From NCBI GenBank assembly GCA_012521675.1, contig JAAYLU010000010.1, positions 1 through 56,658 of the forward strand: a stretch of DNA of 56,658 bases, written 5' to 3'. The notes under the pieces were generated by a model that searched no databases, was not told the origin of the DNA, and saw nothing but the letters and a program-made list of their open reading frames with translations. A program made the position numbers and the translations under genes. The stretch comes from Synergistaceae bacterium (GTDB lineage Bacteria; Synergistota; Synergistia; Synergistales; Aminobacteriaceae). Positions 1 through 56,658 of the stretch are shown piece by piece; positions within the stretch are counted from its first letter, which is position 1, and every line of letters starts with the position of its first letter.

Positions 1-3000
1 GGATATTCTCGATGAGCTGCTTTTTAACCTGCTCCTCCGGGCTCGTCGTTGTATCGCTGCCCGCTCCCGTTGGAACTTCGATCGTAATTCGGATCTTCTT
101 GTCGTTGTCCCTGCCTGCGTTGGAAAAGGGGATGACGGCGGGCGTGTTCTCCGAGGCGATTTTCAGGTCCGTCATCTCGGGAGCGTCCCAGGAGCCGCGC
201 AGGTTGAAGGTGGTCTCTCTGAAGTCCCTGGAGGTCATACCGCCGATGAGGCCGGTGATGAAGCGCTGAAGAAACTGGGGGTCCGTCAGAGGATTTCCGT
301 CGATCGTCAGGAACCCCTGCATGGCGCCGATGAAGGCGTTCAACGCCCGGACGTTGATGTCTCCGGAGCACTTCAGGTCGAGCGGCGTGTCGTTCCATCC
401 GATGGACCCGCTGGCGGAGAAAAATCTAAACACCTCGTTGCCGGGAGGGGCGGACATCCTGCTTCCGGGCAGCAGGAATATGGTTCGCCCGTCCATGTTA
501 AAGCTTGCAATGACGGAGGAAAATGGAATCTCGCCGGAGGCGGACACGCTCTTCAATGATTCAAAACCGGAGACGACTCCGTCGCGGGCTGAGAACTGTC
601 CGCTTCCGAAGACAAGCCCCATCATGCCACCTGTTCCGTTGCCGCGAATTGTCAGGTCGCCGATGCCGCCGACCCGTCCGGAAGAGCCTTCTAAGATGCG
701 AGACGAGGCGCTCTCGAGGTCCATCTCCTTGACCTGCGCCGTGCCCTCGAAGCGCATTGTAAGAGGGTCGATCTTGCCGTCAAAGCGAGCCTTGCCCCCG
801 TGAAACAGGGCGGTCCCCTCGGAGACTAGCAGCAGGCCGTCCCGCCATGTGAAAGGGATGCTGACATCCGTCATGTTCATACGTTGTATTCTGAGTGAAG
901 AGGCGGAGGCAGTCCCTTCGAACGACGGGGAATCCGAGATGGTGCCGCTGATTTCGAATATGGCCGATCCTTCGAACATGCCCGCCGTCTGGCTGGCGAC
1001 AGCGGGAATGGCCTTGCAGAGGTCTATCCCGTCCTCGTTTTCGAGGCTGTAGCGAAGGCCTTCTTCGGTGAACTCAGCCTTGCCCTTGAATGTGATGGCG
1101 CTTTCTCCAAGCTTTACGCCCGCGACGATGGAGAAGGCGTCATCTTCCTCCGGCGCCAGCGAGAAAAACGCATTCTCTATTATTAGGCCGTACGCGCTGA
1201 GAACCGGAATCTTTCCCTCGAACGATGTCGTAATCGGCCCATCGGCCTTGCCGGAAAAAGCGAGCTTGGAGAAGAGCTGCCCTCCCAGGCGCACGGAGGG
1301 AAAGTAGACGGCGGCGAGTTCGTGAAGGTCCAGTTCGCCAAGCTCCACTGCCAGGTCGACTTCTCCACCCTTCGCCAGGCCTATGACGCCGGATGCGCCC
1401 ACGTTAGCCCCCAGGACCTTGGCCGACAGGTCGGCGACCTTCAGCGCTACCGGCGTCCCGACCAGCGAGCCCCGTACGGATTCCATGTCGATGCCGCCCA
1501 CGGTGATACGGGGAGAATGGAATGTTATGCCCAGGGTCGGAGACGGGAGCTTTTCGGAAAGCGAGAACTCTCCGGCGATGCTCCCTTCGACTTCGTTGTC
1601 GATACTCAAGGCCGAGGTGGCCATGTCCCCGGCGGAAAGCCCGTCGAACCGCCCCTTGAGCGATATGCTCCGACTCAGAATGTCCAAGGACCCCTCCGCG
1701 CTTAACGAGCCTTTGAAAAGGGATGCCGAGGCGCTGATTATCCGAAGACTGTCGTTCTCGTACCGCCCCTGCGTCTTCAAGCCTTTCAGAGGAAGAGCGG
1801 ACATAAGGGGCGTCTCTCCTCCGGAGAGAGAGAAGGTGGCCGTCGGGGAGTCGATCGGGCCGGAAAGAGTCCACGAGGCGTCGAATAAGCCACCGAGAGG
1901 GGGGGCTTGGAGAGCTCCCTCAAGCACATTCCATTTGACTCCCTTTGCGTCCCCCTGGATGGCCATTGAGGGCGAGGCCGTGTACACCTCTCTGATCGTT
2001 CCCCTTCCGGAGACGAGCCCTTCGCCGCCCGGCGAGAGGGAGAACGAATCGACGGAGATACTGTCGTCCAAGCCGCTGAAGGCGGCATTGAGTCGTTCGA
2101 CCGGGACGTGCAGAATCGAGGCTCGATCGAAGGTGAGCTTCCCGGTGAAGGAGAGAGGATCAGTCTCGGGCACTGAGAGGGCGAGCTCTGCCTTGCCCGA
2201 TCCCTCCAGGGAGAGGGAGGGGGCATAGATCTCTCCGACTCGCTTCAGGTTCAAGCCCTCTGAATTCAGCACCAGACTGGTCAAACTCTCCTCGTCGTCC
2301 TCGAACAGGCTCTTCCCGGAGAAGGTGAACTTGGAACCCGCCCAAGACGCGGCTCCATTGATGTCAAGGGAGGATCCGTCCTTCATCAGCAGGCTGCACG
2401 ACATGTCTTCGACGTCGAAGCCTTGCAGGACGGCCCTGTCGGCGTATAAGGCCATCGGGCCGCCGAGTCCGTCGAACGGGCCGGAGAGGTCCAGCTTGAG
2501 GGATGCGAGCTCGCCTGTTGCAAAGGAGAGCCAGGGGAAGCATCTGGACCACTCGTCGATCTTCAGGTCCTTGAGGGCCAGGGCGATCTCCGCGATCGGA
2601 GTCTTGCCGAAGAAGAGCGAGAATACGCCCGAGACGGGAGAGGAGAATACGGTTGCATCCTCCGACGGGTACAGGACGGCCTTCTCCTCGTCCGCGGACC
2701 ATGAAAAATCGCCGTCCATGAAAAGGTCCCAGATATCACCGTTCTCTATTGTTGCCTCCCCTGACGCCAGGAGCTTGCCGAATGGGCGTTCGATCAGCAG
2801 GGTGGAATCGAAGGTCCCCTTGGCGGTCAGTGGCAGGTTCAGAAGCTCCGAGATGAAATCGAGCCGGAAAGCATCGACGTAACCCTCCAGGCGGGTATCC
2901 GGGAACAGGGACCCCGACAGGGAGACGACGGCGTCCCCTCCCCTGAAGAAGGCGTCGGTCAAGAAGAGTTGATCCCCGGTGATGAAGGAGACTCCAAGCT

Positions 3001-3544
3001 CTATCGGGAATCCGAGGAATCCACCCTGCCCATAGAATGATACTGTGTCGTCCTTCGGCGTGAGGCGAAGAAAATTCAGGGATACGGAGCCCATCGGAGT
3101 GGAGAGGAACGCGGGCTCGAAGACCAGCACGGGAAGAGACGTGCTGGATCCCTCCAGCGCGTCCGCGAAATCAGTGTCGATCAGGGCATGGATAAGTCCC
3201 TCTCCCGACAGAGTGCCGGAGTTGACCGTCACCCTGCTGACGACCCCTTCCCCGCGAAGGTATGAAAGAAGGGAGAGCCTCACCGACAGGCGTTCTGCGG
3301 TTGCGATCATCTCGCCCTTGAAGAAGACGCGCAGGTTGGAGGCGGAGTAGCCGAAGACAGGGTTGCCGGACAGCCCATCCGCCTCGAAGGTCCAGCCGTC
3401 CAAACCCTCGAAGGCATCCTCGAGGGCGGAGCGGAAGACTGATGTGGCGGCGTCCTGCCCGGTCAGAAGAAAAACACCGCACAGGACAAGTGCGGCAAAA
3501 ACGCAAACAGCAAGTGTGAAAACCAGCTTTTTTGGCCTGCTCAT
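1..3544 (-). CDS. AsmA/TamB-like large envelope protein (C-terminus cut by window start)
   Basis: The frame is open for 1181 codons from an ATG at 3544 to the window edge with no stop, so the C-terminus lies outside. GAAAGGATC upstream of the ATG is a plausible ribosome site. Residues 8-26 form one hydrophobic segment, giving a signal anchor (starts MSRPKKLVFTLAV). The rest is a long, low-complexity series of beta-strand-like stretches rich in Ser, Gly, Leu and Phe with many 'L.G.G..' turns, typical of AsmA/TamB/DUF748 proteins that span the periplasm. In that family these proteins are thought to move lipids between inner and outer membrane or to assist outer-membrane assembly; this role is inference here. 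The leftward orientation matches the two genes to its right. No catalytic motif is visible. The family call rests on overall architecture only, so the precise subfamily is unsure. Confidence 0.7.
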   Translation of the reverse strand, partial: MSRPKKLVFTLAVCVFAALVLCGVFLLTGQDAATSVFRSALEDAFEGLDGWTFEADGLSGNPVFGYSASNLRVFFKGEMIATAERLSVRLSLLSYLRGEGVVSRVTVNSGTLSGEGLIHALIDTDFADALEGSSTSLPVLVFEPAFLSTPMGSVSLNFLRLTPKDDTVSFYGQGGFLGFPIELGVSFITGDQLFLTDAFFRGGDAVVSLSGSLFPDTRLEGYVDAFRLDFISELLNLPLTAKGTFDSTLLIERPFGKLLASGEATIENGDIWDLFMDGDFSWSADEEKAVLYPSEDATVFSSPVSGVFSLFFGKTPIAEIALALKDLKIDEWSRCFPWLSFATGELASLKLDLSGPFDGLGGPMALYADRAVLQGFDVEDMSCSLLMKDGSSLDINGAASWAGSKFTFSGKSLFEDDEESLTSLVLNSEGLNLKRVGEIYAPSLSLEGSGKAELALSVPETDPLSFTGKLTFDRASILHVPVERLNAAFSGLDDSISVDSFSLSPGGEGLVSGRGTIREVYTASPSMAIQGDAKGVKWNVLEGALQAPPLGGLFDASWTLSGPIDSPTATFSLSGGETPLMSALPLKGLKTQGRYENDSLRIISASASLFKGSLSAEGSLDILSRSISLKGRFDGLSAGDMATSALSIDNEVEGSIAGEFSLSEKLPSPTLGITFHSPRITVGGIDMESVRGSLVGTPVALKVADLSAKVLGANVGASGVIGLAKGGEVDLAVELGELDLHELAAVYFPSVRLGGQLFSKLAFSGKADGPITTSFEGKIPVLSAYGLIIENAFFSLAPEEDDAFSIVAGVKLGESAITFKGKAEFTEEGLRYSLENEDGIDLCKAIPAVASQTAGMFEGSAIFEISGTISDSPSFEGTASASSLRIQRMNMTDVSIPFTWRDGLLLVSEGTALFHGGKARFDGKIDPLTMRFEGTAQVKEMDLESASSRILEGSSGRVGGIGDLTIRGNGTGGMMGLVFGSGQFSARDGVVSGFESLKSVSASGEIPFSSVIASFNMDGRTIFLLPGSRMSAPPGNEVFRFFSASGSIGWNDTPLDLKCSGDINVRALNAFIGAMQGFLTIDGNPLTDPQFLQRFITGLIGGMTSRDFRETTFNLRGSWDAPEMTDLKIASENTPAVIPFSNAGRDNDKKIRITIEVPTGAGSDTTTSPEEQVKKQLIENI

Positions 3545-3814
3545 GTCGAGATCCTTTCGAAAGATGGCATCCAGCCGCCTCATATTAGCGGCAAGAGGGG
3601 ATAAACGCAATGTAAAAATACGGAGGGATAAAGGGTCTAAAACGAAGATTCTCCCAAAACAAAGGAGTAATAATTACTCATGTCAATAAAGACGAGATAG
3701 TGTTTCCTTGTGGATATGTGGATAAGCATGTGAATGAACGGTGCAAAACAGGGGAAAAACCAAGGAAAGAAGGAAAATGTGGATAAATCGGCCCTATGTG
3801 GATAAGATAATGAC
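3545..3814. other. Candidate chromosomal replication origin (oriC)
   Basis: This 270 bp gene-free gap holds a cluster of DnaA boxes in one orientation. Three are perfect TGTGGATAA (3717-3725, 3778-3786, 3797-3805) and one is TGTGGATAT (3709-3717), sharing one base with its neighbour. To their left (about 3590-3700) the sequence is clearly more AT-rich than its surroundings, including a perfect 7+7 inverted repeat GAGTAAT-A-ATTACTC at 3665-3679; this could be the unwinding element. rsmG, parA, parB and a perfect parS lie 1.6-4.4 kb to the right, an arrangement common near bacterial origins. dnaA, dnaN and rpmH are not in the window, so origin function is inferred. Confidence 0.65.
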
Positions 3815-4594
3815 TCAAAAAGAGATGCGCTCGACCTGCAGATCGGAGGCTATCGGGAGTTCGCACCCGTTGAAAGAGAGTGCCAGTTTGCCCGTTGCTC
3901 GAACTCTGTCTCCGGTGGAAAGGGAGAAGACGCCCTCCGTCTCCGGCCCCTTGTAGGCGACCAGGGCGGTCTTTCCCTCGCGCAAGACGATGCGTTTGGC
4001 GGATCTGTCGATCTTCTCCACGGACAGCTCGAGCGTGATGAAGCACCCGGCCAGGCAAGGGGCCTCGCTCCAAGCCTGGGAGGCGGTAAAAATACGCGGG
4101 GAAGCCAGGTGCCAAAGCCCCCTGCCGGCCAGCCTCGCCTCGTTCAACGCGTCGATGATGCGATCCGCATACTTGCGGTTCGGATGAATGATCATGGGCA
4201 GGGCGACCCCGTGCCGCACTAGCTCCTCGTTGATGAACAGCTCTTCTCCCCCGTCATCGACGAAGAGGTATGCCAGCGAACGGCCGTAACGATCGGTGAG
4301 CTCTCGGTCGAACTCGAGGCGCAGACTTCCTCTCTTCAAGAGGTCGTTGTTCAGCAAGAGCGCCTCCCTGCCCAGCTCCTCGACGGGGCGCGAGGGATGG
4401 TGCAGCTCGGGCGTGTCTATGAGCAGGTACCTGATGGTACGTGTTTCTCCTCCGTCGTCAAGTTTGATGGTGTCTCCGTCCAGAACGCGAATCCCCTTCG
4501 GTTCTACAAGGGGCGCCTCTTTTCCGAATGGCGGGAGGAAGGCGCAAAGCGCCGCGATGACGAGGGCAAGCGTTAGGTAGCCGAGATTTCTCAT
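3815..4594 (-). CDS. Thermonuclease-family (SNase-like) protein
   Basis: A 259-residue protein with an N-terminal hydrophobic export segment (residues 5-22), so it is probably secreted or periplasmic. The staphylococcal-nuclease OB-fold covers about residues 34-165. Family landmarks are visible: VLDGDTIKL, RYLLIDTPE (catalytic Arg and the Asp/Glu metal region) and DRYGRSLAYLFVD, which carries the second catalytic Arg. The family cleaves DNA and RNA with Ca2+. A further 90 residues after the nuclease core (ending in IASDLQVERISF) have no function I can name and resemble a second small beta domain. The ATG overlaps the stop of the upstream gene as ATGA, so the two are probably translationally coupled. 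The stop lies just beside the DnaA-box cluster. Confidence 0.85.
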   Translation of the reverse strand: MRNLGYLTLALVIAALCAFLPPFGKEAPLVEPKGIRVLDGDTIKLDDGGETRTIRYLLIDTPELHHPSRPVEELGREALLLNNDLLKRGSLRLEFDRELTDRYGRSLAYLFVDDGGEELFINEELVRHGVALPMIIHPNRKYADRIIDALNEARLAGRGLWHLASPRIFTASQAWSEAPCLAGCFITLELSVEKIDRSAKRIVLREGKTALVAYKGPETEGVFSLSTGDRVRATGKLALSFNGCELPIASDLQVERISF

Positions 4595-5349
4595 TTAGCT
4601 TTGCCTTCCATATATAATAGTGAAAAGAACCTCCATATAAGAGAGGGGCACATCCACGGCGACCCGCCCGCCGAAATGTATCTTTTTACGGTGGACATGT
4701 CCGAGCCAGTCGAAACCGTGGTGATCAGGTGTGTTACACCGAATGCCTTGAAGACGGAGGGGATGAAGGGAATTCCCGGACCGTGCAGAATTACGCCTTG
4801 GCACGACCTGAAAAAGGGCTCGAGGGTGAGTATTCTCCGGTCCCGAAGGGAGTCGGGTCCAAGCCAAAGCCAGCCGCCGGAGCCAAGGTACTGGCTGCTG
4901 GCCCAGACGGGATATGACCGCCTTCCCCTGTTCTTGTCGTCGAAGATGGATATGTCGCAGTTCCAGTCGCGGAGAGTGTCGACTACGCAAGGCTCCGGCG
5001 CGAATACGAAGACCTTTTCTCCGCTCAGTACGGAGGATAGATGATCCAGCGAGCTGCCCGAGGACGGAGACGGGACGATGGCGGACAGAGAGGCGGACGC
5101 GGATGCGAACTCCTGCGGGTAGGGGGAGACGACAAGGCTCGCCAATCCGTGAGAATCGAGCGACAAGAGGTTTTTGGTATGATCCTCCCTTGTCGACAGA
5201 GGCTCGTCCTCCGTGCGAGGGGTCGAGCCAACGCCCCAGCGACCGTCCGCAAGCCGCAGAAAGCTGCCGCGCCAGCCGACGACGAACTCTTCAACCGCGC
5301 ACTTCGGAGCGGTCAGGGAGAATTCCAGGATAGAGTCATACAGCCTCAT
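4591..5349 (-). CDS. Putative DUF364/DUF4213-type (Rossmann-like) protein
   Basis: The protein has 252 residues from the ATG at 5349, chosen because AGGGGTGATC sits just upstream; an in-frame ATG at 5367 would add six residues but has no good ribosome site. The N-terminal part (residues 1-80: VVGWRGSFLRL, GWGVGSTPR-like) and the C-terminal Rossmann-like half with SCQGVILHGPG and GVTHLITTVS resemble the DUF4213 plus DUF364 pair, proposed as heavy-metal chelation or enolase-N-like proteins. I place it there by resemblance only. No signal peptide is seen. It leads a two-gene leftward unit with the nuclease gene (ATGA overlap). A perfect -10 (TATAAT, 5374-5369) lies just upstream. It could instead be an unrelated family. 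Confidence 0.5.
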   Translation of the reverse strand: MRLYDSILEFSLTAPKCAVEEFVVGWRGSFLRLADGRWGVGSTPRTEDEPLSTREDHTKNLLSLDSHGLASLVVSPYPQEFASASASLSAIVPSPSSGSSLDHLSSVLSGEKVFVFAPEPCVVDTLRDWNCDISIFDDKNRGRRSYPVWASSQYLGSGGWLWLGPDSLRDRRILTLEPFFRSCQGVILHGPGIPFIPSVFKAFGVTHLITTVSTGSDMSTVKRYISAGGSPWMCPSLIWRFFSLLYMEGKAK

Positions 5350-5368
5350 GAGATCACCCCTGTACATT

Positions 5369-5374
5369 ATTATA
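5369..5374 (-). promoter_or_regulatory. Probable -10 box for the DUF364/nuclease unit
   Basis: TATAAT on the minus strand, 20 bases before the chosen ATG at 5349. The -35 region is weak (ATCCAC at 17 bp). It lies in the short gap that also serves the divergent rsmG gene, so the two promoters must overlap or nearly do so. Confidence 0.45.
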
Positions 5375-5398
5375 CGCCTAAGAGGAGAATAGTGGATT

Positions 5399-6121
5399 AT
5401 GAATGAATCCGGAAAAAGGCATAATCGCAGCGCCTCGCCGTTGGACGAGGAGGAAGCGGGAAGACTGCTTGACGCGAACAGGGAGAGGCTGCATCTGTAC
5501 GCCTCGCTGCTCGCCTCTTACTCGGGGAAGCTCCGCCTTACCGGTCCGTCCGACCCCGAGGTGATAATGGACGAGCACATACTTGATTGCCTCTTCTCTG
5601 TATCGCTGCTTCCAGTCGAGGGGGCTGTGATAGACGTCGGATCCGGGGGCGGGCTTCCCGGCATTGTATGGGCCCTCTGCAGACCGGGGCTGGTTGTAAC
5701 CCTATTGGACAGCGTCAAGAAGAAGTGCGTCGCACTCGAAGAGATGTCCCTTGAACTGGGGCTGGAGAATGTCAGAGTTGTCGATACGAGATGCGAGGAT
5801 CACGCGAGGGAGAGGCGCGAGTCTTACGATTGCGCTGCCGCGCGAGCCGTCGCGTCCACGGATGTGCTGCTGGAATATCTCTCCCCGCTGGTCTCGGCGG
5901 GAGGAAGTATAATATGTTTCAAAGGGCCGAAACACTTGGAAGAGATCGAAACAATCGAGGATGAATGGCACTTGTTGGGCCTTGGTAACTTCAAGAGATA
6001 CAAGTATGAAATAGCCTCCAAAAAGAGGTACATACTTGAATGGAAAAAGACGGGAAACACTCCGGGCGAGTATCCGCGAAAGGTAGGAATCGCAGAAAAA
6101 CGACGTTGGTGGAGGTGCTGA
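5399..6121 (+). CDS. rsmG: 16S rRNA (guanine-527-N7)-methyltransferase RsmG
   Basis: A 240-residue protein of the GidB/RsmG family. It uses S-adenosylmethionine to methylate N7 of G527 in 16S rRNA. The SAM-binding motif I is clear: VIDVGSGGGLPGIVWAL near residue 75. The family's AAARAVAS-like segment (CAAARAVASTDVLLEYLSP) and a late FKGP motif are present, as is the basic C-terminal YPRKVGIAEKR typical of the family. The ATG at 5399 follows an AGGAGA site. It is the first of a rightward unit with parA (gap of 4 bp) and parB. In many bacteria rsmG-parA-parB lies close to oriC, which fits the DnaA boxes 1.6 kb to the left. Confidence 0.95.
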   Translation: MNESGKRHNRSASPLDEEEAGRLLDANRERLHLYASLLASYSGKLRLTGPSDPEVIMDEHILDCLFSVSLLPVEGAVIDVGSGGGLPGIVWALCRPGLVVTLLDSVKKKCVALEEMSLELGLENVRVVDTRCEDHARERRESYDCAAARAVASTDVLLEYLSPLVSAGGSIICFKGPKHLEEIETIEDEWHLLGLGNFKRYKYEIASKKRYILEWKKTGNTPGEYPRKVGIAEKRRWWRC

Positions 6122-6125
6122 CATA

Positions 6126-6908
6126 ATGATAACGCTGACGGTGTCGAATCAAAAGGGCGGTGTGGGAAAGACCACGACCTGCATAAACCTCGCCGCCGAA
6201 CTCGGCAAAATGGGCTACTCCGTGCTTGTCGTCGACATCGACCCGCAGTCCAACTGCACCAGCGGACTTGGATGCGTGGTCGAAAGAGGAGGAAATGGCC
6301 TCTACGAGGCGTTGACAGGTGAGGTCTCCCCGGAAAGCGTGGTGGTCAAGACGAGGTGGAAGGGCGTCTCGCTGCTTCCGGCGACGCTGGACCTCGCAGG
6401 CGCGGAGATAGAGCTGGCGGGCGCCATAAGCAGGGAGACGAAGCTGAAAAAGACGCTGTCCGGACTCTCCGGGTTCGATATAGCGATAGTTGACAGCCCC
6501 CCTTCCCTCGGCCTTTTGACCGTGAATGCCCTTGTGGCCGCCGACAAACTGATGATCCCCATCCAGTGCGAGTATTTTGCCCTTGAAGGGCTCGGCCAGT
6601 TGACGAGGACGGTATCACTGATCCAGGAGGGACTCAACCCTAAACTGGACATCAGCGGAATTTTGCTTACGATGCTCGATTCGCGTACAAGGCTTGCCAA
6701 CGACGTCGCGGAAGAGGTAAGGACGCAGTTCGGATCCATAGTCTTTAAGACAGCCATTCCAAGAAACGTAAAGCTCGCGGAGGCACCTAGCCATGCGGAG
6801 CCGATAGGCTACTACGATCCGGCATGCCAAGGCGCAAAGGCGTATGAAGAGCTTTCCAAGGAGGTGGAAGAGCTATGGCTAAAGAGCGCGCCCTTGGAAA
6901 AGGACTAG
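6126..6908 (+). CDS. parA: Chromosome-partitioning ATPase ParA (Soj)
   Basis: A 260-residue Walker-type ATPase. The deviant Walker A KGGVGKTTTCIN is near residue 10, the Walker A' region reads VLVVDIDPQ, and the Walker B reads IAIVDSPPSLGLLT. No N-terminal helix-turn-helix precedes the ATPase, so it is the chromosomal Soj/ParA type. ATP-bound ParA coats DNA and pulls ParB-parS complexes apart to segregate origins. The ATG at 6126 has GGAGGTG upstream. Its 3' end overlaps parB by 34 bases in another frame, which implies coupled translation and fixed stoichiometry. Confidence 0.95.
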   Translation: MITLTVSNQKGGVGKTTTCINLAAELGKMGYSVLVVDIDPQSNCTSGLGCVVERGGNGLYEALTGEVSPESVVVKTRWKGVSLLPATLDLAGAEIELAGAISRETKLKKTLSGLSGFDIAIVDSPPSLGLLTVNALVAADKLMIPIQCEYFALEGLGQLTRTVSLIQEGLNPKLDISGILLTMLDSRTRLANDVAEEVRTQFGSIVFKTAIPRNVKLAEAPSHAEPIGYYDPACQGAKAYEELSKEVEELWLKSAPLEKD

Positions 6909-7771
6909 CTTCACTGCTGCCCCCGAGCGAGTCCGCCGAAAAGCGGACAGGGTTGCTGATGCTGAAGACCGAGGAGATAGGGCAGAATCCTCACCAGCCG
7001 AGGAGAAGCGTGGATGAAAAACTGATGGAAGAGCTGGCGGCCTCCATAAAGGCTTACGGGATCATCCAGCCTATTGTGGTCAGGAAGGATGACGAGGGGA
7101 ATTATGTCCTCGTCGCCGGAGCGCGAAGGCTGGAGGCGGCGAAAAGGGCCGGACTCGGGGAGATACCGGCGAGGCTGATCGAGGCGAACGAGCACGAGAC
7201 AAGGGAAATGTCCCTGATAGAAAACATACAAAGAGAGGAGCTCTCCTCCCTCGATGCCGCGCACGCGATAAACGAGCTGATCATAAAGTACTCTCTGACT
7301 CACGAAGAAATAGCAAAGAACATAGGATGGAGCCGGGCGAAGCTGACGAACAAGCTGCGGCTGCTGAAGCTACCACGAAAGATATGCACAATCCTGGAGG
7401 CGGGCATGCTGACGGAGGGGCACTGCAGGGCGCTGTTGGGGATCGGGGACGAGGAGACGATGATCCTTGTCGCTCAAAAAGCCGCGACCTACGGATATAC
7501 TGTGCGCCAGGTGGAGGAAATCGTCAAGAAGGCCAACGCGGACCCAAACCTGAAGTTAAAAGGACATACCAGGAGGAAGGAGCCCTCCATACTTACACAG
7601 GCCGCAAAAGAATTTGCCCGCACCAAGGGCTTCGGAGTGAAGCTGACCGAAAGGGCCAATGGCGTAAAGCTTCAACTGGACGGCATAGAACTGAACATGG
7701 CTGAGGACATATTGCGGTTCATCGAGGAGAACGCCGAGAAATATTTCCCGGGAAATAATCCCGACGCCTGA
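6875..7771 (+). CDS. parB: Chromosome-partitioning protein ParB
   Basis: A 298-residue ParB. The N-terminal ALGKGLASLL box that stimulates ParA is at residues 5-14. The CTP-binding ParB/sulfiredoxin domain spans about 30-120, with LVAGARRLEAAKRAG where most relatives have GERR (the Glu is Ala here) and ENIQREELSSLDAA. The parS-reading helix-turn-helix follows (LTHEEIAKNIGWSRAKLTNK), then a C-terminal dimer domain. The start within parA is supported by the typical MAKERALGKGL opening. A perfect parS lies about 210 bp downstream. It loads onto parS as a CTP-dependent clamp. Confidence 0.95.
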   Translation: MAKERALGKGLASLLPPSESAEKRTGLLMLKTEEIGQNPHQPRRSVDEKLMEELAASIKAYGIIQPIVVRKDDEGNYVLVAGARRLEAAKRAGLGEIPARLIEANEHETREMSLIENIQREELSSLDAAHAINELIIKYSLTHEEIAKNIGWSRAKLTNKLRLLKLPRKICTILEAGMLTEGHCRALLGIGDEETMILVAQKAATYGYTVRQVEEIVKKANADPNLKLKGHTRRKEPSILTQAAKEFARTKGFGVKLTERANGVKLQLDGIELNMAEDILRFIEENAEKYFPGNNPDA

Positions 7772-7978
7772 CGTGCATACAAGCAGGCAGGTATACAAAA
7801 AACCCTGCGAGTGTCATGAGTCCTGCCCTGCTCTTTCAGGCACTGAGGGCTGAAAACGATAGCTCGGTTAGTCACAATTCAACGCAGTGCCGGACCTTGG
7901 AAAGCGAAGGCCGATGAGCGCGATGCGAATGAGTTGCAGGCAGGGGTCGTCATGCCGCACATGACCGTGATCTTCGAA

Positions 7979-7994
7979 TGTTTCACGTGAAACA
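7979..7994. promoter_or_regulatory. parS: parS centromere site (perfect consensus)
   Basis: TGTTTCACGTGAAACA is an exact 16-bp match to the bacterial parS palindrome bound by ParB. It sits between parB and the HIT gene, 24 bp before the HIT start codon. The remaining part of the 246-bp gap (7772-7978) shows no gene or clear RNA element. Confidence 0.93.
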
Positions 7995-8017
7995 AATTTT
8001 GATTGGAGGCAAGTGCT

Positions 8018-8497
8018 ATGAAAAATATCTATGCGCCGTGGAGGATGAAATATATAGTCGCCCCGAAGAAGGATGAACGGTGCATATTTTGCTGCCTCCC
8101 CCAGGAGGACTGTGACGAGGAGAACATGATCCTCTTCCGCGGTGATAAGTGTTTTGTGATTATGAATGCCTTCCCCTACAACCCCGGGCACTTGATGGTG
8201 GCCCCTTACCTTCATACGGCGGAGTTCGAATCCTTGGATAGCGAGATACTTCTTGAAATGCAGCTGCTCGCAGGCCGTTGCTTGAAGGCCTTGGACAAAT
8301 CCATGTCCCCGCAGGGCTTCAACATGGGCATCAATATCGGCAAGGTAGCCGGAGCGGGCATTGACTGTCATTTGCACTTGCATATAGTGCCTCGTTGGAA
8401 CGGGGACACGAACTTCATGCCGGTCCTGTCGGACGTCAGGGTGGTCGCGGAGTCTCTGAATGAGACGTACATAAAGCTGAAGCGGGCTTGGTCTTGA
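8018..8497 (+). CDS. HIT-family hydrolase or AP4A phosphorylase-like protein
   Basis: A 159-residue histidine-triad protein. The nucleotide-binding triad HLHLHIVPRW follows GAGIDC near the C-terminal third, and the N-terminal zinc-type CIFC pair is at about residue 27. The opening MKNIYAPWRMKYI is typical of the HIT branch related to diadenosine tetraphosphate phosphorylases, which cleave dinucleoside polyphosphates or nucleoside phosphoramidates. The ATG at 8018 is preferred over an upstream TTG at 8003 because GGAGG lies 8 bases before it. Its stop overlaps the next start as TGATG. Confidence 0.88.
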   Translation: MKNIYAPWRMKYIVAPKKDERCIFCCLPQEDCDEENMILFRGDKCFVIMNAFPYNPGHLMVAPYLHTAEFESLDSEILLEMQLLAGRCLKALDKSMSPQGFNMGINIGKVAGAGIDCHLHLHIVPRWNGDTNFMPVLSDVRVVAESLNETYIKLKRAWS

Positions 8498-9123
8498 TGC
8501 GGGATGAGTATATAGAGCCCGCCCGGGAAACGAGCGTCGAGGTAAAGATCTCGAAGTCCCGTTTTATCGGTCGCGTAATCATAGCTAAAAGCGCGGAGGA
8601 TGCAAGGGCTTCGTTGAGGCAGGTCTCCGAGTTGCATAAGCAGGCGACCCATAACTGCTGGGCTTACAGAATCGGCAGTGCAGGCTCCGAGGAGTACTAT
8701 TCGGATGACGGAGAGCCGACGGGAACGGCTGGAAAGCCGATCCTGGGTGCCATACTGAAGAAAGAGCTGGTCAACACGTTGGTGGTAGTGACGAGGTATT
8801 TTGGAGGCATCAAGCTGGGTGTAAGGGGCCTGATCGAGGCTTACGCCTCCACGGCCTCCATGGCCCTCGACGCCGCGGGGACGATAGAGCGAATTCCGGT
8901 CAGAAGCTATAGAATAAGGCTGGTGTACGACGAGATGGGGCTGATCTCCAGGTTGACCGGCTCCTTCGGGGTGTCCGAGGACGACCTGGAATTCATCTTC
9001 ACGGAGGATGTCCTCCTGACATGCAAATTGCCCCTTGCCGATGCGGAGAAATTTGAGCAGGCACTGGATGAAATGCTTCACACATCGCGGATAATGGAGT
9101 GGAAGGCTATTTCGGATGACTAA
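8497..9123 (+). CDS. YigZ/IMPACT-family protein
   Basis: A 208-residue UPF0029/YigZ protein. The N-terminal IMPACT domain shows the family markers KSRFIGRV, HNCWAYRIG, DDGEPTGTAGKPIL and VTRYFGGIKLGVRGLIEAY. The C-terminal DUF1949-like domain starts near residue 135. The exact role of bacterial YigZ is not settled; eukaryotic IMPACT regulates the kinase GCN2. I chose the ATG at 8497, which overlaps the HIT stop (TGATG), over the in-frame TTG at 8488. The pair is likely one transcript. Confidence 0.88.
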   Translation: MRDEYIEPARETSVEVKISKSRFIGRVIIAKSAEDARASLRQVSELHKQATHNCWAYRIGSAGSEEYYSDDGEPTGTAGKPILGAILKKELVNTLVVVTRYFGGIKLGVRGLIEAYASTASMALDAAGTIERIPVRSYRIRLVYDEMGLISRLTGSFGVSEDDLEFIFTEDVLLTCKLPLADAEKFEQALDEMLHTSRIMEWKAISDD

Positions 9124-9609
9124 CGGCGCGGAGGCATAACGACGACCTAAAGCCGTTCGTTCCCGACTGGTTCGAGATGACGAAAGTCGAGGAGATGAAC
9201 AGTATTATTGATCAGGCTAGGTGAGTGCCTTTATACTGTTTCAGTTCCGCCGGGATGACGATAATGCCTCCGCCGTCGGGATCTCCGCGGTGTGGCGTCG
9301 TAAGGACCGAGATCCCTCCCCTCCCCTCGTCGCTACGCTTCTCGGGATAGCGAACGACTAGGCTCGCTGCGCTGCGCCTGTCGCCTGCTTACGTCGCTTC
9401 GCTCCTCGGGATAAGCGATCGACACGAACGGAAAAACCGCCCGTTCGGTTGCCTGCTTACCTCCCTGCGGTCGTCGGGATGACAGTAATACTCTGGGCGT
9501 TGGTATGAAAGAACTTCAGGTGCCCGGATGATGATGCTCCTGAAGTCGGGATGACAGTAAAACCCCGGAAGCGCATGGTTCGATATCTCTGTTCAAGGAG
9601 GCTCTGCTT
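9124..9609. repeat. Gene-free gap with dispersed CGGGATGAC repeats
   Basis: This 486-bp stretch has no convincing gene. It holds three copies of CGGGATGAC (9251-9259, 9475-9483, 9547-9555), two of them extended as TCGGGATGACAGTAA, plus an inverted repeat GGGATCTC (9278-9285) / GAGATCCC (9309-9316) and degenerate CGCT..GCTTCTCGGGATA pieces. The same family in reverse orientation is seen at 27.8-27.94 kb and a fragment at 51.4 kb. The first 100 bp contain a short open frame ending at 9224 that looks coding but has no start codon; it may be a gene remnant. Confidence 0.7.
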
Positions 9610-10146
9610 TTGAAGGTAAAGGAGTGGCTTCTCGCCTGTTTGTTCGCCGTGCTGACCATTGTTGGGGCGTTTGTGAGGATCCCTTTGCCCGTCGTCCCTT
9701 TGACTCTGCAGGTTCTGATCGTGCTTCTTTCCGGTTTTGTCCTCGGACCGCGCTACGGGATGCTCTCGCAGGTAGTCTACTTGATGCTGGGGCTCTGCGG
9801 GATGCCTGTCTTCAGCGGCGGAGGCGGAATAGGCTATGTTCTGTCGCCTACCTTCGGCTACCTGCTCTCGTACCCGGTCGCGGCGTATGTCGTGGGTGTG
9901 ATGAGCCCGGGGGAGAATGCCGCTTTTTCAAGGTTCGCGATCGCCTCTTTTACAGGATTGACGGTGATTTATATACTAGGTGCTACTATTCTCTATTTAA
10001 ATTTACGTTTTATTGCGGACAAGGGCGCAGATCTTGTCCAAGTGTTGCAGGTGGGGGTTTTGCCTTTTGTCGCGCCAGATCTATTGAAGGCTATCGGGGC
10101 TGCTTTCATCGCCAGGAAGACATCGACTGTAATCAGGCTGAATTAG
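9610..10146 (+). CDS. bioY: BioY-family biotin transporter (ECF S component)
   Basis: A 178-residue membrane protein with about six hydrophobic segments. The family signature is clear: RIPLPVVPLTLQVL near residue 23, then GPRYGMLSQVVYLMLG..GMPVF and SPTFGYLLSYPVAAYVVG. BioY captures biotin, alone or with the EcfAA'T energising module, which is not in this window. The start is TTG at 9610, supported by AAGGAGG 8-9 bases upstream. No biotin-repressor site is apparent in the repeat-rich leader. Confidence 0.9.
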   Translation: MKVKEWLLACLFAVLTIVGAFVRIPLPVVPLTLQVLIVLLSGFVLGPRYGMLSQVVYLMLGLCGMPVFSGGGGIGYVLSPTFGYLLSYPVAAYVVGVMSPGENAAFSRFAIASFTGLTVIYILGATILYLNLRFIADKGADLVQVLQVGVLPFVAPDLLKAIGAAFIARKTSTVIRLN

Positions 10147-10165
10147 GCGAAGGAGAGGCTGTCCT

Positions 10166-10375
10166 ATGCTGATCAAAAGACGCAGAACCCAAGAATCAAG
10201 GAATTCTGTTATCATTGATATCGTAGGTTGGCTTTTTGGTCCGCATGTCCATGCGGATAGCTCCCGGCCATTCGGGATGGATGCCAGGAGCGAATCTATT
10301 TCCCGGGAAATAGATCGAATCGCCTTGGAAGGCCACGGCGTGCTTTCTTACGCGACAGAGGGAGTATTCTCATGA
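10166..10375 (+). CDS. Small hypothetical protein
   Basis: A 69-codon open frame between bioY and the TerB_N gene. The ATG has AAGGAGAG eight bases upstream, the main support for translation. The product is mostly polar with a short hydrophobic stretch (VIIDIVGWLFG), and I do not recognise it. A perfect 22-bp DNA palindrome lies inside it at 10294-10315, so the region may be regulatory rather than coding. Confidence 0.3.
   Translation: MLIKRRRTQESRNSVIIDIVGWLFGPHVHADSSRPFGMDARSESISREIDRIALEGHGVLSYATEGVFS
10294..10315. repeat. 22-bp perfect palindrome
   Basis: The left half is ATCTATTTCCC and the right half is its exact reverse complement, with no spacer. No T-run follows, so it does not look like a terminator. 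It could be an operator for the downstream TerB_N/kinase operon, about 85-107 bp before that start codon. Confidence 0.5.
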
Positions 10376-10400
10376 CTTCATCGTCGAAAGAGGGGAAAAT

Positions 10401-11744
10401 GTGGAGTTTTTAGTCACTCTTTTTATAGCTGCAGTCGTGATCCGGCTGTTTAAAATGTATTATGCTCCCTCTCAGAACAGCTCCCCGTTGATTTTTCAAA
10501 GGGGAAGCGCTGCTCTGTCGGATCTGCCGCGCAATGTCTCGAGCGTCTGGATTGAACCCGGTCGTTCTTTTACATGCAGAGGGGTCGAGATTGCAGGCGG
10601 CATGCTATATGTCGGCTCCAGGATGAGGGATTATACCGCCGCCAATGATGCCTGCCTTATAGACCCCTCCCTTCCCGTCTCTTTTGACGGGCCGTGCCGC
10701 GAGCCGGTGAACGATCCGCTTCCACGCTACGAGACACTGACGCCGAGACAGAGGGGGAGCTACTTGACATGGCTGTCGCAGGGGAGGAGAGGCCCGGCGG
10801 ATCTGGCTTGGCTCCTCTTGTTTTTCTACGGGATAGAGAGACGCCTTTTCGTTGACGCGAAGAGGGAGAGCGTGTCTCGAGAGGAGCGTAACGCGCTCGT
10901 CGCCGAAGTGGCGGACCTTTCGGAGCTCTACGGCGAACACCGCTCGTTTCGCGGCCTTTGCAAGAATTTCCTGGCCACGATCTGGGTGTTAAGCGGGCTT
11001 TATGCCGATATTCCCGGCTATGTGGATTTCACCGACCGGTTTTGCGCGAACTCCTTCAAGGCGGTATTCTCCCTCTACGTCTCGAGGGGAAGGCGCATAC
11101 CGGGAGAGGTGGCGCTCCAGTGGCTGCTTCTTCACCCGGAGCATATCCCGGGCGCGGCGGGTCTCGCCGCCAAGAGAGAGCCGGAGGTATTCGAGCGCCT
11201 GTTTCTGGAGGGCTACAAGGAGAGCCTCGGGGACGGCATTTTTATCCATAATAACCGCTCTCCTCTGACAATCGTCTACAAGGGCGCGAATCCATCGTTT
11301 GGCAACGGCGTGAAAGTCTCGGTGGCATCCCTACCCGACCCTTTTTTACTCGCCACTCCGTTCAGAAACATCCGCACCGTCGCGGAGGAGTGCGTCGCCG
11401 CGATGAAAAACGATCAGTCGCTGGATCTTAGGGGGCCGAGGAAAAGGGGCGACGACCAGGATCTTCTCGACTCTTTGGACGACACTCACAGGGAGTTCAT
11501 GGCGCGCCTGGCGGAAAAGCCTCTGTGGCCCAGGCGTGAGGTCCTTTCGATCTGCGGCTCTCTCTCCATACTGCCCGATCCATCGATAGAGCTGCTTAAC
11601 TCGTGGGCCTTCGTGAACGGAGGGTTGCCTCTCGTAGAGGACGGAGACCCGGTCTTCGTCGACCTGGAGCTTCTGAGGGAGGTGCTCGTCGGGGACAAAC
11701 AGGAGGCCCCCGAATCCGACGCGTCGGGAGGGAAGAAGGAATGA
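10401..11744 (+). CDS. TerB_N-domain protein heading a signalling operon
   Basis: A 447-residue protein with an N-terminal hydrophobic anchor (residues 3-14). The TerB_N domain covers roughly residues 45-250: MRDYTAANDACLIDPSLPV, the typical YLTWLSQGRRGPADLAWLLLFFYGIERRL, and an acidic DLSELYG. The C-terminal half (residues 255-447) has no catalytic motif I can name. TerB_N proteins are linked to tellurite-resistance-like and membrane-associated stress modules, with no known enzymatic reaction. The start is GTG at 10401 with AGAGGGGA upstream. The stop overlaps the next ATG as ATGA, tying it to the histidine kinase. Confidence 0.75.
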   Translation: MEFLVTLFIAAVVIRLFKMYYAPSQNSSPLIFQRGSAALSDLPRNVSSVWIEPGRSFTCRGVEIAGGMLYVGSRMRDYTAANDACLIDPSLPVSFDGPCREPVNDPLPRYETLTPRQRGSYLTWLSQGRRGPADLAWLLLFFYGIERRLFVDAKRESVSREERNALVAEVADLSELYGEHRSFRGLCKNFLATIWVLSGLYADIPGYVDFTDRFCANSFKAVFSLYVSRGRRIPGEVALQWLLLHPEHIPGAAGLAAKREPEVFERLFLEGYKESLGDGIFIHNNRSPLTIVYKGANPSFGNGVKVSVASLPDPFLLATPFRNIRTVAEECVAAMKNDQSLDLRGPRKRGDDQDLLDSLDDTHREFMARLAEKPLWPRREVLSICGSLSILPDPSIELLNSWAFVNGGLPLVEDGDPVFVDLELLREVLVGDKQEAPESDASGGKKE

Positions 11745-13444
11745 AACCAGCGAAGCATATCCTGGCGGCGGCACTGTGCATGTTGTTGGCGATCTCGACC
11801 GCGGCCTTTGGCGAGTCGGTAGCGGGCCCGCCGTCGAGCCGCAAATCCGTCTTCGAGCTGTTTCGCAGAGGATCCTACCCGGTGGTGCTGATAGACCCGG
11901 GAGACGGGACGATCATCGAGGCCAACGACCCCGCGATCGAATTCTACGGGTATCCAAGCCTCGTGGGGATGACGGTTTACGAGATCAACGCCGAAATGAG
12001 AGATCAGGTCAGCAAGGAGATGGCCAGGGCGGTCGAGCGCAGCACCGGCTTCTTCAACCTAAAGCACCTTCTTGCGGACGGAAGCGTCCGCGACGTGGGC
12101 GTGCTGTCCACCCCGTTCAGGATAGAGGAGGGGGAGGTTCTGCTGTCGCTGGTCTTCGACGAGACTGAGAGGTTGGCGGCGCAGGAGGCGGTGAGGCGGA
12201 GGGACCTCTCGATAATCCTGGTCGTGCTGATCGCGCTTATTGTGCAGTCTATTCTTATGCTTGTGATGGTCAGAAACAAGAGGCTCCGCGAGAGGGCTGA
12301 GAGTACCCTGCAGGAGAGGGAGCGCACCTTCACCGCTCTCTTCTCGGGCATGTCCGAGATGGTCGCAGTTCACAGGTTCGTCTTTGACGATGAGGGCAGG
12401 CGGATCGACTACAGGATTGTGGAGTGCAACGCCGCGTTCGAGCGAGTTATCGGCTTGCCGGCGGCCTCCGTGATAGGCAGGCGTGCTACAGAGATATATG
12501 GTGGAGAGTCCCCGTACCTCGCGGAGTACTCCGAGGTGGCGGAGACCGGCGTCCCCAGGGTGCTGGAGGTCTTCTACCCTCCTTTGGAGAAACATTTTCT
12601 GATATCCGTCGTCTCCTCCGCCAAGGACAGGTTCTCCACCCTGACCACCGACGTCACCGAGATGAAACGCGCGGAGGACAGGCTCAAGGCCAAGAAGAAG
12701 GAGCTGGAGCAGATAGTCTACGCCGCATCGCACGACCTCAGGTCGCCGCTGGTAAACGTGGAGGGTTACAGCCGCGAGCTTGAGTACTCAATAGAATCCC
12801 TCGAAGAGGCGTTGAGCCTGGACTTGCCCTGCGAGGAGCGCGAGGCCGCGGCCAGGGTCCTCTTGCCCGACATGAAGGACTCCCTCCGACGCATAAGGTC
12901 CGGGGCCCGCCAGATGGACTCGTTGCTCGCCGGGCTGCTGAAACTCTCGCGTCTCAGGAGGGCGGCGCTGAACCTCGACCAGCTGGACATGAACTCCATA
13001 GTGTCCGACCTCGTCACCTCCATGCGCTTCCAGATAGAGAAGGCCGGCGCCTCCGTCACGGTGGGGAACCTTCCCCGCTGTTACGGCGATGCTGTGCAGG
13101 TCACGCAGGTATTCTCCAACCTCCTCAACAACGCTCTGAACTACCTGGCCCCGGCCAGGCCCGGGGAGATAAGAATAGAGGGAGTTCTCATGAACGATTG
13201 GTCGGTCTACTCGGTGGCCGACAACGGGACGGGGATAGCGCCTGAGCACCAGGAGAAGGTCTTCGAGCTATTTCACCGTCTTAACCCCTCCGACGGGAGC
13301 GGAGAGGGGCTGGGACTGACGATTGTAAGGCAGATTCTTTGGATGATGGGAGGGGATGTCGCTCTCGAGTCGAAGCTCGGCGAGGGAAGCGTGTTCAAGG
13401 TCTCGATGCCGACGGCCCCGCAGGAGAGGGGGACGAAAGAATGA
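11741..13444 (+). CDS. Sensor histidine kinase with extracytoplasmic PAS
   Basis: A 567-residue kinase. A signal peptide (1-24, MKPAKHILAAALCMLLAIST) is followed by a PAS domain at about 36-145 (IEANDPAIEFYGYPSLVGMT), then a membrane segment at about 156-177. The first PAS therefore appears to lie outside the cytoplasm. A second PAS-like domain (190-315), a HisKA helix with the phospho-acceptor in ASHDLRSPLVNVEGYS, and an ATPase domain (FSNLLNNALNY; VADNGTGI; GEGLGLTIV) follow. The ATG at 11741 overlaps the TerB_N stop (ATGA) and follows GGGAGG. The cognate regulator is probably the next gene, whose nearest start codon (13441) overlaps this gene's TGA. Confidence 0.88.
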   Translation: MKPAKHILAAALCMLLAISTAAFGESVAGPPSSRKSVFELFRRGSYPVVLIDPGDGTIIEANDPAIEFYGYPSLVGMTVYEINAEMRDQVSKEMARAVERSTGFFNLKHLLADGSVRDVGVLSTPFRIEEGEVLLSLVFDETERLAAQEAVRRRDLSIILVVLIALIVQSILMLVMVRNKRLRERAESTLQERERTFTALFSGMSEMVAVHRFVFDDEGRRIDYRIVECNAAFERVIGLPAASVIGRRATEIYGGESPYLAEYSEVAETGVPRVLEVFYPPLEKHFLISVVSSAKDRFSTLTTDVTEMKRAEDRLKAKKKELEQIVYAASHDLRSPLVNVEGYSRELEYSIESLEEALSLDLPCEEREAAARVLLPDMKDSLRRIRSGARQMDSLLAGLLKLSRLRRAALNLDQLDMNSIVSDLVTSMRFQIEKAGASVTVGNLPRCYGDAVQVTQVFSNLLNNALNYLAPARPGEIRIEGVLMNDWSVYSVADNGTGIAPEHQEKVFELFHRLNPSDGSGEGLGLTIVRQILWMMGGDVALESKLGEGSVFKVSMPTAPQERGTKE

Positions 13445-13458
13445 AAGGAGAGGGACAT

Positions 13459-13905
13459 ATGAGGGAGGAAGTCGTAATACTGATCGCCGAGGACGACGAG
13501 GGGCACGCGCAGCTTATAAAGCGCAACCTTGAGCGGGCGGGGCTTTCGAACAAGATCCTGTTCTTCGCAGACGGGCAGCAGGTAGTCGACTTTCTGTTCA
13601 GGACCGGCGACGGGGATCATCGTTCCCCGCATACGCCCTACGTTCTGCTGCTCGACATAAGGATGCCGAAGCTGGACGGGACGGAGGTCCTGGCCCGGGT
13701 GAAGAGCGACCCGGAGCTGAGGAGGATGCCGGTGATAATGGTCACCACGACGGACGACCCGCGAGAGGTGGAGCGGTGCCACGAGCTCGGATGCAGCTGC
13801 TACATCACCAAGCCGGTCGAGTATGACGCCTTCGTGAACGCCGTCCGTCAGCTGGGGCTCTTCCTGGCCGTGGTGCAGGTGCCGGAAGTGAACGGGAGCC
13901 AGTGA
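13459..13905 (+). CDS. Single-domain response regulator (Rcp1-like)
   Basis: A 148-residue receiver-only protein. Acidic pocket residues EDDE are near residue 12, the phospho-acceptor Asp is in LLLDIRMPKLDG, the Thr is in VMVTTTDDPRE, and the Lys is in YITKPVEYD. The longer loop after strand 3 (FRTGDGDHRSPHTP) is characteristic of Rcp1-type regulators that pair with phytochrome-like or PAS-kinases. The ATG at 13459 is chosen because GGAG lies eight bases upstream; ATG 13441 overlaps the kinase stop (ATGA) and is an alternative. With no output domain, it probably relays phosphate within this operon. Confidence 0.88.
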   Translation: MREEVVILIAEDDEGHAQLIKRNLERAGLSNKILFFADGQQVVDFLFRTGDGDHRSPHTPYVLLLDIRMPKLDGTEVLARVKSDPELRRMPVIMVTTTDDPREVERCHELGCSCYITKPVEYDAFVNAVRQLGLFLAVVQVPEVNGSQ

Positions 13906-13926
13906 ACCGTGAGGGAGGAAGCGGGC

Positions 13927-15927
13927 ATGAAGGGCAACGTCGCAGGGACCAGGGAGACTAGGGTTATACTGGTCGTCGAGGATGATGACGATCTGCGAAC
14001 GCTGATAACCAGGCGGCTTCGACGCGAGGGCTTCGATGCCGAAGGGGCGGCGCTCGGACGGGAGGCGCTGGACATCGCCCTCTCCCGGCCGGGATGCCTG
14101 CTGCTGATCGACCACAACCTGCCGGACATGTCGGGGATCGACCTGGTCTCGCTGCTGAAGGAGAGGGGGGCGCGCAACCCCTTCATCTTCATGACCGGTC
14201 GGGGCGACGAGCAGCTCGCGGTCAGAGCTATGAAGCTGGGGGCGCTGGACTACCTTGTTAAGGGCCCCGGCCTGCTCGACAGGCTGCCTCTCACCCTTGA
14301 GCACCAGATCGGGGAGCTGGAGACGCGCAGGCGAGTGATGGAGGACCGGGCAATCCTGCTGGATAACATCCGGACTCAGATCTGGTACCTGACCGACGAG
14401 CGCACCTACGGCGCAGTGAACGCCGCTCACGCCGCGTTCATCGGGTTGAAGCCAGAGGAGATGGCCTCGAAGGACCTGTTCGAGCTCTTCTCCAAGGATG
14501 AGGCCGAGGTCTGCATGAGGTCCAACGTGGAGGTCTTCTCCACCGGGAAGCCTGTCCTGTCGGAGGAGCATGCCCGCTCGGCTTCGGGGGAATTGCGCGT
14601 GATGTCGATCTACAAATCCCCCAAGCTGCGAGACGACGGGAGCGTGGAGTACGTCGTTTGCTCTGCCGAGGACATCACTGAGCAGAAGATGGCGGAGGAG
14701 GCCCTCATAGAGGAGAAGGAGAGGGCTGAGTGGCTGGGGCGCAAGGCCGAGGAGGCGAGCAGGGCGAAGAGCTCCTTTTTGGCCAACACCAGCCACGAGC
14801 TGCGCACGCCTCTGAACGGGGCGATAGGCTTCTTGGACCTGCTGTCCGACACGGTGCTGGACCCGACGCAGAAACAGTATCTCGGCTATATCCGCTCGTC
14901 CATGTACTCGCTTCTCGATGTGATCAACGAGGTGCTGGACATATCCAAGGTGGAGTCGGACGAGTTCGACCTCGTCCTCGGCCCGACGGATATCCCCCTG
15001 CTAGCCGAACAGGCGCTCGACGTGGTGCGCGGCAACTCCCTGCGAAAGAAGCTGACCATATCTCAGAACATCTTCGAGGAGGGACCGAGATGTGCGATGG
15101 TGGATCCGGTCAGGCTGAAGCAGGTGCTGGTCAACCTGCTTGGGAACGCGGTAAAGTTCACCGACGAGGGGCTGGTGGAGCTGACAGTCGAGGCGGCGCC
15201 GAGCGAGGACGGCAGGTGCGACTATATGTTCTCCGTCCGCGACACGGGGATCGGCATAGACTCAAACTGCGTGGAAGGGCTCTTCGAGCCGTTCTACCAG
15301 GCGGATTCCTCCACGACCAGGAGGCACGGAGGGGTTGGGCTCGGTATTCCCATCGCCCAGTCCATCCTGAAGAAGATGGGGAGCCGGCTGGAGCTTGAGA
15401 GCGTTCCAGGAGAAGGGAGCCGCTTCTTCTTCACTTTGGGCGATATCGAGACGATCCCGCCGGACGAGGCACGGGAGGACTCCACGGCACGGCCCGCCAT
15501 CCCTCCGCCCCTCAAGACGACCAGGCCGGCGGTGATCTTGATTGCGGAGGATCAGAAGGTCAATCGCAGGATGTTGAGGATCATGGTCTCGAAGCTGGTC
15601 CCCGGGGCCGTGGTTCTTGAGGCGCCGGACGGCGAGAAAACGGTGGAGCTGTTCGGCGACGAGAGGCCCGACATCGTTTTGATGGACCTCCACATGCCGA
15701 CCATGAGCGGCTACGTGGCGACCGAACGTATTCGCTCGATCGAAAGAGAGCAGGGGGTCGCGTCTTCCGAAAAGGCGTCGATAATCGCCGTTACCGCCGA
15801 CGTGCAGACGGAGTCGAAAAATGCCTGCGACAAGTTCGGAATGGACGGCTTTATATCCAAACCCCTCGACGTCTGGGAACTGCACGAATGCCTGAAGGAC
15901 GCCCTGAAGGGCCTGTTGAGGCCTTAG
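13927..15927 (+). CDS. Hybrid histidine kinase (REC-PAS-HisKA-HATPase-REC)
   Basis: A 666-residue cytoplasmic hybrid kinase. Residues 12-125 are a receiver (VVEDDDDLR; LLIDHNLPDMSG; FMTGRGDE). A PAS domain covers about 140-265 (ILLDNIRTQIWYLTDE). HisKA carries the phospho-His in NTSHELRTPLNGAIGFLDLL; the ATPase shows LLGNAVKFTDEG, VRDTGIGI and GVGLGI. A C-terminal receiver (about 535-655) has AEDQKVNRR and LMDLHMPTMSG. No membrane segment is seen. The ATG at 13927 is favoured because AGGGAGGA lies just upstream; GTG 13909 would add six residues. With the two previous genes it forms a likely phosphorelay. Confidence 0.9.
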   Translation: MKGNVAGTRETRVILVVEDDDDLRTLITRRLRREGFDAEGAALGREALDIALSRPGCLLLIDHNLPDMSGIDLVSLLKERGARNPFIFMTGRGDEQLAVRAMKLGALDYLVKGPGLLDRLPLTLEHQIGELETRRRVMEDRAILLDNIRTQIWYLTDERTYGAVNAAHAAFIGLKPEEMASKDLFELFSKDEAEVCMRSNVEVFSTGKPVLSEEHARSASGELRVMSIYKSPKLRDDGSVEYVVCSAEDITEQKMAEEALIEEKERAEWLGRKAEEASRAKSSFLANTSHELRTPLNGAIGFLDLLSDTVLDPTQKQYLGYIRSSMYSLLDVINEVLDISKVESDEFDLVLGPTDIPLLAEQALDVVRGNSLRKKLTISQNIFEEGPRCAMVDPVRLKQVLVNLLGNAVKFTDEGLVELTVEAAPSEDGRCDYMFSVRDTGIGIDSNCVEGLFEPFYQADSSTTRRHGGVGLGIPIAQSILKKMGSRLELESVPGEGSRFFFTLGDIETIPPDEAREDSTARPAIPPPLKTTRPAVILIAEDQKVNRRMLRIMVSKLVPGAVVLEAPDGEKTVELFGDERPDIVLMDLHMPTMSGYVATERIRSIEREQGVASSEKASIIAVTADVQTESKNACDKFGMDGFISKPLDVWELHECLKDALKGLLRP

Positions 15928-15933
15928 GGGGGG

Positions 15934-17064
15934 TTAGCTTCGGGAATTCCACAGGTTGATCACCGCGTAGGACCGCCAAGGACGCCACGCCTCGCCCAGG
16001 GACAGGATCTCCTTGTTGGACATGCCCTCCAGCGCCTTTCTGACGCCCAGGTCCGTGTGAGGAAAGGCGTCGGACAGGCCGAACACCCTCATGCCGAGGC
16101 AGTTGGCCGTCCAGGGGCCCACCCCCGGCAGTTCAAGCAGCTTCTTCTCTTCCTCAGCAAAGTCCGCGTCCCTGGAGAGGCGGATCATCCCGTTCGTAAC
16201 GCTTTCAGCAATAGAGCGGATGGATTTCGACCTCGCGCCCGTCACGCCCAGCCCCCCCAGCCGGTCGCCGATGGAGTCGGACATCTCAAGGAATGTATCC
16301 GGGCCGGGAAATGTGCGCTCCAGCCCGTGGGCCGGTGCTCGGACATAACCGCCGAAAGAGTCGACGATTCTCGCGGCCAGCGTCCTTGCAGCCTTCACCG
16401 TTATCTGCTGCCCAAGGATCGTCCGAACAGCCGTCTCGAACGGATCGAAGCAGCCGGGCGCGCGTGCGCCAGGGTCGCACAGCCCCTCCCTCAGGTCGTT
16501 CATCACCGACAGTTTTTTATAAACCAGTTCAGGGTCGCAGTCCGTGTCGAACAGTCCACGAAGGCGCGATATCACCCTCGGTAAAACAGGCAGAAGAGAC
16601 GAGGAGACGGTCACTTCAAGACGGTCGTTATCCGGGTCGTCTCGCACCGAGATCCATCCGGAGTGCTCCGTTGCCGCTGTCCTGAAATGCGCAGTCCTCA
16701 TGTACTCTCCGTCGATCGCGGCCTCGGCGCCTGGAATGGCCCTGTCCGCGAGGAATTTGTACATCCATTCCCATCTGTAGGGAGGTCTGTAGCGGAGATA
16801 GAGTGTGCCTCTGTCTCCGCCCGAGAGGGATTTGGCTGCATCCCGATATAAGTCCCTTTGCCGTTGAACGTAAAGCCCTGCAGGGAGGCCGAAGGCCCTC
16901 TCGAAAGCCAGATCCAGAGCCTCCTCGGATATTCGCAGACGTGGCAGGACGTCAAGGGTGCAGGTCTCTGCGAAGCAGCTCTCCTCGAAAAAAACCGCTG
17001 CTCGCCTTACTGTGTCGTGAACCGGGTCCGAGGGAAGGCCGGGTGACAGTTCAAGGACTCTCAA
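15934..17064 (-). CDS. alkA: DNA-3-methyladenine glycosylase II-like (AlkA) with Ada-type N-terminus
   Basis: A 376-residue base-excision glycosylase that removes alkylated bases. The AlkA N-terminal domain starts near residue 85 (LYLRYRPPYRWEWMYKFL) and the HhH-GPD domain covers about 200-370. The helix-hairpin-helix reads LPGVGPWTANCL and the catalytic Asp is in FPHTDLGVRKAL. The first 70 residues include SEEALDLAFERAFGLPAGLYVQ-type sequence, which resembles the second half of an AraC-type helix-turn-helix as found in Ada-AlkA fusions. The methyl-acceptor Cys domain is missing. The start is TTG at 17064 with GGAGG nine bases upstream; it overlaps the amidohydrolase stop by 4 bases. Confidence 0.85.
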   Translation of the reverse strand: MRVLELSPGLPSDPVHDTVRRAAVFFEESCFAETCTLDVLPRLRISEEALDLAFERAFGLPAGLYVQRQRDLYRDAAKSLSGGDRGTLYLRYRPPYRWEWMYKFLADRAIPGAEAAIDGEYMRTAHFRTAATEHSGWISVRDDPDNDRLEVTVSSSLLPVLPRVISRLRGLFDTDCDPELVYKKLSVMNDLREGLCDPGARAPGCFDPFETAVRTILGQQITVKAARTLAARIVDSFGGYVRAPAHGLERTFPGPDTFLEMSDSIGDRLGGLGVTGARSKSIRSIAESVTNGMIRLSRDADFAEEEKKLLELPGVGPWTANCLGMRVFGLSDAFPHTDLGVRKALEGMSNKEILSLGEAWRPWRSYAVINLWNSRS

Positions 17065-18596
17065 TACTTAACACCTCCGTGGGTGAAGCGCCCTCCAGCG
17101 ATTGTGCACAGCACTCCGGCGTCGCGCAGTTCCTTCCCCGACAGGTTGCTAATATCCCTGTCGAGCACGGCGATATCGGCCAGGCATCCGGCCTCTATAC
17201 GGCCGCCCTCCTCCAAGCCGATGGCCCTGTACGGGTTCTCCGCGAGCATGGGCAGGGCCTCTTCGAGAGTTAGCCTCTCTTCCGGCGCGAACGTCTTTTC
17301 TATTTTGCTCGGTCTCTCCATAAGAGCCCACAGGGAGTGAAGAGGGTTGGGCGACTCGACCGGTGTATCGCTCGATGCGGATATCGGTCCGCACTCCTTC
17401 ATAATCGAGCGCCACCTGTAAGCCCATTTCAGCCTCTCCGGTCCAAGTCGCAGCGGCGCCATGACGCTGTCGCTGGGTACGAAGGACGGCTGAATATCGC
17501 AGAATACGCCCAGCTCCGCAAGGCGCGACCTTTGGTCCGGGCGGCAGACGATAAGATGGTTCACCCTGTCTTTCAGTTTCGCAGGGCCGTACTCGGAGTC
17601 AACCGTAGAGATGCAGTCCAGCGCCTGGTCGAGCGCCCTGTCGCCTATCGCATGAAGCTGGGTCTGTACACCTCTTTGGCGCGCTGTCCGCAGCATGTCC
17701 AGAACTTGCTCATCGGTCCAGTTCAGCCGGCCTTCGTTGCAAGGCGAGTCGGAATACGGTATCGAGAGAGCGGCAGTGCGCCCTCCCAGGCTGCCGTCCA
17801 GAAAAATCTTCAGCCCTTGGTATCGCACCCATTCATTCCCGAACCCCGATGGCATCGGAGGATAGGAAGGGGAGTCGTGGTAGGTGAACACGCGCAGGGG
17901 CAGTTCTCCCGCGTTGCGCAGTTCCTCGTAAAGGGACAGGTCCTCCTCCATCCCGTAGTCGTCCGCGCCACACGGGTGCACTCCGGTCGCGCCGAGGGAT
18001 GCCAGCTCTGAGCAGGCTGATTTCAGCGCTTTTCGAAGAACATCTCTCGAGAATATGTTCATCTCCATTGCTCGCAACGCGTTAATGGCGTCCCTCTCCT
18101 CAAGCACGCCGTCGGCACTCGCGATGGCGGTCAGTTCAAGTGCCCTGCTGTTGGCGACGTTGATGTGGGTGCAGACACGCTGCAGCAGCACGGGGTTCGG
18201 TATGGCGAGGGAGTCGAGGTCGGCCCTTTTAAGCGAGCGGCAGCCGGTCCACCGCGTCTCGTTGTAGTTCCAGCCGCGTATCCAGCGATCCGCCGGGGTT
18301 CTGCGCGCCTCCTCCCGCACCATCTCAAGCAGTTCGTCGCGGGAGCGAGCGTTGCCCAGGTTCAGCAGGCTTCTTTGTTTGGCCCAGGTGGTGAGGTGGA
18401 GGTGCGAGTCGACAAAGCCAGGCAGCACCGACTCGCCAGACAGTCGCACCTCTTGAATGCCTGCGGAAGCTTCTGGCTGGAACTGGCTGTCATGGGCGAC
18501 CGCGACAATTCTGCCGTCCTCTATGAGCACCGAATGGCCGCTCGCGAAGGAGCGCCCGGTCCAGACCGTCCCCCCGGTTATGATCAGTCTCTTCAT
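17061..18596 (-). CDS. YtcJ-like metal-dependent amidohydrolase
   Basis: A 511-residue amidohydrolase of the amidohydrolase_3/YtcJ branch. The N-terminal beta domain leads into the metal site GFVDSHLHLT at about residue 62. Later landmarks are GWNYNETRW, LDGSLGGRTAAL, the second metal His in QLHAIGDRALD, and SDTPVESPNPL near the end. Relatives hydrolyse N-substituted amides; the substrate here cannot be told from sequence. No signal peptide is present, so it is cytoplasmic. The ATG at 18596 has GGGGGA six bases upstream; TTG 18602 is an alternative. It is coupled to alkA by overlapping stop/start (TTGA). Confidence 0.87.
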   Translation of the reverse strand: MKRLIITGGTVWTGRSFASGHSVLIEDGRIVAVAHDSQFQPEASAGIQEVRLSGESVLPGFVDSHLHLTTWAKQRSLLNLGNARSRDELLEMVREEARRTPADRWIRGWNYNETRWTGCRSLKRADLDSLAIPNPVLLQRVCTHINVANSRALELTAIASADGVLEERDAINALRAMEMNIFSRDVLRKALKSACSELASLGATGVHPCGADDYGMEEDLSLYEELRNAGELPLRVFTYHDSPSYPPMPSGFGNEWVRYQGLKIFLDGSLGGRTAALSIPYSDSPCNEGRLNWTDEQVLDMLRTARQRGVQTQLHAIGDRALDQALDCISTVDSEYGPAKLKDRVNHLIVCRPDQRSRLAELGVFCDIQPSFVPSDSVMAPLRLGPERLKWAYRWRSIMKECGPISASSDTPVESPNPLHSLWALMERPSKIEKTFAPEERLTLEEALPMLAENPYRAIGLEEGGRIEAGCLADIAVLDRDISNLSGKELRDAGVLCTIAGGRFTHGGVKY

Positions 18597-18634
18597 ATGC
18601 AATCCCCCGAGACAAAGATTTGAGCTCCGCGCTT

Positions 18635-18640
18635 ATTATA
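18635..18640 (-). promoter_or_regulatory. Possible -10 box for amidohydrolase-alkA
   Basis: TATAAT on the minus strand about 40 bases before the chosen ATG. No good -35 is visible at 16-18 bp. Confidence 0.35.
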
Positions 18641-18751
18641 GCCGAATTACGAGAGGCAGAGGGTACGGAGGGCAGTTCATCATGATAAAATCGGGCGAGC
18701 GGACAAGAGTTGCGATACGGCCTGTCTGCTCTAAAAAAAGGGGAGATGGAA

Positions 18752-19180
18752 ATGAAAGCACCGCTGAAGATCGAATGCATCGCCGGATATGCGACCATTA
18801 CAAAAAACCCCGCCGCCAGCGCGGCTCTGTTCCGGGATGTCCTGGGGCTGCCTCTCGAGGGGGACGAGGACTACGCTCACATGCAGAATTTCCCGGTTGC
18901 GGGGCACTTCGGAGTATGGTCACTGGCCATGGCGGCCCGCTCCTGCTTCGGGAAGGACGAGTGGCCGGAGGGCATCCCGGTGCCCACGTCAACTGTTGAG
19001 TTCGAGCTTCCGGATGTGGATGCCCTGCGCGAGGCTGTTCGGGAAATGCAGGACAAGGGATACGAGTTCCTCCATGATGCTCGCACGGAGCCCTGGGGAC
19101 AGACCGTTGCCAGGTTCATGAGCCCCGAGGGTGTGCTGGTGGGCCTCAGCTATGCGCCCTGGCTGCACGAGGGAGAGTAG
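18752..19180 (+). CDS. VOC-superfamily (glyoxalase/dioxygenase-like) protein
   Basis: A 142-residue single-domain vicinal-oxygen-chelate protein. The opening ECIAGYATITKNPAASAALF..VLGLPL matches the first beta-alpha-beta-beta module, and VEFELPDVDALREAVREM with FMSPEGVLVGLSY matches the second. Metal-site residues cannot be set with certainty. Family members include glyoxalases, ring-cleaving dioxygenases and antibiotic-binding proteins, so the function is open. The ATG at 18752 is chosen for GGGGAG six bases upstream. The stop at 19180 is directly before the next start, so the pair is likely cotranscribed. Confidence 0.8.
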   Translation: MKAPLKIECIAGYATITKNPAASAALFRDVLGLPLEGDEDYAHMQNFPVAGHFGVWSLAMAARSCFGKDEWPEGIPVPTSTVEFELPDVDALREAVREMQDKGYEFLHDARTEPWGQTVARFMSPEGVLVGLSYAPWLHEGE

Positions 19181-19181
19181 G

Positions 19182-20672
19182 ATGTCTCCATCCTTCGGAG
19201 ATGAGTGCGGTTCTCGCGGATCGCGTGCCTTTGCCATGACCAGGGTTAAAAAAGAGCTTGAAGAGCTGCCGCTTCTGCTTGACAGTGCCTCCGGCCTTGC
19301 CAGGGAGTGGCTCGATGCCTTGCCGTCCAGACGTGCCGGGGCCTTGGCTTCTGCTGATGAGCTCAGGGAATCACTTGAGGGGAATCTTAGCGAAAACGGG
19401 GAGGCGGCAACCAAAGTGGTGCAGAACTTTTCGCGATCGGTCGAGCCGGGGCTTGTCGCGTCCCCCGGACCTCGCTACTTCGGATTCGTCACGGGCGGCT
19501 CCCTTCCCGCCGCCCTCGTCGCCGACTGGCTGGCATCGGCGTGGGATCAGAACGGCTTCCTTTACGCTTCCTCCCCCGCCATCGCCGTGGCAGAGGAGAT
19601 AGTCGCCTCATGGGTGCTGGACCTGCTGGGGCTGCCGCCGGAGTCGTCCGTCGGGTTTGTTTCCGGCTGCCAGATGGCGAACTTCACAGCGCTTGCGGCT
19701 GCGAGGCACGAGGTATTGAGGGGAACCGGTTGGGACGTGGAGTCCGACGGTCTGTCCGGCGCACCAAGGATCACGGTCGTCGCGGGAGAGGAGGCTCACG
19801 GCACCATCTTCACGGCACTGAGGATGCTCGGCCTGGGCGAGAAAAACGTCATACTCGTGCCGACGGACGGGCAGGGACGGATGATCCCCGATGCCCTGCG
19901 GGAGGCCCTGAAGAACGTCTCCGGCCCGCTCATAGTCTGTCTTCAGTCCGGAAACCTCAACACGGGCGCTTTCGACCCGTGCGGGGAACTTATCCCACTG
20001 GCGAGGGAAAAGGGCGCGTGGGTGCACGTTGACGGCGCTTTCGGCCTGTGGGGACTGCTGCTGCCCGAGCTTGAACAGCACACCGCAGGGATCGCCCTTG
20101 CGGACTCCTGGGCGACCGACGCGCACAAGTGGCTGAACGTGCCCTACGACTCCGGGCTGGTGATGGTCAGGAACGCCGAGGCTCACGGGGGCGCCATGAT
20201 GGTGAAGGCCCCCCTGCTCGCGCCGGGCGAGGATCTGCGCGACCCTTCGGCCTGGGTGCCGGAGTCCTCCAGGAGGGGCAGGGTCTTTCCCCTGTACTGC
20301 GCCCTCAGGTCGCTAGGCAGGAGCGGACTGAGCGAGATGGTGGCGCGAAACTGCGCTCAGGCTCGTCTGTTCGCGTCGCTGCTGGGCGACGATCCATTGA
20401 TCGAGATACTGAACGACGTCGTCCTGAACCAGGTGCTGGTCGCCTTCAGGCCGCCGGAGGGCGTCGACGCGGACGAGTTCACCAGGCGCGTCATAGCCGC
20501 AGTGCAGCGCGAAGGGACCTGCTGGGCGGGAGGCAACGTCCGGAAGGGGCGCGCCGTCATGCGAATCTCCGTCTCGAACTGGTCGACTGAGGAGGAGGAC
20601 ATACGCCTCTCCGCGGCCGCGATCAGGCGCGTTCTCAGCGGGGAGCTGGAGAGCGTTCGTCGTGGATCGTGA
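19182..20672 (+). CDS. PLP-dependent decarboxylase-family enzyme
   Basis: A 496-residue group II decarboxylase-like fold-type I enzyme. The PLP Lys is in SWATDAHKWLNVPYDSG; the cofactor Asp region is VHVDGAFGLWG; GFVSGCQMANFTAL and AGEEAHGTIFTAL bind the phosphate and ring. Relatives decarboxylate aromatic amino acids, glutamate or aspartate; the substrate is not evident. The ATG at 19182 directly follows the VOC stop and has GGGAGAG upstream; ATG 19236 (MTRVKKELEELP) would give a more usual N-terminus and is a fair alternative. The 3' end overlaps the convergent methyltransferase gene by 38 bases. Confidence 0.85.
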   Translation: MSPSFGDECGSRGSRAFAMTRVKKELEELPLLLDSASGLAREWLDALPSRRAGALASADELRESLEGNLSENGEAATKVVQNFSRSVEPGLVASPGPRYFGFVTGGSLPAALVADWLASAWDQNGFLYASSPAIAVAEEIVASWVLDLLGLPPESSVGFVSGCQMANFTALAAARHEVLRGTGWDVESDGLSGAPRITVVAGEEAHGTIFTALRMLGLGEKNVILVPTDGQGRMIPDALREALKNVSGPLIVCLQSGNLNTGAFDPCGELIPLAREKGAWVHVDGAFGLWGLLLPELEQHTAGIALADSWATDAHKWLNVPYDSGLVMVRNAEAHGGAMMVKAPLLAPGEDLRDPSAWVPESSRRGRVFPLYCALRSLGRSGLSEMVARNCAQARLFASLLGDDPLIEILNDVVLNQVLVAFRPPEGVDADEFTRRVIAAVQREGTCWAGGNVRKGRAVMRISVSNWSTEEEDIRLSAAAIRRVLSGELESVRRGS

Positions 20673-21327
20673 GGAATATACTGGAACCCCCGACATCCTC
20701 CACGCTGAAGCGTCGGCCGCATTCCTCCCCCAGCCTCTCAAGGGCGGCGTGATCAAAGGTCGTGGCCGTGAAGCCGTCCTTGCAGACGATCACGCCGTCG
20801 CCTGTTTTCTCCATGTCGATCTCGCCCAGGAGCCCCTTGTCCGCCTGCTCCTGGAACCAGGCCAAACGGTGGTCCCAGAAGTCGGGGCTGTAGCTGCTGA
20901 AGCAGGCCCTTCCACCCGGTGAAAGCAGGCGCAGCGACTGGGCGATGAGGTTGGAGGGGTCGCCCTTCATCGCGGACAGCCCGTTCTGCAGGCACAGAAC
21001 CACGTCGAACGTCCGGTCGAATTCGAGCGAGTGGGCGTCCATGGTCTGGATGACGCAGTTCGGACAGTCCTTCAGATACTCTTTCCCGAGCTCGACCGAG
21101 CGCTCCGACAGGTCGACGCCCGTTATGCTCTTCAGGGAAGGGGCGAGCTCCTTCATTATCCTGCCGTAGCCGGCCCCGAGCTCCAGTGCGTCCTCGTCCC
21201 CGCCCAGGCCGGATCGGACGAACTCGATCTCGTCCTTAAGATAGTCGCGCACCTGGGGTATCGCCGTGTCGTACGCCTGGAACAGCAGATTGGCGTTGAG
21301 CTTCTCCGAGTAGTAGTCCTTGCCCAA
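20635..21327 (-). CDS. Class I SAM-dependent methyltransferase
   Basis: A 230-residue methyltransferase. Motif I is ALELGAGYGRIMKELAP (about residue 47), followed by the acidic loop ITGVDLSERSVELG, MDAHSLEF, and motif IV-V region TFDVVLCLQNGLSAM with LLSPGGRACF. It fits the methyltransf_25/11 group; the acceptor molecule is unknown. The start is TTG at 21327 with GGAGGG six bases upstream. It overlaps the decarboxylase gene tail-to-tail. A strong-looking promoter lies about 170 bp upstream, so the transcript would have a long leader. Confidence 0.85.
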   Translation of the reverse strand: MGKDYYSEKLNANLLFQAYDTAIPQVRDYLKDEIEFVRSGLGGDEDALELGAGYGRIMKELAPSLKSITGVDLSERSVELGKEYLKDCPNCVIQTMDAHSLEFDRTFDVVLCLQNGLSAMKGDPSNLIAQSLRLLSPGGRACFSSYSPDFWDHRLAWFQEQADKGLLGEIDMEKTGDGVIVCKDGFTATTFDHAALERLGEECGRRFSVEDVGGSSIFLTIHDERSPAPR

Positions 21328-21648
21328 ATCAAACCCTCCCTTCTTCCGTTGCGAAAGCGGTCGTTAACTCCGGCGAGATCGGGACTCGCTCGCGCTTCAG
21401 GGCCTCAAGTATCATGTCTGCCCCCGGCAGGTTCGAGCAGAGGAACTTGACCGGCGCCTCCCCCCTCCTCCGAAAGGCATGTACGTACAGTGGGCATCAA
21501 AATACTTGATGTGTGGCGAATTGTCAAACGATATTTTCCACCGCCCCGCCGCTTGCCCCGAGCCGTAAGATGGAGTATCCTCGTCGCAGGTGGAAGGGGC
21601 GGCCCGACCGGGCATCCGCCCGAAAACAGATCAGGAGGTCATCGGAGG
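21328..21648. other. Intergenic region with a leader and possible broken small gene
   Basis: This 321-bp gap separates the leftward methyltransferase from the rightward SHMT-like gene. On the minus strand, a frame ending at the TGA around 21329 reads convincingly like protein (APVKFLCSNLPGADMIL..), while the sequence before it reads on in a different frame (IKYFDAHCTYMPFGGG). The two join if one G is added to the six-G run near 21460. No ribosome site supports a clean start. It may be a frameshifted small gene, a sequencing slip or leader RNA. Confidence 0.4.
21499..21527 (-). promoter_or_regulatory. Sigma70-type promoter toward methyltransferase
   Basis: TTGACA (21527-21522), a 17-bp spacer and TATTTT (21504-21499) on the minus strand. 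The predicted transcript would start near 21492 and carry a leader of about 165 bases before the methyltransferase TTG. It overlaps the open frame described for this gap, so one of the two readings may be chance. Confidence 0.5.
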
Positions 21649-22911
21649 ATGCTTAAGCATACCAGGGTTTCCGATCCGGAACTTTACGGCATCGTTGCCG
21701 AGGAACTGGACCGGCAGGAGAGGAACATAGAGATGATAGCGTCGGAGAGCACCGAGTGCGAGGAGCTGCTGGAGCTGTCCGGATGTGTGTTCGCGAACAA
21801 GACCACGGAGGGCTATCCGGGGGCGCGCTTCCAGGCGGGTTCCCAGGTCGCGGACAAGATGGAGAGGCTCGGAATAGAGCGAGCGAAGGCCCTGTACGGA
21901 GCGGACCACGCGAACCTTCAGCCCTACTCGGGCTCGACGGCCAACTACGGCGTCTACGCCGCCGTTTTGAAGCCAGGCGACAGCGTCCTGGGGATGAGGC
22001 TGGACCATGGTGGACACCTGACGCACGGGTCGCCCGCGAACTTCATGAGCAAGTTCTATAATTTTACCTCGTACGGGTTGAACGAGCGGACCGAGCAGAT
22101 CGACTACGACGAGCTGGAGACCCTGGCCAGGGAGCACAAGCCAAGGCTTATCATCGCGGGCGGCAGCGCTTACCCGCGCCTTATAGACTACGAGAGGATC
22201 GCCGGAATTGCGCACTCGGTCGGCGGGATGCTTATGGTGGACATGGCCCACATAGCCGGACTAGTCGCGGCAAAGGTAATACCAAGCCCTGTGCCTTACG
22301 CTGACTTCGTCACCTCGTCGACCACGAAGACCCTGTGCGGCCCGCGCGGCGGCATGATCCTCTGCAAGGCGGAGCACGCCAAGGTCCTCGACAGAGGGGT
22401 ATTCCCCGGGGCCATCAGCTCCATCCACCTGAACATCATGGCCGCGAAGACGTGGCTCTTCAAGCACGCCGCCACTTCCGAGTTTCGCGATGTGATGCTT
22501 CGGGTCGTCGCCAACGCCAGGACCCTGGCCGACGAGATGGCCGGCTACGGATTTCGTGTGATCAGCGGCGGCACGGACAATCACATAGTGCTGCTGGATC
22601 TGCGACCCAAGGGCATAACCGGCAAGCTCTTCCAGGACGCGCTGGAGTACGTCGGCATCACAATCAACAAGAACATGATCCCGTCCGACCCGGAGAAGCC
22701 CTCGGTCACCAGCGGCGTCCGCATCGGGACCACCTCCGTGTCGCAGCGCAGTCTTGGCGCTGAGGAGATAAAAAAGATCGCGGCCATTATGAACAGGGTC
22801 GCGAGCGCGCCGGAGGACGGAACAGTGCTCGACTCGAGCAGAAAAGAGGCCCTGGAGCTGATCGCCAACTTCCCACTCTATCCGAGGGGGCCTCTCGGCG
22901 AGGGAGAGTAG
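21649..22911 (+). CDS. Serine hydroxymethyltransferase-like enzyme with altered active site
   Basis: A 420-residue fold-type I PLP enzyme that aligns along its length with GlyA. Conserved parts include NKTTEGYPGARF, HGGHLTHGSP, VDMAHIAGLVAA, the PLP Lys in SSTTKTLCGPRGG, SGGTDNHIVLLDL and PSVTSGVRIGT. Several usual active-site residues differ: THKT is TTKT, the Tyr-Tyr after EGYPG.R is Phe-Gln, and FPG.QGGP is FPGAISSI. It may therefore be a paralogue with another hydroxymethyl acceptor or aldolase activity rather than housekeeping GlyA. The ATG at 21649 has AGGAGG nine bases upstream. It is followed within a few bases by yhdT-panF. Confidence 0.85.
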   Translation: MLKHTRVSDPELYGIVAEELDRQERNIEMIASESTECEELLELSGCVFANKTTEGYPGARFQAGSQVADKMERLGIERAKALYGADHANLQPYSGSTANYGVYAAVLKPGDSVLGMRLDHGGHLTHGSPANFMSKFYNFTSYGLNERTEQIDYDELETLAREHKPRLIIAGGSAYPRLIDYERIAGIAHSVGGMLMVDMAHIAGLVAAKVIPSPVPYADFVTSSTTKTLCGPRGGMILCKAEHAKVLDRGVFPGAISSIHLNIMAAKTWLFKHAATSEFRDVMLRVVANARTLADEMAGYGFRVISGGTDNHIVLLDLRPKGITGKLFQDALEYVGITINKNMIPSDPEKPSVTSGVRIGTTSVSQRSLGAEEIKKIAAIMNRVASAPEDGTVLDSSRKEALELIANFPLYPRGPLGEGE

Positions 22912-22912
22912 C

Positions 22913-23239
22913 GTGATGATGAAAAAAAACGAGCTCGGGTTCGTCGAGGACCCAAGGTACAAAGATTGTGAGAGAGAGGCATGGTACGGCGCGGCCCTCG
23001 GCCTGGTCAACCTTGCGATATGGGCCGTCGGCGGCTACTGGCTGGGGAGCGGCCCGACGGAGGAATACTCCTACATCATGGGTTTCCCCGCGTGGTTCTT
23101 CGTCTCCTGCGTGGCCAACTCCGCGCTGGCGATCGGGGGTGCGATCTACATAGTCAAGAGAAAGATGCGCGACATGCCGCTGGGCCCCATGACGGAGGAT
23201 GAAGCGGCCGAGTACGAGAAGGCGGGGGCCGGGTCATGA
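22913..23239 (+). CDS. YhdT-like small membrane protein (DUF997)
   Basis: A 108-residue protein with two membrane segments (about residues 28-47 and 61-83) and a charged C-terminal tail. The pattern DPRYKDCEREAWYGAALGLVNLAIW is typical of DUF997/YhdT, which is usually encoded just before the pantothenate symporter panF. It is presumed to be an accessory part of that transporter. The start is ambiguous among GTG 22913, ATG 22916 and ATG 22919; all follow AGGGAGAG. The stop overlaps panF as ATGA, and the gene begins two bases after the SHMT-like stop. Confidence 0.82.
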   Translation: MMMKKNELGFVEDPRYKDCEREAWYGAALGLVNLAIWAVGGYWLGSGPTEEYSYIMGFPAWFFVSCVANSALAIGGAIYIVKRKMRDMPLGPMTEDEAAEYEKAGAGS

Positions 23240-24732
23240 ACGGGCTTAACTGGTCCACCCTGCTGCCGATAGCTGCCTACTTCGCGGCCATGTACGCGAT
23301 CGGTTTTTACGCGATGAGGATGACGCACAGGGCCAGCCTCGACAAGGGCGGCTGCGGCGCCGCCTACATGGAGGAGTACATGACGGGCGGGCGCGCGTCG
23401 GGAGGCTTCGTGCTGGCGATGACGCTGGTGGCCACCTACCTCAGCGCGGGCAGCTTCATAGGCGGCCCCGGAACGGCCTACACGCACGGCCTGGCATGGG
23501 TATTCCTCGCGATGGCCCAGATACCGACGGGGTACTACACCCTGATGGTCCTAGGGAAAAAATTCGCCATCGTCTCGCGCAAGACCGGGGCCAACTCGAT
23601 CAGCGACTTCCTTCGCGCTCGCTACCAGAGCAGCGCGGTGCTGATAATCGCCTCCCTGTCGATAATCTGCTTCCTGGTGGCGGCGATGTCCGCGCAGCTC
23701 ATCGGTGCGGCCCGCCTTCTGCAGGGATCCACCGGTCTGGACTACAGAAGCGCGCTGATCTTCTTCGCGGTGACGGTGGTCGTCCACACCGCGGTGGGAG
23801 GCTTCAGGGGAGTGGTCTTCAACGATACCCTGCAAGGGGTGGTCATGACGATGTCGACCCTCGCGTTGTTCGCCGCCGTATTGGTAAAGGGCGGGGGAGT
23901 GGCGAGCATGGTCGGGCGGATGGAGGCGCTGAATCCCGGCATGATCTCCCCTTACGGAGTGCAGGAGGGGTTCATGAGCGTGCCGTGGGTATCCAGCTTC
24001 TGGGTGCTTGTCGGCTTCGCTGTCGTTGGTATCCCGGCCGTGGCCCAGAGGGCGATGAGCTACAGGGACTCCGAAAGTCTTCACTCGGGAATCATCTACG
24101 GGGCGGTTGTCTCAATCGTGCTGCTCCTGGGGATGCACCTTGCGGGGGCGTTCGGCTCGGTGCTCGTCTCGGATATCTCCTCAGGGGACCTCGTGATACC
24201 AACCCTGATAACCACTCTGTTCCATCCAGTGGTCGCCGGGCTGGTGTTGGCGGGCCCGCTGGCGGCGGTGATGTCGACGGTCGACTCGCAACTCCTGGTC
24301 GTGACCGCGGCAGTGGTGAACGACCTGCTGGTCAACTACGTCAACCCCGGCCTCAAGGACAGACTGCGCGCACTCCGCTTCATAACAGTGGCGACCTGCC
24401 TGGTGGTCGGCGCGATAACCGTGGTTCTCGCCTTCGATCCGCCGGAGCTGATGGTGTGGCTTAACCTGTTCGCGACCGCGGGACTGCTCTCCACCTTCCT
24501 CTGGCCGACCCTTCTCGGGCTTTATTGGAAAGGGGCCAACGCCCCCGGCGCTCTGGCGGGAATGGCGGCGGGGATAGCGACATACCTGTACTTCAACTAC
24601 TTCATACCGAGGCCGATCGGTCTGCACCCGATAGTGCCGTCGCTTGTGCTGTCTCTGGCGGCGTTCGTCGTCGTGGCCAGGATGACGAAAAAACCCTCCG
24701 TCGAGGTAATAAAACTCTTCTGGGGGCTTTGA
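23236..24732 (+). CDS. panF: Sodium/pantothenate symporter PanF
   Basis: A 498-residue member of the sodium:solute symporter family with about 13 membrane segments. Family marks are GGRASGGFVLAMTLVATYLS, SFIGGPGTAYTHGLAW, TAVGGFRGVVFNDTLQG and PAVAQRAMSYRD-type sequence. The preceding YhdT-like gene strengthens the PanF call over other symporters; substrate is still inferred. The operon SHMT-like-yhdT-panF links a C1-transferring enzyme with vitamin B5 uptake. A terminator hairpin lies 17 bases after the stop. Confidence 0.85.
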   Translation: MNGLNWSTLLPIAAYFAAMYAIGFYAMRMTHRASLDKGGCGAAYMEEYMTGGRASGGFVLAMTLVATYLSAGSFIGGPGTAYTHGLAWVFLAMAQIPTGYYTLMVLGKKFAIVSRKTGANSISDFLRARYQSSAVLIIASLSIICFLVAAMSAQLIGAARLLQGSTGLDYRSALIFFAVTVVVHTAVGGFRGVVFNDTLQGVVMTMSTLALFAAVLVKGGGVASMVGRMEALNPGMISPYGVQEGFMSVPWVSSFWVLVGFAVVGIPAVAQRAMSYRDSESLHSGIIYGAVVSIVLLLGMHLAGAFGSVLVSDISSGDLVIPTLITTLFHPVVAGLVLAGPLAAVMSTVDSQLLVVTAAVVNDLLVNYVNPGLKDRLRALRFITVATCLVVGAITVVLAFDPPELMVWLNLFATAGLLSTFLWPTLLGLYWKGANAPGALAGMAAGIATYLYFNYFIPRPIGLHPIVPSLVLSLAAFVVVARMTKKPSVEVIKLFWGL

Positions 24733-24748
24733 GGGCGATGGAAGAGGG

Positions 24749-24775
24749 GCGGGTGCCGAGAGGCCCCGCTTTTTT
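24749..24775 (+). terminator. Rho-independent terminator after panF
   Basis: Stem GCGGG-T-GCC / GGC-CCCGC (8 bp with one bulged T), loop GAGA, then TTTTTT. It ends the SHMT-like-yhdT-panF operon and touches the stop of the convergent ybaK. Confidence 0.75.
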
Positions 24776-25254
24776 CAATCTCCCGCACGGTGCTGCAGCG
24801 GGGCGTACTTCGCGCTCGTCAGTTTTTGCAGGTCTCCGGGCGAAAGTTCGATGTCCAGTCCCCTGCGCCCGGCGCTGACGAAGATCGTCTCCAGGGATTC
24901 GGCTGTCGAGTCTATGAAGGTTCGAAGCCGCTTCTTCTGCCCCAGCGGGCTGACCCCTCCGACCACGTAGCCAGTGGCGCGCTCGACGTCTGCCCTGGGC
25001 GCCATTGCAGCCTTTTTCGCCCCTGCGGCCTTCGCCATCTGTTTCATGCCGAGAGTGGAGTCGACCGGGATTATCCCCACGGCCAGCTCCCCGCCGTCCA
25101 GGGCCACGACCAGCGTCTTGAATACCCGAGCGGACGGAACCCCGAGCTTCTCCGCCGCCTCCATCCCGAAGGACTCGCTCGCAGGGTCGTGCTCGTACTC
25201 GTGCAGGGTGTAATCGATTTTCGCCCTCTTGGCCGCGACTATTCCGGGTGTCAT
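24775..25254 (-). CDS. ybaK: Cys-tRNA(Pro)/Cys-tRNA(Cys) deacylase YbaK
   Basis: A 159-residue YbaK/EbsC-type trans-editing protein that removes cysteine mischarged on tRNA-Pro. The catalytic Lys is in ARVFKTLVVAL (about residue 46), and the family's GYVVGGVSPLGQKKRLRTF loop and VSAGRRGLDIELSP end are present. The ATG at 25254 overlaps the DUF488 stop as ATGA, so it is the second gene of a small leftward operon. It converges on panF. Confidence 0.9.
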   Translation of the reverse strand: MTPGIVAAKRAKIDYTLHEYEHDPASESFGMEAAEKLGVPSARVFKTLVVALDGGELAVGIIPVDSTLGMKQMAKAAGAKKAAMAPRADVERATGYVVGGVSPLGQKKRLRTFIDSTAESLETIFVSAGRRGLDIELSPGDLQKLTSAKYAPLQHRAGD

Positions 25255-25607
25255 GAGCCCCCTCCTTCACGGCCCAGAAAGGCCGCTATCACCGATGCGT
25301 GGTTTATCGACCTGTCCCTGGCGGCGTAGATCAGGGTGACGTCGGTCTTTCGCAGATGTTCGCGGATGACCTCCACCGTGCTGTTGGCCTCCAGCTCCTT
25401 CGTGTAGAGGGAGCGGAACTCGTCCCAATTCGCCGGGTCGTGGTTGAAGAACTTGCGCAGGTCGGGGCTAGGGGCGACGTCCTTCAGCCAAAGATCGACC
25501 TTCGCCGCCTCCTTGGTGACGCCCCTGGGCCACAGGCGGTCCACCAGGATGCGAAAACCGTCCTCCGGCCCCGGCACGTCGTACACCCGCTTCAACAGCA
25601 GCTTCAT
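25251..25607 (-). CDS. DUF488 (YeaO-like) protein
   Basis: A 118-residue DUF488 protein. Family marks are KRVYDVPGPEDGFRILVDRLWPRGV, LWLKDVAPSPDLRKFFNHDP and VTLIYAARD. No biochemical function is established for YeaO-like proteins. The ATG at 25607 is chosen because AGGAGGTGA lies just upstream; the frame runs open 29 codons further but without a ribosome site. It overlaps ybaK by ATGA. Confidence 0.87.
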   Translation of the reverse strand: MKLLLKRVYDVPGPEDGFRILVDRLWPRGVTKEAAKVDLWLKDVAPSPDLRKFFNHDPANWDEFRSLYTKELEANSTVEVIREHLRKTDVTLIYAARDRSINHASVIAAFLGREGGGS

Positions 25608-25775
25608 TCTGTCACCTCCTGTGCCGAATGGCTGTCGGACAATTATAACACCGGTCGCCCTGCGGCAGCGACTTGCAGAAAACCCTTTCTTCATCCGTGG
25701 GGTTGTGATAGAGCCCCAAATGCCCTATTATGTTGAAGTAGATTTGTGACTCTTTCGGTCGAGGGGGGAGCGTTC

Positions 25776-26681
25776 ATGGATGTTCAGAACAACGAGTGGC
25801 AGGTAGTGGTCTTCTTCTTGGGAGGCCAGGAGTTCGCCATAAGCGTGGACAAGACCAGGGAAATTCTCAGGTGGCCGGGGAGCCGACCGATACCGGACTC
25901 GCATCCGGCCATGATAGGCATAACATCCGTTCGAGGGGAGGTAATGCCCCTGGTCGATCTGAGGACGTATTTCGGGATAGCCCCCAAGATGTCGCTCGAG
26001 TCCAGCAAGGTCATAATCGCCGAGTTCAACGAGAGCAAACTTGGCTTCGCGGTCGACGCGGTTGAGCGTATCTACGGGATAGACCCCTCCGAGCTCGATT
26101 CCACTCTGACCAACGCTGTGCTGGGCAATTCCATCCTATATGTCATAAAGCGCAAGGACGCCAACGTGCTTATCCCCGATTACGAGGCCATCATCCAGGC
26201 GGCCGCGCCTGCGTTCGACACGACTCTCTCGGTGGACTTGGACAGGGTGGCGGAGCTTGCGGCCCCGCTGGGCGACCTGTCCCGCTTCCGCATCCTGGTG
26301 GCGGAGGACTCCCCTCTTATTCGCACCCAGATATGCGACGTGCTTAACCGGGGCGGCTTCACTGGAATCACCCAGGTGGCGGACGGAAAGGAGGCGTGGG
26401 ACAGGCTGGCGGTCAAAAACGAGCGATACGACCTGCTGATCACCGACGTAGAGATGCCTCGTCTTGACGGCGTTACCCTGGTGAAGCAGATCAAGGCGCA
26501 CCCGGAGCTCAGGCGTCTGCCCGTAATCATCTACTCCTCGATAATGGCCCAGGACGTGAGGGTGAAGATCTCCGGCGCGGGCGCGGATGCCCATGTGACG
26601 AAGCCGGAGCTGCCAAGGATGGTGGAGAAGGCGTGCCGCCTTCTTGCGAACAGCAAGAAAAAGCAGGCGGCGGCCAGATAG
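25776..26681 (+). CDS. cheV: Chemotaxis coupling protein CheV
   Basis: A 301-residue CheV: an N-terminal CheW-like domain (residues 5-150; FFLGGQEFAISVDKTREIL, GITSVRGEVMPLVDLR) couples receptors to the CheA kinase, and a C-terminal receiver (about 172-290) carries AEDSPLIRTQI, the phospho-Asp in LLITDVEMPRLDG and THVTKPEL-type switch (AHVTKPELPR). Phosphorylation of the receiver is thought to mediate adaptation. The ATG at 25776 follows GAGGGGGGAG. No other che operon is in the window. The next gene, an orphan TRAP binding protein, starts 39 bases later. Confidence 0.93.
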   Translation: MDVQNNEWQVVVFFLGGQEFAISVDKTREILRWPGSRPIPDSHPAMIGITSVRGEVMPLVDLRTYFGIAPKMSLESSKVIIAEFNESKLGFAVDAVERIYGIDPSELDSTLTNAVLGNSILYVIKRKDANVLIPDYEAIIQAAAPAFDTTLSVDLDRVAELAAPLGDLSRFRILVAEDSPLIRTQICDVLNRGGFTGITQVADGKEAWDRLAVKNERYDLLITDVEMPRLDGVTLVKQIKAHPELRRLPVIIYSSIMAQDVRVKISGAGADAHVTKPELPRMVEKACRLLANSKKKQAAAR

Positions 26682-26720
26682 AGGCGTCTCTGTTCCGAAA
26701 AACCGAAAGGAGTGGGTTCG

Positions 26721-27725
26721 ATGCGAAAGATCTTCATGCGTCTCCTGGTAGCCACAATGATTGTCTTTTATGTTACCGGCGCCTGTATTGCCTCCGACGC
26801 GATCGTGCTTCGCTTTGCGGGGCAGTTCCCCGAGGATCACACGTCGTCCAAGCTGATGTACCAGATCGCGGACGAGGTGAAGGAGAAGACTGAAGGGCGC
26901 ATTGAGATCGAGGTGTTTCCCGACAATGAGCTGGGCGACTATACTCTCGTCTACGAGGAGCTGATCCGCGGTTCCCTTGACATGGCCGCGATTACAGCCC
27001 CCAGCCAGTTCGACCCGCGCATGGAGCTCTGCAACATAAACTGTTTCGTCAAGGACTTCGACGAGGCCCGGGCGATTTTCGCCCCCGGAGGTTGGGTCTT
27101 CCGCAAGATGGACGAGTTTCACTCCGCTCTCGGTGTCAAGCTTCTCGGCTTCCAGTTCGAGGGGTTTATCGGGATAGGGAGCGTCAAGCCCGTCGACGAA
27201 CCCCTGGACCCCGAGGTCAAGAAGGGCATCCTGCTGAGGATACCGAATATGGAGGTCTTCAAGCTGGGGGCGGAGGCGATGGGATACAAGACCATTACCA
27301 TCCCCTGGGACGAGGTCCGCGCGTCGCTCAAGAACGGCTACGCCGAGGGAGTTTACGGCATGACATCAGCGGCAGCCTGCTCCATACTCGGAGATGTCAT
27401 TAAATACTGGTACGACCTGCGCTGCTCCGTGGAGAACCTGAACTACATGATAAGCCTGAAGACCTGGGAGAAGCTCTCCGAGGAGGACCGCAAAATAATC
27501 AGGGACGTGTGCGGCAAGGTGACGGCTACCAGCGTCTACCTGGCGGAGGAGGATCAGGAGAAATGCCTGCAGGACATGGCCGATGCGGGCGTGGAGGTGC
27601 ACAGGTACACGCAGGAGGAACTGGCGCCGACTTTCTCGAAGATCGCCTCGACGTGGGACGACCTGTCCGAGAGGTTCTCCGAGGAGTTCGTAGAGGAATT
27701 CAAGAAGGAGTTTTCGGACAAGTAG
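26721..27725 (+). CDS. TRAP transporter DctP-type substrate-binding protein (orphan)
   Basis: A 334-residue periplasmic binding protein. A signal peptide (1-25, LLVATMIVFYVTGACIAS) precedes the DctP domain: LRFAGQFPEDH, EVFPDNELGDYTLVYEELIRGSLDM, the ligand-gating Arg in LLRIPNMEVFK, and ASLKNGYAEGVYG. Family members bind carboxylic or amino acids for sodium-driven uptake, but no dctQ or dctM membrane gene is nearby. The ATG at 26721 has AAAGGAG eight bases upstream. It follows cheV closely and is ended by a strong terminator, so the two may form one unit. Confidence 0.9.
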   Translation: MRKIFMRLLVATMIVFYVTGACIASDAIVLRFAGQFPEDHTSSKLMYQIADEVKEKTEGRIEIEVFPDNELGDYTLVYEELIRGSLDMAAITAPSQFDPRMELCNINCFVKDFDEARAIFAPGGWVFRKMDEFHSALGVKLLGFQFEGFIGIGSVKPVDEPLDPEVKKGILLRIPNMEVFKLGAEAMGYKTITIPWDEVRASLKNGYAEGVYGMTSAAACSILGDVIKYWYDLRCSVENLNYMISLKTWEKLSEEDRKIIRDVCGKVTATSVYLAEEDQEKCLQDMADAGVEVHRYTQEELAPTFSKIASTWDDLSERFSEEFVEEFKKEFSDK

Positions 27726-27753
27726 TGGTGTAGTTCGCTCGTGTTGATGAATG

Positions 27754-27787
27754 CTCCCGGCCAGGCGTTCCGGCCGGGAGTTTTTGT
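27754..27787 (+). terminator. Rho-independent terminator after the TRAP gene
   Basis: Nine-bp perfect stem CTCCCGGCC / GGCCGGGAG with a nine-base loop, followed by TTTTTGTTT. Confidence 0.85.
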
Positions 27788-27880
27788 TTGTCATCCCGAG
27801 CACGCACCTCTTGTCATCCCGAGCACGCACCTCTTGTCATCCCGAGCACGCACCTCTTGTCATCCCGAGCACGCGCCTTT
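27788..27880. repeat. Tandem array of a 23-bp repeat
   Basis: Three perfect head-to-tail copies of a 23-bp unit beginning TTGTCATCCCGAGCACGC (27788-27810, 27811-27833, 27834-27856) and a fourth diverged copy (27857-27878), directly continued by the longer element described next. The GTCATCCCG core is the reverse complement of the CGGGATGAC repeats at 9.1-9.6 kb. Confidence 0.88.
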
Positions 27881-27938
27881 GTCATCCCGAGCGCAGCGAG
27901 GGATCTCAACGGGTACAGCTTGGAATTTAGATCCCTCG
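27881..27938. repeat. Dispersed GTCATCCCGAGCGCAGCGAGGG-type element with inverted ends
   Basis: GTCATCCCGAGCGCAGCGAG leads into the inverted repeat CGAGGGATCT (27897-27906) / AGATCCCTCG (27929-27938), ten perfect base pairs around a 22-base centre. Similar short intergenic repeats are known in many bacterial genomes. It lies between convergent genes and has no coding potential. Confidence 0.75.
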
Positions 27939-27971
27939 TCTTACCGCCGTTAGGCTCGAGGTTTCGCAGCG

Positions 27972-29081
27972 TTAGCCTATCGTCACCGATTCGATATCCC
28001 TCGGGAACTTGTTCAGAGCCTCTCCTGTGCCGTCCGGACGCACGGCCACCAAATTCTCTATCCTCACGCCGAACTTGCCCGGCAGGTAGATCCCCGGCTC
28101 AACGCTGAAGACGTTCCCGGGCTCCAGCGGCTTGTCGTTGCCCTCGATAATGTAAGGATGCTCGTGCACCGCCACTCCTATCCCGTGCCCCACGCGATTG
28201 AAGAAGAACTCCCCGTATCCCGCGTCGACTATCACCTTGCGCGCGGCCCTGTCCACATCCTGTCCCGTGACGCCGGGTTGCACCGCCGCCTCGCCGACCG
28301 CCTGCGCCTCTCTGACTATCTCGTAGACCTTCCTATGCTCGTCCGTCGGAGTCCCGGTGAAGAAGGTTCGGGTCGTGTCGGAGCAGTAACTCTTGTGCCG
28401 TCCGCCGAGGTCCAGGATTATGACGTCGTTCTCCTCTATGACCCTCCTGCCGCCGCTGTAGTGCGGCATCGACCCGTTCGGTCCGCTTGCGACTATCGGG
28501 CTGAAAGACGGGGAGTCCGCGCCCGCCTCCTCGAAGAACTCCGGTATCTGCTTGGCGATCTGTCTCTCGGTCATCCCGGGCTTGATGTAGCCGTGCAGCA
28601 TCCGCACAACCTCGTCGACCAGGCGCGAGGCCTCCCTCATGTAGCCGAGCTCCTCGTCGTCCTTGCGCGACCGCAGCGGCATCAGCACGTCGCCGCCGTT
28701 CTCCATGCTCATCTTCATCACGTCACGGATCACGAGCATGTCCACGGCGCGCACGCCGTCGTTGAAGGCGATCCTGCCCCCGACCACTCCGAGGTGCTCG
28801 CATCCTCTTTTGAAGGCCCCCGCGAATCCCTCGTGGTCGTTCCACTCCGCGTAGTATGGCACGTCGCCGAAAGCGTGTAGGATCTCCTCCTTGTAGAGCA
28901 GAGGAGTCATGGCGAAGCACCGACCGTCGCTTCCGACCACCAGCCCTCTCACCCTCTCGTCCGGGTGGGTGTCCAGCCCCGTCATGTACTCGAGGTCGGT
29001 GGAAGGACCCAGGAAAATAGCATCCAGCCCCAGGGCCTTGAGCTCGTCCGCGAGCCTCGAGAGTCGTTTTTGATGTATCAT
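27972..29081 (-). CDS. M24-family Xaa-Pro aminopeptidase-like peptidase
   Basis: A 369-residue 'pita-bread' metallopeptidase. The N-terminal creatinase-like domain (1-130) starts with LDAIFLGPSTDLEYMTGL. The C-terminal M24 domain shows the five metal ligands: Asp in ILDLGG, Asp in YCSDTTRTF, His in GHGIGVAVHEHP, Glu in FSVEPGIY and Glu in GVRIENLV. It removes an N-terminal residue before proline. No signal peptide, so cytoplasmic. The ATG at 29081 has GGGGGGATTTAA just upstream. It stands alone, convergent with the TRAP gene. Confidence 0.9.
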   Translation of the reverse strand: MIHQKRLSRLADELKALGLDAIFLGPSTDLEYMTGLDTHPDERVRGLVVGSDGRCFAMTPLLYKEEILHAFGDVPYYAEWNDHEGFAGAFKRGCEHLGVVGGRIAFNDGVRAVDMLVIRDVMKMSMENGGDVLMPLRSRKDDEELGYMREASRLVDEVVRMLHGYIKPGMTERQIAKQIPEFFEEAGADSPSFSPIVASGPNGSMPHYSGGRRVIEENDVIILDLGGRHKSYCSDTTRTFFTGTPTDEHRKVYEIVREAQAVGEAAVQPGVTGQDVDRAARKVIVDAGYGEFFFNRVGHGIGVAVHEHPYIIEGNDKPLEPGNVFSVEPGIYLPGKFGVRIENLVAVRPDGTGEALNKFPRDIESVTIG

Positions 29082-29244
29082 TTAAATCCCCCCTGAAAGT
29101 AGATCGTATTCGCATATTCTACAGCCCCGCTTGCCGCTTGTCCAAGTGAAAAATCGCGCGGGAGGGCCCGTGTGTTTCGGAGCGAAAGGGCGCTATCGCC
29201 TGTTGTATCGCGTCGCGCGTGCGCTTTGAGGTGTGAAGCCAGGC

Positions 29245-29273
29245 TTGACAAAGACACCCTGAACCGGTATTTT
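29245..29273 (+). promoter_or_regulatory. Sigma70-type promoter for first DUF3798 gene
   Basis: TTGACA (29245-29250), 17-bp spacer, TATTTT (29268-29273), 48 bp before the start codon. The second DUF3798 gene carries a promoter of the same design. Confidence 0.7.
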
Positions 29274-29320
29274 TTATATAGAGTCACGATTTCAAATATA
29301 ATCAAAGCGGAGGACAGCGA

Positions 29321-30469
29321 ATGAAAAGGATGTTCGGAGTACTGTTGGGCCTCGTGGCTATTGCGGTGGTCGCCTATTACATGTTAGCGCCTGTGGAGGT
29401 TTCGTTCGCTCCTCCCGCGGGGGACCGGAAGGTCGCGATAATCACGAACACCGTGTCGCAGAACGAGGAGGAGTACCGGTCGGCGCAGCAGATGGTCGAC
29501 AAGTACGGCGACAGGATCGTCCACGTCATGTGGCCGGACAACTTCATGGCCGAGCAGGAGCAGATGGTCGGCATCCTCTCCAAGCTGGCCCATGACAGCA
29601 GCATCAAGGCGGTCATCATCAACCAGGCTGTCCCCGGCACCAACCCGGCGATCGACAAGCTGCGCGAGATCCGACGCGACGTCTTCATCGTCTACGCCAG
29701 CCCTCAAGAGAACCCCCCGGACGTAGCCGAGAAGGCGCATCTCATCCTGATGCCTGACGAGCTGGAGATGGGCAATACCATCCCGATGCAGGCACAAAAA
29801 CTTGGCGCGAAGGTCTTCGTTCACTACTCCTTCCCTCGCCACATGTCCCAGGTGCTCCTGTCGGGACGCAGGGAGCTCATGAAGGCCAAGTGCGCCGAGC
29901 TGGGGATCGAGTTCGTCGACGCCACCGCCCCGGACCCGATGGGCGACTCCGGCCTCCCCGGCGCGCAGCAGTTCATCCTCGAGGACGTGCCCAAGATGGT
30001 GGAGAAATACGGCAAGGACACCGCCTTCTTCTCGACCAACTGCGCCATGCAGATCCCCCTGATCAAGTCGGTCGTCGATACGGGAGCGATCTACCCGCAG
30101 CCCTGCTGCCCGTCGCCCTACCACGGCTTTCCGACGGCGCTGGGGGTAGAGTCCGACCTGTCTCGGACGGACAACCTTCAGCACGTGATCGACGAGACCC
30201 GCAGGATCCTCAAGGAGAAGGGCGTCGAGGGCAGGCTCTCCACCTGGCCCGTGCCGGCCGCTATGATGTTCACCATTGCAGGCACCGAGTACGCGTTCAA
30301 GGTGATCGACGGCGAGTTGCCGCTGGGCACGCTCGACATCAGGGAGATAGAGAGATGCATGGCCAACTACGCCGGGGTCGAGGTGAAGAGCTCTGCTTAT
30401 GTGGACGAGGTCACCGGCAGGGCGTACAACAATTTCCGCTTCGTCCTGATGGACTTCCTCACCTACTAG
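29321..30469 (+). CDS. DUF3798 protein, membrane-anchored copy
   Basis: A 382-residue DUF3798 protein. Residues 5-24 form an uncleaved-looking membrane anchor with no lipobox and no clear signal-peptidase site, so it is probably tethered outside the inner membrane. The body resembles a type I periplasmic-binding fold: VAIITNTVSQNEEEYRSAQQ, AVIINQAVPGTNPA, VFVHYSFPRHMSQ. A Cys-rich motif, FFSTNC then PQPCCPSPYHGFP, could line a ligand or metal site. The function is unknown; neighbouring importer genes that lack any other binding protein suggest a substrate-binding role. It is roughly 85% identical to the next gene. It has GGAGG before the ATG and its own promoter. Confidence 0.85.
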   Translation: MKRMFGVLLGLVAIAVVAYYMLAPVEVSFAPPAGDRKVAIITNTVSQNEEEYRSAQQMVDKYGDRIVHVMWPDNFMAEQEQMVGILSKLAHDSSIKAVIINQAVPGTNPAIDKLREIRRDVFIVYASPQENPPDVAEKAHLILMPDELEMGNTIPMQAQKLGAKVFVHYSFPRHMSQVLLSGRRELMKAKCAELGIEFVDATAPDPMGDSGLPGAQQFILEDVPKMVEKYGKDTAFFSTNCAMQIPLIKSVVDTGAIYPQPCCPSPYHGFPTALGVESDLSRTDNLQHVIDETRRILKEKGVEGRLSTWPVPAAMMFTIAGTEYAFKVIDGELPLGTLDIREIERCMANYAGVEVKSSAYVDEVTGRAYNNFRFVLMDFLTY

Positions 30470-30562
30470 CTCGCCCGCGTGAAAACGTGGCCGTATGAGA
30501 GCGAAAGCGCGTGGTTGCGGCATTTCACCCTTCCGCATGCTTGCTGGGCGGGAAAAACGGGC

Positions 30563-30591
30563 TTGACAAAGGAATGGTATAGCAGTATCTT
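30563..30591 (+). promoter_or_regulatory. Sigma70-type promoter for second DUF3798 gene
   Basis: TTGACA (30563-30568), 17-bp spacer, TATCTT (30586-30591), 45 bp before the start codon. The spacing and distance match the promoter of the first copy, so gene and promoter were probably duplicated together. Confidence 0.68.
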
Positions 30592-30636
30592 TCATGCGGA
30601 TACACGATACCAAATACAAGAAATGGAGGGTATTGA

Positions 30637-31761
30637 ATGAAGAAGGCACTAGGTATTCTGTTGGTTTTCGTTATGGGAGTCTGCCTGGTTTCGTCCGCGG
30701 TCCCGGCCTTGGCCGATTACAAGGTCGCCATCGTGACGAACACCGTGTCGCAGAACGAGGAGGAGTACCGGTCGGCGCAGCAGATGGTCGACAAGTACGG
30801 TGACAAGATCGTCCACGTAATGTGGCCGGACAACTTCATGGCCGAGCAGGAGCAGATGGTAAGCGTGCTGGCCAAGTTGGCCTACGACGAGGACGTAAAG
30901 GCCGTCGTCATCAACCAGGCCGTCCCCGGGACCAACCCGGCGGTCGACAAGTTGCTTGAGACGCGCGACGATGTCTTCATCGTCTACGCCAGCCCGCAGG
31001 AGAACCCCCCCGACGCGGCGGAGAGGGCGCAGCTCATCCTGATGCCCGACGAGCTCGAGATGGGTAACACCATTCCCATTCAGGCTCAGAAGCTCGGTGC
31101 GAAGGTCTTCGTGCACTACTCCTTCCCGCGCCACATGTCCCAGGTGCTCCTGTCGGGACGCAGGGATCTCATGAAGGTCAAGTGCGCCGAGCTGGGGATC
31201 GAGTTCGTAGACGCCACCGCCCCGGACCCGATGGGCGACTCCGGCCTCCCCGGCGCACAGCAGTTCATCCTCGAGGACGTGCCCAAGATGGTGGAGAAGT
31301 ACGGCAAGGACACCGCCTTCTTCTCGACCAACTGCTCGATGCAGATCCCGCTGATCAAGTCGGTCGTCGACACTGGCGCGATCTACCCGCAGCCCTGCTG
31401 CCCGTCGCCCTACCACGGCTTCCCGACGGCTCTTGGCATCGAGTCCGACCTGTCTCAGACGGACAACCTTCAGCACGTGATCGACGAGACTCGCAAGATC
31501 CTCAAGGAGAAGGGTCTTGAGGGCAGGCTTTCCACCTGGCCCGTGCCCGCAGCGATGATGTTCACCATCGCGGGCACCGAGTACGCATTCAAGGTCATCA
31601 ACGGCGAAGTGCCGTTCGACAAGCTCGACATCAAGGTACTTGAGCAGTGCATGGCGGACTATGCCGGAGTCAAGGTTGATTCCACCGCGTACCTGGACGA
31701 GGCGACAGGAAAGGTCTACAGCAACTTCCGCTTCGTCCTGATGGACTTCCTGACCTACTAG
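30637..31761 (+). CDS. DUF3798 protein, secreted copy
   Basis: A 374-residue paralogue of the preceding gene. The N-terminus is a classical cleavable signal peptide ending in VPALA (residues 1-26), so the mature protein should be soluble in the periplasm. The body keeps all features of the first copy, including ELEMGNTIPIQAQKLGAK, DATAPDPMGDSGLPGAQQF and the STNC..PQPCCPSPYHGFP motif. Long blocks are identical at DNA level, which points to recent duplication or gene conversion. It is the copy next to the ATPase and permeases (188-bp gap, no terminator seen), so it is the best candidate for the importer's binding protein. The ATG has GGAGG upstream. Confidence 0.87.
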   Translation: MKKALGILLVFVMGVCLVSSAVPALADYKVAIVTNTVSQNEEEYRSAQQMVDKYGDKIVHVMWPDNFMAEQEQMVSVLAKLAYDEDVKAVVINQAVPGTNPAVDKLLETRDDVFIVYASPQENPPDAAERAQLILMPDELEMGNTIPIQAQKLGAKVFVHYSFPRHMSQVLLSGRRDLMKVKCAELGIEFVDATAPDPMGDSGLPGAQQFILEDVPKMVEKYGKDTAFFSTNCSMQIPLIKSVVDTGAIYPQPCCPSPYHGFPTALGIESDLSQTDNLQHVIDETRKILKEKGLEGRLSTWPVPAAMMFTIAGTEYAFKVINGEVPFDKLDIKVLEQCMADYAGVKVDSTAYLDEATGKVYSNFRFVLMDFLTY

Positions 31762-31949
31762 GCCGGGAGCATTACTGGTTAAAAAACCGAAACAGAAGCA
31801 CTGTCTGTCCGGGGACGAGTGGCGCCTTCACCCAAGCCGCCGATTTGACGCGGGTTCCGACGACCCGAGTCGGACGGAGCGAGGGAACGGAGTCCATTCG
31901 TCCCCATACTGCTGCGCTTTTTATCTTTCGGAGTACAGGGGGTAGTGCG

Positions 31950-33572
31950 TTGAGCGAAAGCCTTCTCCAGTTCAGGAACGTTTCGAAGAGCTACTTTGGC
32001 AACAAGGTGCTCTCCGACGTGAACTTCGACGTGAAAAAAGGAGAGATACACGCTCTCATAGGAGAGAACGGGGCCGGCAAGTCCACTTTGATGAATATCC
32101 TCTTCGGAATGCCGGTCATAACAAGTACAGGCGGTTACGAGGGAGACGTCCTTCTGGACGGAAAAAAACTGGCATTCAAATCTCCTCACGAGGCAATGGA
32201 CGCCGGCATAGGTATGGTCCACCAGGAGTTCATGCTGATTCCAGGGTTCACCATCACGGAGAACATCAAGATCAATAGGGAGCTCACAACTCCGAACATC
32301 GTATCCAGAGTCCTGGGTCACCGGCTCGAGACATTGGATATGGGCAGGATGAATGTGGATGCCCGCAAGGCCCTGGACCAGCTCGACATGAACATAGAGG
32401 AGTTCCTGCTGGTGGCGGGGCTCCCGGTCGGTCACATGCAGTTCGTGGAGATAGCCCGCGAGATAGACAAGACGGGAATAAAGGTGCTCGTATTCGACGA
32501 GCCCACCGCGGTTCTGACCGAGTCCGAGGCGAAGAACCTGCTGGCAGCGATCCGCAGGCTCGCCTCCCTGGGAATCGGCATAGTGTTCATAAGCCACAGG
32601 CTTGACGAGATAGTCGAGGTCTCGGACAGGGTGACGATACTGCGCGACGGGGAACACGTCGCGACCAAGAAAACTTCGGATACGGACGTGGTGGAGATCG
32701 CCTCCCTGATGATAGGTCGCAAGATGACCATCGACAGGGCGGAGGGATCGAAGCGAAAGATCTCCGACGAGGTATACATGAGCGTGCACGACCTCCACGT
32801 CGCGATGCCGGGCGAGATGGTCAGGGGCATCGACCTTAGCATAAAAAAGGGCGAGATCGTCGGCATAGGCGGACTCGCCGGGCAGGGGAAGCTGGGAATA
32901 GCAAACGGCATCATGGGCACTTATCACACCAGCGGAGAAGTCTTCTTCAAAGGGAAAAAGATGAGGCTTGACGACCCTCGCTCCGCGATCCGGTCGGGCA
33001 TCGGCTTCGTCAGCGAGGACAGGAAGGGAGTCGGGCTTCTGCTGGACGAGTCCATCGAATTGAACATAGCCTTCACCGCCATGCAGGTCGGCGGCAGATT
33101 TCTGAAGAAGACCGGTCCCTTCACCCAGCAGGACGACGCCTCCATAAGACGCCACGCTCTCAAGATGATAAAGGATCTGGACATCCGGTGCGAGTCTCCG
33201 ATGCAGCACACGGGCAGCCTGAGCGGCGGAAACCAGCAGAAGGTCTGCGTCGCGCGCGCCCTTACGCAGGAACCCGAGTTCCTGTTCGTCTCCGAGCCCA
33301 CCAGGGGCATCGACATCGGCGCGAAGAGGCTGATACTCGACCTGCTTATGAGGCTGAACGAGGAGCTCGGGATGACCGTGGTCATGACCTCGTCGGAGCT
33401 GGCGGAGCTCCGCAGCATCTGCGACAGGATACTGATCATCTGCGAGGGCAGGGTGGCCGGGGAGCTGGCGCCCGACGCCTCCGACGCGGAGTTCGGACTC
33501 ATGATGGCCGGAGCCAAGACCGCGAAAGCGGGCGGTACGATGAAGGGAGGTTCTGCAGATGTCCGAGCTTAA
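31950..33572 (+). CDS. RbsA-like double-domain ABC ATPase of the DUF3798 system
   Basis: A 540-residue tandem ATPase of the ribose/nucleoside importer class. Domain 1: Walker A GENGAGKSTL, Q-loop region GIGMVHQEFML, Walker B VLVFDEPTAVL. Its signature is degenerate (GLPVGHMQFVEIAREI instead of LSxGxxQ). Domain 2 has the usual degenerate Walker A (GLAGQGKLGI), a good signature LSGGNQQKVCVARAL and FVSEPTRGID. The start is TTG at 31950, with CAGGGGG six bases upstream; the frame extends 35 codons further without support. The stop overlaps the next ATG by 14 bases. It should energise uptake of the unknown DUF3798 ligand. Confidence 0.9.
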   Translation: MSESLLQFRNVSKSYFGNKVLSDVNFDVKKGEIHALIGENGAGKSTLMNILFGMPVITSTGGYEGDVLLDGKKLAFKSPHEAMDAGIGMVHQEFMLIPGFTITENIKINRELTTPNIVSRVLGHRLETLDMGRMNVDARKALDQLDMNIEEFLLVAGLPVGHMQFVEIAREIDKTGIKVLVFDEPTAVLTESEAKNLLAAIRRLASLGIGIVFISHRLDEIVEVSDRVTILRDGEHVATKKTSDTDVVEIASLMIGRKMTIDRAEGSKRKISDEVYMSVHDLHVAMPGEMVRGIDLSIKKGEIVGIGGLAGQGKLGIANGIMGTYHTSGEVFFKGKKMRLDDPRSAIRSGIGFVSEDRKGVGLLLDESIELNIAFTAMQVGGRFLKKTGPFTQQDDASIRRHALKMIKDLDIRCESPMQHTGSLSGGNQQKVCVARALTQEPEFLFVSEPTRGIDIGAKRLILDLLMRLNEELGMTVVMTSSELAELRSICDRILIICEGRVAGELAPDASDAEFGLMMAGAKTAKAGGTMKGGSADVRA

Positions 33573-34635
33573 CGGAAACGACGCGAAGCTTGGAAAAAAA
33601 TCCAAGGGACTTGTCGGTATGGTCGGCCTCCCAACCCTCATCATCGCGGTGTTCTGGATAATGACCCTTGTCGCCGGGCATTTCGTCGGCATCTCGATGT
33701 CGATCCTTTTCAGCGATACTCTCAAGCGAGCAGGGATGAACGGTATCCTGGTCCTCGCGATGGTGCCCGCCATCCAGTCGGGCACCGGGCCCAACTTCGC
33801 CCTGCCTATCGGCATCGTCTGCGGGCTCTTCGGGACGGTCTGCTCCATAGAGTTCGGCTTCCTGGGAATATGGTGGCTCCTGGTCGCCGTCGCGATCTCC
33901 CTGCCGATCGCCATAGCCGCCGGGTACGGATACGGACGGCTGATGAACTCGGTCAAGGGCTCGGAGATGACCATAGCGACCTATACGGGCTTCTCGATAG
34001 TCGCGCTGATGTGCCTCGCCTGGCTTATGATCCCGTTCAAGAGCCCGAAGATGGGCTGGTTCATCGGGCAGGGCCTTCGAGAGACGATTCAGCTGGACGC
34101 CGTCGAGGCGGCGCAGATACTGAACAACTTCCTCATGTTCAAAATCGGGGACGTCATAGTGCCGACCGGTCTGCTGCTTACCTTCGCCTTCTTTTCATTT
34201 CTCGTCTGGCTCTTCTTCCGCTCCAAGCGGGGAATAGCCATCTCGGCGGGAGGAGCGAACCCCAAGTTCGCCCAGGCGGCGGGGCTTAACATCGACGGCA
34301 ACAGGATCTACGCGAACGTTATATCCACCATCCTCGGCGCCGTAGGAATAATCATCTATTCCCAGAGCTACGGCTATGCGCAGCTGTACTCCGCTCCCCT
34401 GATGATGGCCTTTCCCGCAGTGGCTGCGATCCTGATAGGCGGGGCGACGGCGGCTCGCGCCAAGGTGTCTCACGTGGTCATAGGCGTAGTGCTATTCCAG
34501 GGTCTGCTAACCACTGCTTTGCCAGTGGCCAACGAACTCTTCGCCGGCACCGACCTCTCCGAGATAATGAGGATGATGGTCCAGAACGGTATAATTCTTT
34601 ACGCTCTTACTCAAGTCAAGAGAGGTGTGCAGTGA
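33559..34635 (+). CDS. ABC permease 1 of the DUF3798 system
   Basis: A 358-residue BPD_transp_2-family permease with about nine membrane segments. Typical parts are NGILVLAMVPAIQSGTGPNF, LLVAVAISLPIAIAAGYGYG and GANPKFAQAAGLNIDGNRIYANV, the last resembling the ATPase-coupling loop of RbsC/NupP proteins. ATG with GGGAGG upstream. It overlaps the ATPase gene by 14 bases and permease 2 by one base. With permease 2 it would form a heterodimeric channel. Confidence 0.88.
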   Translation: MSELNGNDAKLGKKSKGLVGMVGLPTLIIAVFWIMTLVAGHFVGISMSILFSDTLKRAGMNGILVLAMVPAIQSGTGPNFALPIGIVCGLFGTVCSIEFGFLGIWWLLVAVAISLPIAIAAGYGYGRLMNSVKGSEMTIATYTGFSIVALMCLAWLMIPFKSPKMGWFIGQGLRETIQLDAVEAAQILNNFLMFKIGDVIVPTGLLLTFAFFSFLVWLFFRSKRGIAISAGGANPKFAQAAGLNIDGNRIYANVISTILGAVGIIIYSQSYGYAQLYSAPLMMAFPAVAAILIGGATAARAKVSHVVIGVVLFQGLLTTALPVANELFAGTDLSEIMRMMVQNGIILYALTQVKRGVQ

Positions 34636-35927
34636 TGGAAAGCCTCGGACAACATCAATCGAAAGGCGTCGGCGAGTGGATCCTCGAGAACAGCGTGACG
34701 CTGATATTCATAGCGTTCACCCTGTTCGGGTTCATGGCTTCCTCGGGCGTCTCCATTGCTTTCTTCCTGTCGGAGCTTTCCTGCAGGGTCTTCAGGAACA
34801 CCTTCCTGGTGCTGTCTCTGATAATTCCCGTGCTCGCCGGACTCGGCCTCAATTTCGGGATAGTCATAGGCGCAATGTCCGGGCAGGTTGCGATCACATT
34901 GGCCCGCTACTTCGAGATGGGAGGAATCCCCGGCCTGCTCTTCTCCTTCGCCGTGGCCGGACTCATAGCGGCCTTGTGCGGGTACCTGACCGGGATCCTT
35001 TACAACAAGACCCGCGGCCAGGAGATGATAGCCTCGCTGATAGTCGGATACTTCGCAAACGGAGTCTACCAGTTTCTCTTCCTCTTCGTCGTTGGAGTGA
35101 TAATCCCGGTCGCGGCCAATCATCCGCTCATCAAGCCGGACGGCGTGGGCATACGAATGACGGTCGACCTCGTTCCCTACAAGAAGGGGGGCATGAAGGA
35201 CGCTCTCGACTCCATCTACCAGATCAAGTTCGTCCATGCCCTGCTGATAATAGCCGTGGTGGCCATCGTGGCGTTGCTGGTTCGCTACTACCTGAACAAG
35301 AAGCGCGGCTACGGATACAGGAACAGCTTCCCGGCCCTGATTACCAACCTCGTCCTCTGCCTGGCCCTCGCCGGGGTCTCCATCTATGCCATGCTCAACA
35401 AATCTCCGCTGAACATGGTAAGAAAGATCCCGGTGGTAACGTCCCTGATAATCATCGCCCTGTGCATATTCACGGTGCTGATAATGAAGACGAAGCTCGG
35501 GCAGGACTTCCGATCGGTCGGACAGAGCCAGCACACGGCGGAGGTCTCGGGAATAAACGTCGACCGGACGAGGATAATCGCCACCATGATATCGACTGTC
35601 CTGGCCTCCTGGGGGCAGATAATCTACCTGCAGAACATGGGCACCCTGAACACCTACAACGCCCACACCCAGATAGGAATGTTCTCGGTGGCGGCTCTGC
35701 TGGTCGGAGGGGCGTCCACGTCCAAGGCCAGCGTCAAGCACGCGGTATTCGGCACCATCCTCTTCAACGCCATGTTCATCATGTCGCCGGAGATAGGTCA
35801 GTCGCTGTTCGGACAGGCCATCCTCGGCGAGTACTTCAGGACCTTCATGGTCTATGGCGTCATCGGGCTGGCCCTCGGGTTGCACGTCTGGAACAGCAAC
35901 AAGAAGAGCAGGATAGCCCTGGAGTAG
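34635..35927 (+). CDS. ABC permease 2 of the DUF3798 system
   Basis: A 430-residue permease of the same superfamily, longer than its partner by about 70 residues; the extra part lies around 160-270 and contains a Lys/Gly-rich stretch (PYKKGGMKDALDS) and two added hydrophobic segments. The coupling-loop region reads GQDFRSVGQSQHTAEVSGINVDRTR. ATG 34635 overlaps the previous stop (TGATG); GTG 34632 is an alternative. A terminator follows eight bases after the stop, closing the operon. Confidence 0.88.
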   Translation: MESLGQHQSKGVGEWILENSVTLIFIAFTLFGFMASSGVSIAFFLSELSCRVFRNTFLVLSLIIPVLAGLGLNFGIVIGAMSGQVAITLARYFEMGGIPGLLFSFAVAGLIAALCGYLTGILYNKTRGQEMIASLIVGYFANGVYQFLFLFVVGVIIPVAANHPLIKPDGVGIRMTVDLVPYKKGGMKDALDSIYQIKFVHALLIIAVVAIVALLVRYYLNKKRGYGYRNSFPALITNLVLCLALAGVSIYAMLNKSPLNMVRKIPVVTSLIIIALCIFTVLIMKTKLGQDFRSVGQSQHTAEVSGINVDRTRIIATMISTVLASWGQIIYLQNMGTLNTYNAHTQIGMFSVAALLVGGASTSKASVKHAVFGTILFNAMFIMSPEIGQSLFGQAILGEYFRTFMVYGVIGLALGLHVWNSNKKSRIALE

Positions 35928-35934
35928 CGACTTC

Positions 35935-35967
35935 CCCCGCGCCTTCGACCAAGGGCGCGGGGTTTTT
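35935..35967 (+). terminator. Rho-independent terminator after DUF3798 permease 2
   Basis: Nine-bp perfect stem CCCCGCGCC / GGCGCGGGG, ten-base loop, then TTTTT. Confidence 0.88.
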
Positions 35968-35999
35968 AAAAATACCGAGATACGGGCGTCCAAATTGCC

Positions 36000-36028
36000 T
36001 TGTATTTATGTCGGATTGCGACTATAAT
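36000..36028 (+). promoter_or_regulatory. Sigma70-type promoter for MATE gene
   Basis: TTGTAT (36000-36005), 17-bp spacer, perfect TATAAT (36023-36028), 53 bp before the ATG. Confidence 0.68.
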
Positions 36029-36081
36029 TGTATATGACATGATGCGTTCCACACACAAGAGATGAAAGAAGGGCACGATAT

Positions 36082-37455
36082 ATGGACGCAAGCGCCGCTC
36101 AGCATGAGAGGATGACGGTGACGCCGGTCGGCAAGCTGATCGTCTCTCTGGCCATACCGACTATAATCAGCATGCTGGTGACGGCGATCTACAACATAGG
36201 CGACACCTTCTTCGTCTCCAAGCTCGGCACCAGCGCCTCGGGAGCGGTGGGTATAGTCTTCTCTCTGATGGCCATAATCCAGGCGGTGGGCTTCACCATA
36301 GGCATGGGCACAGGCACGTGGATATCCCGCCTGCTTGGGGCCCAGAAGGTGGACGAGGCCAACACCGTCGCCTCCAGCGGCTTCTTCGCTGTCATCTTAT
36401 TCGGCGTCCTCCTCGCGATCTTCGGACTGAACTCCATAGACGGGCTGATGCGCCTGCTTGGCGCAACGGACACAATATTGCCCTACGCCCGCGACTACGC
36501 CAGCTACATCCTCTACGCGGCGCCCGTAATGGCGGCGTCATTCCTGCTGAACAACATACTGCGAGCGGAGGGCAAGGCCCGGCTGGCCATGGTCGGCCTG
36601 ACGACGGGCGGCCTGCTGAACCTCGTGCTGGACCCGATATTCATCTTCGTCCTAGAGCTGGGAATAGCCGGGGCGGCTATAGCGACGGCCATAAGCCAGT
36701 GCGTCAGCTTCACCATACTCATCTCTTGGTTCATAAAGAAGCAGACGATCACCCGCATCAGCCTCGCGAGGGTATCGAAAAATATCTCGGTCTACGCGAC
36801 CATACTCAAAAACGGCTTCCCGGCCTTCATCAGGCAGGCCCTGGCCAGCGTGGCGACCATCGCGCTCAACCTGGCCGCCGCAACCTACGGCGACGCTGCT
36901 GTGGCGGCGATGGCCATCGTCAGCAGGCTCTTCATGTTCGTCTTCGCGGTCAACCTGGGGATAGGACAGGGGTACATGCCAGTCGCGGGTTACAACTACG
37001 GGGCGGGGAAGTACGACAGGGTGAAATCGGCCTTCTTCTTCACCCTGAGGGCCACAAGCGTCCTGATGGCCTTATGGGCGCTTCCGGGGTTCGTATTCGC
37101 CCCCAACCTCATAAGGCTATTCATAAAGACCGACCTGGAGGTCGTCCGCATAGGCACGGTCGCCCTCAGGGCGATGTGCATGGTGATGCCGCTGGTGCCG
37201 ATAGGAGTCGTCACAAACATGACCTTTCAGTCGATCGGCAGATACGGGACGTCGACCCTGCTGTCGCTGGCCCGCCAAGGCATCTTCTTCCTGCCCATGA
37301 TACTCGTATTGCCGAAGTTCATCGGCCTCACGGGCGTCCAGATCACCCAGGCCCTGTCCGACGTGTTTACTTTCCTCTCCTGCCTGCCGCTCGTCTGGTG
37401 TCTGCTAAGGGACCTCGACGAGAGCGAACACGGCAGTGTCGAGTCGGCATCCTAG
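36082..37455 (+). CDS. MATE-family multidrug/metabolite exporter
   Basis: A 457-residue MATE protein with 12 predicted membrane segments. Family marks are LIVSLAIPTIISMLVTAIYNIGDTFFVSKLG in the first two helices (NorM/DinF-like), SRLLGAQKVDEAN and GYMPVAGYNYGAGKYDRVK in the second half. These exporters use sodium or proton gradients to expel cations, drugs or metabolites; the substrate is not predictable. The ATG is preceded by GAAGGG. It has its own promoter, sits between the DUF3798 importer and the convergent ribose cluster, and its stop is eight bases from the end of the opposite gene. Confidence 0.9.
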   Translation: MDASAAQHERMTVTPVGKLIVSLAIPTIISMLVTAIYNIGDTFFVSKLGTSASGAVGIVFSLMAIIQAVGFTIGMGTGTWISRLLGAQKVDEANTVASSGFFAVILFGVLLAIFGLNSIDGLMRLLGATDTILPYARDYASYILYAAPVMAASFLLNNILRAEGKARLAMVGLTTGGLLNLVLDPIFIFVLELGIAGAAIATAISQCVSFTILISWFIKKQTITRISLARVSKNISVYATILKNGFPAFIRQALASVATIALNLAAATYGDAAVAAMAIVSRLFMFVFAVNLGIGQGYMPVAGYNYGAGKYDRVKSAFFFTLRATSVLMALWALPGFVFAPNLIRLFIKTDLEVVRIGTVALRAMCMVMPLVPIGVVTNMTFQSIGRYGTSTLLSLARQGIFFLPMILVLPKFIGLTGVQITQALSDVFTFLSCLPLVWCLLRDLDESEHGSVESAS

Positions 37456-37463
37456 CGGGGCCC

Positions 37464-38441
37464 CTACTCGTCCCTCCCCCTGTCTCTCCTGTAGTACCCT
37501 TTCAGGGCCAGGTCCAAGAGGACCGCGCCGACGAAGACGACTCCCTTCACCGACTGCTGCACGTAGCTCGACACGGCCAGCATCCTCAATCCGTTGTCCA
37601 AAAATCCCATTATCAGAACTCCGGCCACCGTTCCGCCGACGCCTCCGACGCCGCCGAACAAACTCGCTCCGCCCAGCACCACCGCCGCGATCACGTCGAG
37701 TTCCAGCCCCATGCCGACGTTCGGTTGAGCGCTCCACAGCCTTCCGACCATCAGCACCCCGGCCAGCCCCGCCATCGCGCCGGAGATCGCGTAGACCGAG
37801 AGGGTAATGCGCGTAGCCGATAGCCCCGCCAATCGCGCCGTCTCCGGGTTGTCGCCCATCGCGCGCAGGTGCACACCGTAAGGTGCCCGTTGAAGCAGCA
37901 CCCAGGCAGCGCACGCCATCCCCAGGAAGATCAGACCCGACACGGGAATTCCGGCGACGGACGCCCACCCGGGAGTGTAGAAAGCCTGCGGCAGGCCGGA
38001 AATGGGGTAGCCGCGGGTCATCAGCAGGGTGCAGCCACGTGCGCCCGCCATCATGGCCAGAGTCGCCATGAAGGGCGGCACCCGCCCGAACGCCACCAGC
38101 GCGCCCGACCCCAGTCCGCAGACAAGCCCTGCCAGGACGGCCGCTCCCCATGCGGCGGCTACCGGCAGCCCCAGCTCCTTGCAGCTCCAGGCCCCCACCG
38201 CCCCCGAAAGGGCCAGCACCGCCCCCACCGACAGGTCGATCCCGCCGGAAAGAAGCACGAAGGTCATCCCGACAGCGCACACGCCGACTATAGCCGACTG
38301 TGCAAGCACGTTGGCCAGGTTACCGGCCCCGAGTATCGATGGGTCCAGAGAGGCGAGCAGCCCCACCACCGCCAGCAGCAGCAGACCCCCCGCCCATCCC
38401 CTGTCGCGCAGCGCGATCAGCACGCTTCTGCCGTCAGTCAT
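37464..38441 (-). CDS. Ribose-type ABC permease, second copy
   Basis: A 325-residue RbsC-like permease. Marks are VGMTFVLLSGGIDLSVGAVLALSG, PPFMATLAMMAGARG, GDNPETARLAGLS (coupling loop) and DVIAAVVLGGASLFGGVGGVGG. It is the last gene of the leftward nine-gene transport block. Its ATG overlaps the rbsA stop by eight bases. It differs clearly from the first permease of the cluster (40957-41901), so the two may pair as a heterodimer. Confidence 0.9.
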   Translation of the reverse strand: MTDGRSVLIALRDRGWAGGLLLLAVVGLLASLDPSILGAGNLANVLAQSAIVGVCAVGMTFVLLSGGIDLSVGAVLALSGAVGAWSCKELGLPVAAAWGAAVLAGLVCGLGSGALVAFGRVPPFMATLAMMAGARGCTLLMTRGYPISGLPQAFYTPGWASVAGIPVSGLIFLGMACAAWVLLQRAPYGVHLRAMGDNPETARLAGLSATRITLSVYAISGAMAGLAGVLMVGRLWSAQPNVGMGLELDVIAAVVLGGASLFGGVGGVGGTVAGVLIMGFLDNGLRMLAVSSYVQQSVKGVVFVGAVLLDLALKGYYRRDRGRDE

Positions 38442-39939
38442 GAGAATCGCCCCCGGTCGCCGCGGTCATGATCCTCTCGCTCATCTCGCCGGCGGACTCG
38501 CCGCGGGGGAAACGGGCCACACATCTCCCGTCGCGGAAGGCCAGCACCGAGTCGCTCATCCCGACCACCTCGGGCAGGTCGGAAGAGATCATCAGTATGC
38601 CCATCCCCTGCGCCGCCAGCTCGTCCATGATCCCGTGAATCTCCGCCTTCGCCCCGACGTCCACCCCGCGAGTCGGCTCGTCCAGCACCAGCACTCTCGG
38701 CGACACTGCGAGCCCCTTGGCAATGGCCACCTTCTGCTGGTTCCCCCCGCTCAGCGAGAATACCGAGTCGAGCACGCCCCTGCATCTGACCCCAAGTCTC
38801 CGGACAAAGGACTCGGATAGCTCCATGGCCGCGGCCCTGTCGACGAACGGACCTCTGCGAAGTCCGTTCAACAGCCGCATCGACACCACGTTGTCGCGGA
38901 TGGTCCGGTTAAGGAAGAGCCCCTGCCTCTTCCTATCCTCCGGCACCAGCACAATCCCGCGTTCAAGGGCATCCGCCGGCGTGCGCGGCTTGAAGATCGC
39001 CCCGCCGACCAGTATCTCTCCTCCGTCGAACGGGTCGAGACCCGCCAGGCATCTGGCCATCTCCGTGCGGCCGCTCCCCACGAGCCCGGACACCCCCAGT
39101 ATCTCGCCCGACCGAAGGGAGAAGGACACGTCCGTGAGTACTTCCGTCCTCGACAGCCCCCGGACCTCCAGCAGCACCTCGCCCGGTGTACCGAAGCTAC
39201 GAGGGTAGAGCGCCTCCACGTGCCTCCCCACCATCATCGAGACGACCCTCTCGGAGTCGAGTTCTGCCGCCTCCCCGCCGCCGACCATCTCCCCGTCCCT
39301 CATAACCGAGATCCGGTCCGCAAGTGAGAACACCTCGTCCAGGTGGTGCGAGATGTAGATGATGCCGACGCCGGACCCGCGTAACTCCGAGATCACGTGG
39401 AACAGCCTCTCGGTCTCGCGCGCCGACAGGCTGGAGGTCGGCTCGTCCATAGCGAGGATCGAGACCTCCTGCGACATGGCCTTCGCTATCTCCACCAGCT
39501 GCTGCTCGCCTGGCGAAAGGACGCCCGCGCGCGCCCCTGCGTCTATCTCGACGCCGAAGCCGTCCAGCAGCCTGGCCGCGTCATCGCGCAGCCTCCTCCT
39601 GTCCGTGAACGGCCCTCGCCTAGGCTCCCGCCCCAGGTAGATGTTCTCCGCCACTGACAGGTGCGGCGCCAAGCTCAGCTCCTGGTGGATTATCCCGACT
39701 CCGGCCCGGATGGCGTCCCCGGGGCCGCTCCACCGGACCCGCTCGCCGCGGATCAGCATCTCCCCCTCGTCGGGCGCGATAACACCTGCGAGAGTCTTCA
39801 CCAGGGTTGTCTTGCCCGCCCCGTTCTCGCCCACCAGGGCGTGCACCTCGCCCTCCCGCAGCGAGAAGGAGATCCCCTTCAGAGCGTGCACGCCCGGGTA
39901 GCGCTTGTGCAAGTCCCTCATCTCGAGCAGAGAAGTCAC
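38434..39939 (-). CDS. rbsA: Ribose-type ABC ATPase RbsA
   Basis: A 501-residue tandem ATPase. Domain 1 has Walker A GENGAGKTTL, signature LSPGEQQLVEIAKAM and Walker B ILAMDEPTSSL. Domain 2 has the degenerate Walker A GLVGSGRTEMARC, signature LSGGNQQKVAIAKGL and VLDEPTRGVDVG. The start is GTG at 39939, supported by GGAGG eight bases upstream; the open frame runs about 190 codons further upstream through rbsB in another frame and is not real. A hairpin lies between rbsB and this gene. Confidence 0.9.
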   Translation of the reverse strand: MTSLLEMRDLHKRYPGVHALKGISFSLREGEVHALVGENGAGKTTLVKTLAGVIAPDEGEMLIRGERVRWSGPGDAIRAGVGIIHQELSLAPHLSVAENIYLGREPRRGPFTDRRRLRDDAARLLDGFGVEIDAGARAGVLSPGEQQLVEIAKAMSQEVSILAMDEPTSSLSARETERLFHVISELRGSGVGIIYISHHLDEVFSLADRISVMRDGEMVGGGEAAELDSERVVSMMVGRHVEALYPRSFGTPGEVLLEVRGLSRTEVLTDVSFSLRSGEILGVSGLVGSGRTEMARCLAGLDPFDGGEILVGGAIFKPRTPADALERGIVLVPEDRKRQGLFLNRTIRDNVVSMRLLNGLRRGPFVDRAAAMELSESFVRRLGVRCRGVLDSVFSLSGGNQQKVAIAKGLAVSPRVLVLDEPTRGVDVGAKAEIHGIMDELAAQGMGILMISSDLPEVVGMSDSVLAFRDGRCVARFPRGESAGEMSERIMTAATGGDSHD

Positions 39940-39954
39940 ATTCCGCACCTCCGA

Positions 39955-39982
39955 GGGGCGCCGCCGGCTTGGACGGCGCCCC
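39955..39982 (-). other. Intercistronic hairpin between rbsB and rbsA
   Basis: Nine perfect base pairs, GGGGCGCCG / CGGCGCCCC, ten-base loop, with no T-run after it. It resembles hairpins that slow 3' decay of binding-protein mRNA so that more RbsB than transporter is made. Confidence 0.6.
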
Positions 39983-39995
39983 GCAACGTGTGAAG

Positions 39996-40874
39996 CTATT
40001 CCGTAACGAGCTGGAGGGGCACCGGGATGAACTCCGGCAGCTCCTCGCCCTCTAGCAGCGCCGCCGCCTTCTCGACGCCCGTCGCTCCTATCATCGCGGG
40101 CTGCTGCGCCACGGTCGCGGCCAGCTTGCCCTCCTTGACGGCGGCCACAGCGTCGTCGACCGCGTCGAAGCCCACGAAGACTATCCCCGTGCGCCCGGCC
40201 GCCTCCGCCGCCTCGACAGCCCCCAGGATCATCTCGTCGTTGTGAGCGAAGACCCCGTCTATCTCCGGCTGTGCCTGCAGTATGTTCTCGAACACCTTCA
40301 GACCCTTGTCGCGGCTGAAGTCCGCCGCCTGGGACGCGACTATCTGAATCCCGGCGAAGTTCTTCATCGCTTCGTTGAACCCCTCTCCCCTGTCCCTGGC
40401 CGCCGAAGTGCCCGGGATGCCGACCAGCTCGACCACCTTGCCCTCGCCGCCCAGCTTCTCCGCCAGGAACTCCCCGGCCATAACCCCGCCCGCGACGTTG
40501 TCGCTCGCCACGTGGCACGCCACCTTGCCGCCAGACGCGCCCCGGTCTATGGTCAGCACCGGTATCCCCGCCTCGTTGGCCTTCATGATCGATGGGACGA
40601 CCGCATCCGAGTCGGTCGGGTTGACCAGTATCGCGTCCACCTTCTGCTGCACCAGGTCCTCCATCGCGGCGGTCATCCTGGCCGAGTCGTCCTGGGCGTC
40701 AAGGATCACAAGCTTGACCCCCGCCTTCTCCGCGGCCTCCTCGGCTCCCTCCTTGAGAGTGACGAAGAACGGGTTGTTAAGGGTCGAAATTACCAGCCCC
40801 AACGTCTTCTCCGCCGCAGCGGCGGGCGCCGCGAAGATAGCGACCACCAGCAGCATCGCAAGAAACTTCCTCAT
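39996..40874 (-). CDS. rbsB: Ribose-type periplasmic binding protein RbsB
   Basis: A 292-residue protein with a signal peptide (1-21, ending AAPAAAA). Family marks are TLGLVISTLNNPFFVTLKEGAE, AILVNPTDSDAVVP, VLTIDRGASGG (sugar-contacting Asp-Arg), DNVAGGVMAGEFLAEKL and AHNDEMILGAVEA. It matches the ribose-binding subgroup; allose or other pentoses remain possible. The ATG at 40874 has AAGGAGGTG nine bases upstream. It lies between one permease and the ATPase, and the rbsD gene nearby supports ribose. Confidence 0.92.
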   Translation of the reverse strand: MRKFLAMLLVVAIFAAPAAAAEKTLGLVISTLNNPFFVTLKEGAEEAAEKAGVKLVILDAQDDSARMTAAMEDLVQQKVDAILVNPTDSDAVVPSIMKANEAGIPVLTIDRGASGGKVACHVASDNVAGGVMAGEFLAEKLGGEGKVVELVGIPGTSAARDRGEGFNEAMKNFAGIQIVASQAADFSRDKGLKVFENILQAQPEIDGVFAHNDEMILGAVEAAEAAGRTGIVFVGFDAVDDAVAAVKEGKLAATVAQQPAMIGATGVEKAAALLEGEELPEFIPVPLQLVTE

Positions 40875-40956
40875 GATACACGCACCTCCTTGGATTATGG
40901 CCCGGCCCGCTCACGCGCCCGAGCCTTCGAAACCTATATTTTCAAGCCGCTCCGCC

Positions 40957-41901
40957 TTAGGAGCGCTCGGTCCGCCTTCTCATGGCGCCGTGCGCGGTCA
41001 GGGCGGCGGCTATCACAATCCCCTTGACCAGCTGCTCGGACAGGGGGTTGACGTTCAGCAGGTTCATACCGTTCTCCAGCACCGCCATGATCAGCACACC
41101 CAGCAGTGTCCCGGACAGAGTTCCAGCCCCTCCCGAAAAGCTCGTGCCTCCCAGCACCACCGCAGCTATCGCTCCGAACTCGTACCCCACGCCCGCGCCT
41201 GGCTGGGCCGAGTCCAGGCGGCCTGTCAGCATCAGCCCCGCGACGGAGGCCAGCAGCCCGCTCAGCAGGTAGGCCCTTGCCACCGTCCCCCGCACGTTCA
41301 GCCCCGACCCCCAGGCCGCCGTCAAGTTCGACCCGGTGTTGCGGACGTACTCTCCCCACGGGCATCGCTCCAGCAGGATGTGGGCCGAAACGAAGGCCGC
41401 GCCGAAGATGATCGCCGGCACCGGCAAACCCGCGACCACCCCCGCCCCGGGCAGGCGGAAGAGAGACGGGAATCCGGTGATAGGAGCGCCTCCCGTGTAG
41501 ATGAATGAGAGTCCCCGCGCCAGCCCCATCATGCCGAGGGTCACGATGAAGGGGGGCAGCCGCAGATTCGCGGTGAAGAGCCCGTTGATCCATCCCAGAA
41601 AGGCCCCGGCCAGCAGCGCGCAGCCCCAGGCCAGGGGCGCGGGCGCCCCCGACTTCACCGCCGAGGCCGCCACCAGCGACGAGAGTGCCAGCACGCTCCC
41701 CACCGACAGGTCTATGCCTCCCGTCAGGATGACCACCGTCATGCCGAGCGAGATCACGCCTATGATCGACGACTGTCGCAGCACGTTCAGCAGGTTCGCC
41801 CCGGTGAAGAACCTACCCTCCAGCGACCCGGCAAGCAACATCAGCCCTGCCAGCAGCAGCAGGAGGACAGTCCTCTGATCGGCTCGGCGAAGGAAGGACA
41901 A
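40957..41901 (-). CDS. rbsC: Ribose-type ABC permease RbsC, first copy
   Basis: A 314-residue permease with about nine membrane segments. Marks are IGVISLGMTVVILTGGIDLSVGS, PPFIVTLGMMGLARG and GAIAAVVLGGTSFSGGAGTLSGTLLGV. The coupling loop reads NTGSNLTAAWGSGLNVRGT, unlike the GDNPETARLAGL of the other permease. The start is TTG at 41901, with AGGAGGAG upstream overlapping the rbsD stop (12-bp gap). Confidence 0.9.
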   Translation of the reverse strand: MSFLRRADQRTVLLLLLAGLMLLAGSLEGRFFTGANLLNVLRQSSIIGVISLGMTVVILTGGIDLSVGSVLALSSLVAASAVKSGAPAPLAWGCALLAGAFLGWINGLFTANLRLPPFIVTLGMMGLARGLSFIYTGGAPITGFPSLFRLPGAGVVAGLPVPAIIFGAAFVSAHILLERCPWGEYVRNTGSNLTAAWGSGLNVRGTVARAYLLSGLLASVAGLMLTGRLDSAQPGAGVGYEFGAIAAVVLGGTSFSGGAGTLSGTLLGVLIMAVLENGMNLLNVNPLSEQLVKGIVIAAALTAHGAMRRRTERS

Positions 41902-41913
41902 GCCGATCTCCTC

Positions 41914-42306
41914 CTAAAATGGAACCCCGCAGCGCAGCAGCACGTTCGCGTAGGGGGTGAACTCCCCGGTGCGGACCACGAAGCGAGCGTCCAGCAGCAG
42001 GTCCTTGAACTCCTCGTGAGGAATTGCCGACCCGGAGTCGCCGAACAGCTCCTCCAACCTCTCCCTCACCTCCGGGCTCTTCTCCTCTGCCTCGCCGGCC
42101 CAGACCGCCCCCTCCACGCACATCTCCGCCAGCATCGCGTCCAGGACCTCGAAAAACCCCGGCCTTCCGGGCACAAAGCCCAGGTCCACCCTCGGGGTCT
42201 CCGGCGGAATCGGCAGTCCTGCGTCCGCAATGCAGATCAGGTCTCCGTGCCCGCACGACGCAAGTTGAAACATCAGCTCCGGGTGAATTATCCCGCCCTT
42301 TTTCAT
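41914..42306 (-). CDS. rbsD: D-ribose pyranase RbsD
   Basis: A 130-residue RbsD/FucU-family mutarotase that converts beta-pyranose to beta-furanose ribose, the form used by ribokinase. Marks are MKKGGIIHPELMFQLASCGHGD (catalytic His region), IADAGLPIP and the C-terminal VVRTGEFTPYANVLL with the conserved Tyr. The ATG at 42306 follows GGAGGTG. No ribokinase gene is in the window. The gap to the upstream permease (42307-42370) has a seven-T stretch and GC hairpins that may attenuate transcription. Confidence 0.9.
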   Translation of the reverse strand: MKKGGIIHPELMFQLASCGHGDLICIADAGLPIPPETPRVDLGFVPGRPGFFEVLDAMLAEMCVEGAVWAGEAEEKSPEVRERLEELFGDSGSAIPHEEFKDLLLDARFVVRTGEFTPYANVLLRCGVPF

Positions 42307-42370
42307 ACCATCGCACCTCCTCGCGCCCCGCCTGGCGCAGGGCGCATCAAAAAAACCAGCCGCGACCCGC

Positions 42371-43315
42371 TCACGTGCGGATCTCCCGGTCGAAAGGCCT
42401 GCCCAGCGCCGTAGGCCCCAGGAGCAGACTCTCTCGGCTGAAGGCCAGGGCACCGATCACCAGCACGTAGGGCAGCATCACCGCGAACTCGTAGGGGAAG
42501 TTTATCCCCCGCCCCTGGATCGCAAGCTGAAGCGCCTGCGCCAGGCTGAAGAGCAGAGCGCCTCCCGTTATCTTCAACGGCCTCCAGTGGCCGAAGTAGA
42601 CAAGCGCGACCGCTATGAACCCTCGCCCGGCTATGATCTCGTCGCTGAACATCTTCGCCTGGCAGAGGCTCAGGTAGGCCCCCGCCAGCCCTGCGAGAGC
42701 GCCCCCCACCGCCAGCGCCTGGAAGCGCACCAGGTTCACCTTCACTCCGATCGAGTCCGCAGCACGAGGGTTCGCACCCGACGCACGCACTCGCAGCCCC
42801 CACGGGGTCTTGAACAGAACGTACCAGGCCGCCGGCGCCAGCAGGAAGGCCACGTAGACCAGCGGGTTGTGAGAGAAGAGCACCGGCCCCAGCACGGGAA
42901 TCTTGGATAGCAGGGGGAGGGGCATGGCCGGAATCCCCGGAATGCTCTGGGTCCCGCCGACAAAGTGCCGGAAGAAGGTCCCCGCGACCCCGACGCCGAA
43001 CATCTGCAGCCCTATTCCCGCGATCCCCTGCGGCGCGCGGAATGTCACCACGGCGATCCCGAAGAAGAGCCCCATCAGAGCCCCCGCGACCATCGCCATC
43101 AGTATGCCCGCGTAGTTCCAGATCTCCGCCGTCGGCCCTCCTCCGCCCACCAGGAAGGGCGCGAGGAAGCCCATGAACGCCCCCATCGCCATTATCCCCT
43201 CGCAGCCCAGGTTGAAGACCCCTGCCCTTTGATTGAACATCTCGCCGAGCGACGCGATGAGCAGCGCCACGCTGAAGGGCACCCCGAGCGCAAGAATGTT
43301 TACCGCGAAGTCCAT
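42371..43315 (-). CDS. Nucleoside-type ABC permease (NupQ-like)
   Basis: A 314-residue BPD_transp_2 permease. Marks are LIASLGEMFNQRAGVFNLGCEGIMAMGAFMGFL (split here as the typical 'NLGxEG' loop), GIGLQMFGVGVAG, RVRASGANPRAADSIGVKV and GAGRGFIAVALVYFG-like IAGRGFIAVALVYFG. It pairs with the next upstream permease in BMP/Nup systems that import nucleosides. The start is four bases after the stop of that gene. Confidence 0.88.
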   Translation of the reverse strand: MDFAVNILALGVPFSVALLIASLGEMFNQRAGVFNLGCEGIMAMGAFMGFLAPFLVGGGGPTAEIWNYAGILMAMVAGALMGLFFGIAVVTFRAPQGIAGIGLQMFGVGVAGTFFRHFVGGTQSIPGIPAMPLPLLSKIPVLGPVLFSHNPLVYVAFLLAPAAWYVLFKTPWGLRVRASGANPRAADSIGVKVNLVRFQALAVGGALAGLAGAYLSLCQAKMFSDEIIAGRGFIAVALVYFGHWRPLKITGGALLFSLAQALQLAIQGRGINFPYEFAVMLPYVLVIGALAFSRESLLLGPTALGRPFDREIRT

Positions 43316-43319
43316 CGGA

Positions 43320-44414
43320 TCACGCCTCCCCGCCTCGCTCCGTCGAGCCGAACAGCCTGTTCCCGACCCTCTCCCTCAGGTATGGGTTCTCCAGGACCAT
43401 CCGGGTGGCGACGATGACGAGGATTATGACACCCTGCAGCGCCGTCACCACGTTGGCCGGCACCCCCGCCATCCTCTGAGTCATGTCCGCCCCGACCAGG
43501 AGCATTCCGAAAAAGAAAGCCGCCGGTATGATCCCCGCCGGGTGCAGCCCGCCGAAGAGGGCGACGACGATAGCGCTGAAGCCGTAGCCGCTGGTGACCC
43601 CCTCGATGGCCCTGCGGTGCACCCCCGCTATCTCGACCGCCCCCGCCAGTCCGGCGCACGCCCCGCTTATAACCATCGCCGTCACCAGGCAGCGCTCCAC
43701 CGCGATCCCGCCGTACTTGGCCGCCCGCTCGCCCGCACCCGACGCCCTCAGCCTGTAACCCCACGACGTGCGGAAGAGCAGCAGCCAGATGACGAACGCC
43801 AGTCCCAGCGCCAGCCAGACCCCGGAGTGAATGCGAGTGCCGGGCAACAGGCGGTCCAGCCATACTCCCCTGGTCAGCCTCATCGACTGGGGGGTGCCGC
43901 TTCCCATCGTTATCTCCGCCGGGTCGAGCATAGGACCCCTCAGGCAGAAGGTGTAGAACTGAGCGGCTATGTAGTTCAGCATCACGGTGGAGAGAAGCTC
44001 GCTGACGTGCAGCCTTGCCCTGAGGATACCAGGTATGAAGCCCCAGGCCGCCCCGCCAAGCGCCCCCGCGGTCAGGGCCAGCGGCAGCAGCGCGAACCTT
44101 GGAGCGTTCGGCAGCGCGAGCGCCACCGCGGTCGCGGCCAATATCCCCATCGACATCTGCCCCTCCGCGCCTATGTTGATGATGCCGCTGCGGTAGGCCA
44201 CGGAGATGCCGAGCGCTATGATCGTCAGAGGTATCGCCCTTATGATCACCTCGCCTATCTGCATGGCGTTCTTCAGTGGCTCGAACGCGATCACCGAGTA
44301 GGTCTTCGTCACGTCCGCCCCGATCGTCCACAGGATCAGCGCGCCGGCGAGGGTGGCCACACCCGCTGCCAGCAGGATCACGACCGTCGTGTAGAGGGTT
44401 TTAAACCACTTCAT
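43320..44414 (-). CDS. Nucleoside-type ABC permease (NupP-like)
   Basis: A 364-residue permease with an N-terminal anchor and about nine membrane segments. Marks are SVAYRSGIINIGAEGQMSMG, LNYIAAQFYTFCLRGP, YRLRASGAGERAAKYGGI and GFSAIVVALFGGLHP. It is the longer partner of the NupPQ pair. The ATG at 44414 is favoured because GGGGAGG lies just upstream; it overlaps the ATPase gene by 14 bases. Confidence 0.88.
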   Translation of the reverse strand: MKWFKTLYTTVVILLAAGVATLAGALILWTIGADVTKTYSVIAFEPLKNAMQIGEVIIRAIPLTIIALGISVAYRSGIINIGAEGQMSMGILAATAVALALPNAPRFALLPLALTAGALGGAAWGFIPGILRARLHVSELLSTVMLNYIAAQFYTFCLRGPMLDPAEITMGSGTPQSMRLTRGVWLDRLLPGTRIHSGVWLALGLAFVIWLLLFRTSWGYRLRASGAGERAAKYGGIAVERCLVTAMVISGACAGLAGAVEIAGVHRRAIEGVTSGYGFSAIVVALFGGLHPAGIIPAAFFFGMLLVGADMTQRMAGVPANVVTALQGVIILVIVATRMVLENPYLRERVGNRLFGSTERGGEA

Positions 44415-45948
44415 CTTCGCCCTCCCCGACACCCGCCATCAGGACCCCCAGCCTCCTGCTGTCCGCGTGCTCCCTGTCCAGGGTGTCTATTATCCGCCCC
44501 TTGAAGATCACCGCGATCCTGTCCGACAGGTCCAGGATCTCCTCCAGCTCCTCGCTGATCAGCAGGATGCCCATGCCCTCCTCCCGCTTCTCCAGAAGCC
44601 TCCTGTGGATGAACTCCGCCGCGCCCATGTCCAGCCCGCGGGTGGGGTAGACCGCCACCAGGAAGCGCGGCTCGCGCGACAGCTCCCGCGCAAGGATCAC
44701 CTTCTGGATGTTCCCCCCGGACAGTGAGCCGGCCGCCACCCTCGTGTCCGGGCTGCGGATGTCGAACTCCTTGCGAAGTCTCTCCGCGTTGCTGTCTATC
44801 TCCCTCAGTCTCAGGAACGACCTGCTGGAGTAGTGCGGGTCGCCCGAGTCCTTCAGTATGAAGTTCTCCTTCATCGAGAATTGGGGCACTATTCCCTCGG
44901 TGTTGCGCTCCTCCGGAATGTAGCCCATCCCCGCGGCGATCACGTCGTGAGGCGACAGGTTCGCTATATCGCGCCCGAAGAAGATTATCTCCCCATCCTC
45001 GGCGCGGCGAAGTCCGTTGATCGCCTCGGCGAGCTCCCTCTGTCCGTTGCCCGACACCCCTGCCAGCCCTACTATCTCACCCGAGCATACCGATAGGTCC
45101 AGGGAGTCGACTGCGAAGAAGCCCCTGTCGCTCCTCACCTTCAGACCCCTGATAGTCAGAGCCTCGCACCCCTCGCAGCAGGGCGCCTCGTTCTTCGGCA
45201 GGACGATCTCGCGCCCTGTCATCAGTGCGGCTATCTCCCCGGGCGAGTGGTCGGCGGTGCTACCCTCGAAGACAACAGAGCCCCGTCGCAGGATCACCAC
45301 CCTGTCGGACAGGTTCTTCACCTCGTGCAGCTTGTGGCTGATGAATATTATGGACAGCTCCCTGCTCATCCTCTTGAGCAGCTCGATCAGCTCGTCCGTC
45401 TCCTGCGGGGTCAGGGCGCTGGTGGGCTCGTCCAGTATCAGGAAGCGAGCGCCCAAGCACAGGGTCTTCACCAGCTCCACCCTCTGCTGCTCCCCTATGG
45501 AGAGCTGCCACACGTACGAGTCAGGGTCGACCACGAGCCCGTACCTCTCCGCCACCGTGTCGATCCGTTCGCGCACCATGCCCAGGTCGACCTTCAGAGG
45601 CGACCAGGCCTGCCTGTAACCCAGCGCTATGTTCTCGAGCACCGTCATGTTCGCCACCAGCATATACTGCTGGTGGACCATGCCAAGCCCGGCGGCGAAG
45701 GCGTCGTTGGGGGAGCGGAAGACAACCTCCGACCCGTTGATCAGGATGCGCCCCTCGTCCGGGCGGTAGAGCCCCATCAGGATGTTCATCAGCGTGGTCT
45801 TTCCCGCCCCGTTCTCCCCGACCAGCGCCAGTATCTCCCCCTCGTTCACGGAGAGGGAGATGTCGTCGCACGCCAGAACGCCGGGGAAGCGCTTCGTCAC
45901 GCCCTCCATGCGAAGGCTGGTTATTCTGTCGGTTCCGGCTGTCGCCAT
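44401..45948 (-). CDS. Nucleoside-type double-domain ABC ATPase
   Basis: A 515-residue tandem ATPase of the BMP-linked class. Domain 1: Walker A GENGAGKTTL, GMVHQQYMLVANMTVLENIALG (typical of this class), signature LSIGEQQRVELVKTL, FLILDEPTSAL. Domain 2: GLAGVSGNGQRELAEAI, signature LSGGNIQKVILAREL, VAYPTRGLD-type end (LVAVYPTRGLDMG). The ATG at 45948 follows GGAGGTCC. Upstream lies a terminator-like hairpin after the binding-protein gene. Confidence 0.9.
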   Translation of the reverse strand: MATAGTDRITSLRMEGVTKRFPGVLACDDISLSVNEGEILALVGENGAGKTTLMNILMGLYRPDEGRILINGSEVVFRSPNDAFAAGLGMVHQQYMLVANMTVLENIALGYRQAWSPLKVDLGMVRERIDTVAERYGLVVDPDSYVWQLSIGEQQRVELVKTLCLGARFLILDEPTSALTPQETDELIELLKRMSRELSIIFISHKLHEVKNLSDRVVILRRGSVVFEGSTADHSPGEIAALMTGREIVLPKNEAPCCEGCEALTIRGLKVRSDRGFFAVDSLDLSVCSGEIVGLAGVSGNGQRELAEAINGLRRAEDGEIIFFGRDIANLSPHDVIAAGMGYIPEERNTEGIVPQFSMKENFILKDSGDPHYSSRSFLRLREIDSNAERLRKEFDIRSPDTRVAAGSLSGGNIQKVILARELSREPRFLVAVYPTRGLDMGAAEFIHRRLLEKREEGMGILLISEELEEILDLSDRIAVIFKGRIIDTLDREHADSRRLGVLMAGVGEGEDEVV

Positions 45949-45980
45949 ATGGTGGACCTCCGTGCTGCGGCGTTGTTATC

Positions 45981-46017
45981 AAAGAAAGGGCCCCGCAACA
46001 CGAAGGGTCGCGGGGCC
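45981..46017 (-). terminator. Terminator or attenuator between bmp gene and ATPase
   Basis: On the minus strand: GGCCCCGC / GCGGGGCC (8 bp), 13-base loop, then TTTCTTT. Because the ATPase and permeases follow in the same direction only 33-80 bases later, partial read-through would make binding protein in excess. Confidence 0.7.
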
Positions 46018-46028
46018 TCGATAAAGAA

Positions 46029-47051
46029 CTACAGCTTCGAGTAGTCCACCTTGCTCCAGTCGATTGTTCCGGGGGTGGAGCGGAATTTCTCCAATGTCTC
46101 GGCGATCTTCTGCTCGATCGGCCCCTCCCACATCTCCTTCAGGTCGTCGTTGAACCGGAAGTTGAAGCCGCCGTTGGCGAAGTTCAGCGCGATGCACTCG
46201 CCGCCCGTCTCGCCCGCGTCCAGCTTCGCGACCAGGTCGACTATGACGGCGGCGTAGTTGTACTCCGACGCGCCGATGCACTTGTAACCCTCGGGGATGC
46301 CTAGCTGCGCCGTCTCCTGGCCCACCCACCAAATCGGCTCGTCCCTGTGGTCGGCGACGGCTCTCAGTGCGCCGAGCGCCTGCTGAGAGGATCCGGTAAG
46401 CACGTCCGCCCCGGCCTTGATCTGGGTCTCCGCCACCTCGCCCGCCTTGACGAAGTCGCCGAACGAGCCGGAGTGCGCCACTATAACCTTCGCCTCCGGG
46501 TTGATCGCCTGCACGCCCAGCACGTAGCCCCTGTTGTACCTGGCCGCGTCGCCGCCGTCCACCGGCCCCACGACTCCGACGATGTTGTTTTTGGTCGTCA
46601 TCCCGGCAATGACCCCGGAAAGGTACCCCGTCTCCTCGCTCTCCGGCATGTAGGTGTATACGTTTGCCGGCCCTATCTCCGCGCTGGTGCCGAAGACGAA
46701 GGTCACGTCCGGGTACTCCTCGGCCATCTCGAGCATCAGGTTCTTGTACTGGGCGCCGTGGCCTATTATGACCCCGTACCCCTGCGACACGTACTGCAGC
46801 ACCGCCGAACCCGCATCCACCGGCTTCATCTTCTCGCTGTAGCTGTAATCGATGCGTCCGGGCAGCCTCTTTTGCGCCTCCGTGATGCCGTCGTGCATCG
46901 ACTGGCACCACCCCTTGTCGTCGACCGTGCTCTCGACGATCATCGCAAGTTTGATCACCTCGTCCGCGCCGGCCGCGACAGTCCAGCCGCCCGCGAGAAT
47001 CGCCCCGGCCGCGAAGGCCAGGCAGATCGTACCAAGCAAAACTTTCCTCAT
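46029..47051 (-). CDS. BMP-family nucleoside-binding protein
   Basis: A 340-residue BMP/PnrA-family binding protein. A signal peptide covers residues 1-28 (ends TVAAGADE), and no lipobox Cys is seen, unlike most BMP lipoproteins. Marks are VDDKGWCQSMHDGI, GVIIGHGAQYKNLMLEMAEEYPDV, NVYTYMPESEETGYLSG, VGPVDGGDAARYNRGY and AHSGSFGDFVKAGE. PnrA relatives bind purine nucleosides. It is the first gene of the nine-gene block. ATG with GGGGGGA upstream; a TATAAT lies 33 bp before the start. Confidence 0.9.
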   Translation of the reverse strand: MRKVLLGTICLAFAAGAILAGGWTVAAGADEVIKLAMIVESTVDDKGWCQSMHDGITEAQKRLPGRIDYSYSEKMKPVDAGSAVLQYVSQGYGVIIGHGAQYKNLMLEMAEEYPDVTFVFGTSAEIGPANVYTYMPESEETGYLSGVIAGMTTKNNIVGVVGPVDGGDAARYNRGYVLGVQAINPEAKVIVAHSGSFGDFVKAGEVAETQIKAGADVLTGSSQQALGALRAVADHRDEPIWWVGQETAQLGIPEGYKCIGASEYNYAAVIVDLVAKLDAGETGGECIALNFANGGFNFRFNDDLKEMWEGPIEQKIAETLEKFRSTPGTIDWSKVDYSKL

Positions 47052-47083
47052 AACAATCCCCCCTCACAGTAAAAATTTGCACG

Positions 47084-47089
47084 ATTATA
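47084..47089 (-). promoter_or_regulatory. Possible -10 box for the bmp-nup-rbs block
   Basis: TATAAT on the minus strand in the 43-bp gap after the chemoreceptor stop. The -35 is poor (TCGAAC at 17 bp), so expression may also come by read-through from the receptor gene. Confidence 0.4.
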
Positions 47090-47094
47090 GTATA

Positions 47095-48906
47095 TCAGTC
47101 CACGAGGTTCGATGCATCCTCCGCTTGTCCCTGCTCGTCTGGTTCGCCCGCCTCCAGCGGGAGCTCCGTAGCGGTTGTCTCCACCTCGTAGGCGAAGGTC
47201 CCAAGCAGCCTCCTCAGTTCGCCCGCAAGCATCGAGAGCTCGTCGGCGCCCCGAGCCACTTGCTCGGAGGAGTTTTCAACCTCCCCCATTTTCTCCTTCA
47301 CCATGTCCGAAGAGGCCGCGGCGTTGCTCACGCGGGAGGATATGCTCTGTATGGCGCTTGTTATCTCCTCGCCGGATGCGGCCTGTTGCTGCGACACGGC
47401 CGCCATGTCCTGGGTCGCGGATGCGATCCTGGACAGAGCCTCCATCATTCGGTCTATCATCTCGCGCGTCTCTCCCGCAAGCTTGCTGGACTCGTGAGAG
47501 TCCCTCGCGTTGCTCTCGGCGGACGACACGATCGTGTCCAGGTCCGTCGTTATGATGGATGCGAGTTCGGCGATCTTCTGCGCGGCCTCGTTGCTCTCCT
47601 CCGCAAGCTTGCGCACCTCGTCGGCCACCACCGCGAAACCCCTTCCGGCCTCGCCCGCACGTGCCGCCTCTATGGCCGCATTCAGTGCGAGCAAGTTCGT
47701 CTGGTCCGCGATGCCGCCTATCTGCGAGACGAAGCTCTGAATCTCTCGAGCCCTGTCCCCCAAGGTCCTTATCGCCTTCGCCGACTCCTCTACGTCCTCC
47801 GCGACCTTGCTGATGCTGCCGACCACCTTCTCCACGGCCCTGACGCCCTCTTCCCCGGAGAGTCTGGCCTGCTCGACCTCCTCGGCCATCTCCGTGCCCT
47901 TCTGCGCGGTCGCCTGGGTGCCGTGAGCCACCTCCTCGACTGATTCATTGATCTCGCGCGCCGCCTCGGCCAGGCTCTCCATCTGCGCGGAGACATCGTC
48001 GACGCCGGTGCGCGACTCCTCGATCCAGGCGTTGGATTCCTCGGCCAAGGAGGAGAATTCGCTCGCCGTGTCCCCCAGCCTGCCGGAGACATCGGCGATA
48101 CCGCTCACCGCGCCCCTCAGCTTTTCAGTCATGACCGAGAGGGCGTCCGCCACCTCGCCGAGCTCGTCGCCGGTATCGATGCCGAATTCCTCGCGGCTCA
48201 CGGTCAGATCTCCGTCACCCACGCGGTCCGCAAGGACGACCATGGTCCTCAGCGGGGAGGAGATGATCCTGGCTATCACGAATCCCAAGAAGAGCGCTAT
48301 CAGGGCCGAGGCCACGGAGATGCCGATGGTAACGTTGAGGGAGGCGTCGGAGTCCAGCTTGTTCCGCTCGTTGACCTCCTGCGCGGCCTTGTCGCTGTAG
48401 TCGCTGAGAAAGCGGATCTCGTCCTGGTATAACTCGAAGTACAATAGTCCCTCGTCCGCGAAAAACTCGTAGGCCTCCCGGTCCCTTCCCGCAAGGGCAA
48501 GCTCGATTGCCCTGTCCATAACCGGCGTGTACAGGCCGAACACCCTTTGCGCGTTGGCCAGGTGGTTGGCCTCCTCCTCGGAGAGCGACCCCTTTGAGAA
48601 GGCCTCGATGCACTCCTCGACTATCTTCGACCTCCGTTCGATGTCCTCGTGAAACTCCTGTTTTCGGAAGTCGTCGTCAGCCAGTATCATGGAGAATATG
48701 TCCGCTTGTATGGCCCTGCCGTGAACCAGAGCGTTGTAGATCAGCTGAGTCGGAAGAAGCCTGTCGGTGTACAGACTGTCCATATTCTCGACGGCCTTCC
48801 TGTTGCAGTTGTATCCGGCGTACCCCACCACCAGCAGCATAATCGTCATCACTGCGGCCAGGGTGAGAATCTTCCCCCTGATCCTCAGACTTTCGAGCCA
48901 TTCCAT
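47095..48906 (-). CDS. Methyl-accepting chemotaxis protein (603 aa)
   Basis: A transmembrane chemoreceptor. Membrane segment 1 covers residues 13-31, followed by an extracytoplasmic four-helix-bundle-like sensor (about 32-190), segment 2 (about 192-214), HAMP (215-270) and the cytoplasmic signalling hairpin. The hairpin tip reads [33 protein letters not shown]-type, split over [20 protein letters not shown]. No C-terminal CheR-docking pentapeptide is seen. ATG at 48906; AGGGAGTGAT precedes it. It follows the second receptor gene by 22 bases, so the two are cotranscribed. Confidence 0.92.
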
Positions 48907-48928
48907 GCAATCACTCCCTCAGTATCCG

Positions 48929-51082
48929 TCAATCCCTCCCGGGCGCAGGCAGGGCCTCGCGATGGTCCTGATGGTCCTCGTCGTCCCTGTCCACTACGAA
49001 CCTCTCCGTCATGTGCTTGAGCTCCTCGGACGTCTCGCTGACCTCCTGCGAGCCGGTCGCCACGTTCTCCATAGCCGCCGCCGTCTCCTCCATGGAGGCG
49101 GCCAGATTTTGAACGTGGTCGTCCGTGGTCTCCATCACGCTCGCGGTCAGGTCGATCAGCTCGATAACCCTCTCGGACTTCGCGACCTCCTCGTCCGTGG
49201 TGGTGATGATCCTGCGCACGTCATGGATGGAGCTGTCAACCGCCTTCTGGATGCGTTCCAGGGCCTGCCCCGCGACGTGGGCCACCGACACTCCGTCCTC
49301 CACTCCCTCGCGGCTCTTCTGCATCGACGAGACGGCCGAGCGAGTGCCCTCGAGTATCTTCTCCACAAGGTCGGCCACCTCGCGAGCGCCCTCCTGCGAC
49401 TGCTCTGCCAGCTTCCTGACCTCCTCGGCGACGACCGCAAATCCGCGTCCCGCCTCGCCCGCTCGTGCGGCCTCGATAGCCGCGTTCAACGCAAGCAGGT
49501 TCGTCTGGTCGGCAAGGCCGGTGATCGTGTCTCCCACCACTCCGATTCGCTGGGAGTAGGTGTCCAGCTGCCTGAGCTGCTCCTCCGTCTCGCGGACGGA
49601 GTCCTTGATGTTCTCCATGGTGTCGATGGTCTTCACGACCGTCTCGCTCCCCTCCGACGCCGCCTCCGCCATGTCGGTGGAGTTCTTGTCGGCGTTCGAA
49701 GCGAGGGTCTGGGCTATCTGTATAAGGCTGCTCATCTCGAGCATCACCTTGGAGGATTCGATAGCGTTCGCACGTCCTTCCCGGGTCTGCTCGGCCAGCT
49801 TCGCGTTGCTCTCTGCGACCTCGGCGGTCGTGCTGGTGACCTCCTCCGTCGACGCGGCCGTCTCCTCGGAGATCGCCGACAGGTGGACCGACTTGTCCTT
49901 TAGGTCGCGGATCATGTCTCGCTGAACGGAGATCATCTCGGCCAAAGCGTCCGCCATCAGCCCGAGTTCGTCGCGGTTGACTATCCGGAAGTCCTCGCGG
50001 TCGATGGTGAAGTCTCCGTCCCGCGCCCTCGCGGCCAGCTCCTGCACCCTGCGCAACGGCCCGGTGATGCTGCGCGTCATGATGAAGGCCACGGCGGCGC
50101 CCAGCACCACAGCTACGAGGACGGCCGCGACGATGAATCCGATCGTGGTCCCGAGGCTGCTCACCGTGTCGTTCGCTATCCTGACAGTGGCGTCGGTAGC
50201 TGTCTGCTGCAGATTGAGCGCAACTCCGGCGACGTTGATCCCGGCCTCGTCGCGCTTCTTGCCCAGTTCCTCAAGATCCCTCCAGGCGGCCAGCATTCTC
50301 TCCATGGTCGCCTGGTAGTCGTCCGCCGCCTTCTGGATGTTGTCGAGCTGGTCGAGGTTGACCTTCTGGACGGTGACCTTGCGGATCTCGGCGATATTGC
50401 CCCCTATCTCCTTGAAGCGCTCGATCCCTCTCTCGATCCGCGACGTGTCGCGCAGCGCCTGTCCCCTGAAGTTGTCCAGCCGGACGGCGGTGCCGCCCTC
50501 GGAGATCCCGTCTATCAGAACCAGCTTGTCCAGTCGCTCCGCTAGGGCCTCCTCCCCCAGATTAAGCCTTATCTCCTCGTGCATTGTCTTGAGCTGCGAC
50601 TCGAAGAAGGCCTCGGTGTTGTCGACGAATGCACGCGCCGCCACGTCCGCCGCCGCCCTGATCTCAAGGATATCCTTGACCGAATCCTCGGTGAGCTTCA
50701 TCATGTCGTCGTACTCGTTCAGGCTGGCCTCGACCTTCGGGAGATCCTCGCGCAGCCTGACGAGCCTCGGGGACTTGGCCGCGTGTTCCGTCGCCTCCCC
50801 GAGGTACTTCCTCGCGTTAGCGGCGTGCATGCGCCCGGCATCGTCGTACCTCTGCTCGTAGGTGTCCCCGAAGCTCCTCATCTCGTAGACCATGTCCTTG
50901 ATCGAGTCGAGTACGTCGCCCGCGATGTTGGACTCCGGTACGTACTGCTCGGCCAATGCATCAGCCTCGTTCCTTACCGAGTTCATGTTCACCCAGCTCA
51001 ACGCCCCCACTCCAGCGAAGATCAGCAGGAGCACCCCGAAAGACAGTGCAAGCTTCGCGCCTATCTTTATGTTCCTGAACAT
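48929..51082 (-). CDS. Methyl-accepting chemotaxis protein (717 aa)
   Basis: A larger chemoreceptor. Membrane segment 1 (about residues 9-30) is followed by a long helical sensor region of about 290 residues ([39 protein letters not shown]), consistent with a helical-bimodular sensor. Segment 2 is near 330-355, then HAMP and the signalling hairpin ([20 protein letters not shown]). The tail is acidic and His-rich ([17 protein letters not shown]), unusual for receptors. The ATG at 51082 is chosen because AAGGAGGG lies six bases upstream. A promoter lies some 260 bp upstream. Confidence 0.92.
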
Positions 51083-51406
51083 AAACATCCCTCCTTCAGA
51101 TGAGATTGACGAAAACACTCGTCTCTCCGTGCTTTGAGAGCCTCTTGGCTTGTGTCCTGCAACCCTTGAAACGACGACCGACGACGCGCTGTTTGATCTC
51201 GATGCTCCGCGCCACGGCCGGTGTGGCCCTCTTGCGACCTCAATGCGCGTTGATCCTGCTGGTTCTACAAAATTTGAATCATGGTGAAGCGGTGTGTGAT
51301 CGAGATGATTTTTACGGCAAATCTGGCGTTTAGCCTGACAAGATTATACCCAAAGGAAGCCGATTGGCAACAGGCAACCCGGCTCAACGCCCCTTCTCGG
51401 GATGAC
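51083..51406. other. Long leader before the chemoreceptor pair
   Basis: 324 bp without a gene. On the minus strand it holds the promoter at 51370-51343, then about 250 transcribed bases with several short hairpins (for example CCACACCGGCCGTGG) before the receptor start. I do not recognise a known riboswitch class in it; a GEMM c-di-GMP motif was looked for and not seen. A CGGGATGAC repeat copy lies at 51398-51406. Confidence 0.5.
51343..51370 (-). promoter_or_regulatory. Sigma70-type promoter for the chemoreceptor pair
   Basis: TTGCCA (51370-51365), 16-bp spacer, perfect TATAAT (51348-51343) on the minus strand. Confidence 0.65.
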
Positions 51407-52816
51407 CTAGGGTGGTGCCCCGTCCGCCTCGAGCGGCAGCAGGATCTCCAGCCTGCAGCCCTCTCCCGGACGGGATGCTATCGTCATCTCCGCGCGCAGC
51501 AGGCGCGAGCGCTCGAATATGTTGGAGAGTCCTCGCTTTCCAGCGGCCCGCAGCTCCTCGAAGCCGTCACCGGTCAAGCCCTCCGCGTCGAAGCCGCTTC
51601 CGTCGTCCTGGATGGAGAAGAGCAGCCGTCCGTCCCCTATGCGCAGTTCCACCTGTATGAATCGCGCCCCGCCGTGCCGGACGGAGTTGGAGGCCGCCTC
51701 GTGGAGTATGCGCGCAAGGGCCGTCACTTGCGCTTCGTCGAAGTCGGCCCTGGTTCGCAGCAGTTCCATGTCGGCGTCCACGTCTATTTCAAGCCCCTCG
51801 TATGCTCGTGCCAGCCGCGCCGCCGTCTCCTCCAGCGCGCCGGTCAGCCCGAGCCTGGCCCAGGAGGGGGAGAGAGCCTCGCAGTAGTCCCTTATCTCCG
51901 TTGCGGTCGCCTGGGCCGCCTCCTCGGCGGTATCCAGGTGTTCGAGGGCCGGGTCGTCCGCGGTCCTCCTCGCGAGCTGTATCCTCTTGATCGCGGCGAC
52001 CGCGGACTGCAGAGCGCCGTCGTGAAGCTCGCGCGCCAGCTGCCTCCTTGTGTTCTCCTGCGCCTCGACCAGGTCCGTCACGTACCGGGCCTTAAGCTCC
52101 TCCTTCTCGTATGACTCCGCCGCCAGCCTTCCTATCACCGCCGACAGGGCCGACAGCTCCGCCAGCGGGCCGTCGTAGAGGTTTACGTCCGGCTCCTTTC
52201 CCCATTTGATCAGGCCGAGGCGCTCGACGAAGCCCCGCAGGGGGAATGCAAGCAGGCGCCACAGCATGAAGACGCCGAGAAGCACCGCGGCGGAGGTCAG
52301 CATGGCAGACAGAACCCAGTTCCTCCACACCACGGCGAGCGGGGCCAGCAGATGGGTCCTAGAGACGGCGGCCATTATGAAGCTATCGCCCTCGAGGGAG
52401 CGAACCACCACGTAGAAGCTGTTTCCATCGGCGTCCTCGATCTTGAGGGGTTCTTCGTCGGCCTTCACCCCCTTCCAGAGGGGGAGCAGCCTCTCTGCGC
52501 CCGGTGTCGATGACAGCACCCTTCCTTCGCTGGAGATGAGCAGCATGCCGCCCGCCTCCGGGGTCTGCAGCGCCGGGTCCACCGACAGCATCCTGAAGCG
52601 CATTATCCGCGCCATCCTCGGCCTGTGCGGCCTGTCGGCGGAACCGGCCTCGGGCATGGTGCTGGAGAAGTTCTCGGCCAGGTCGAGCACATACGAGCGC
52701 ATCATCGAGTCCATGGCCGCCTCCTGCGCCCTCAGGGCGTGCAGCGAGACGAGGAAGTTGCCCGCGGTGAAAAGGGTCACCAGGGCCAGCAGAAGCTGAA
52801 GCAGGCGGCTTTTCAT
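51407..52816 (-). CDS. NarX/DegS-type sensor histidine kinase
   Basis: A 469-residue membrane kinase. Segment 1 (about 5-25) and segment 2 (about 165-190) enclose a periplasmic sensor of about 140 residues with a Pro/Arg-rich stretch (ADRPHRPRMARIMRFRML). A linker (200-250) leads to HisKA_3, with the phospho-His in QENTRRQLARELHDGALQS, and a C-terminal ATPase (HEAASNSVRHGGA; IQDDGSGF; GKRGLSNIFER). The signal is unknown. The ATG at 52816 overlaps the regulator stop as ATGA, so the two are coupled. Confidence 0.92.
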   Translation of the reverse strand: MKSRLLQLLLALVTLFTAGNFLVSLHALRAQEAAMDSMMRSYVLDLAENFSSTMPEAGSADRPHRPRMARIMRFRMLSVDPALQTPEAGGMLLISSEGRVLSSTPGAERLLPLWKGVKADEEPLKIEDADGNSFYVVVRSLEGDSFIMAAVSRTHLLAPLAVVWRNWVLSAMLTSAAVLLGVFMLWRLLAFPLRGFVERLGLIKWGKEPDVNLYDGPLAELSALSAVIGRLAAESYEKEELKARYVTDLVEAQENTRRQLARELHDGALQSAVAAIKRIQLARRTADDPALEHLDTAEEAAQATATEIRDYCEALSPSWARLGLTGALEETAARLARAYEGLEIDVDADMELLRTRADFDEAQVTALARILHEAASNSVRHGGARFIQVELRIGDGRLLFSIQDDGSGFDAEGLTGDGFEELRAAGKRGLSNIFERSRLLRAEMTIASRPGEGCRLEILLPLEADGAPP

Positions 52817-53448
52817 CTCTCGTCGCCGCCTATCTGGTCCAGCATTATGATGCCCTGTTTGAGAGCAGTCAGCACGGCCTCCGTCTTGTTCTTCACTCCC
52901 AGCTTGGAGTAAACGGAGGTCAGGTGAGCCGCGACGGTGCGCCTTGTTATCGACAGCAGCCGGGCGGTCTCGGACGAGGGGAGGCCGCGCGCGGTCAGGA
53001 GCAGGACCTCCAGCTCCCGCTCCGACAGTTCCGGCCCTTCATCGGGGGCGGAGAGAGACAGAGAGGGGTCGAGGAAGAAGATCCCTCCTGCTGTGTCCAG
53101 GATGGCACGCCTCAGCAGCTCGAAAGGGGCCGACTTCAGCACGAACCCCATGGCCCCGGCGCGTATCGCCGCCATGACGTACTGCTGCGCGCTGTAGGCC
53201 GTGAGCATCAGGACCCTGGTGTCGAGGTCGCTTTTCGCGATGCGCGACGCTATCTCCAGGCCGTCGCCGTTCGGCATCTCTATGTCGAGCATCGCGAGGT
53301 CGGGCTTCAGCTCAAGCGCGGCCCTCCAGGCCGATTCGCCGTCCTCCGCAAGGCCGACGAGCTTGAACTCATCCTCATCCTCGAGCCAGGTGGAGATGCC
53401 GGAGCGAGTGGAGGGGTGGTCGTCGGCAAGCAGAATTCTTATGGTCAC
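52813..53448 (-). CDS. NarL/FixJ-family response regulator
   Basis: A 211-residue DNA-binding regulator. The receiver (1-120) has ADDHPSTRSG, the phospho-Asp in LAMLDIEMPNGDG, MLTAYS and FVLKSAP. A LuxR-type helix-turn-helix (about 145-205) reads LSERELEVLLLTARGLPSSE and RRTVAAHLTSVYSKLGVKN. It forms a two-component system with the kinase that follows. Targets are unknown; the chemoreceptor pair downstream in the same direction is one possibility. Divergent from the CheY-like gene. Confidence 0.93.
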   Translation of the reverse strand: MTIRILLADDHPSTRSGISTWLEDEDEFKLVGLAEDGESAWRAALELKPDLAMLDIEMPNGDGLEIASRIAKSDLDTRVLMLTAYSAQQYVMAAIRAGAMGFVLKSAPFELLRRAILDTAGGIFFLDPSLSLSAPDEGPELSERELEVLLLTARGLPSSETARLLSITRRTVAAHLTSVYSKLGVKNKTEAVLTALKQGIIMLDQIGGDER

Positions 53449-53593
53449 GTCGGATTCCTCCCGTTTTGCCTCGTTTTCCGCGTGTTCGCGGTGCTATGTT
53501 ATTTTATCATCGACGGAGGTGATGCTTCTTGAGATCCCTCAGTCCGGATTATCACTGGTTCGAGGAAATCCTGGTCTCTCTCGTCGCGCTTCA

Positions 53594-53602
53594 TGTTATA
53601 AT
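53594..53602 (+). promoter_or_regulatory. Extended -10 promoter for the CheY/CheX pair
   Basis: TGTTATAAT (TG-n-TATAAT, 53594-53602) 52 bp before the GTG start. No good -35, which is usual for extended -10 promoters. Confidence 0.55.
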
Positions 53603-53654
53603 TCAGGAAACGGCATTTTGGGCGTAAAAAAACCTGTAAGGAGGGTTTTTCCCC

Positions 53655-54035
53655 GTGGAGAAAAAGTTCACCGCGCTTGTATGCGACGACTCGGCTGTGG
53701 TGCGAAAGATCATGAACAAGATCTTGAGCGAGGGGCCTTTCAAGGCCATTCACGAGGCCAACGACGGAGTTCAGGCGGTAGATATGTACCGCGAGCATCG
53801 TCCGGACATTGTCTTTCTTGACATAGTCATGCCGGGAAAGACCGGCATCCAGGCCCTGTCGGAGATCAGAGAGCTCGACCCGTCGGCCAGGGTGGTCATG
53901 GCGTCGTCCACCGGAACAACCAAGAATCTGAAGGCTGCGATCGATTTCGGAGCGGTCGACTTCATCCAGAAGCCCTTCGAGAAAGAGGCTGTACTGGCCC
54001 TCGCACGCCGGATTTTGGAAGGAGAGTGGGATTAG
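53655..54035 (+). CDS. CheY-like response regulator
   Basis: A 126-residue receiver-only protein. The acidic pair is in LVCDDSAVVRKI, the phospho-Asp in IVFLDIVMPGKTG, the switch Ser/Thr in VMASSTGTTKN, and the Lys in FIQKPFEKE. It matches CheY/CheB-receiver-like proteins. The start is GTG at 53655 with AAGGAGGG some 12 bases upstream. A 1-base stop/start overlap (TAGTG) links it to a CheX-type protein, the expected phosphatase for this regulator. Confidence 0.92.
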   Translation: MEKKFTALVCDDSAVVRKIMNKILSEGPFKAIHEANDGVQAVDMYREHRPDIVFLDIVMPGKTGIQALSEIRELDPSARVVMASSTGTTKNLKAAIDFGAVDFIQKPFEKEAVLALARRILEGEWD

Positions 54036-54928
54036 TGTTCTCTCGGCTTTTCGGACAGTTTCTTCTGCAGGAGGGGATCGTATCCTCGAGCTCCCTCTCC
54101 AACGCTCTGGGCCGGCTCGGTGAGGTCCGTCCGCTGATTGGAATGCTCGCCCTTGCGCAGGGTTTTATGACGCCCGACCAGGTACTTGAGGTCAACGAGG
54201 CCCAGAAGAAGGTAGACCGCCGCTTCGGAGAGCTGGCGATCGAGAAGGGCTACCTCACAGTGCAGCAGCTTGAGTCGATAATCTCTGCCCAGAAGAGCGA
54301 GCACGTACTGTTGGGGCAGATTCTTGTCCAGGACGGGTTCATGTCCCACGAGGGCTTCCTCAAGGCGCTGGAGCTGTATCGCACCAAGGCGGGGCTGACG
54401 GACGAGGGGTACGAGGCGGTCAAGGCCAACGACGTCGATGGGGTGATCTCCTCCGTGCTGGCAGGGCAGCCGGGGGCCAGGCGACCCCTCGTCGGAAAAT
54501 GGGGCTCGGTGTTCATGAAGAGCGTCATACGCTTCGTCGACCCGGGCACCGCTTTGGATCCCCTTGCGGAGGCGAGCTATTCGAACCTTCGCGGCTTCGT
54601 CCAGAGGATGAGCGGCGAGCAGAGGATCACCGTCTTCCTAGGGGCGCACGACGACGTCTACGTGGACCTGGCACGCCGATTCACGGACTTCGAGGACATC
54701 GTCTCGTACGACGAGATGGCCGAGGCCGGCGTCGGGGAGTTTCTGAATCTCGCCAACGGGCTGTTCACAGTGAACTGCTCCGACGAGGGCATAGAGCTGG
54801 ACATGCATCCCCAGGAGATGGTGGAGAGAGTCTCTTCGATCGACATGCCTCGTCCGGATGCGGTCTTCCCGTTCCTGCTTCCGAAGGGGCTCCTGTGGAC
54901 CGGCATACGGCTGGAACGCGCGTGGTGA
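54035..54928 (+). CDS. MshEN-like and CheX-domain fusion protein
   Basis: A 297-residue two-part protein. The N-terminal 115 residues hold repeats like the MshEN/GspE_N fold that binds cyclic di-GMP in other proteins: RRFGELAIEKGYLTVQQLES and LLGQILVQDGFMSHEGFLKA, plus a weaker first pair (FGQFLLQEGIVSSSSL). The C-terminal 150 residues look like CheX, a CheY-P phosphatase; the helix GEFLNLANGLF carries the Glu-x-x-Asn pattern of the CheX active site. The GTG at 54035 is chosen for AAGGAG upstream; GTG 54026 is possible. The pairing with CheY suggests a direct second-messenger input to response-regulator dephosphorylation; this is inference. Confidence 0.75.
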   Translation: MFSRLFGQFLLQEGIVSSSSLSNALGRLGEVRPLIGMLALAQGFMTPDQVLEVNEAQKKVDRRFGELAIEKGYLTVQQLESIISAQKSEHVLLGQILVQDGFMSHEGFLKALELYRTKAGLTDEGYEAVKANDVDGVISSVLAGQPGARRPLVGKWGSVFMKSVIRFVDPGTALDPLAEASYSNLRGFVQRMSGEQRITVFLGAHDDVYVDLARRFTDFEDIVSYDEMAEAGVGEFLNLANGLFTVNCSDEGIELDMHPQEMVERVSSIDMPRPDAVFPFLLPKGLLWTGIRLERAW

Positions 54929-54948
54929 CGGGCTGAGGAGGCCGCGGC

Positions 54949-55446
54949 ATGGAGTCATGGGAGGGTTGCGCCTACACTGCCCTGATAGTGTTCGGCTTCT
55001 TGATCAGGGACGGCAAGGTGCTGATCGTCCGACGGGCGAACGACCCGTACAGGGGGGAACGCACCGTGCCCGGAGGGCGGAAGCAGCGAGGCGAGTCACT
55101 TCGCCAGGCCTTGGCGCGCGAGATAAAAGAGGAGACAGGCTGTGTCGTGAAAGGCGCGGAGTACGCAGGGACGCTGCACGCCGTCGTGGAGGGCGATGAG
55201 ATGGAGTACCTTTCCGTCTACTTCGTCTGCAGGAATTTCAACGGCGAGCCGCACGGCAGCGACGAGGGGGAGGTCGAGTGGATGGATGTCGACGAGAGCC
55301 TTACCGCGCCGGATATGCACCCGATCTATCGCCTCCTGATGCCGCGCATAATCGGGGGGGACTATCCGTTCGACGGCACGATGCTCGTCGAGAAGGGGGC
55401 GCCTCCCGTGTACGACATCGCCGGTCCGGTACCGAGAGCCCTGTGA
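54949..55446 (+). CDS. NUDIX hydrolase
   Basis: A 165-residue NUDIX protein. The complete Nudix box is present: GGRKQRGESLRQALAREIKE followed by ETG (G-x5-E-x7-REIKEETG), which binds the metal and cleaves a nucleoside diphosphate-linked substrate. VFGFLIRDGKVLIVRRANDP opens the fold. The substrate is unknown. Start ATG with GAGGAGG upstream-type site (CTGAGGAGGCCGCGGC). It starts 20 bases after the MshEN-CheX stop and may belong to that transcript; its stop lies four bases from the convergent DHH gene. Confidence 0.9.
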   Translation: MESWEGCAYTALIVFGFLIRDGKVLIVRRANDPYRGERTVPGGRKQRGESLRQALAREIKEETGCVVKGAEYAGTLHAVVEGDEMEYLSVYFVCRNFNGEPHGSDEGEVEWMDVDESLTAPDMHPIYRLLMPRIIGGDYPFDGTMLVEKGAPPVYDIAGPVPRAL

Positions 55447-55450
55447 CCTG

Positions 55451-56359
55451 CTAGCCCTTCAGTTCCGATATTATATCCTTGATCAAGAGGTCGGCGGCCG
55501 AGTAGGACACTTGGCAGGTGCCGACCCTTTTGTGTCCGCCCCCTCCGTGCTTCAGCATCAGGGCTCCTATGTCGGTCTTGCACGTCCTGTTGAGGATGCT
55601 GTGCCCGCACGCGATGGCCACGTTCTGCATCTGCTTGCCGTCGACTATCCAAACGGAGGCGTTCTGCTCGGGGTAGAGGCTGTATATCAGGAACCTGTTA
55701 CCTGTGTAGATGGGGGATACGCCGCGCAGGTCCGTGATTATCACGTTTCCGTTTATCCTGGTGTGAGAGTGGATCATCTCCGTGAACAGCGCCGTCTGCT
55801 CGTAGTACATCGCGACTCGCTCCTTCACGTCCGGGTGCTCCAGTATCTCGCCTATGGTCATGTTTCTGCAGTGGTTGATCAGGTTCTCCATCAGCTGGTA
55901 GTTGCTTATGCGAAACTCCCTGAACCTGCCCAGCCCGGTCCGGGGGTCGCAGAGAAAGCCCAGAAGGATCCAGCCCTCGGGGTTGAGGATCTCCTCCGCG
56001 GTCAAATTGCCCGAGTCTACTTTGTCGACTCCTTCGATCATATCATCATAACCGGGGAAGCGCTCCGCTCCGCCGTAATACTCGTAGATTATCCTGGCGG
56101 CGGACGGCGCGAGGCGGCTCTCTCCCTTGGCGTCCTGCGTCCATCCGACCCGCTCCTCCTCGGACGAGTGGTGATCGAACCACATGCCGCAGCCTGGAAC
56201 GTAGGGCACGTTCGCCAGCACGTCGTTCTCGGTGGGCTGGAAGAGCCCGTCCTGGAGGTCCTTCGGGTGCACGAACTTCCAGGAATTGATGACCCCCGCC
56301 TCCTTCAGCAGTATTCCGCAGATCAGGCCGTCGAAATCAGAGCGTGTGATAAGGCGCAT
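55451..56359 (-). CDS. DHH-family phosphoesterase (exopolyphosphatase-like)
   Basis: A 302-residue DHH/DHHA1 protein. The N-terminal metal motifs are ITRSDFDGLICG (residue 4 on) and WFDHHSSEE; a further Asp is in GVDKVDSGN. The DHHA1 end shows ACGHSILNRT and the GGGGHKRVGTCQV substrate loop. Relatives cleave oligoribonucleotides, cyclic dinucleotides or polyphosphate. The last gene partner is unclear. The ATG at 56359 is favoured because GGGGAG lies upstream at about ten bases; ATG at 56380 is an alternative. A TATAAT lies at 56400-56395. Confidence 0.88.
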   Translation of the reverse strand: MRLITRSDFDGLICGILLKEAGVINSWKFVHPKDLQDGLFQPTENDVLANVPYVPGCGMWFDHHSSEEERVGWTQDAKGESRLAPSAARIIYEYYGGAERFPGYDDMIEGVDKVDSGNLTAEEILNPEGWILLGFLCDPRTGLGRFREFRISNYQLMENLINHCRNMTIGEILEHPDVKERVAMYYEQTALFTEMIHSHTRINGNVIITDLRGVSPIYTGNRFLIYSLYPEQNASVWIVDGKQMQNVAIACGHSILNRTCKTDIGALMLKHGGGGHKRVGTCQVSYSAADLLIKDIISELKG

Positions 56360-56394
56360 GTGCGACCAACTCCCCATCATATTCTACTGAACCC

Positions 56395-56400
56395 ATTATA
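56395..56400 (-). promoter_or_regulatory. Possible -10 box for the DHH gene
   Basis: Perfect TATAAT on the minus strand, about 36 bp before the chosen ATG; no convincing -35. Confidence 0.4.
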
Positions 56401-56491
56401 CATTTACGGGAGGGTCCGCGCGACATCGCAAAGTCCCGACCGGTTGCCTTAATGATGGTATCATTTATCGAGCATGAGAGGAGCGAAAGCC

Positions 56492-56658
56492 ATGCAAGAG
56501 CATCGGTTCACTACGACCGCCTGCCCGTACGACTGTCCGGACGCCTGCGCCATGAGGGGGCGCTTCGACGGGGGGAGGACGATCCTGGCGCCCAACCCGG
56601 ACCTGCCGTACAGCGCCTTTCTGTGCGCCAAGGGATTGAGATGGGCGGAGAGGGCGAC
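56492..56658 (+). CDS. Molybdopterin oxidoreductase, N-terminal fragment (cut by window end)
   Basis: Only the first 55 codons are in the window. The N-terminal iron-sulfur motif of the DMSO-reductase superfamily is visible: CPYDCPDACAMR then FLCAKGLRWAER (Cys-x3-Cys-x3-Cys with a fourth Cys about 27 residues later). Such enzymes use a bis-molybdopterin-guanine-dinucleotide metal cofactor in anaerobic electron transfer. No Tat signal precedes the Cys motif, so it is probably cytoplasmic. ATG at 56492 with AGAGGAG eight bases upstream; an in-frame ATG at 56474 is less well placed. Confidence 0.85.
   Translation, partial: MQEHRFTTTACPYDCPDACAMRGRFDGGRTILAPNPDLPYSAFLCAKGLRWAERA

Follow-up and report, generated by a model that had tools for sequence, protein, structure and literature searches.

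Does a pair of overlapping genes in a Synergistaceae bacterium place the lifetime of CheY-P under the control of cyclic di-GMP (c-di-GMP)? The question is raised by the composition of the two encoded proteins, a CheY and a fusion of MshEN-type repeats with a CheX-like domain, in which the original prediction had seen a potential link between motility and sessility. Here, we have investigated the pair in the window, which is the whole stretch of 56,658 nucleotides that was analysed, and in homologous loci of other genomes. We give an even chance to the explanation that it constitutes a signalling module with a predicted c-di-GMP-gated CheY-P phosphatase.

The overlapping gene pair

The first gene, cheY (53655–54035, forward strand), follows a Shine-Dalgarno-like AAGGAGGG that was read in the sequence (53638–53645, forward strand) and encodes a single-domain response regulator of 126 residues. 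The protein consists of one REC domain (Pfam Response_reg, E=8.7e-28), in which the acidic pair D11 and D12, the phospho-Asp D56, S84 and K106 are all present, each of them conserved in at least 97% of 66 non-redundant paired CheYs. A cheY gene overlapping a downstream gene, as it had been proposed, is thus confirmed. The downstream gene encodes the MshEN-CheX protein of 297 residues (54035–54928, forward strand). The ORF caller had placed it at 54026–54928, but a start at the GTG of position 54026, located 1 base past AGGAG, was rejected based on the starts of orthologs and the ribosome-binding-site spacing. Within the 3' end of cheY, we read a Shine-Dalgarno-like GGAAGGAG (54017–54024, forward strand) 10 bases 5' of a second GTG at 54035. 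This codon, found 10 bases past AAGGAG, corresponds to the ATG start of orthologs and it is where the conserved protein begins upon their comparison. From these features we consider GTG 54035 as probably the true start, and for this reason the overlap with cheY, whose existence had been correctly recognized, would extend over 1 base rather than 10. The stop and start codons overlap as TAGTG in the window and as TGATG or TAATG in orthologs.

An AlphaFold2 model of the full MshEN-CheX protein was obtained with a pLDDT of 93.9 and a pTM of 0.81. Our assessment of its CheX active site and its ligand pocket draws only on Foldseek scores, the sequence and the secondary structure. The two parts of the protein are connected by a variable helical linker (residues 120–150; 54392–54484, forward strand), which shows the lowest mean pairwise identity among its segments (22%).

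MshEN-type repeats and the predicted c-di-GMP site

The MshEN-like repeats assigned to the N-terminal part of the protein are borne out by its match to the NCBIfam family NF053729 ('c-di-GMP_motif'), which scores 66.2 bits in two stretches at a cut-off of 38 and extends to 65 of 65 aligned relatives. Four 24-residue motifs of this type, all encoded on the forward strand, begin at residues 5, 34, 63 and 92 in an exact 29-residue register with five-residue spacers, and when the protein was shuffled 20,000 times, at least four matches to the pattern arose once. In the outer motifs, position 1 is lost in the comparison of 91 homologs: M1 (residues 5–28; 54047–54118) is degenerate at this position (L5) and at position 24 (L28), and M4 (residues 92–115; 54308–54379) carries L92 instead of a basic residue and, in 87 homologs, a tyrosine (Y115) in place of the Gln. 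Both central motifs, M2 (residues 34–57; 54134–54205) and M3 (residues 63–86; 54221–54292), follow the consensus with Arg, Lys or Leu at position 1, Gly at position 3 and Gln at position 24 (PMC11731258), and they would form the first and second half of a c-di-GMP site. G36 and Q57 of M2 are found in all 91 homologs and residue 34 is Lys in 51, Arg in 23 and Leu in 15 of them (89 together). In M3, R63 is retained in 90 of 91 homologs and F64, G65, G72 and Q86 in each of them. The same two motifs are the best-conserved segments of the protein (mean pairwise identities of 62% for M3 and 56% for M2), and the alignment of MshE with the family profile covers positions 30–88 and thereby M2 and M3 (E=1e-7). 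The presence of L34 in the window is admitted by the extended position-1 consensus (R/K/L)LG, and the change K167L in PilF resulted in tighter binding at 2 nM (PMC11731258).

A model of the M2+M3 fragment is within 0.7–0.8 Å of c-di-GMP-bound MshE and PilF GSPII-B (0.8 Å over 54 columns to 5htl_B and 0.7 Å to 8pdk_A), compared to 1.5 Å for apo PilF and 1.7 Å for the non-binding GSPII-A, a likeness to the bound forms that is suggestive only, since MshE and PilF may have been among the structures known to AlphaFold. In the AlphaFold model, helix 1 of M2 and of M3 begins right after position 1, as in PilF with its ligand bound, a state that requires the unfolding of the first turn of this helix (PMC11731258), whereas the corresponding helices of M1 and M4 begin three residues ahead of position 1.

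One deviation concerns the residues that stack against the guanines. The cluster next to GMP2 (I35/L79/I83) remains hydrophobic. In contrast, every homolog deviates in the one next to GMP1 (V50, H/N54, F64), which is formed by V50, N54 and F64 in the protein of the window. Residue 54 (54194–54196) is Asn here; across the homologs, 78 of 91 carry His or Asn at this position, and residue 64 (54224–54226) is Phe in all 91, compared to Leu at either position in MshE. In MshE, altering any one stacking residue reduced the affinity more than tenfold (PMC5013675). The changes at N54 and F64 could thus weaken binding by affecting the hydrophobic cluster of one guanine, and the asymmetry of the half-sites could shift the affinity or the ligand preference. 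With respect to a lack of binding residues, which the original prediction had named as grounds for its rejection, we find most of the ligand residues in place (L34/R63, G36/G65 and Q57/Q86), whereas N54 and F64 replace the stacking Leu. In light of these properties, we regard M2+M3 as the predicted site and binding of c-di-GMP as likely.

Single-sequence matches to NF053729 and PilF had instead suggested M3+M4 as the site. M4 lacks the Gln (Y115) and is variable at position 1, and we have rejected it as the primary assignment because M2+M3 are near-invariant and the family profile places MshE there; the M3 half-site would be common to either choice. The repeats also show matches to Pfam FumaraseC_C and DUF4388, which are below threshold in the protein of the window and which we read as shared similarity of short helical hairpins; fumarases are weak Foldseek matches too.

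Taken together, the N-terminal region shares with the MshEN domain of Vibrio cholerae MshE and with GSPII-B of Thermus PilF the 24-residue motifs with five-residue spacers, their (R/K/L)-h-G start and closing Gln and, in the model, the four-helix bundle at the mentioned deviation of 0.7–0.8 Å. It differs from both in its four tandem motifs with the predicted site at the central pair, in the V50/N54/F64 composition of one stacking cluster and in its attachment to CheX rather than to an ATPase, and no MshEN_C subdomain was recognized in the protein.

The CheX-fold domain

The C-terminal part of the protein was assigned to a CheX-fold domain (residues 151–290; 54485–54904, forward strand). The top Foldseek matches of the whole model are CheX structures, including 6vpw (TMt 0.74–0.76), 3hzh_B, the CheX chain in the Borrelia complex CheX-CheY-BeF3 (TMt 0.74, E=9e-7), 3iic and 1squ, with 6vpw, 3iic and 3hzh_B at E-values below 1e-6. 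Since a sequence profile aligns these chains to positions ~154–289, the match must fall into the C-terminal half. The Pfam family PF13690 (CheX) scores 20.2 bits in the protein of the window (E=6e-4), below its cut-off of 27 bits, and the placement therefore rests on fold and motif. Of the two HMM searches that had been proposed, the one for the repeats is thus above and the one for CheX below the respective cut-off. Among the relatives, 56 of 65 match CheX at E<0.01 and 28 match the NCBIfam family CheX_Thtogales; the Pfam score of the relative L114 is 27.0.

The predicted Glu-x-x-Asn pattern of the CheX phosphatases is retained as E235-F-L-N238 (54737–54748, forward strand), with N238 conserved in 91 of 91 and E235 in 84 of 91 homologs, so that the original assignment of a CheX-like domain stands in both fold and motif. 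The seven homologs with Asp in place of E235 are all from Lachnospiraceae (loci L103, L105, L106, L107, L108, L113 and L115) and contain D-F-L-N or D-F-M-N. FliY and FliM are found among the weaker Foldseek matches; both belong to the same fold superfamily as CheX and bind CheY-P.

The fold, the helix carrying E-x-x-N and the CheY partner are shared with CheX of Thermotoga maritima, Borrelia burgdorferi and Vibrio vulnificus, at an identity to the CheX fold matches of about 10–16%. Unlike MshEN-CheX, those of them with a solved structure are stand-alone domains of ~150 residues without a second-messenger receptor.

Conservation of the pair, its hosts and competing explanations

A survey of other genomes, as it had been recommended, underlines the coupling to CheY, which holds in two phyla. 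A full-length homolog is found in 17 of 188 Synergistota genomes, with CheY adjoining or fused in all 17, and among 84,980 species genomes that were scanned, at least 80 loci were identified, most of them in Bacillota. Among the matches listed, CheY adjoins or is fused in 78 of 80 cases, and in 77 of 80 the end of the CheY gene falls within a range from 15 bases upstream to 8 bases downstream of the start of its partner; in L114 the REC domain is fused at the C-terminus, L112 is interrupted by a contig end, and L062 (Caldalkalibacillus mannanilyticus) is the sole uncut locus in this set where CheY neither adjoins nor is fused. MshEN-CheX-REC fusions with the REC domain at the C-terminus were found in three genomes (L014 and L131 from Synergistota and L114 from a Lachnospiraceae MAG), and they are Rosetta-stone evidence for a joint function of CheY and MshEN-CheX. 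The distance matrices of both proteins correlate with r=0.87 (0 of 2,000 permutations), as would be expected of a co-inherited unit. The pair is thus conserved in at least two bacterial phyla.

The genome of the window (2.2 Mb) contains CheA, FliM, PilT and 18 GGDEF matches. GGDEF proteins are encoded by all hosts tested, with 4–43 in 41 of 41 Bacillota hosts, and in Synergistota their median is 17 in hosts vs 5 in non-hosts, a difference with p=7e-4 in a genus-level comparison (6 vs 28 genera), where relatedness is only partly corrected. Adjacency, co-inheritance and GGDEF counts describe association, not allostery. CheA is present in 48 of 50 Bacillota and 12 of 13 Synergistota hosts tested. 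FliM was detected in 35 of the 50 Bacillota hosts, and the 15 hosts lacking it (L065, L067, L069, L071–L075, L080, L086, L093, L095, L098, L100 and L109), mainly Ruminococcus and relatives, encode PilT in all and CheA in 13 cases. With respect to the proposed link between motility and sessility, flagella alone can thus not be the output. PilT is found in 48 of the 50 Bacillota hosts, with no match in G195 and G200, nor in G034 and G050 from Synergistota. Its presence in 11 of 11 Planococcaceae hosts is uninformative, since it is common in this family anyway (211 of 261 genomes), and with this high background in the control we have dismissed PilT as a specific partner; it is a candidate partner, not a proven one.

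In the explanation to which we have assigned an even chance, CheY would be phosphorylated at D56, presumably by the CheA of the host, and the CheX-type phosphatase would strip this phosphate using E235 and N238. Binding of c-di-GMP to the central pair M2+M3 (residues 34–86) of the N-terminal MshEN_N tandem would raise or lower the phosphatase activity or change the oligomeric state or the location of the protein, so that the level of the messenger would set the lifetime of CheY-P, which in turn would act on the motility device present. In hosts that possess a flagellar switch, this would be the target, and those without flagella would use a different one, with type IV pili as the most likely candidate. 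Whereas the gene pair, the domain folds, the conserved residues and the co-occurrence with CheA and GGDEF proteins were computed, we infer binding, catalysis, allosteric coupling and output.

The same observations may be read differently. MshEN-CheX could be a constitutive CheY-P phosphatase, whose repeats do not bind a nucleotide under physiological conditions and instead serve in dimerization or in docking, with type IV pilus and chemosensory proteins among the conceivable partners. The altered GMP1 stacking cluster of every homolog, the degenerate M1 and M4 and the precedent of a non-binding relative in PilF GSPII-A (PMC11731258) would be in line with such a role. However, a mere scaffold need not preserve the Gly, Gln and R/K/L positions of M2+M3 as near-invariant features in the best-conserved part of the protein, and together with the GGDEF proteins encoded by all hosts tested, this makes us regard a constitutive enzyme as unlikely. 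We consider it improbable that the main role of the CheX domain is other than that of a phosphatase and that the protein acts as c-di-GMP-responsive partner or effector of CheY-P, either as a sink or as an adaptor passing the signal to a target. The REC domain fused in cis in three genomes, the Asp at position 235 of seven homologs and the CheY-P binders FliY and FliM among the weaker fold matches would be compatible with an adaptor, but E-x-x-N is kept in 84 and N238 in all of 91 homologs, and the nearest folds are CheX proteins, one of which was solved with CheY.

A further alternative concerns the output and is compatible with a c-di-GMP-gated phosphatase: the same module might not control swimming chemotaxis but type IV pili or matrix, and this would include the host of the window. 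It finds support in the Bacillota hosts without FliM, all with PilT and most with CheA, in the prevalence of PilT in Bacillota hosts in general and in Ruminococcus albus, which adheres to cellulose via type IV pili (review PMC13234629). Conversely, PilT is widespread irrespective of the pair and without a match in the four hosts mentioned above, the genome of the window contains FliM and CheA besides PilT, and in the 14 loci that were read, no pilus gene adjoining the pair was recognized by eye. We view this reading as somewhat unlikely.

Known c-di-GMP inputs to motility comprise YcgR-type PilZ brakes, MapZ-CheR1 and the CheY-like Cle proteins. Their points of action are the motor, receptor methylation or a CheY-like protein that binds the messenger, and to our knowledge none of them is a CheY-P phosphatase. 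The cross-talk between c-di-GMP and chemosensory signalling is an active question, and a phosphatase that contains its own c-di-GMP receptor would allow a direct resetting of CheY by the messenger. If true, the c-di-GMP-gated phosphatase would represent an undescribed route by which c-di-GMP enters chemosensory signalling, namely via dephosphorylation, and the module may directly couple motility control to the decision whether to settle. In its broadest form, as a widespread two-gene module where a CheX phosphatase gated by c-di-GMP puts the lifetime of CheY-P under direct control of the messenger, and which serves varied motility devices including those of flagella-less hosts, we propose this tentatively, at slightly less than an even chance. 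The original statement that no described system with this exact pair was known requires qualification as to the fusion itself, since Wang et al. 2016 list CheX in one clause among the partner domains of MshEN (PMC5013675). These fusions combine the same two domain types and probably include the present family, although the main text of that study does not contain the CheY pairing, the motif phase, the REC fusions or the host distribution. The open-access literature searched yielded no description of MshEN-CheX paired with CheY, of the conservation of this pair or of the function of the protein. The pair is small and looks amenable to in vitro work, and the module is testable, since its hosts include cultured Bacillaceae, Lysinibacillus, Ureibacillus and Ruminococcus albus, with hosts lacking FliM raising the question of the CheY-P target there.

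The neighbours of the pair vary between lineages in the 14 loci that were read, which argues against a larger conserved operon. A search for an upstream c-di-GMP riboswitch gave no Rfam match in the region 48000–56658, and a scan for promoters and terminators gave no signal clearly over chance. In the window, a NUDIX hydrolase gene is located directly 3' of MshEN-CheX (54949–55446, forward strand), where the other lineages read have different neighbours. Two methyl-accepting chemotaxis proteins are encoded side by side 2.5 kb upstream of the pair (47095–51118, reverse strand). Divergent from cheY, the overlapping genes of a HisKA_3 histidine kinase and a LuxR-type response regulator (51407–53448, reverse strand) form a second pair, which likewise adjoins cheY and MshEN-CheX in a locus of the same genus (L005).
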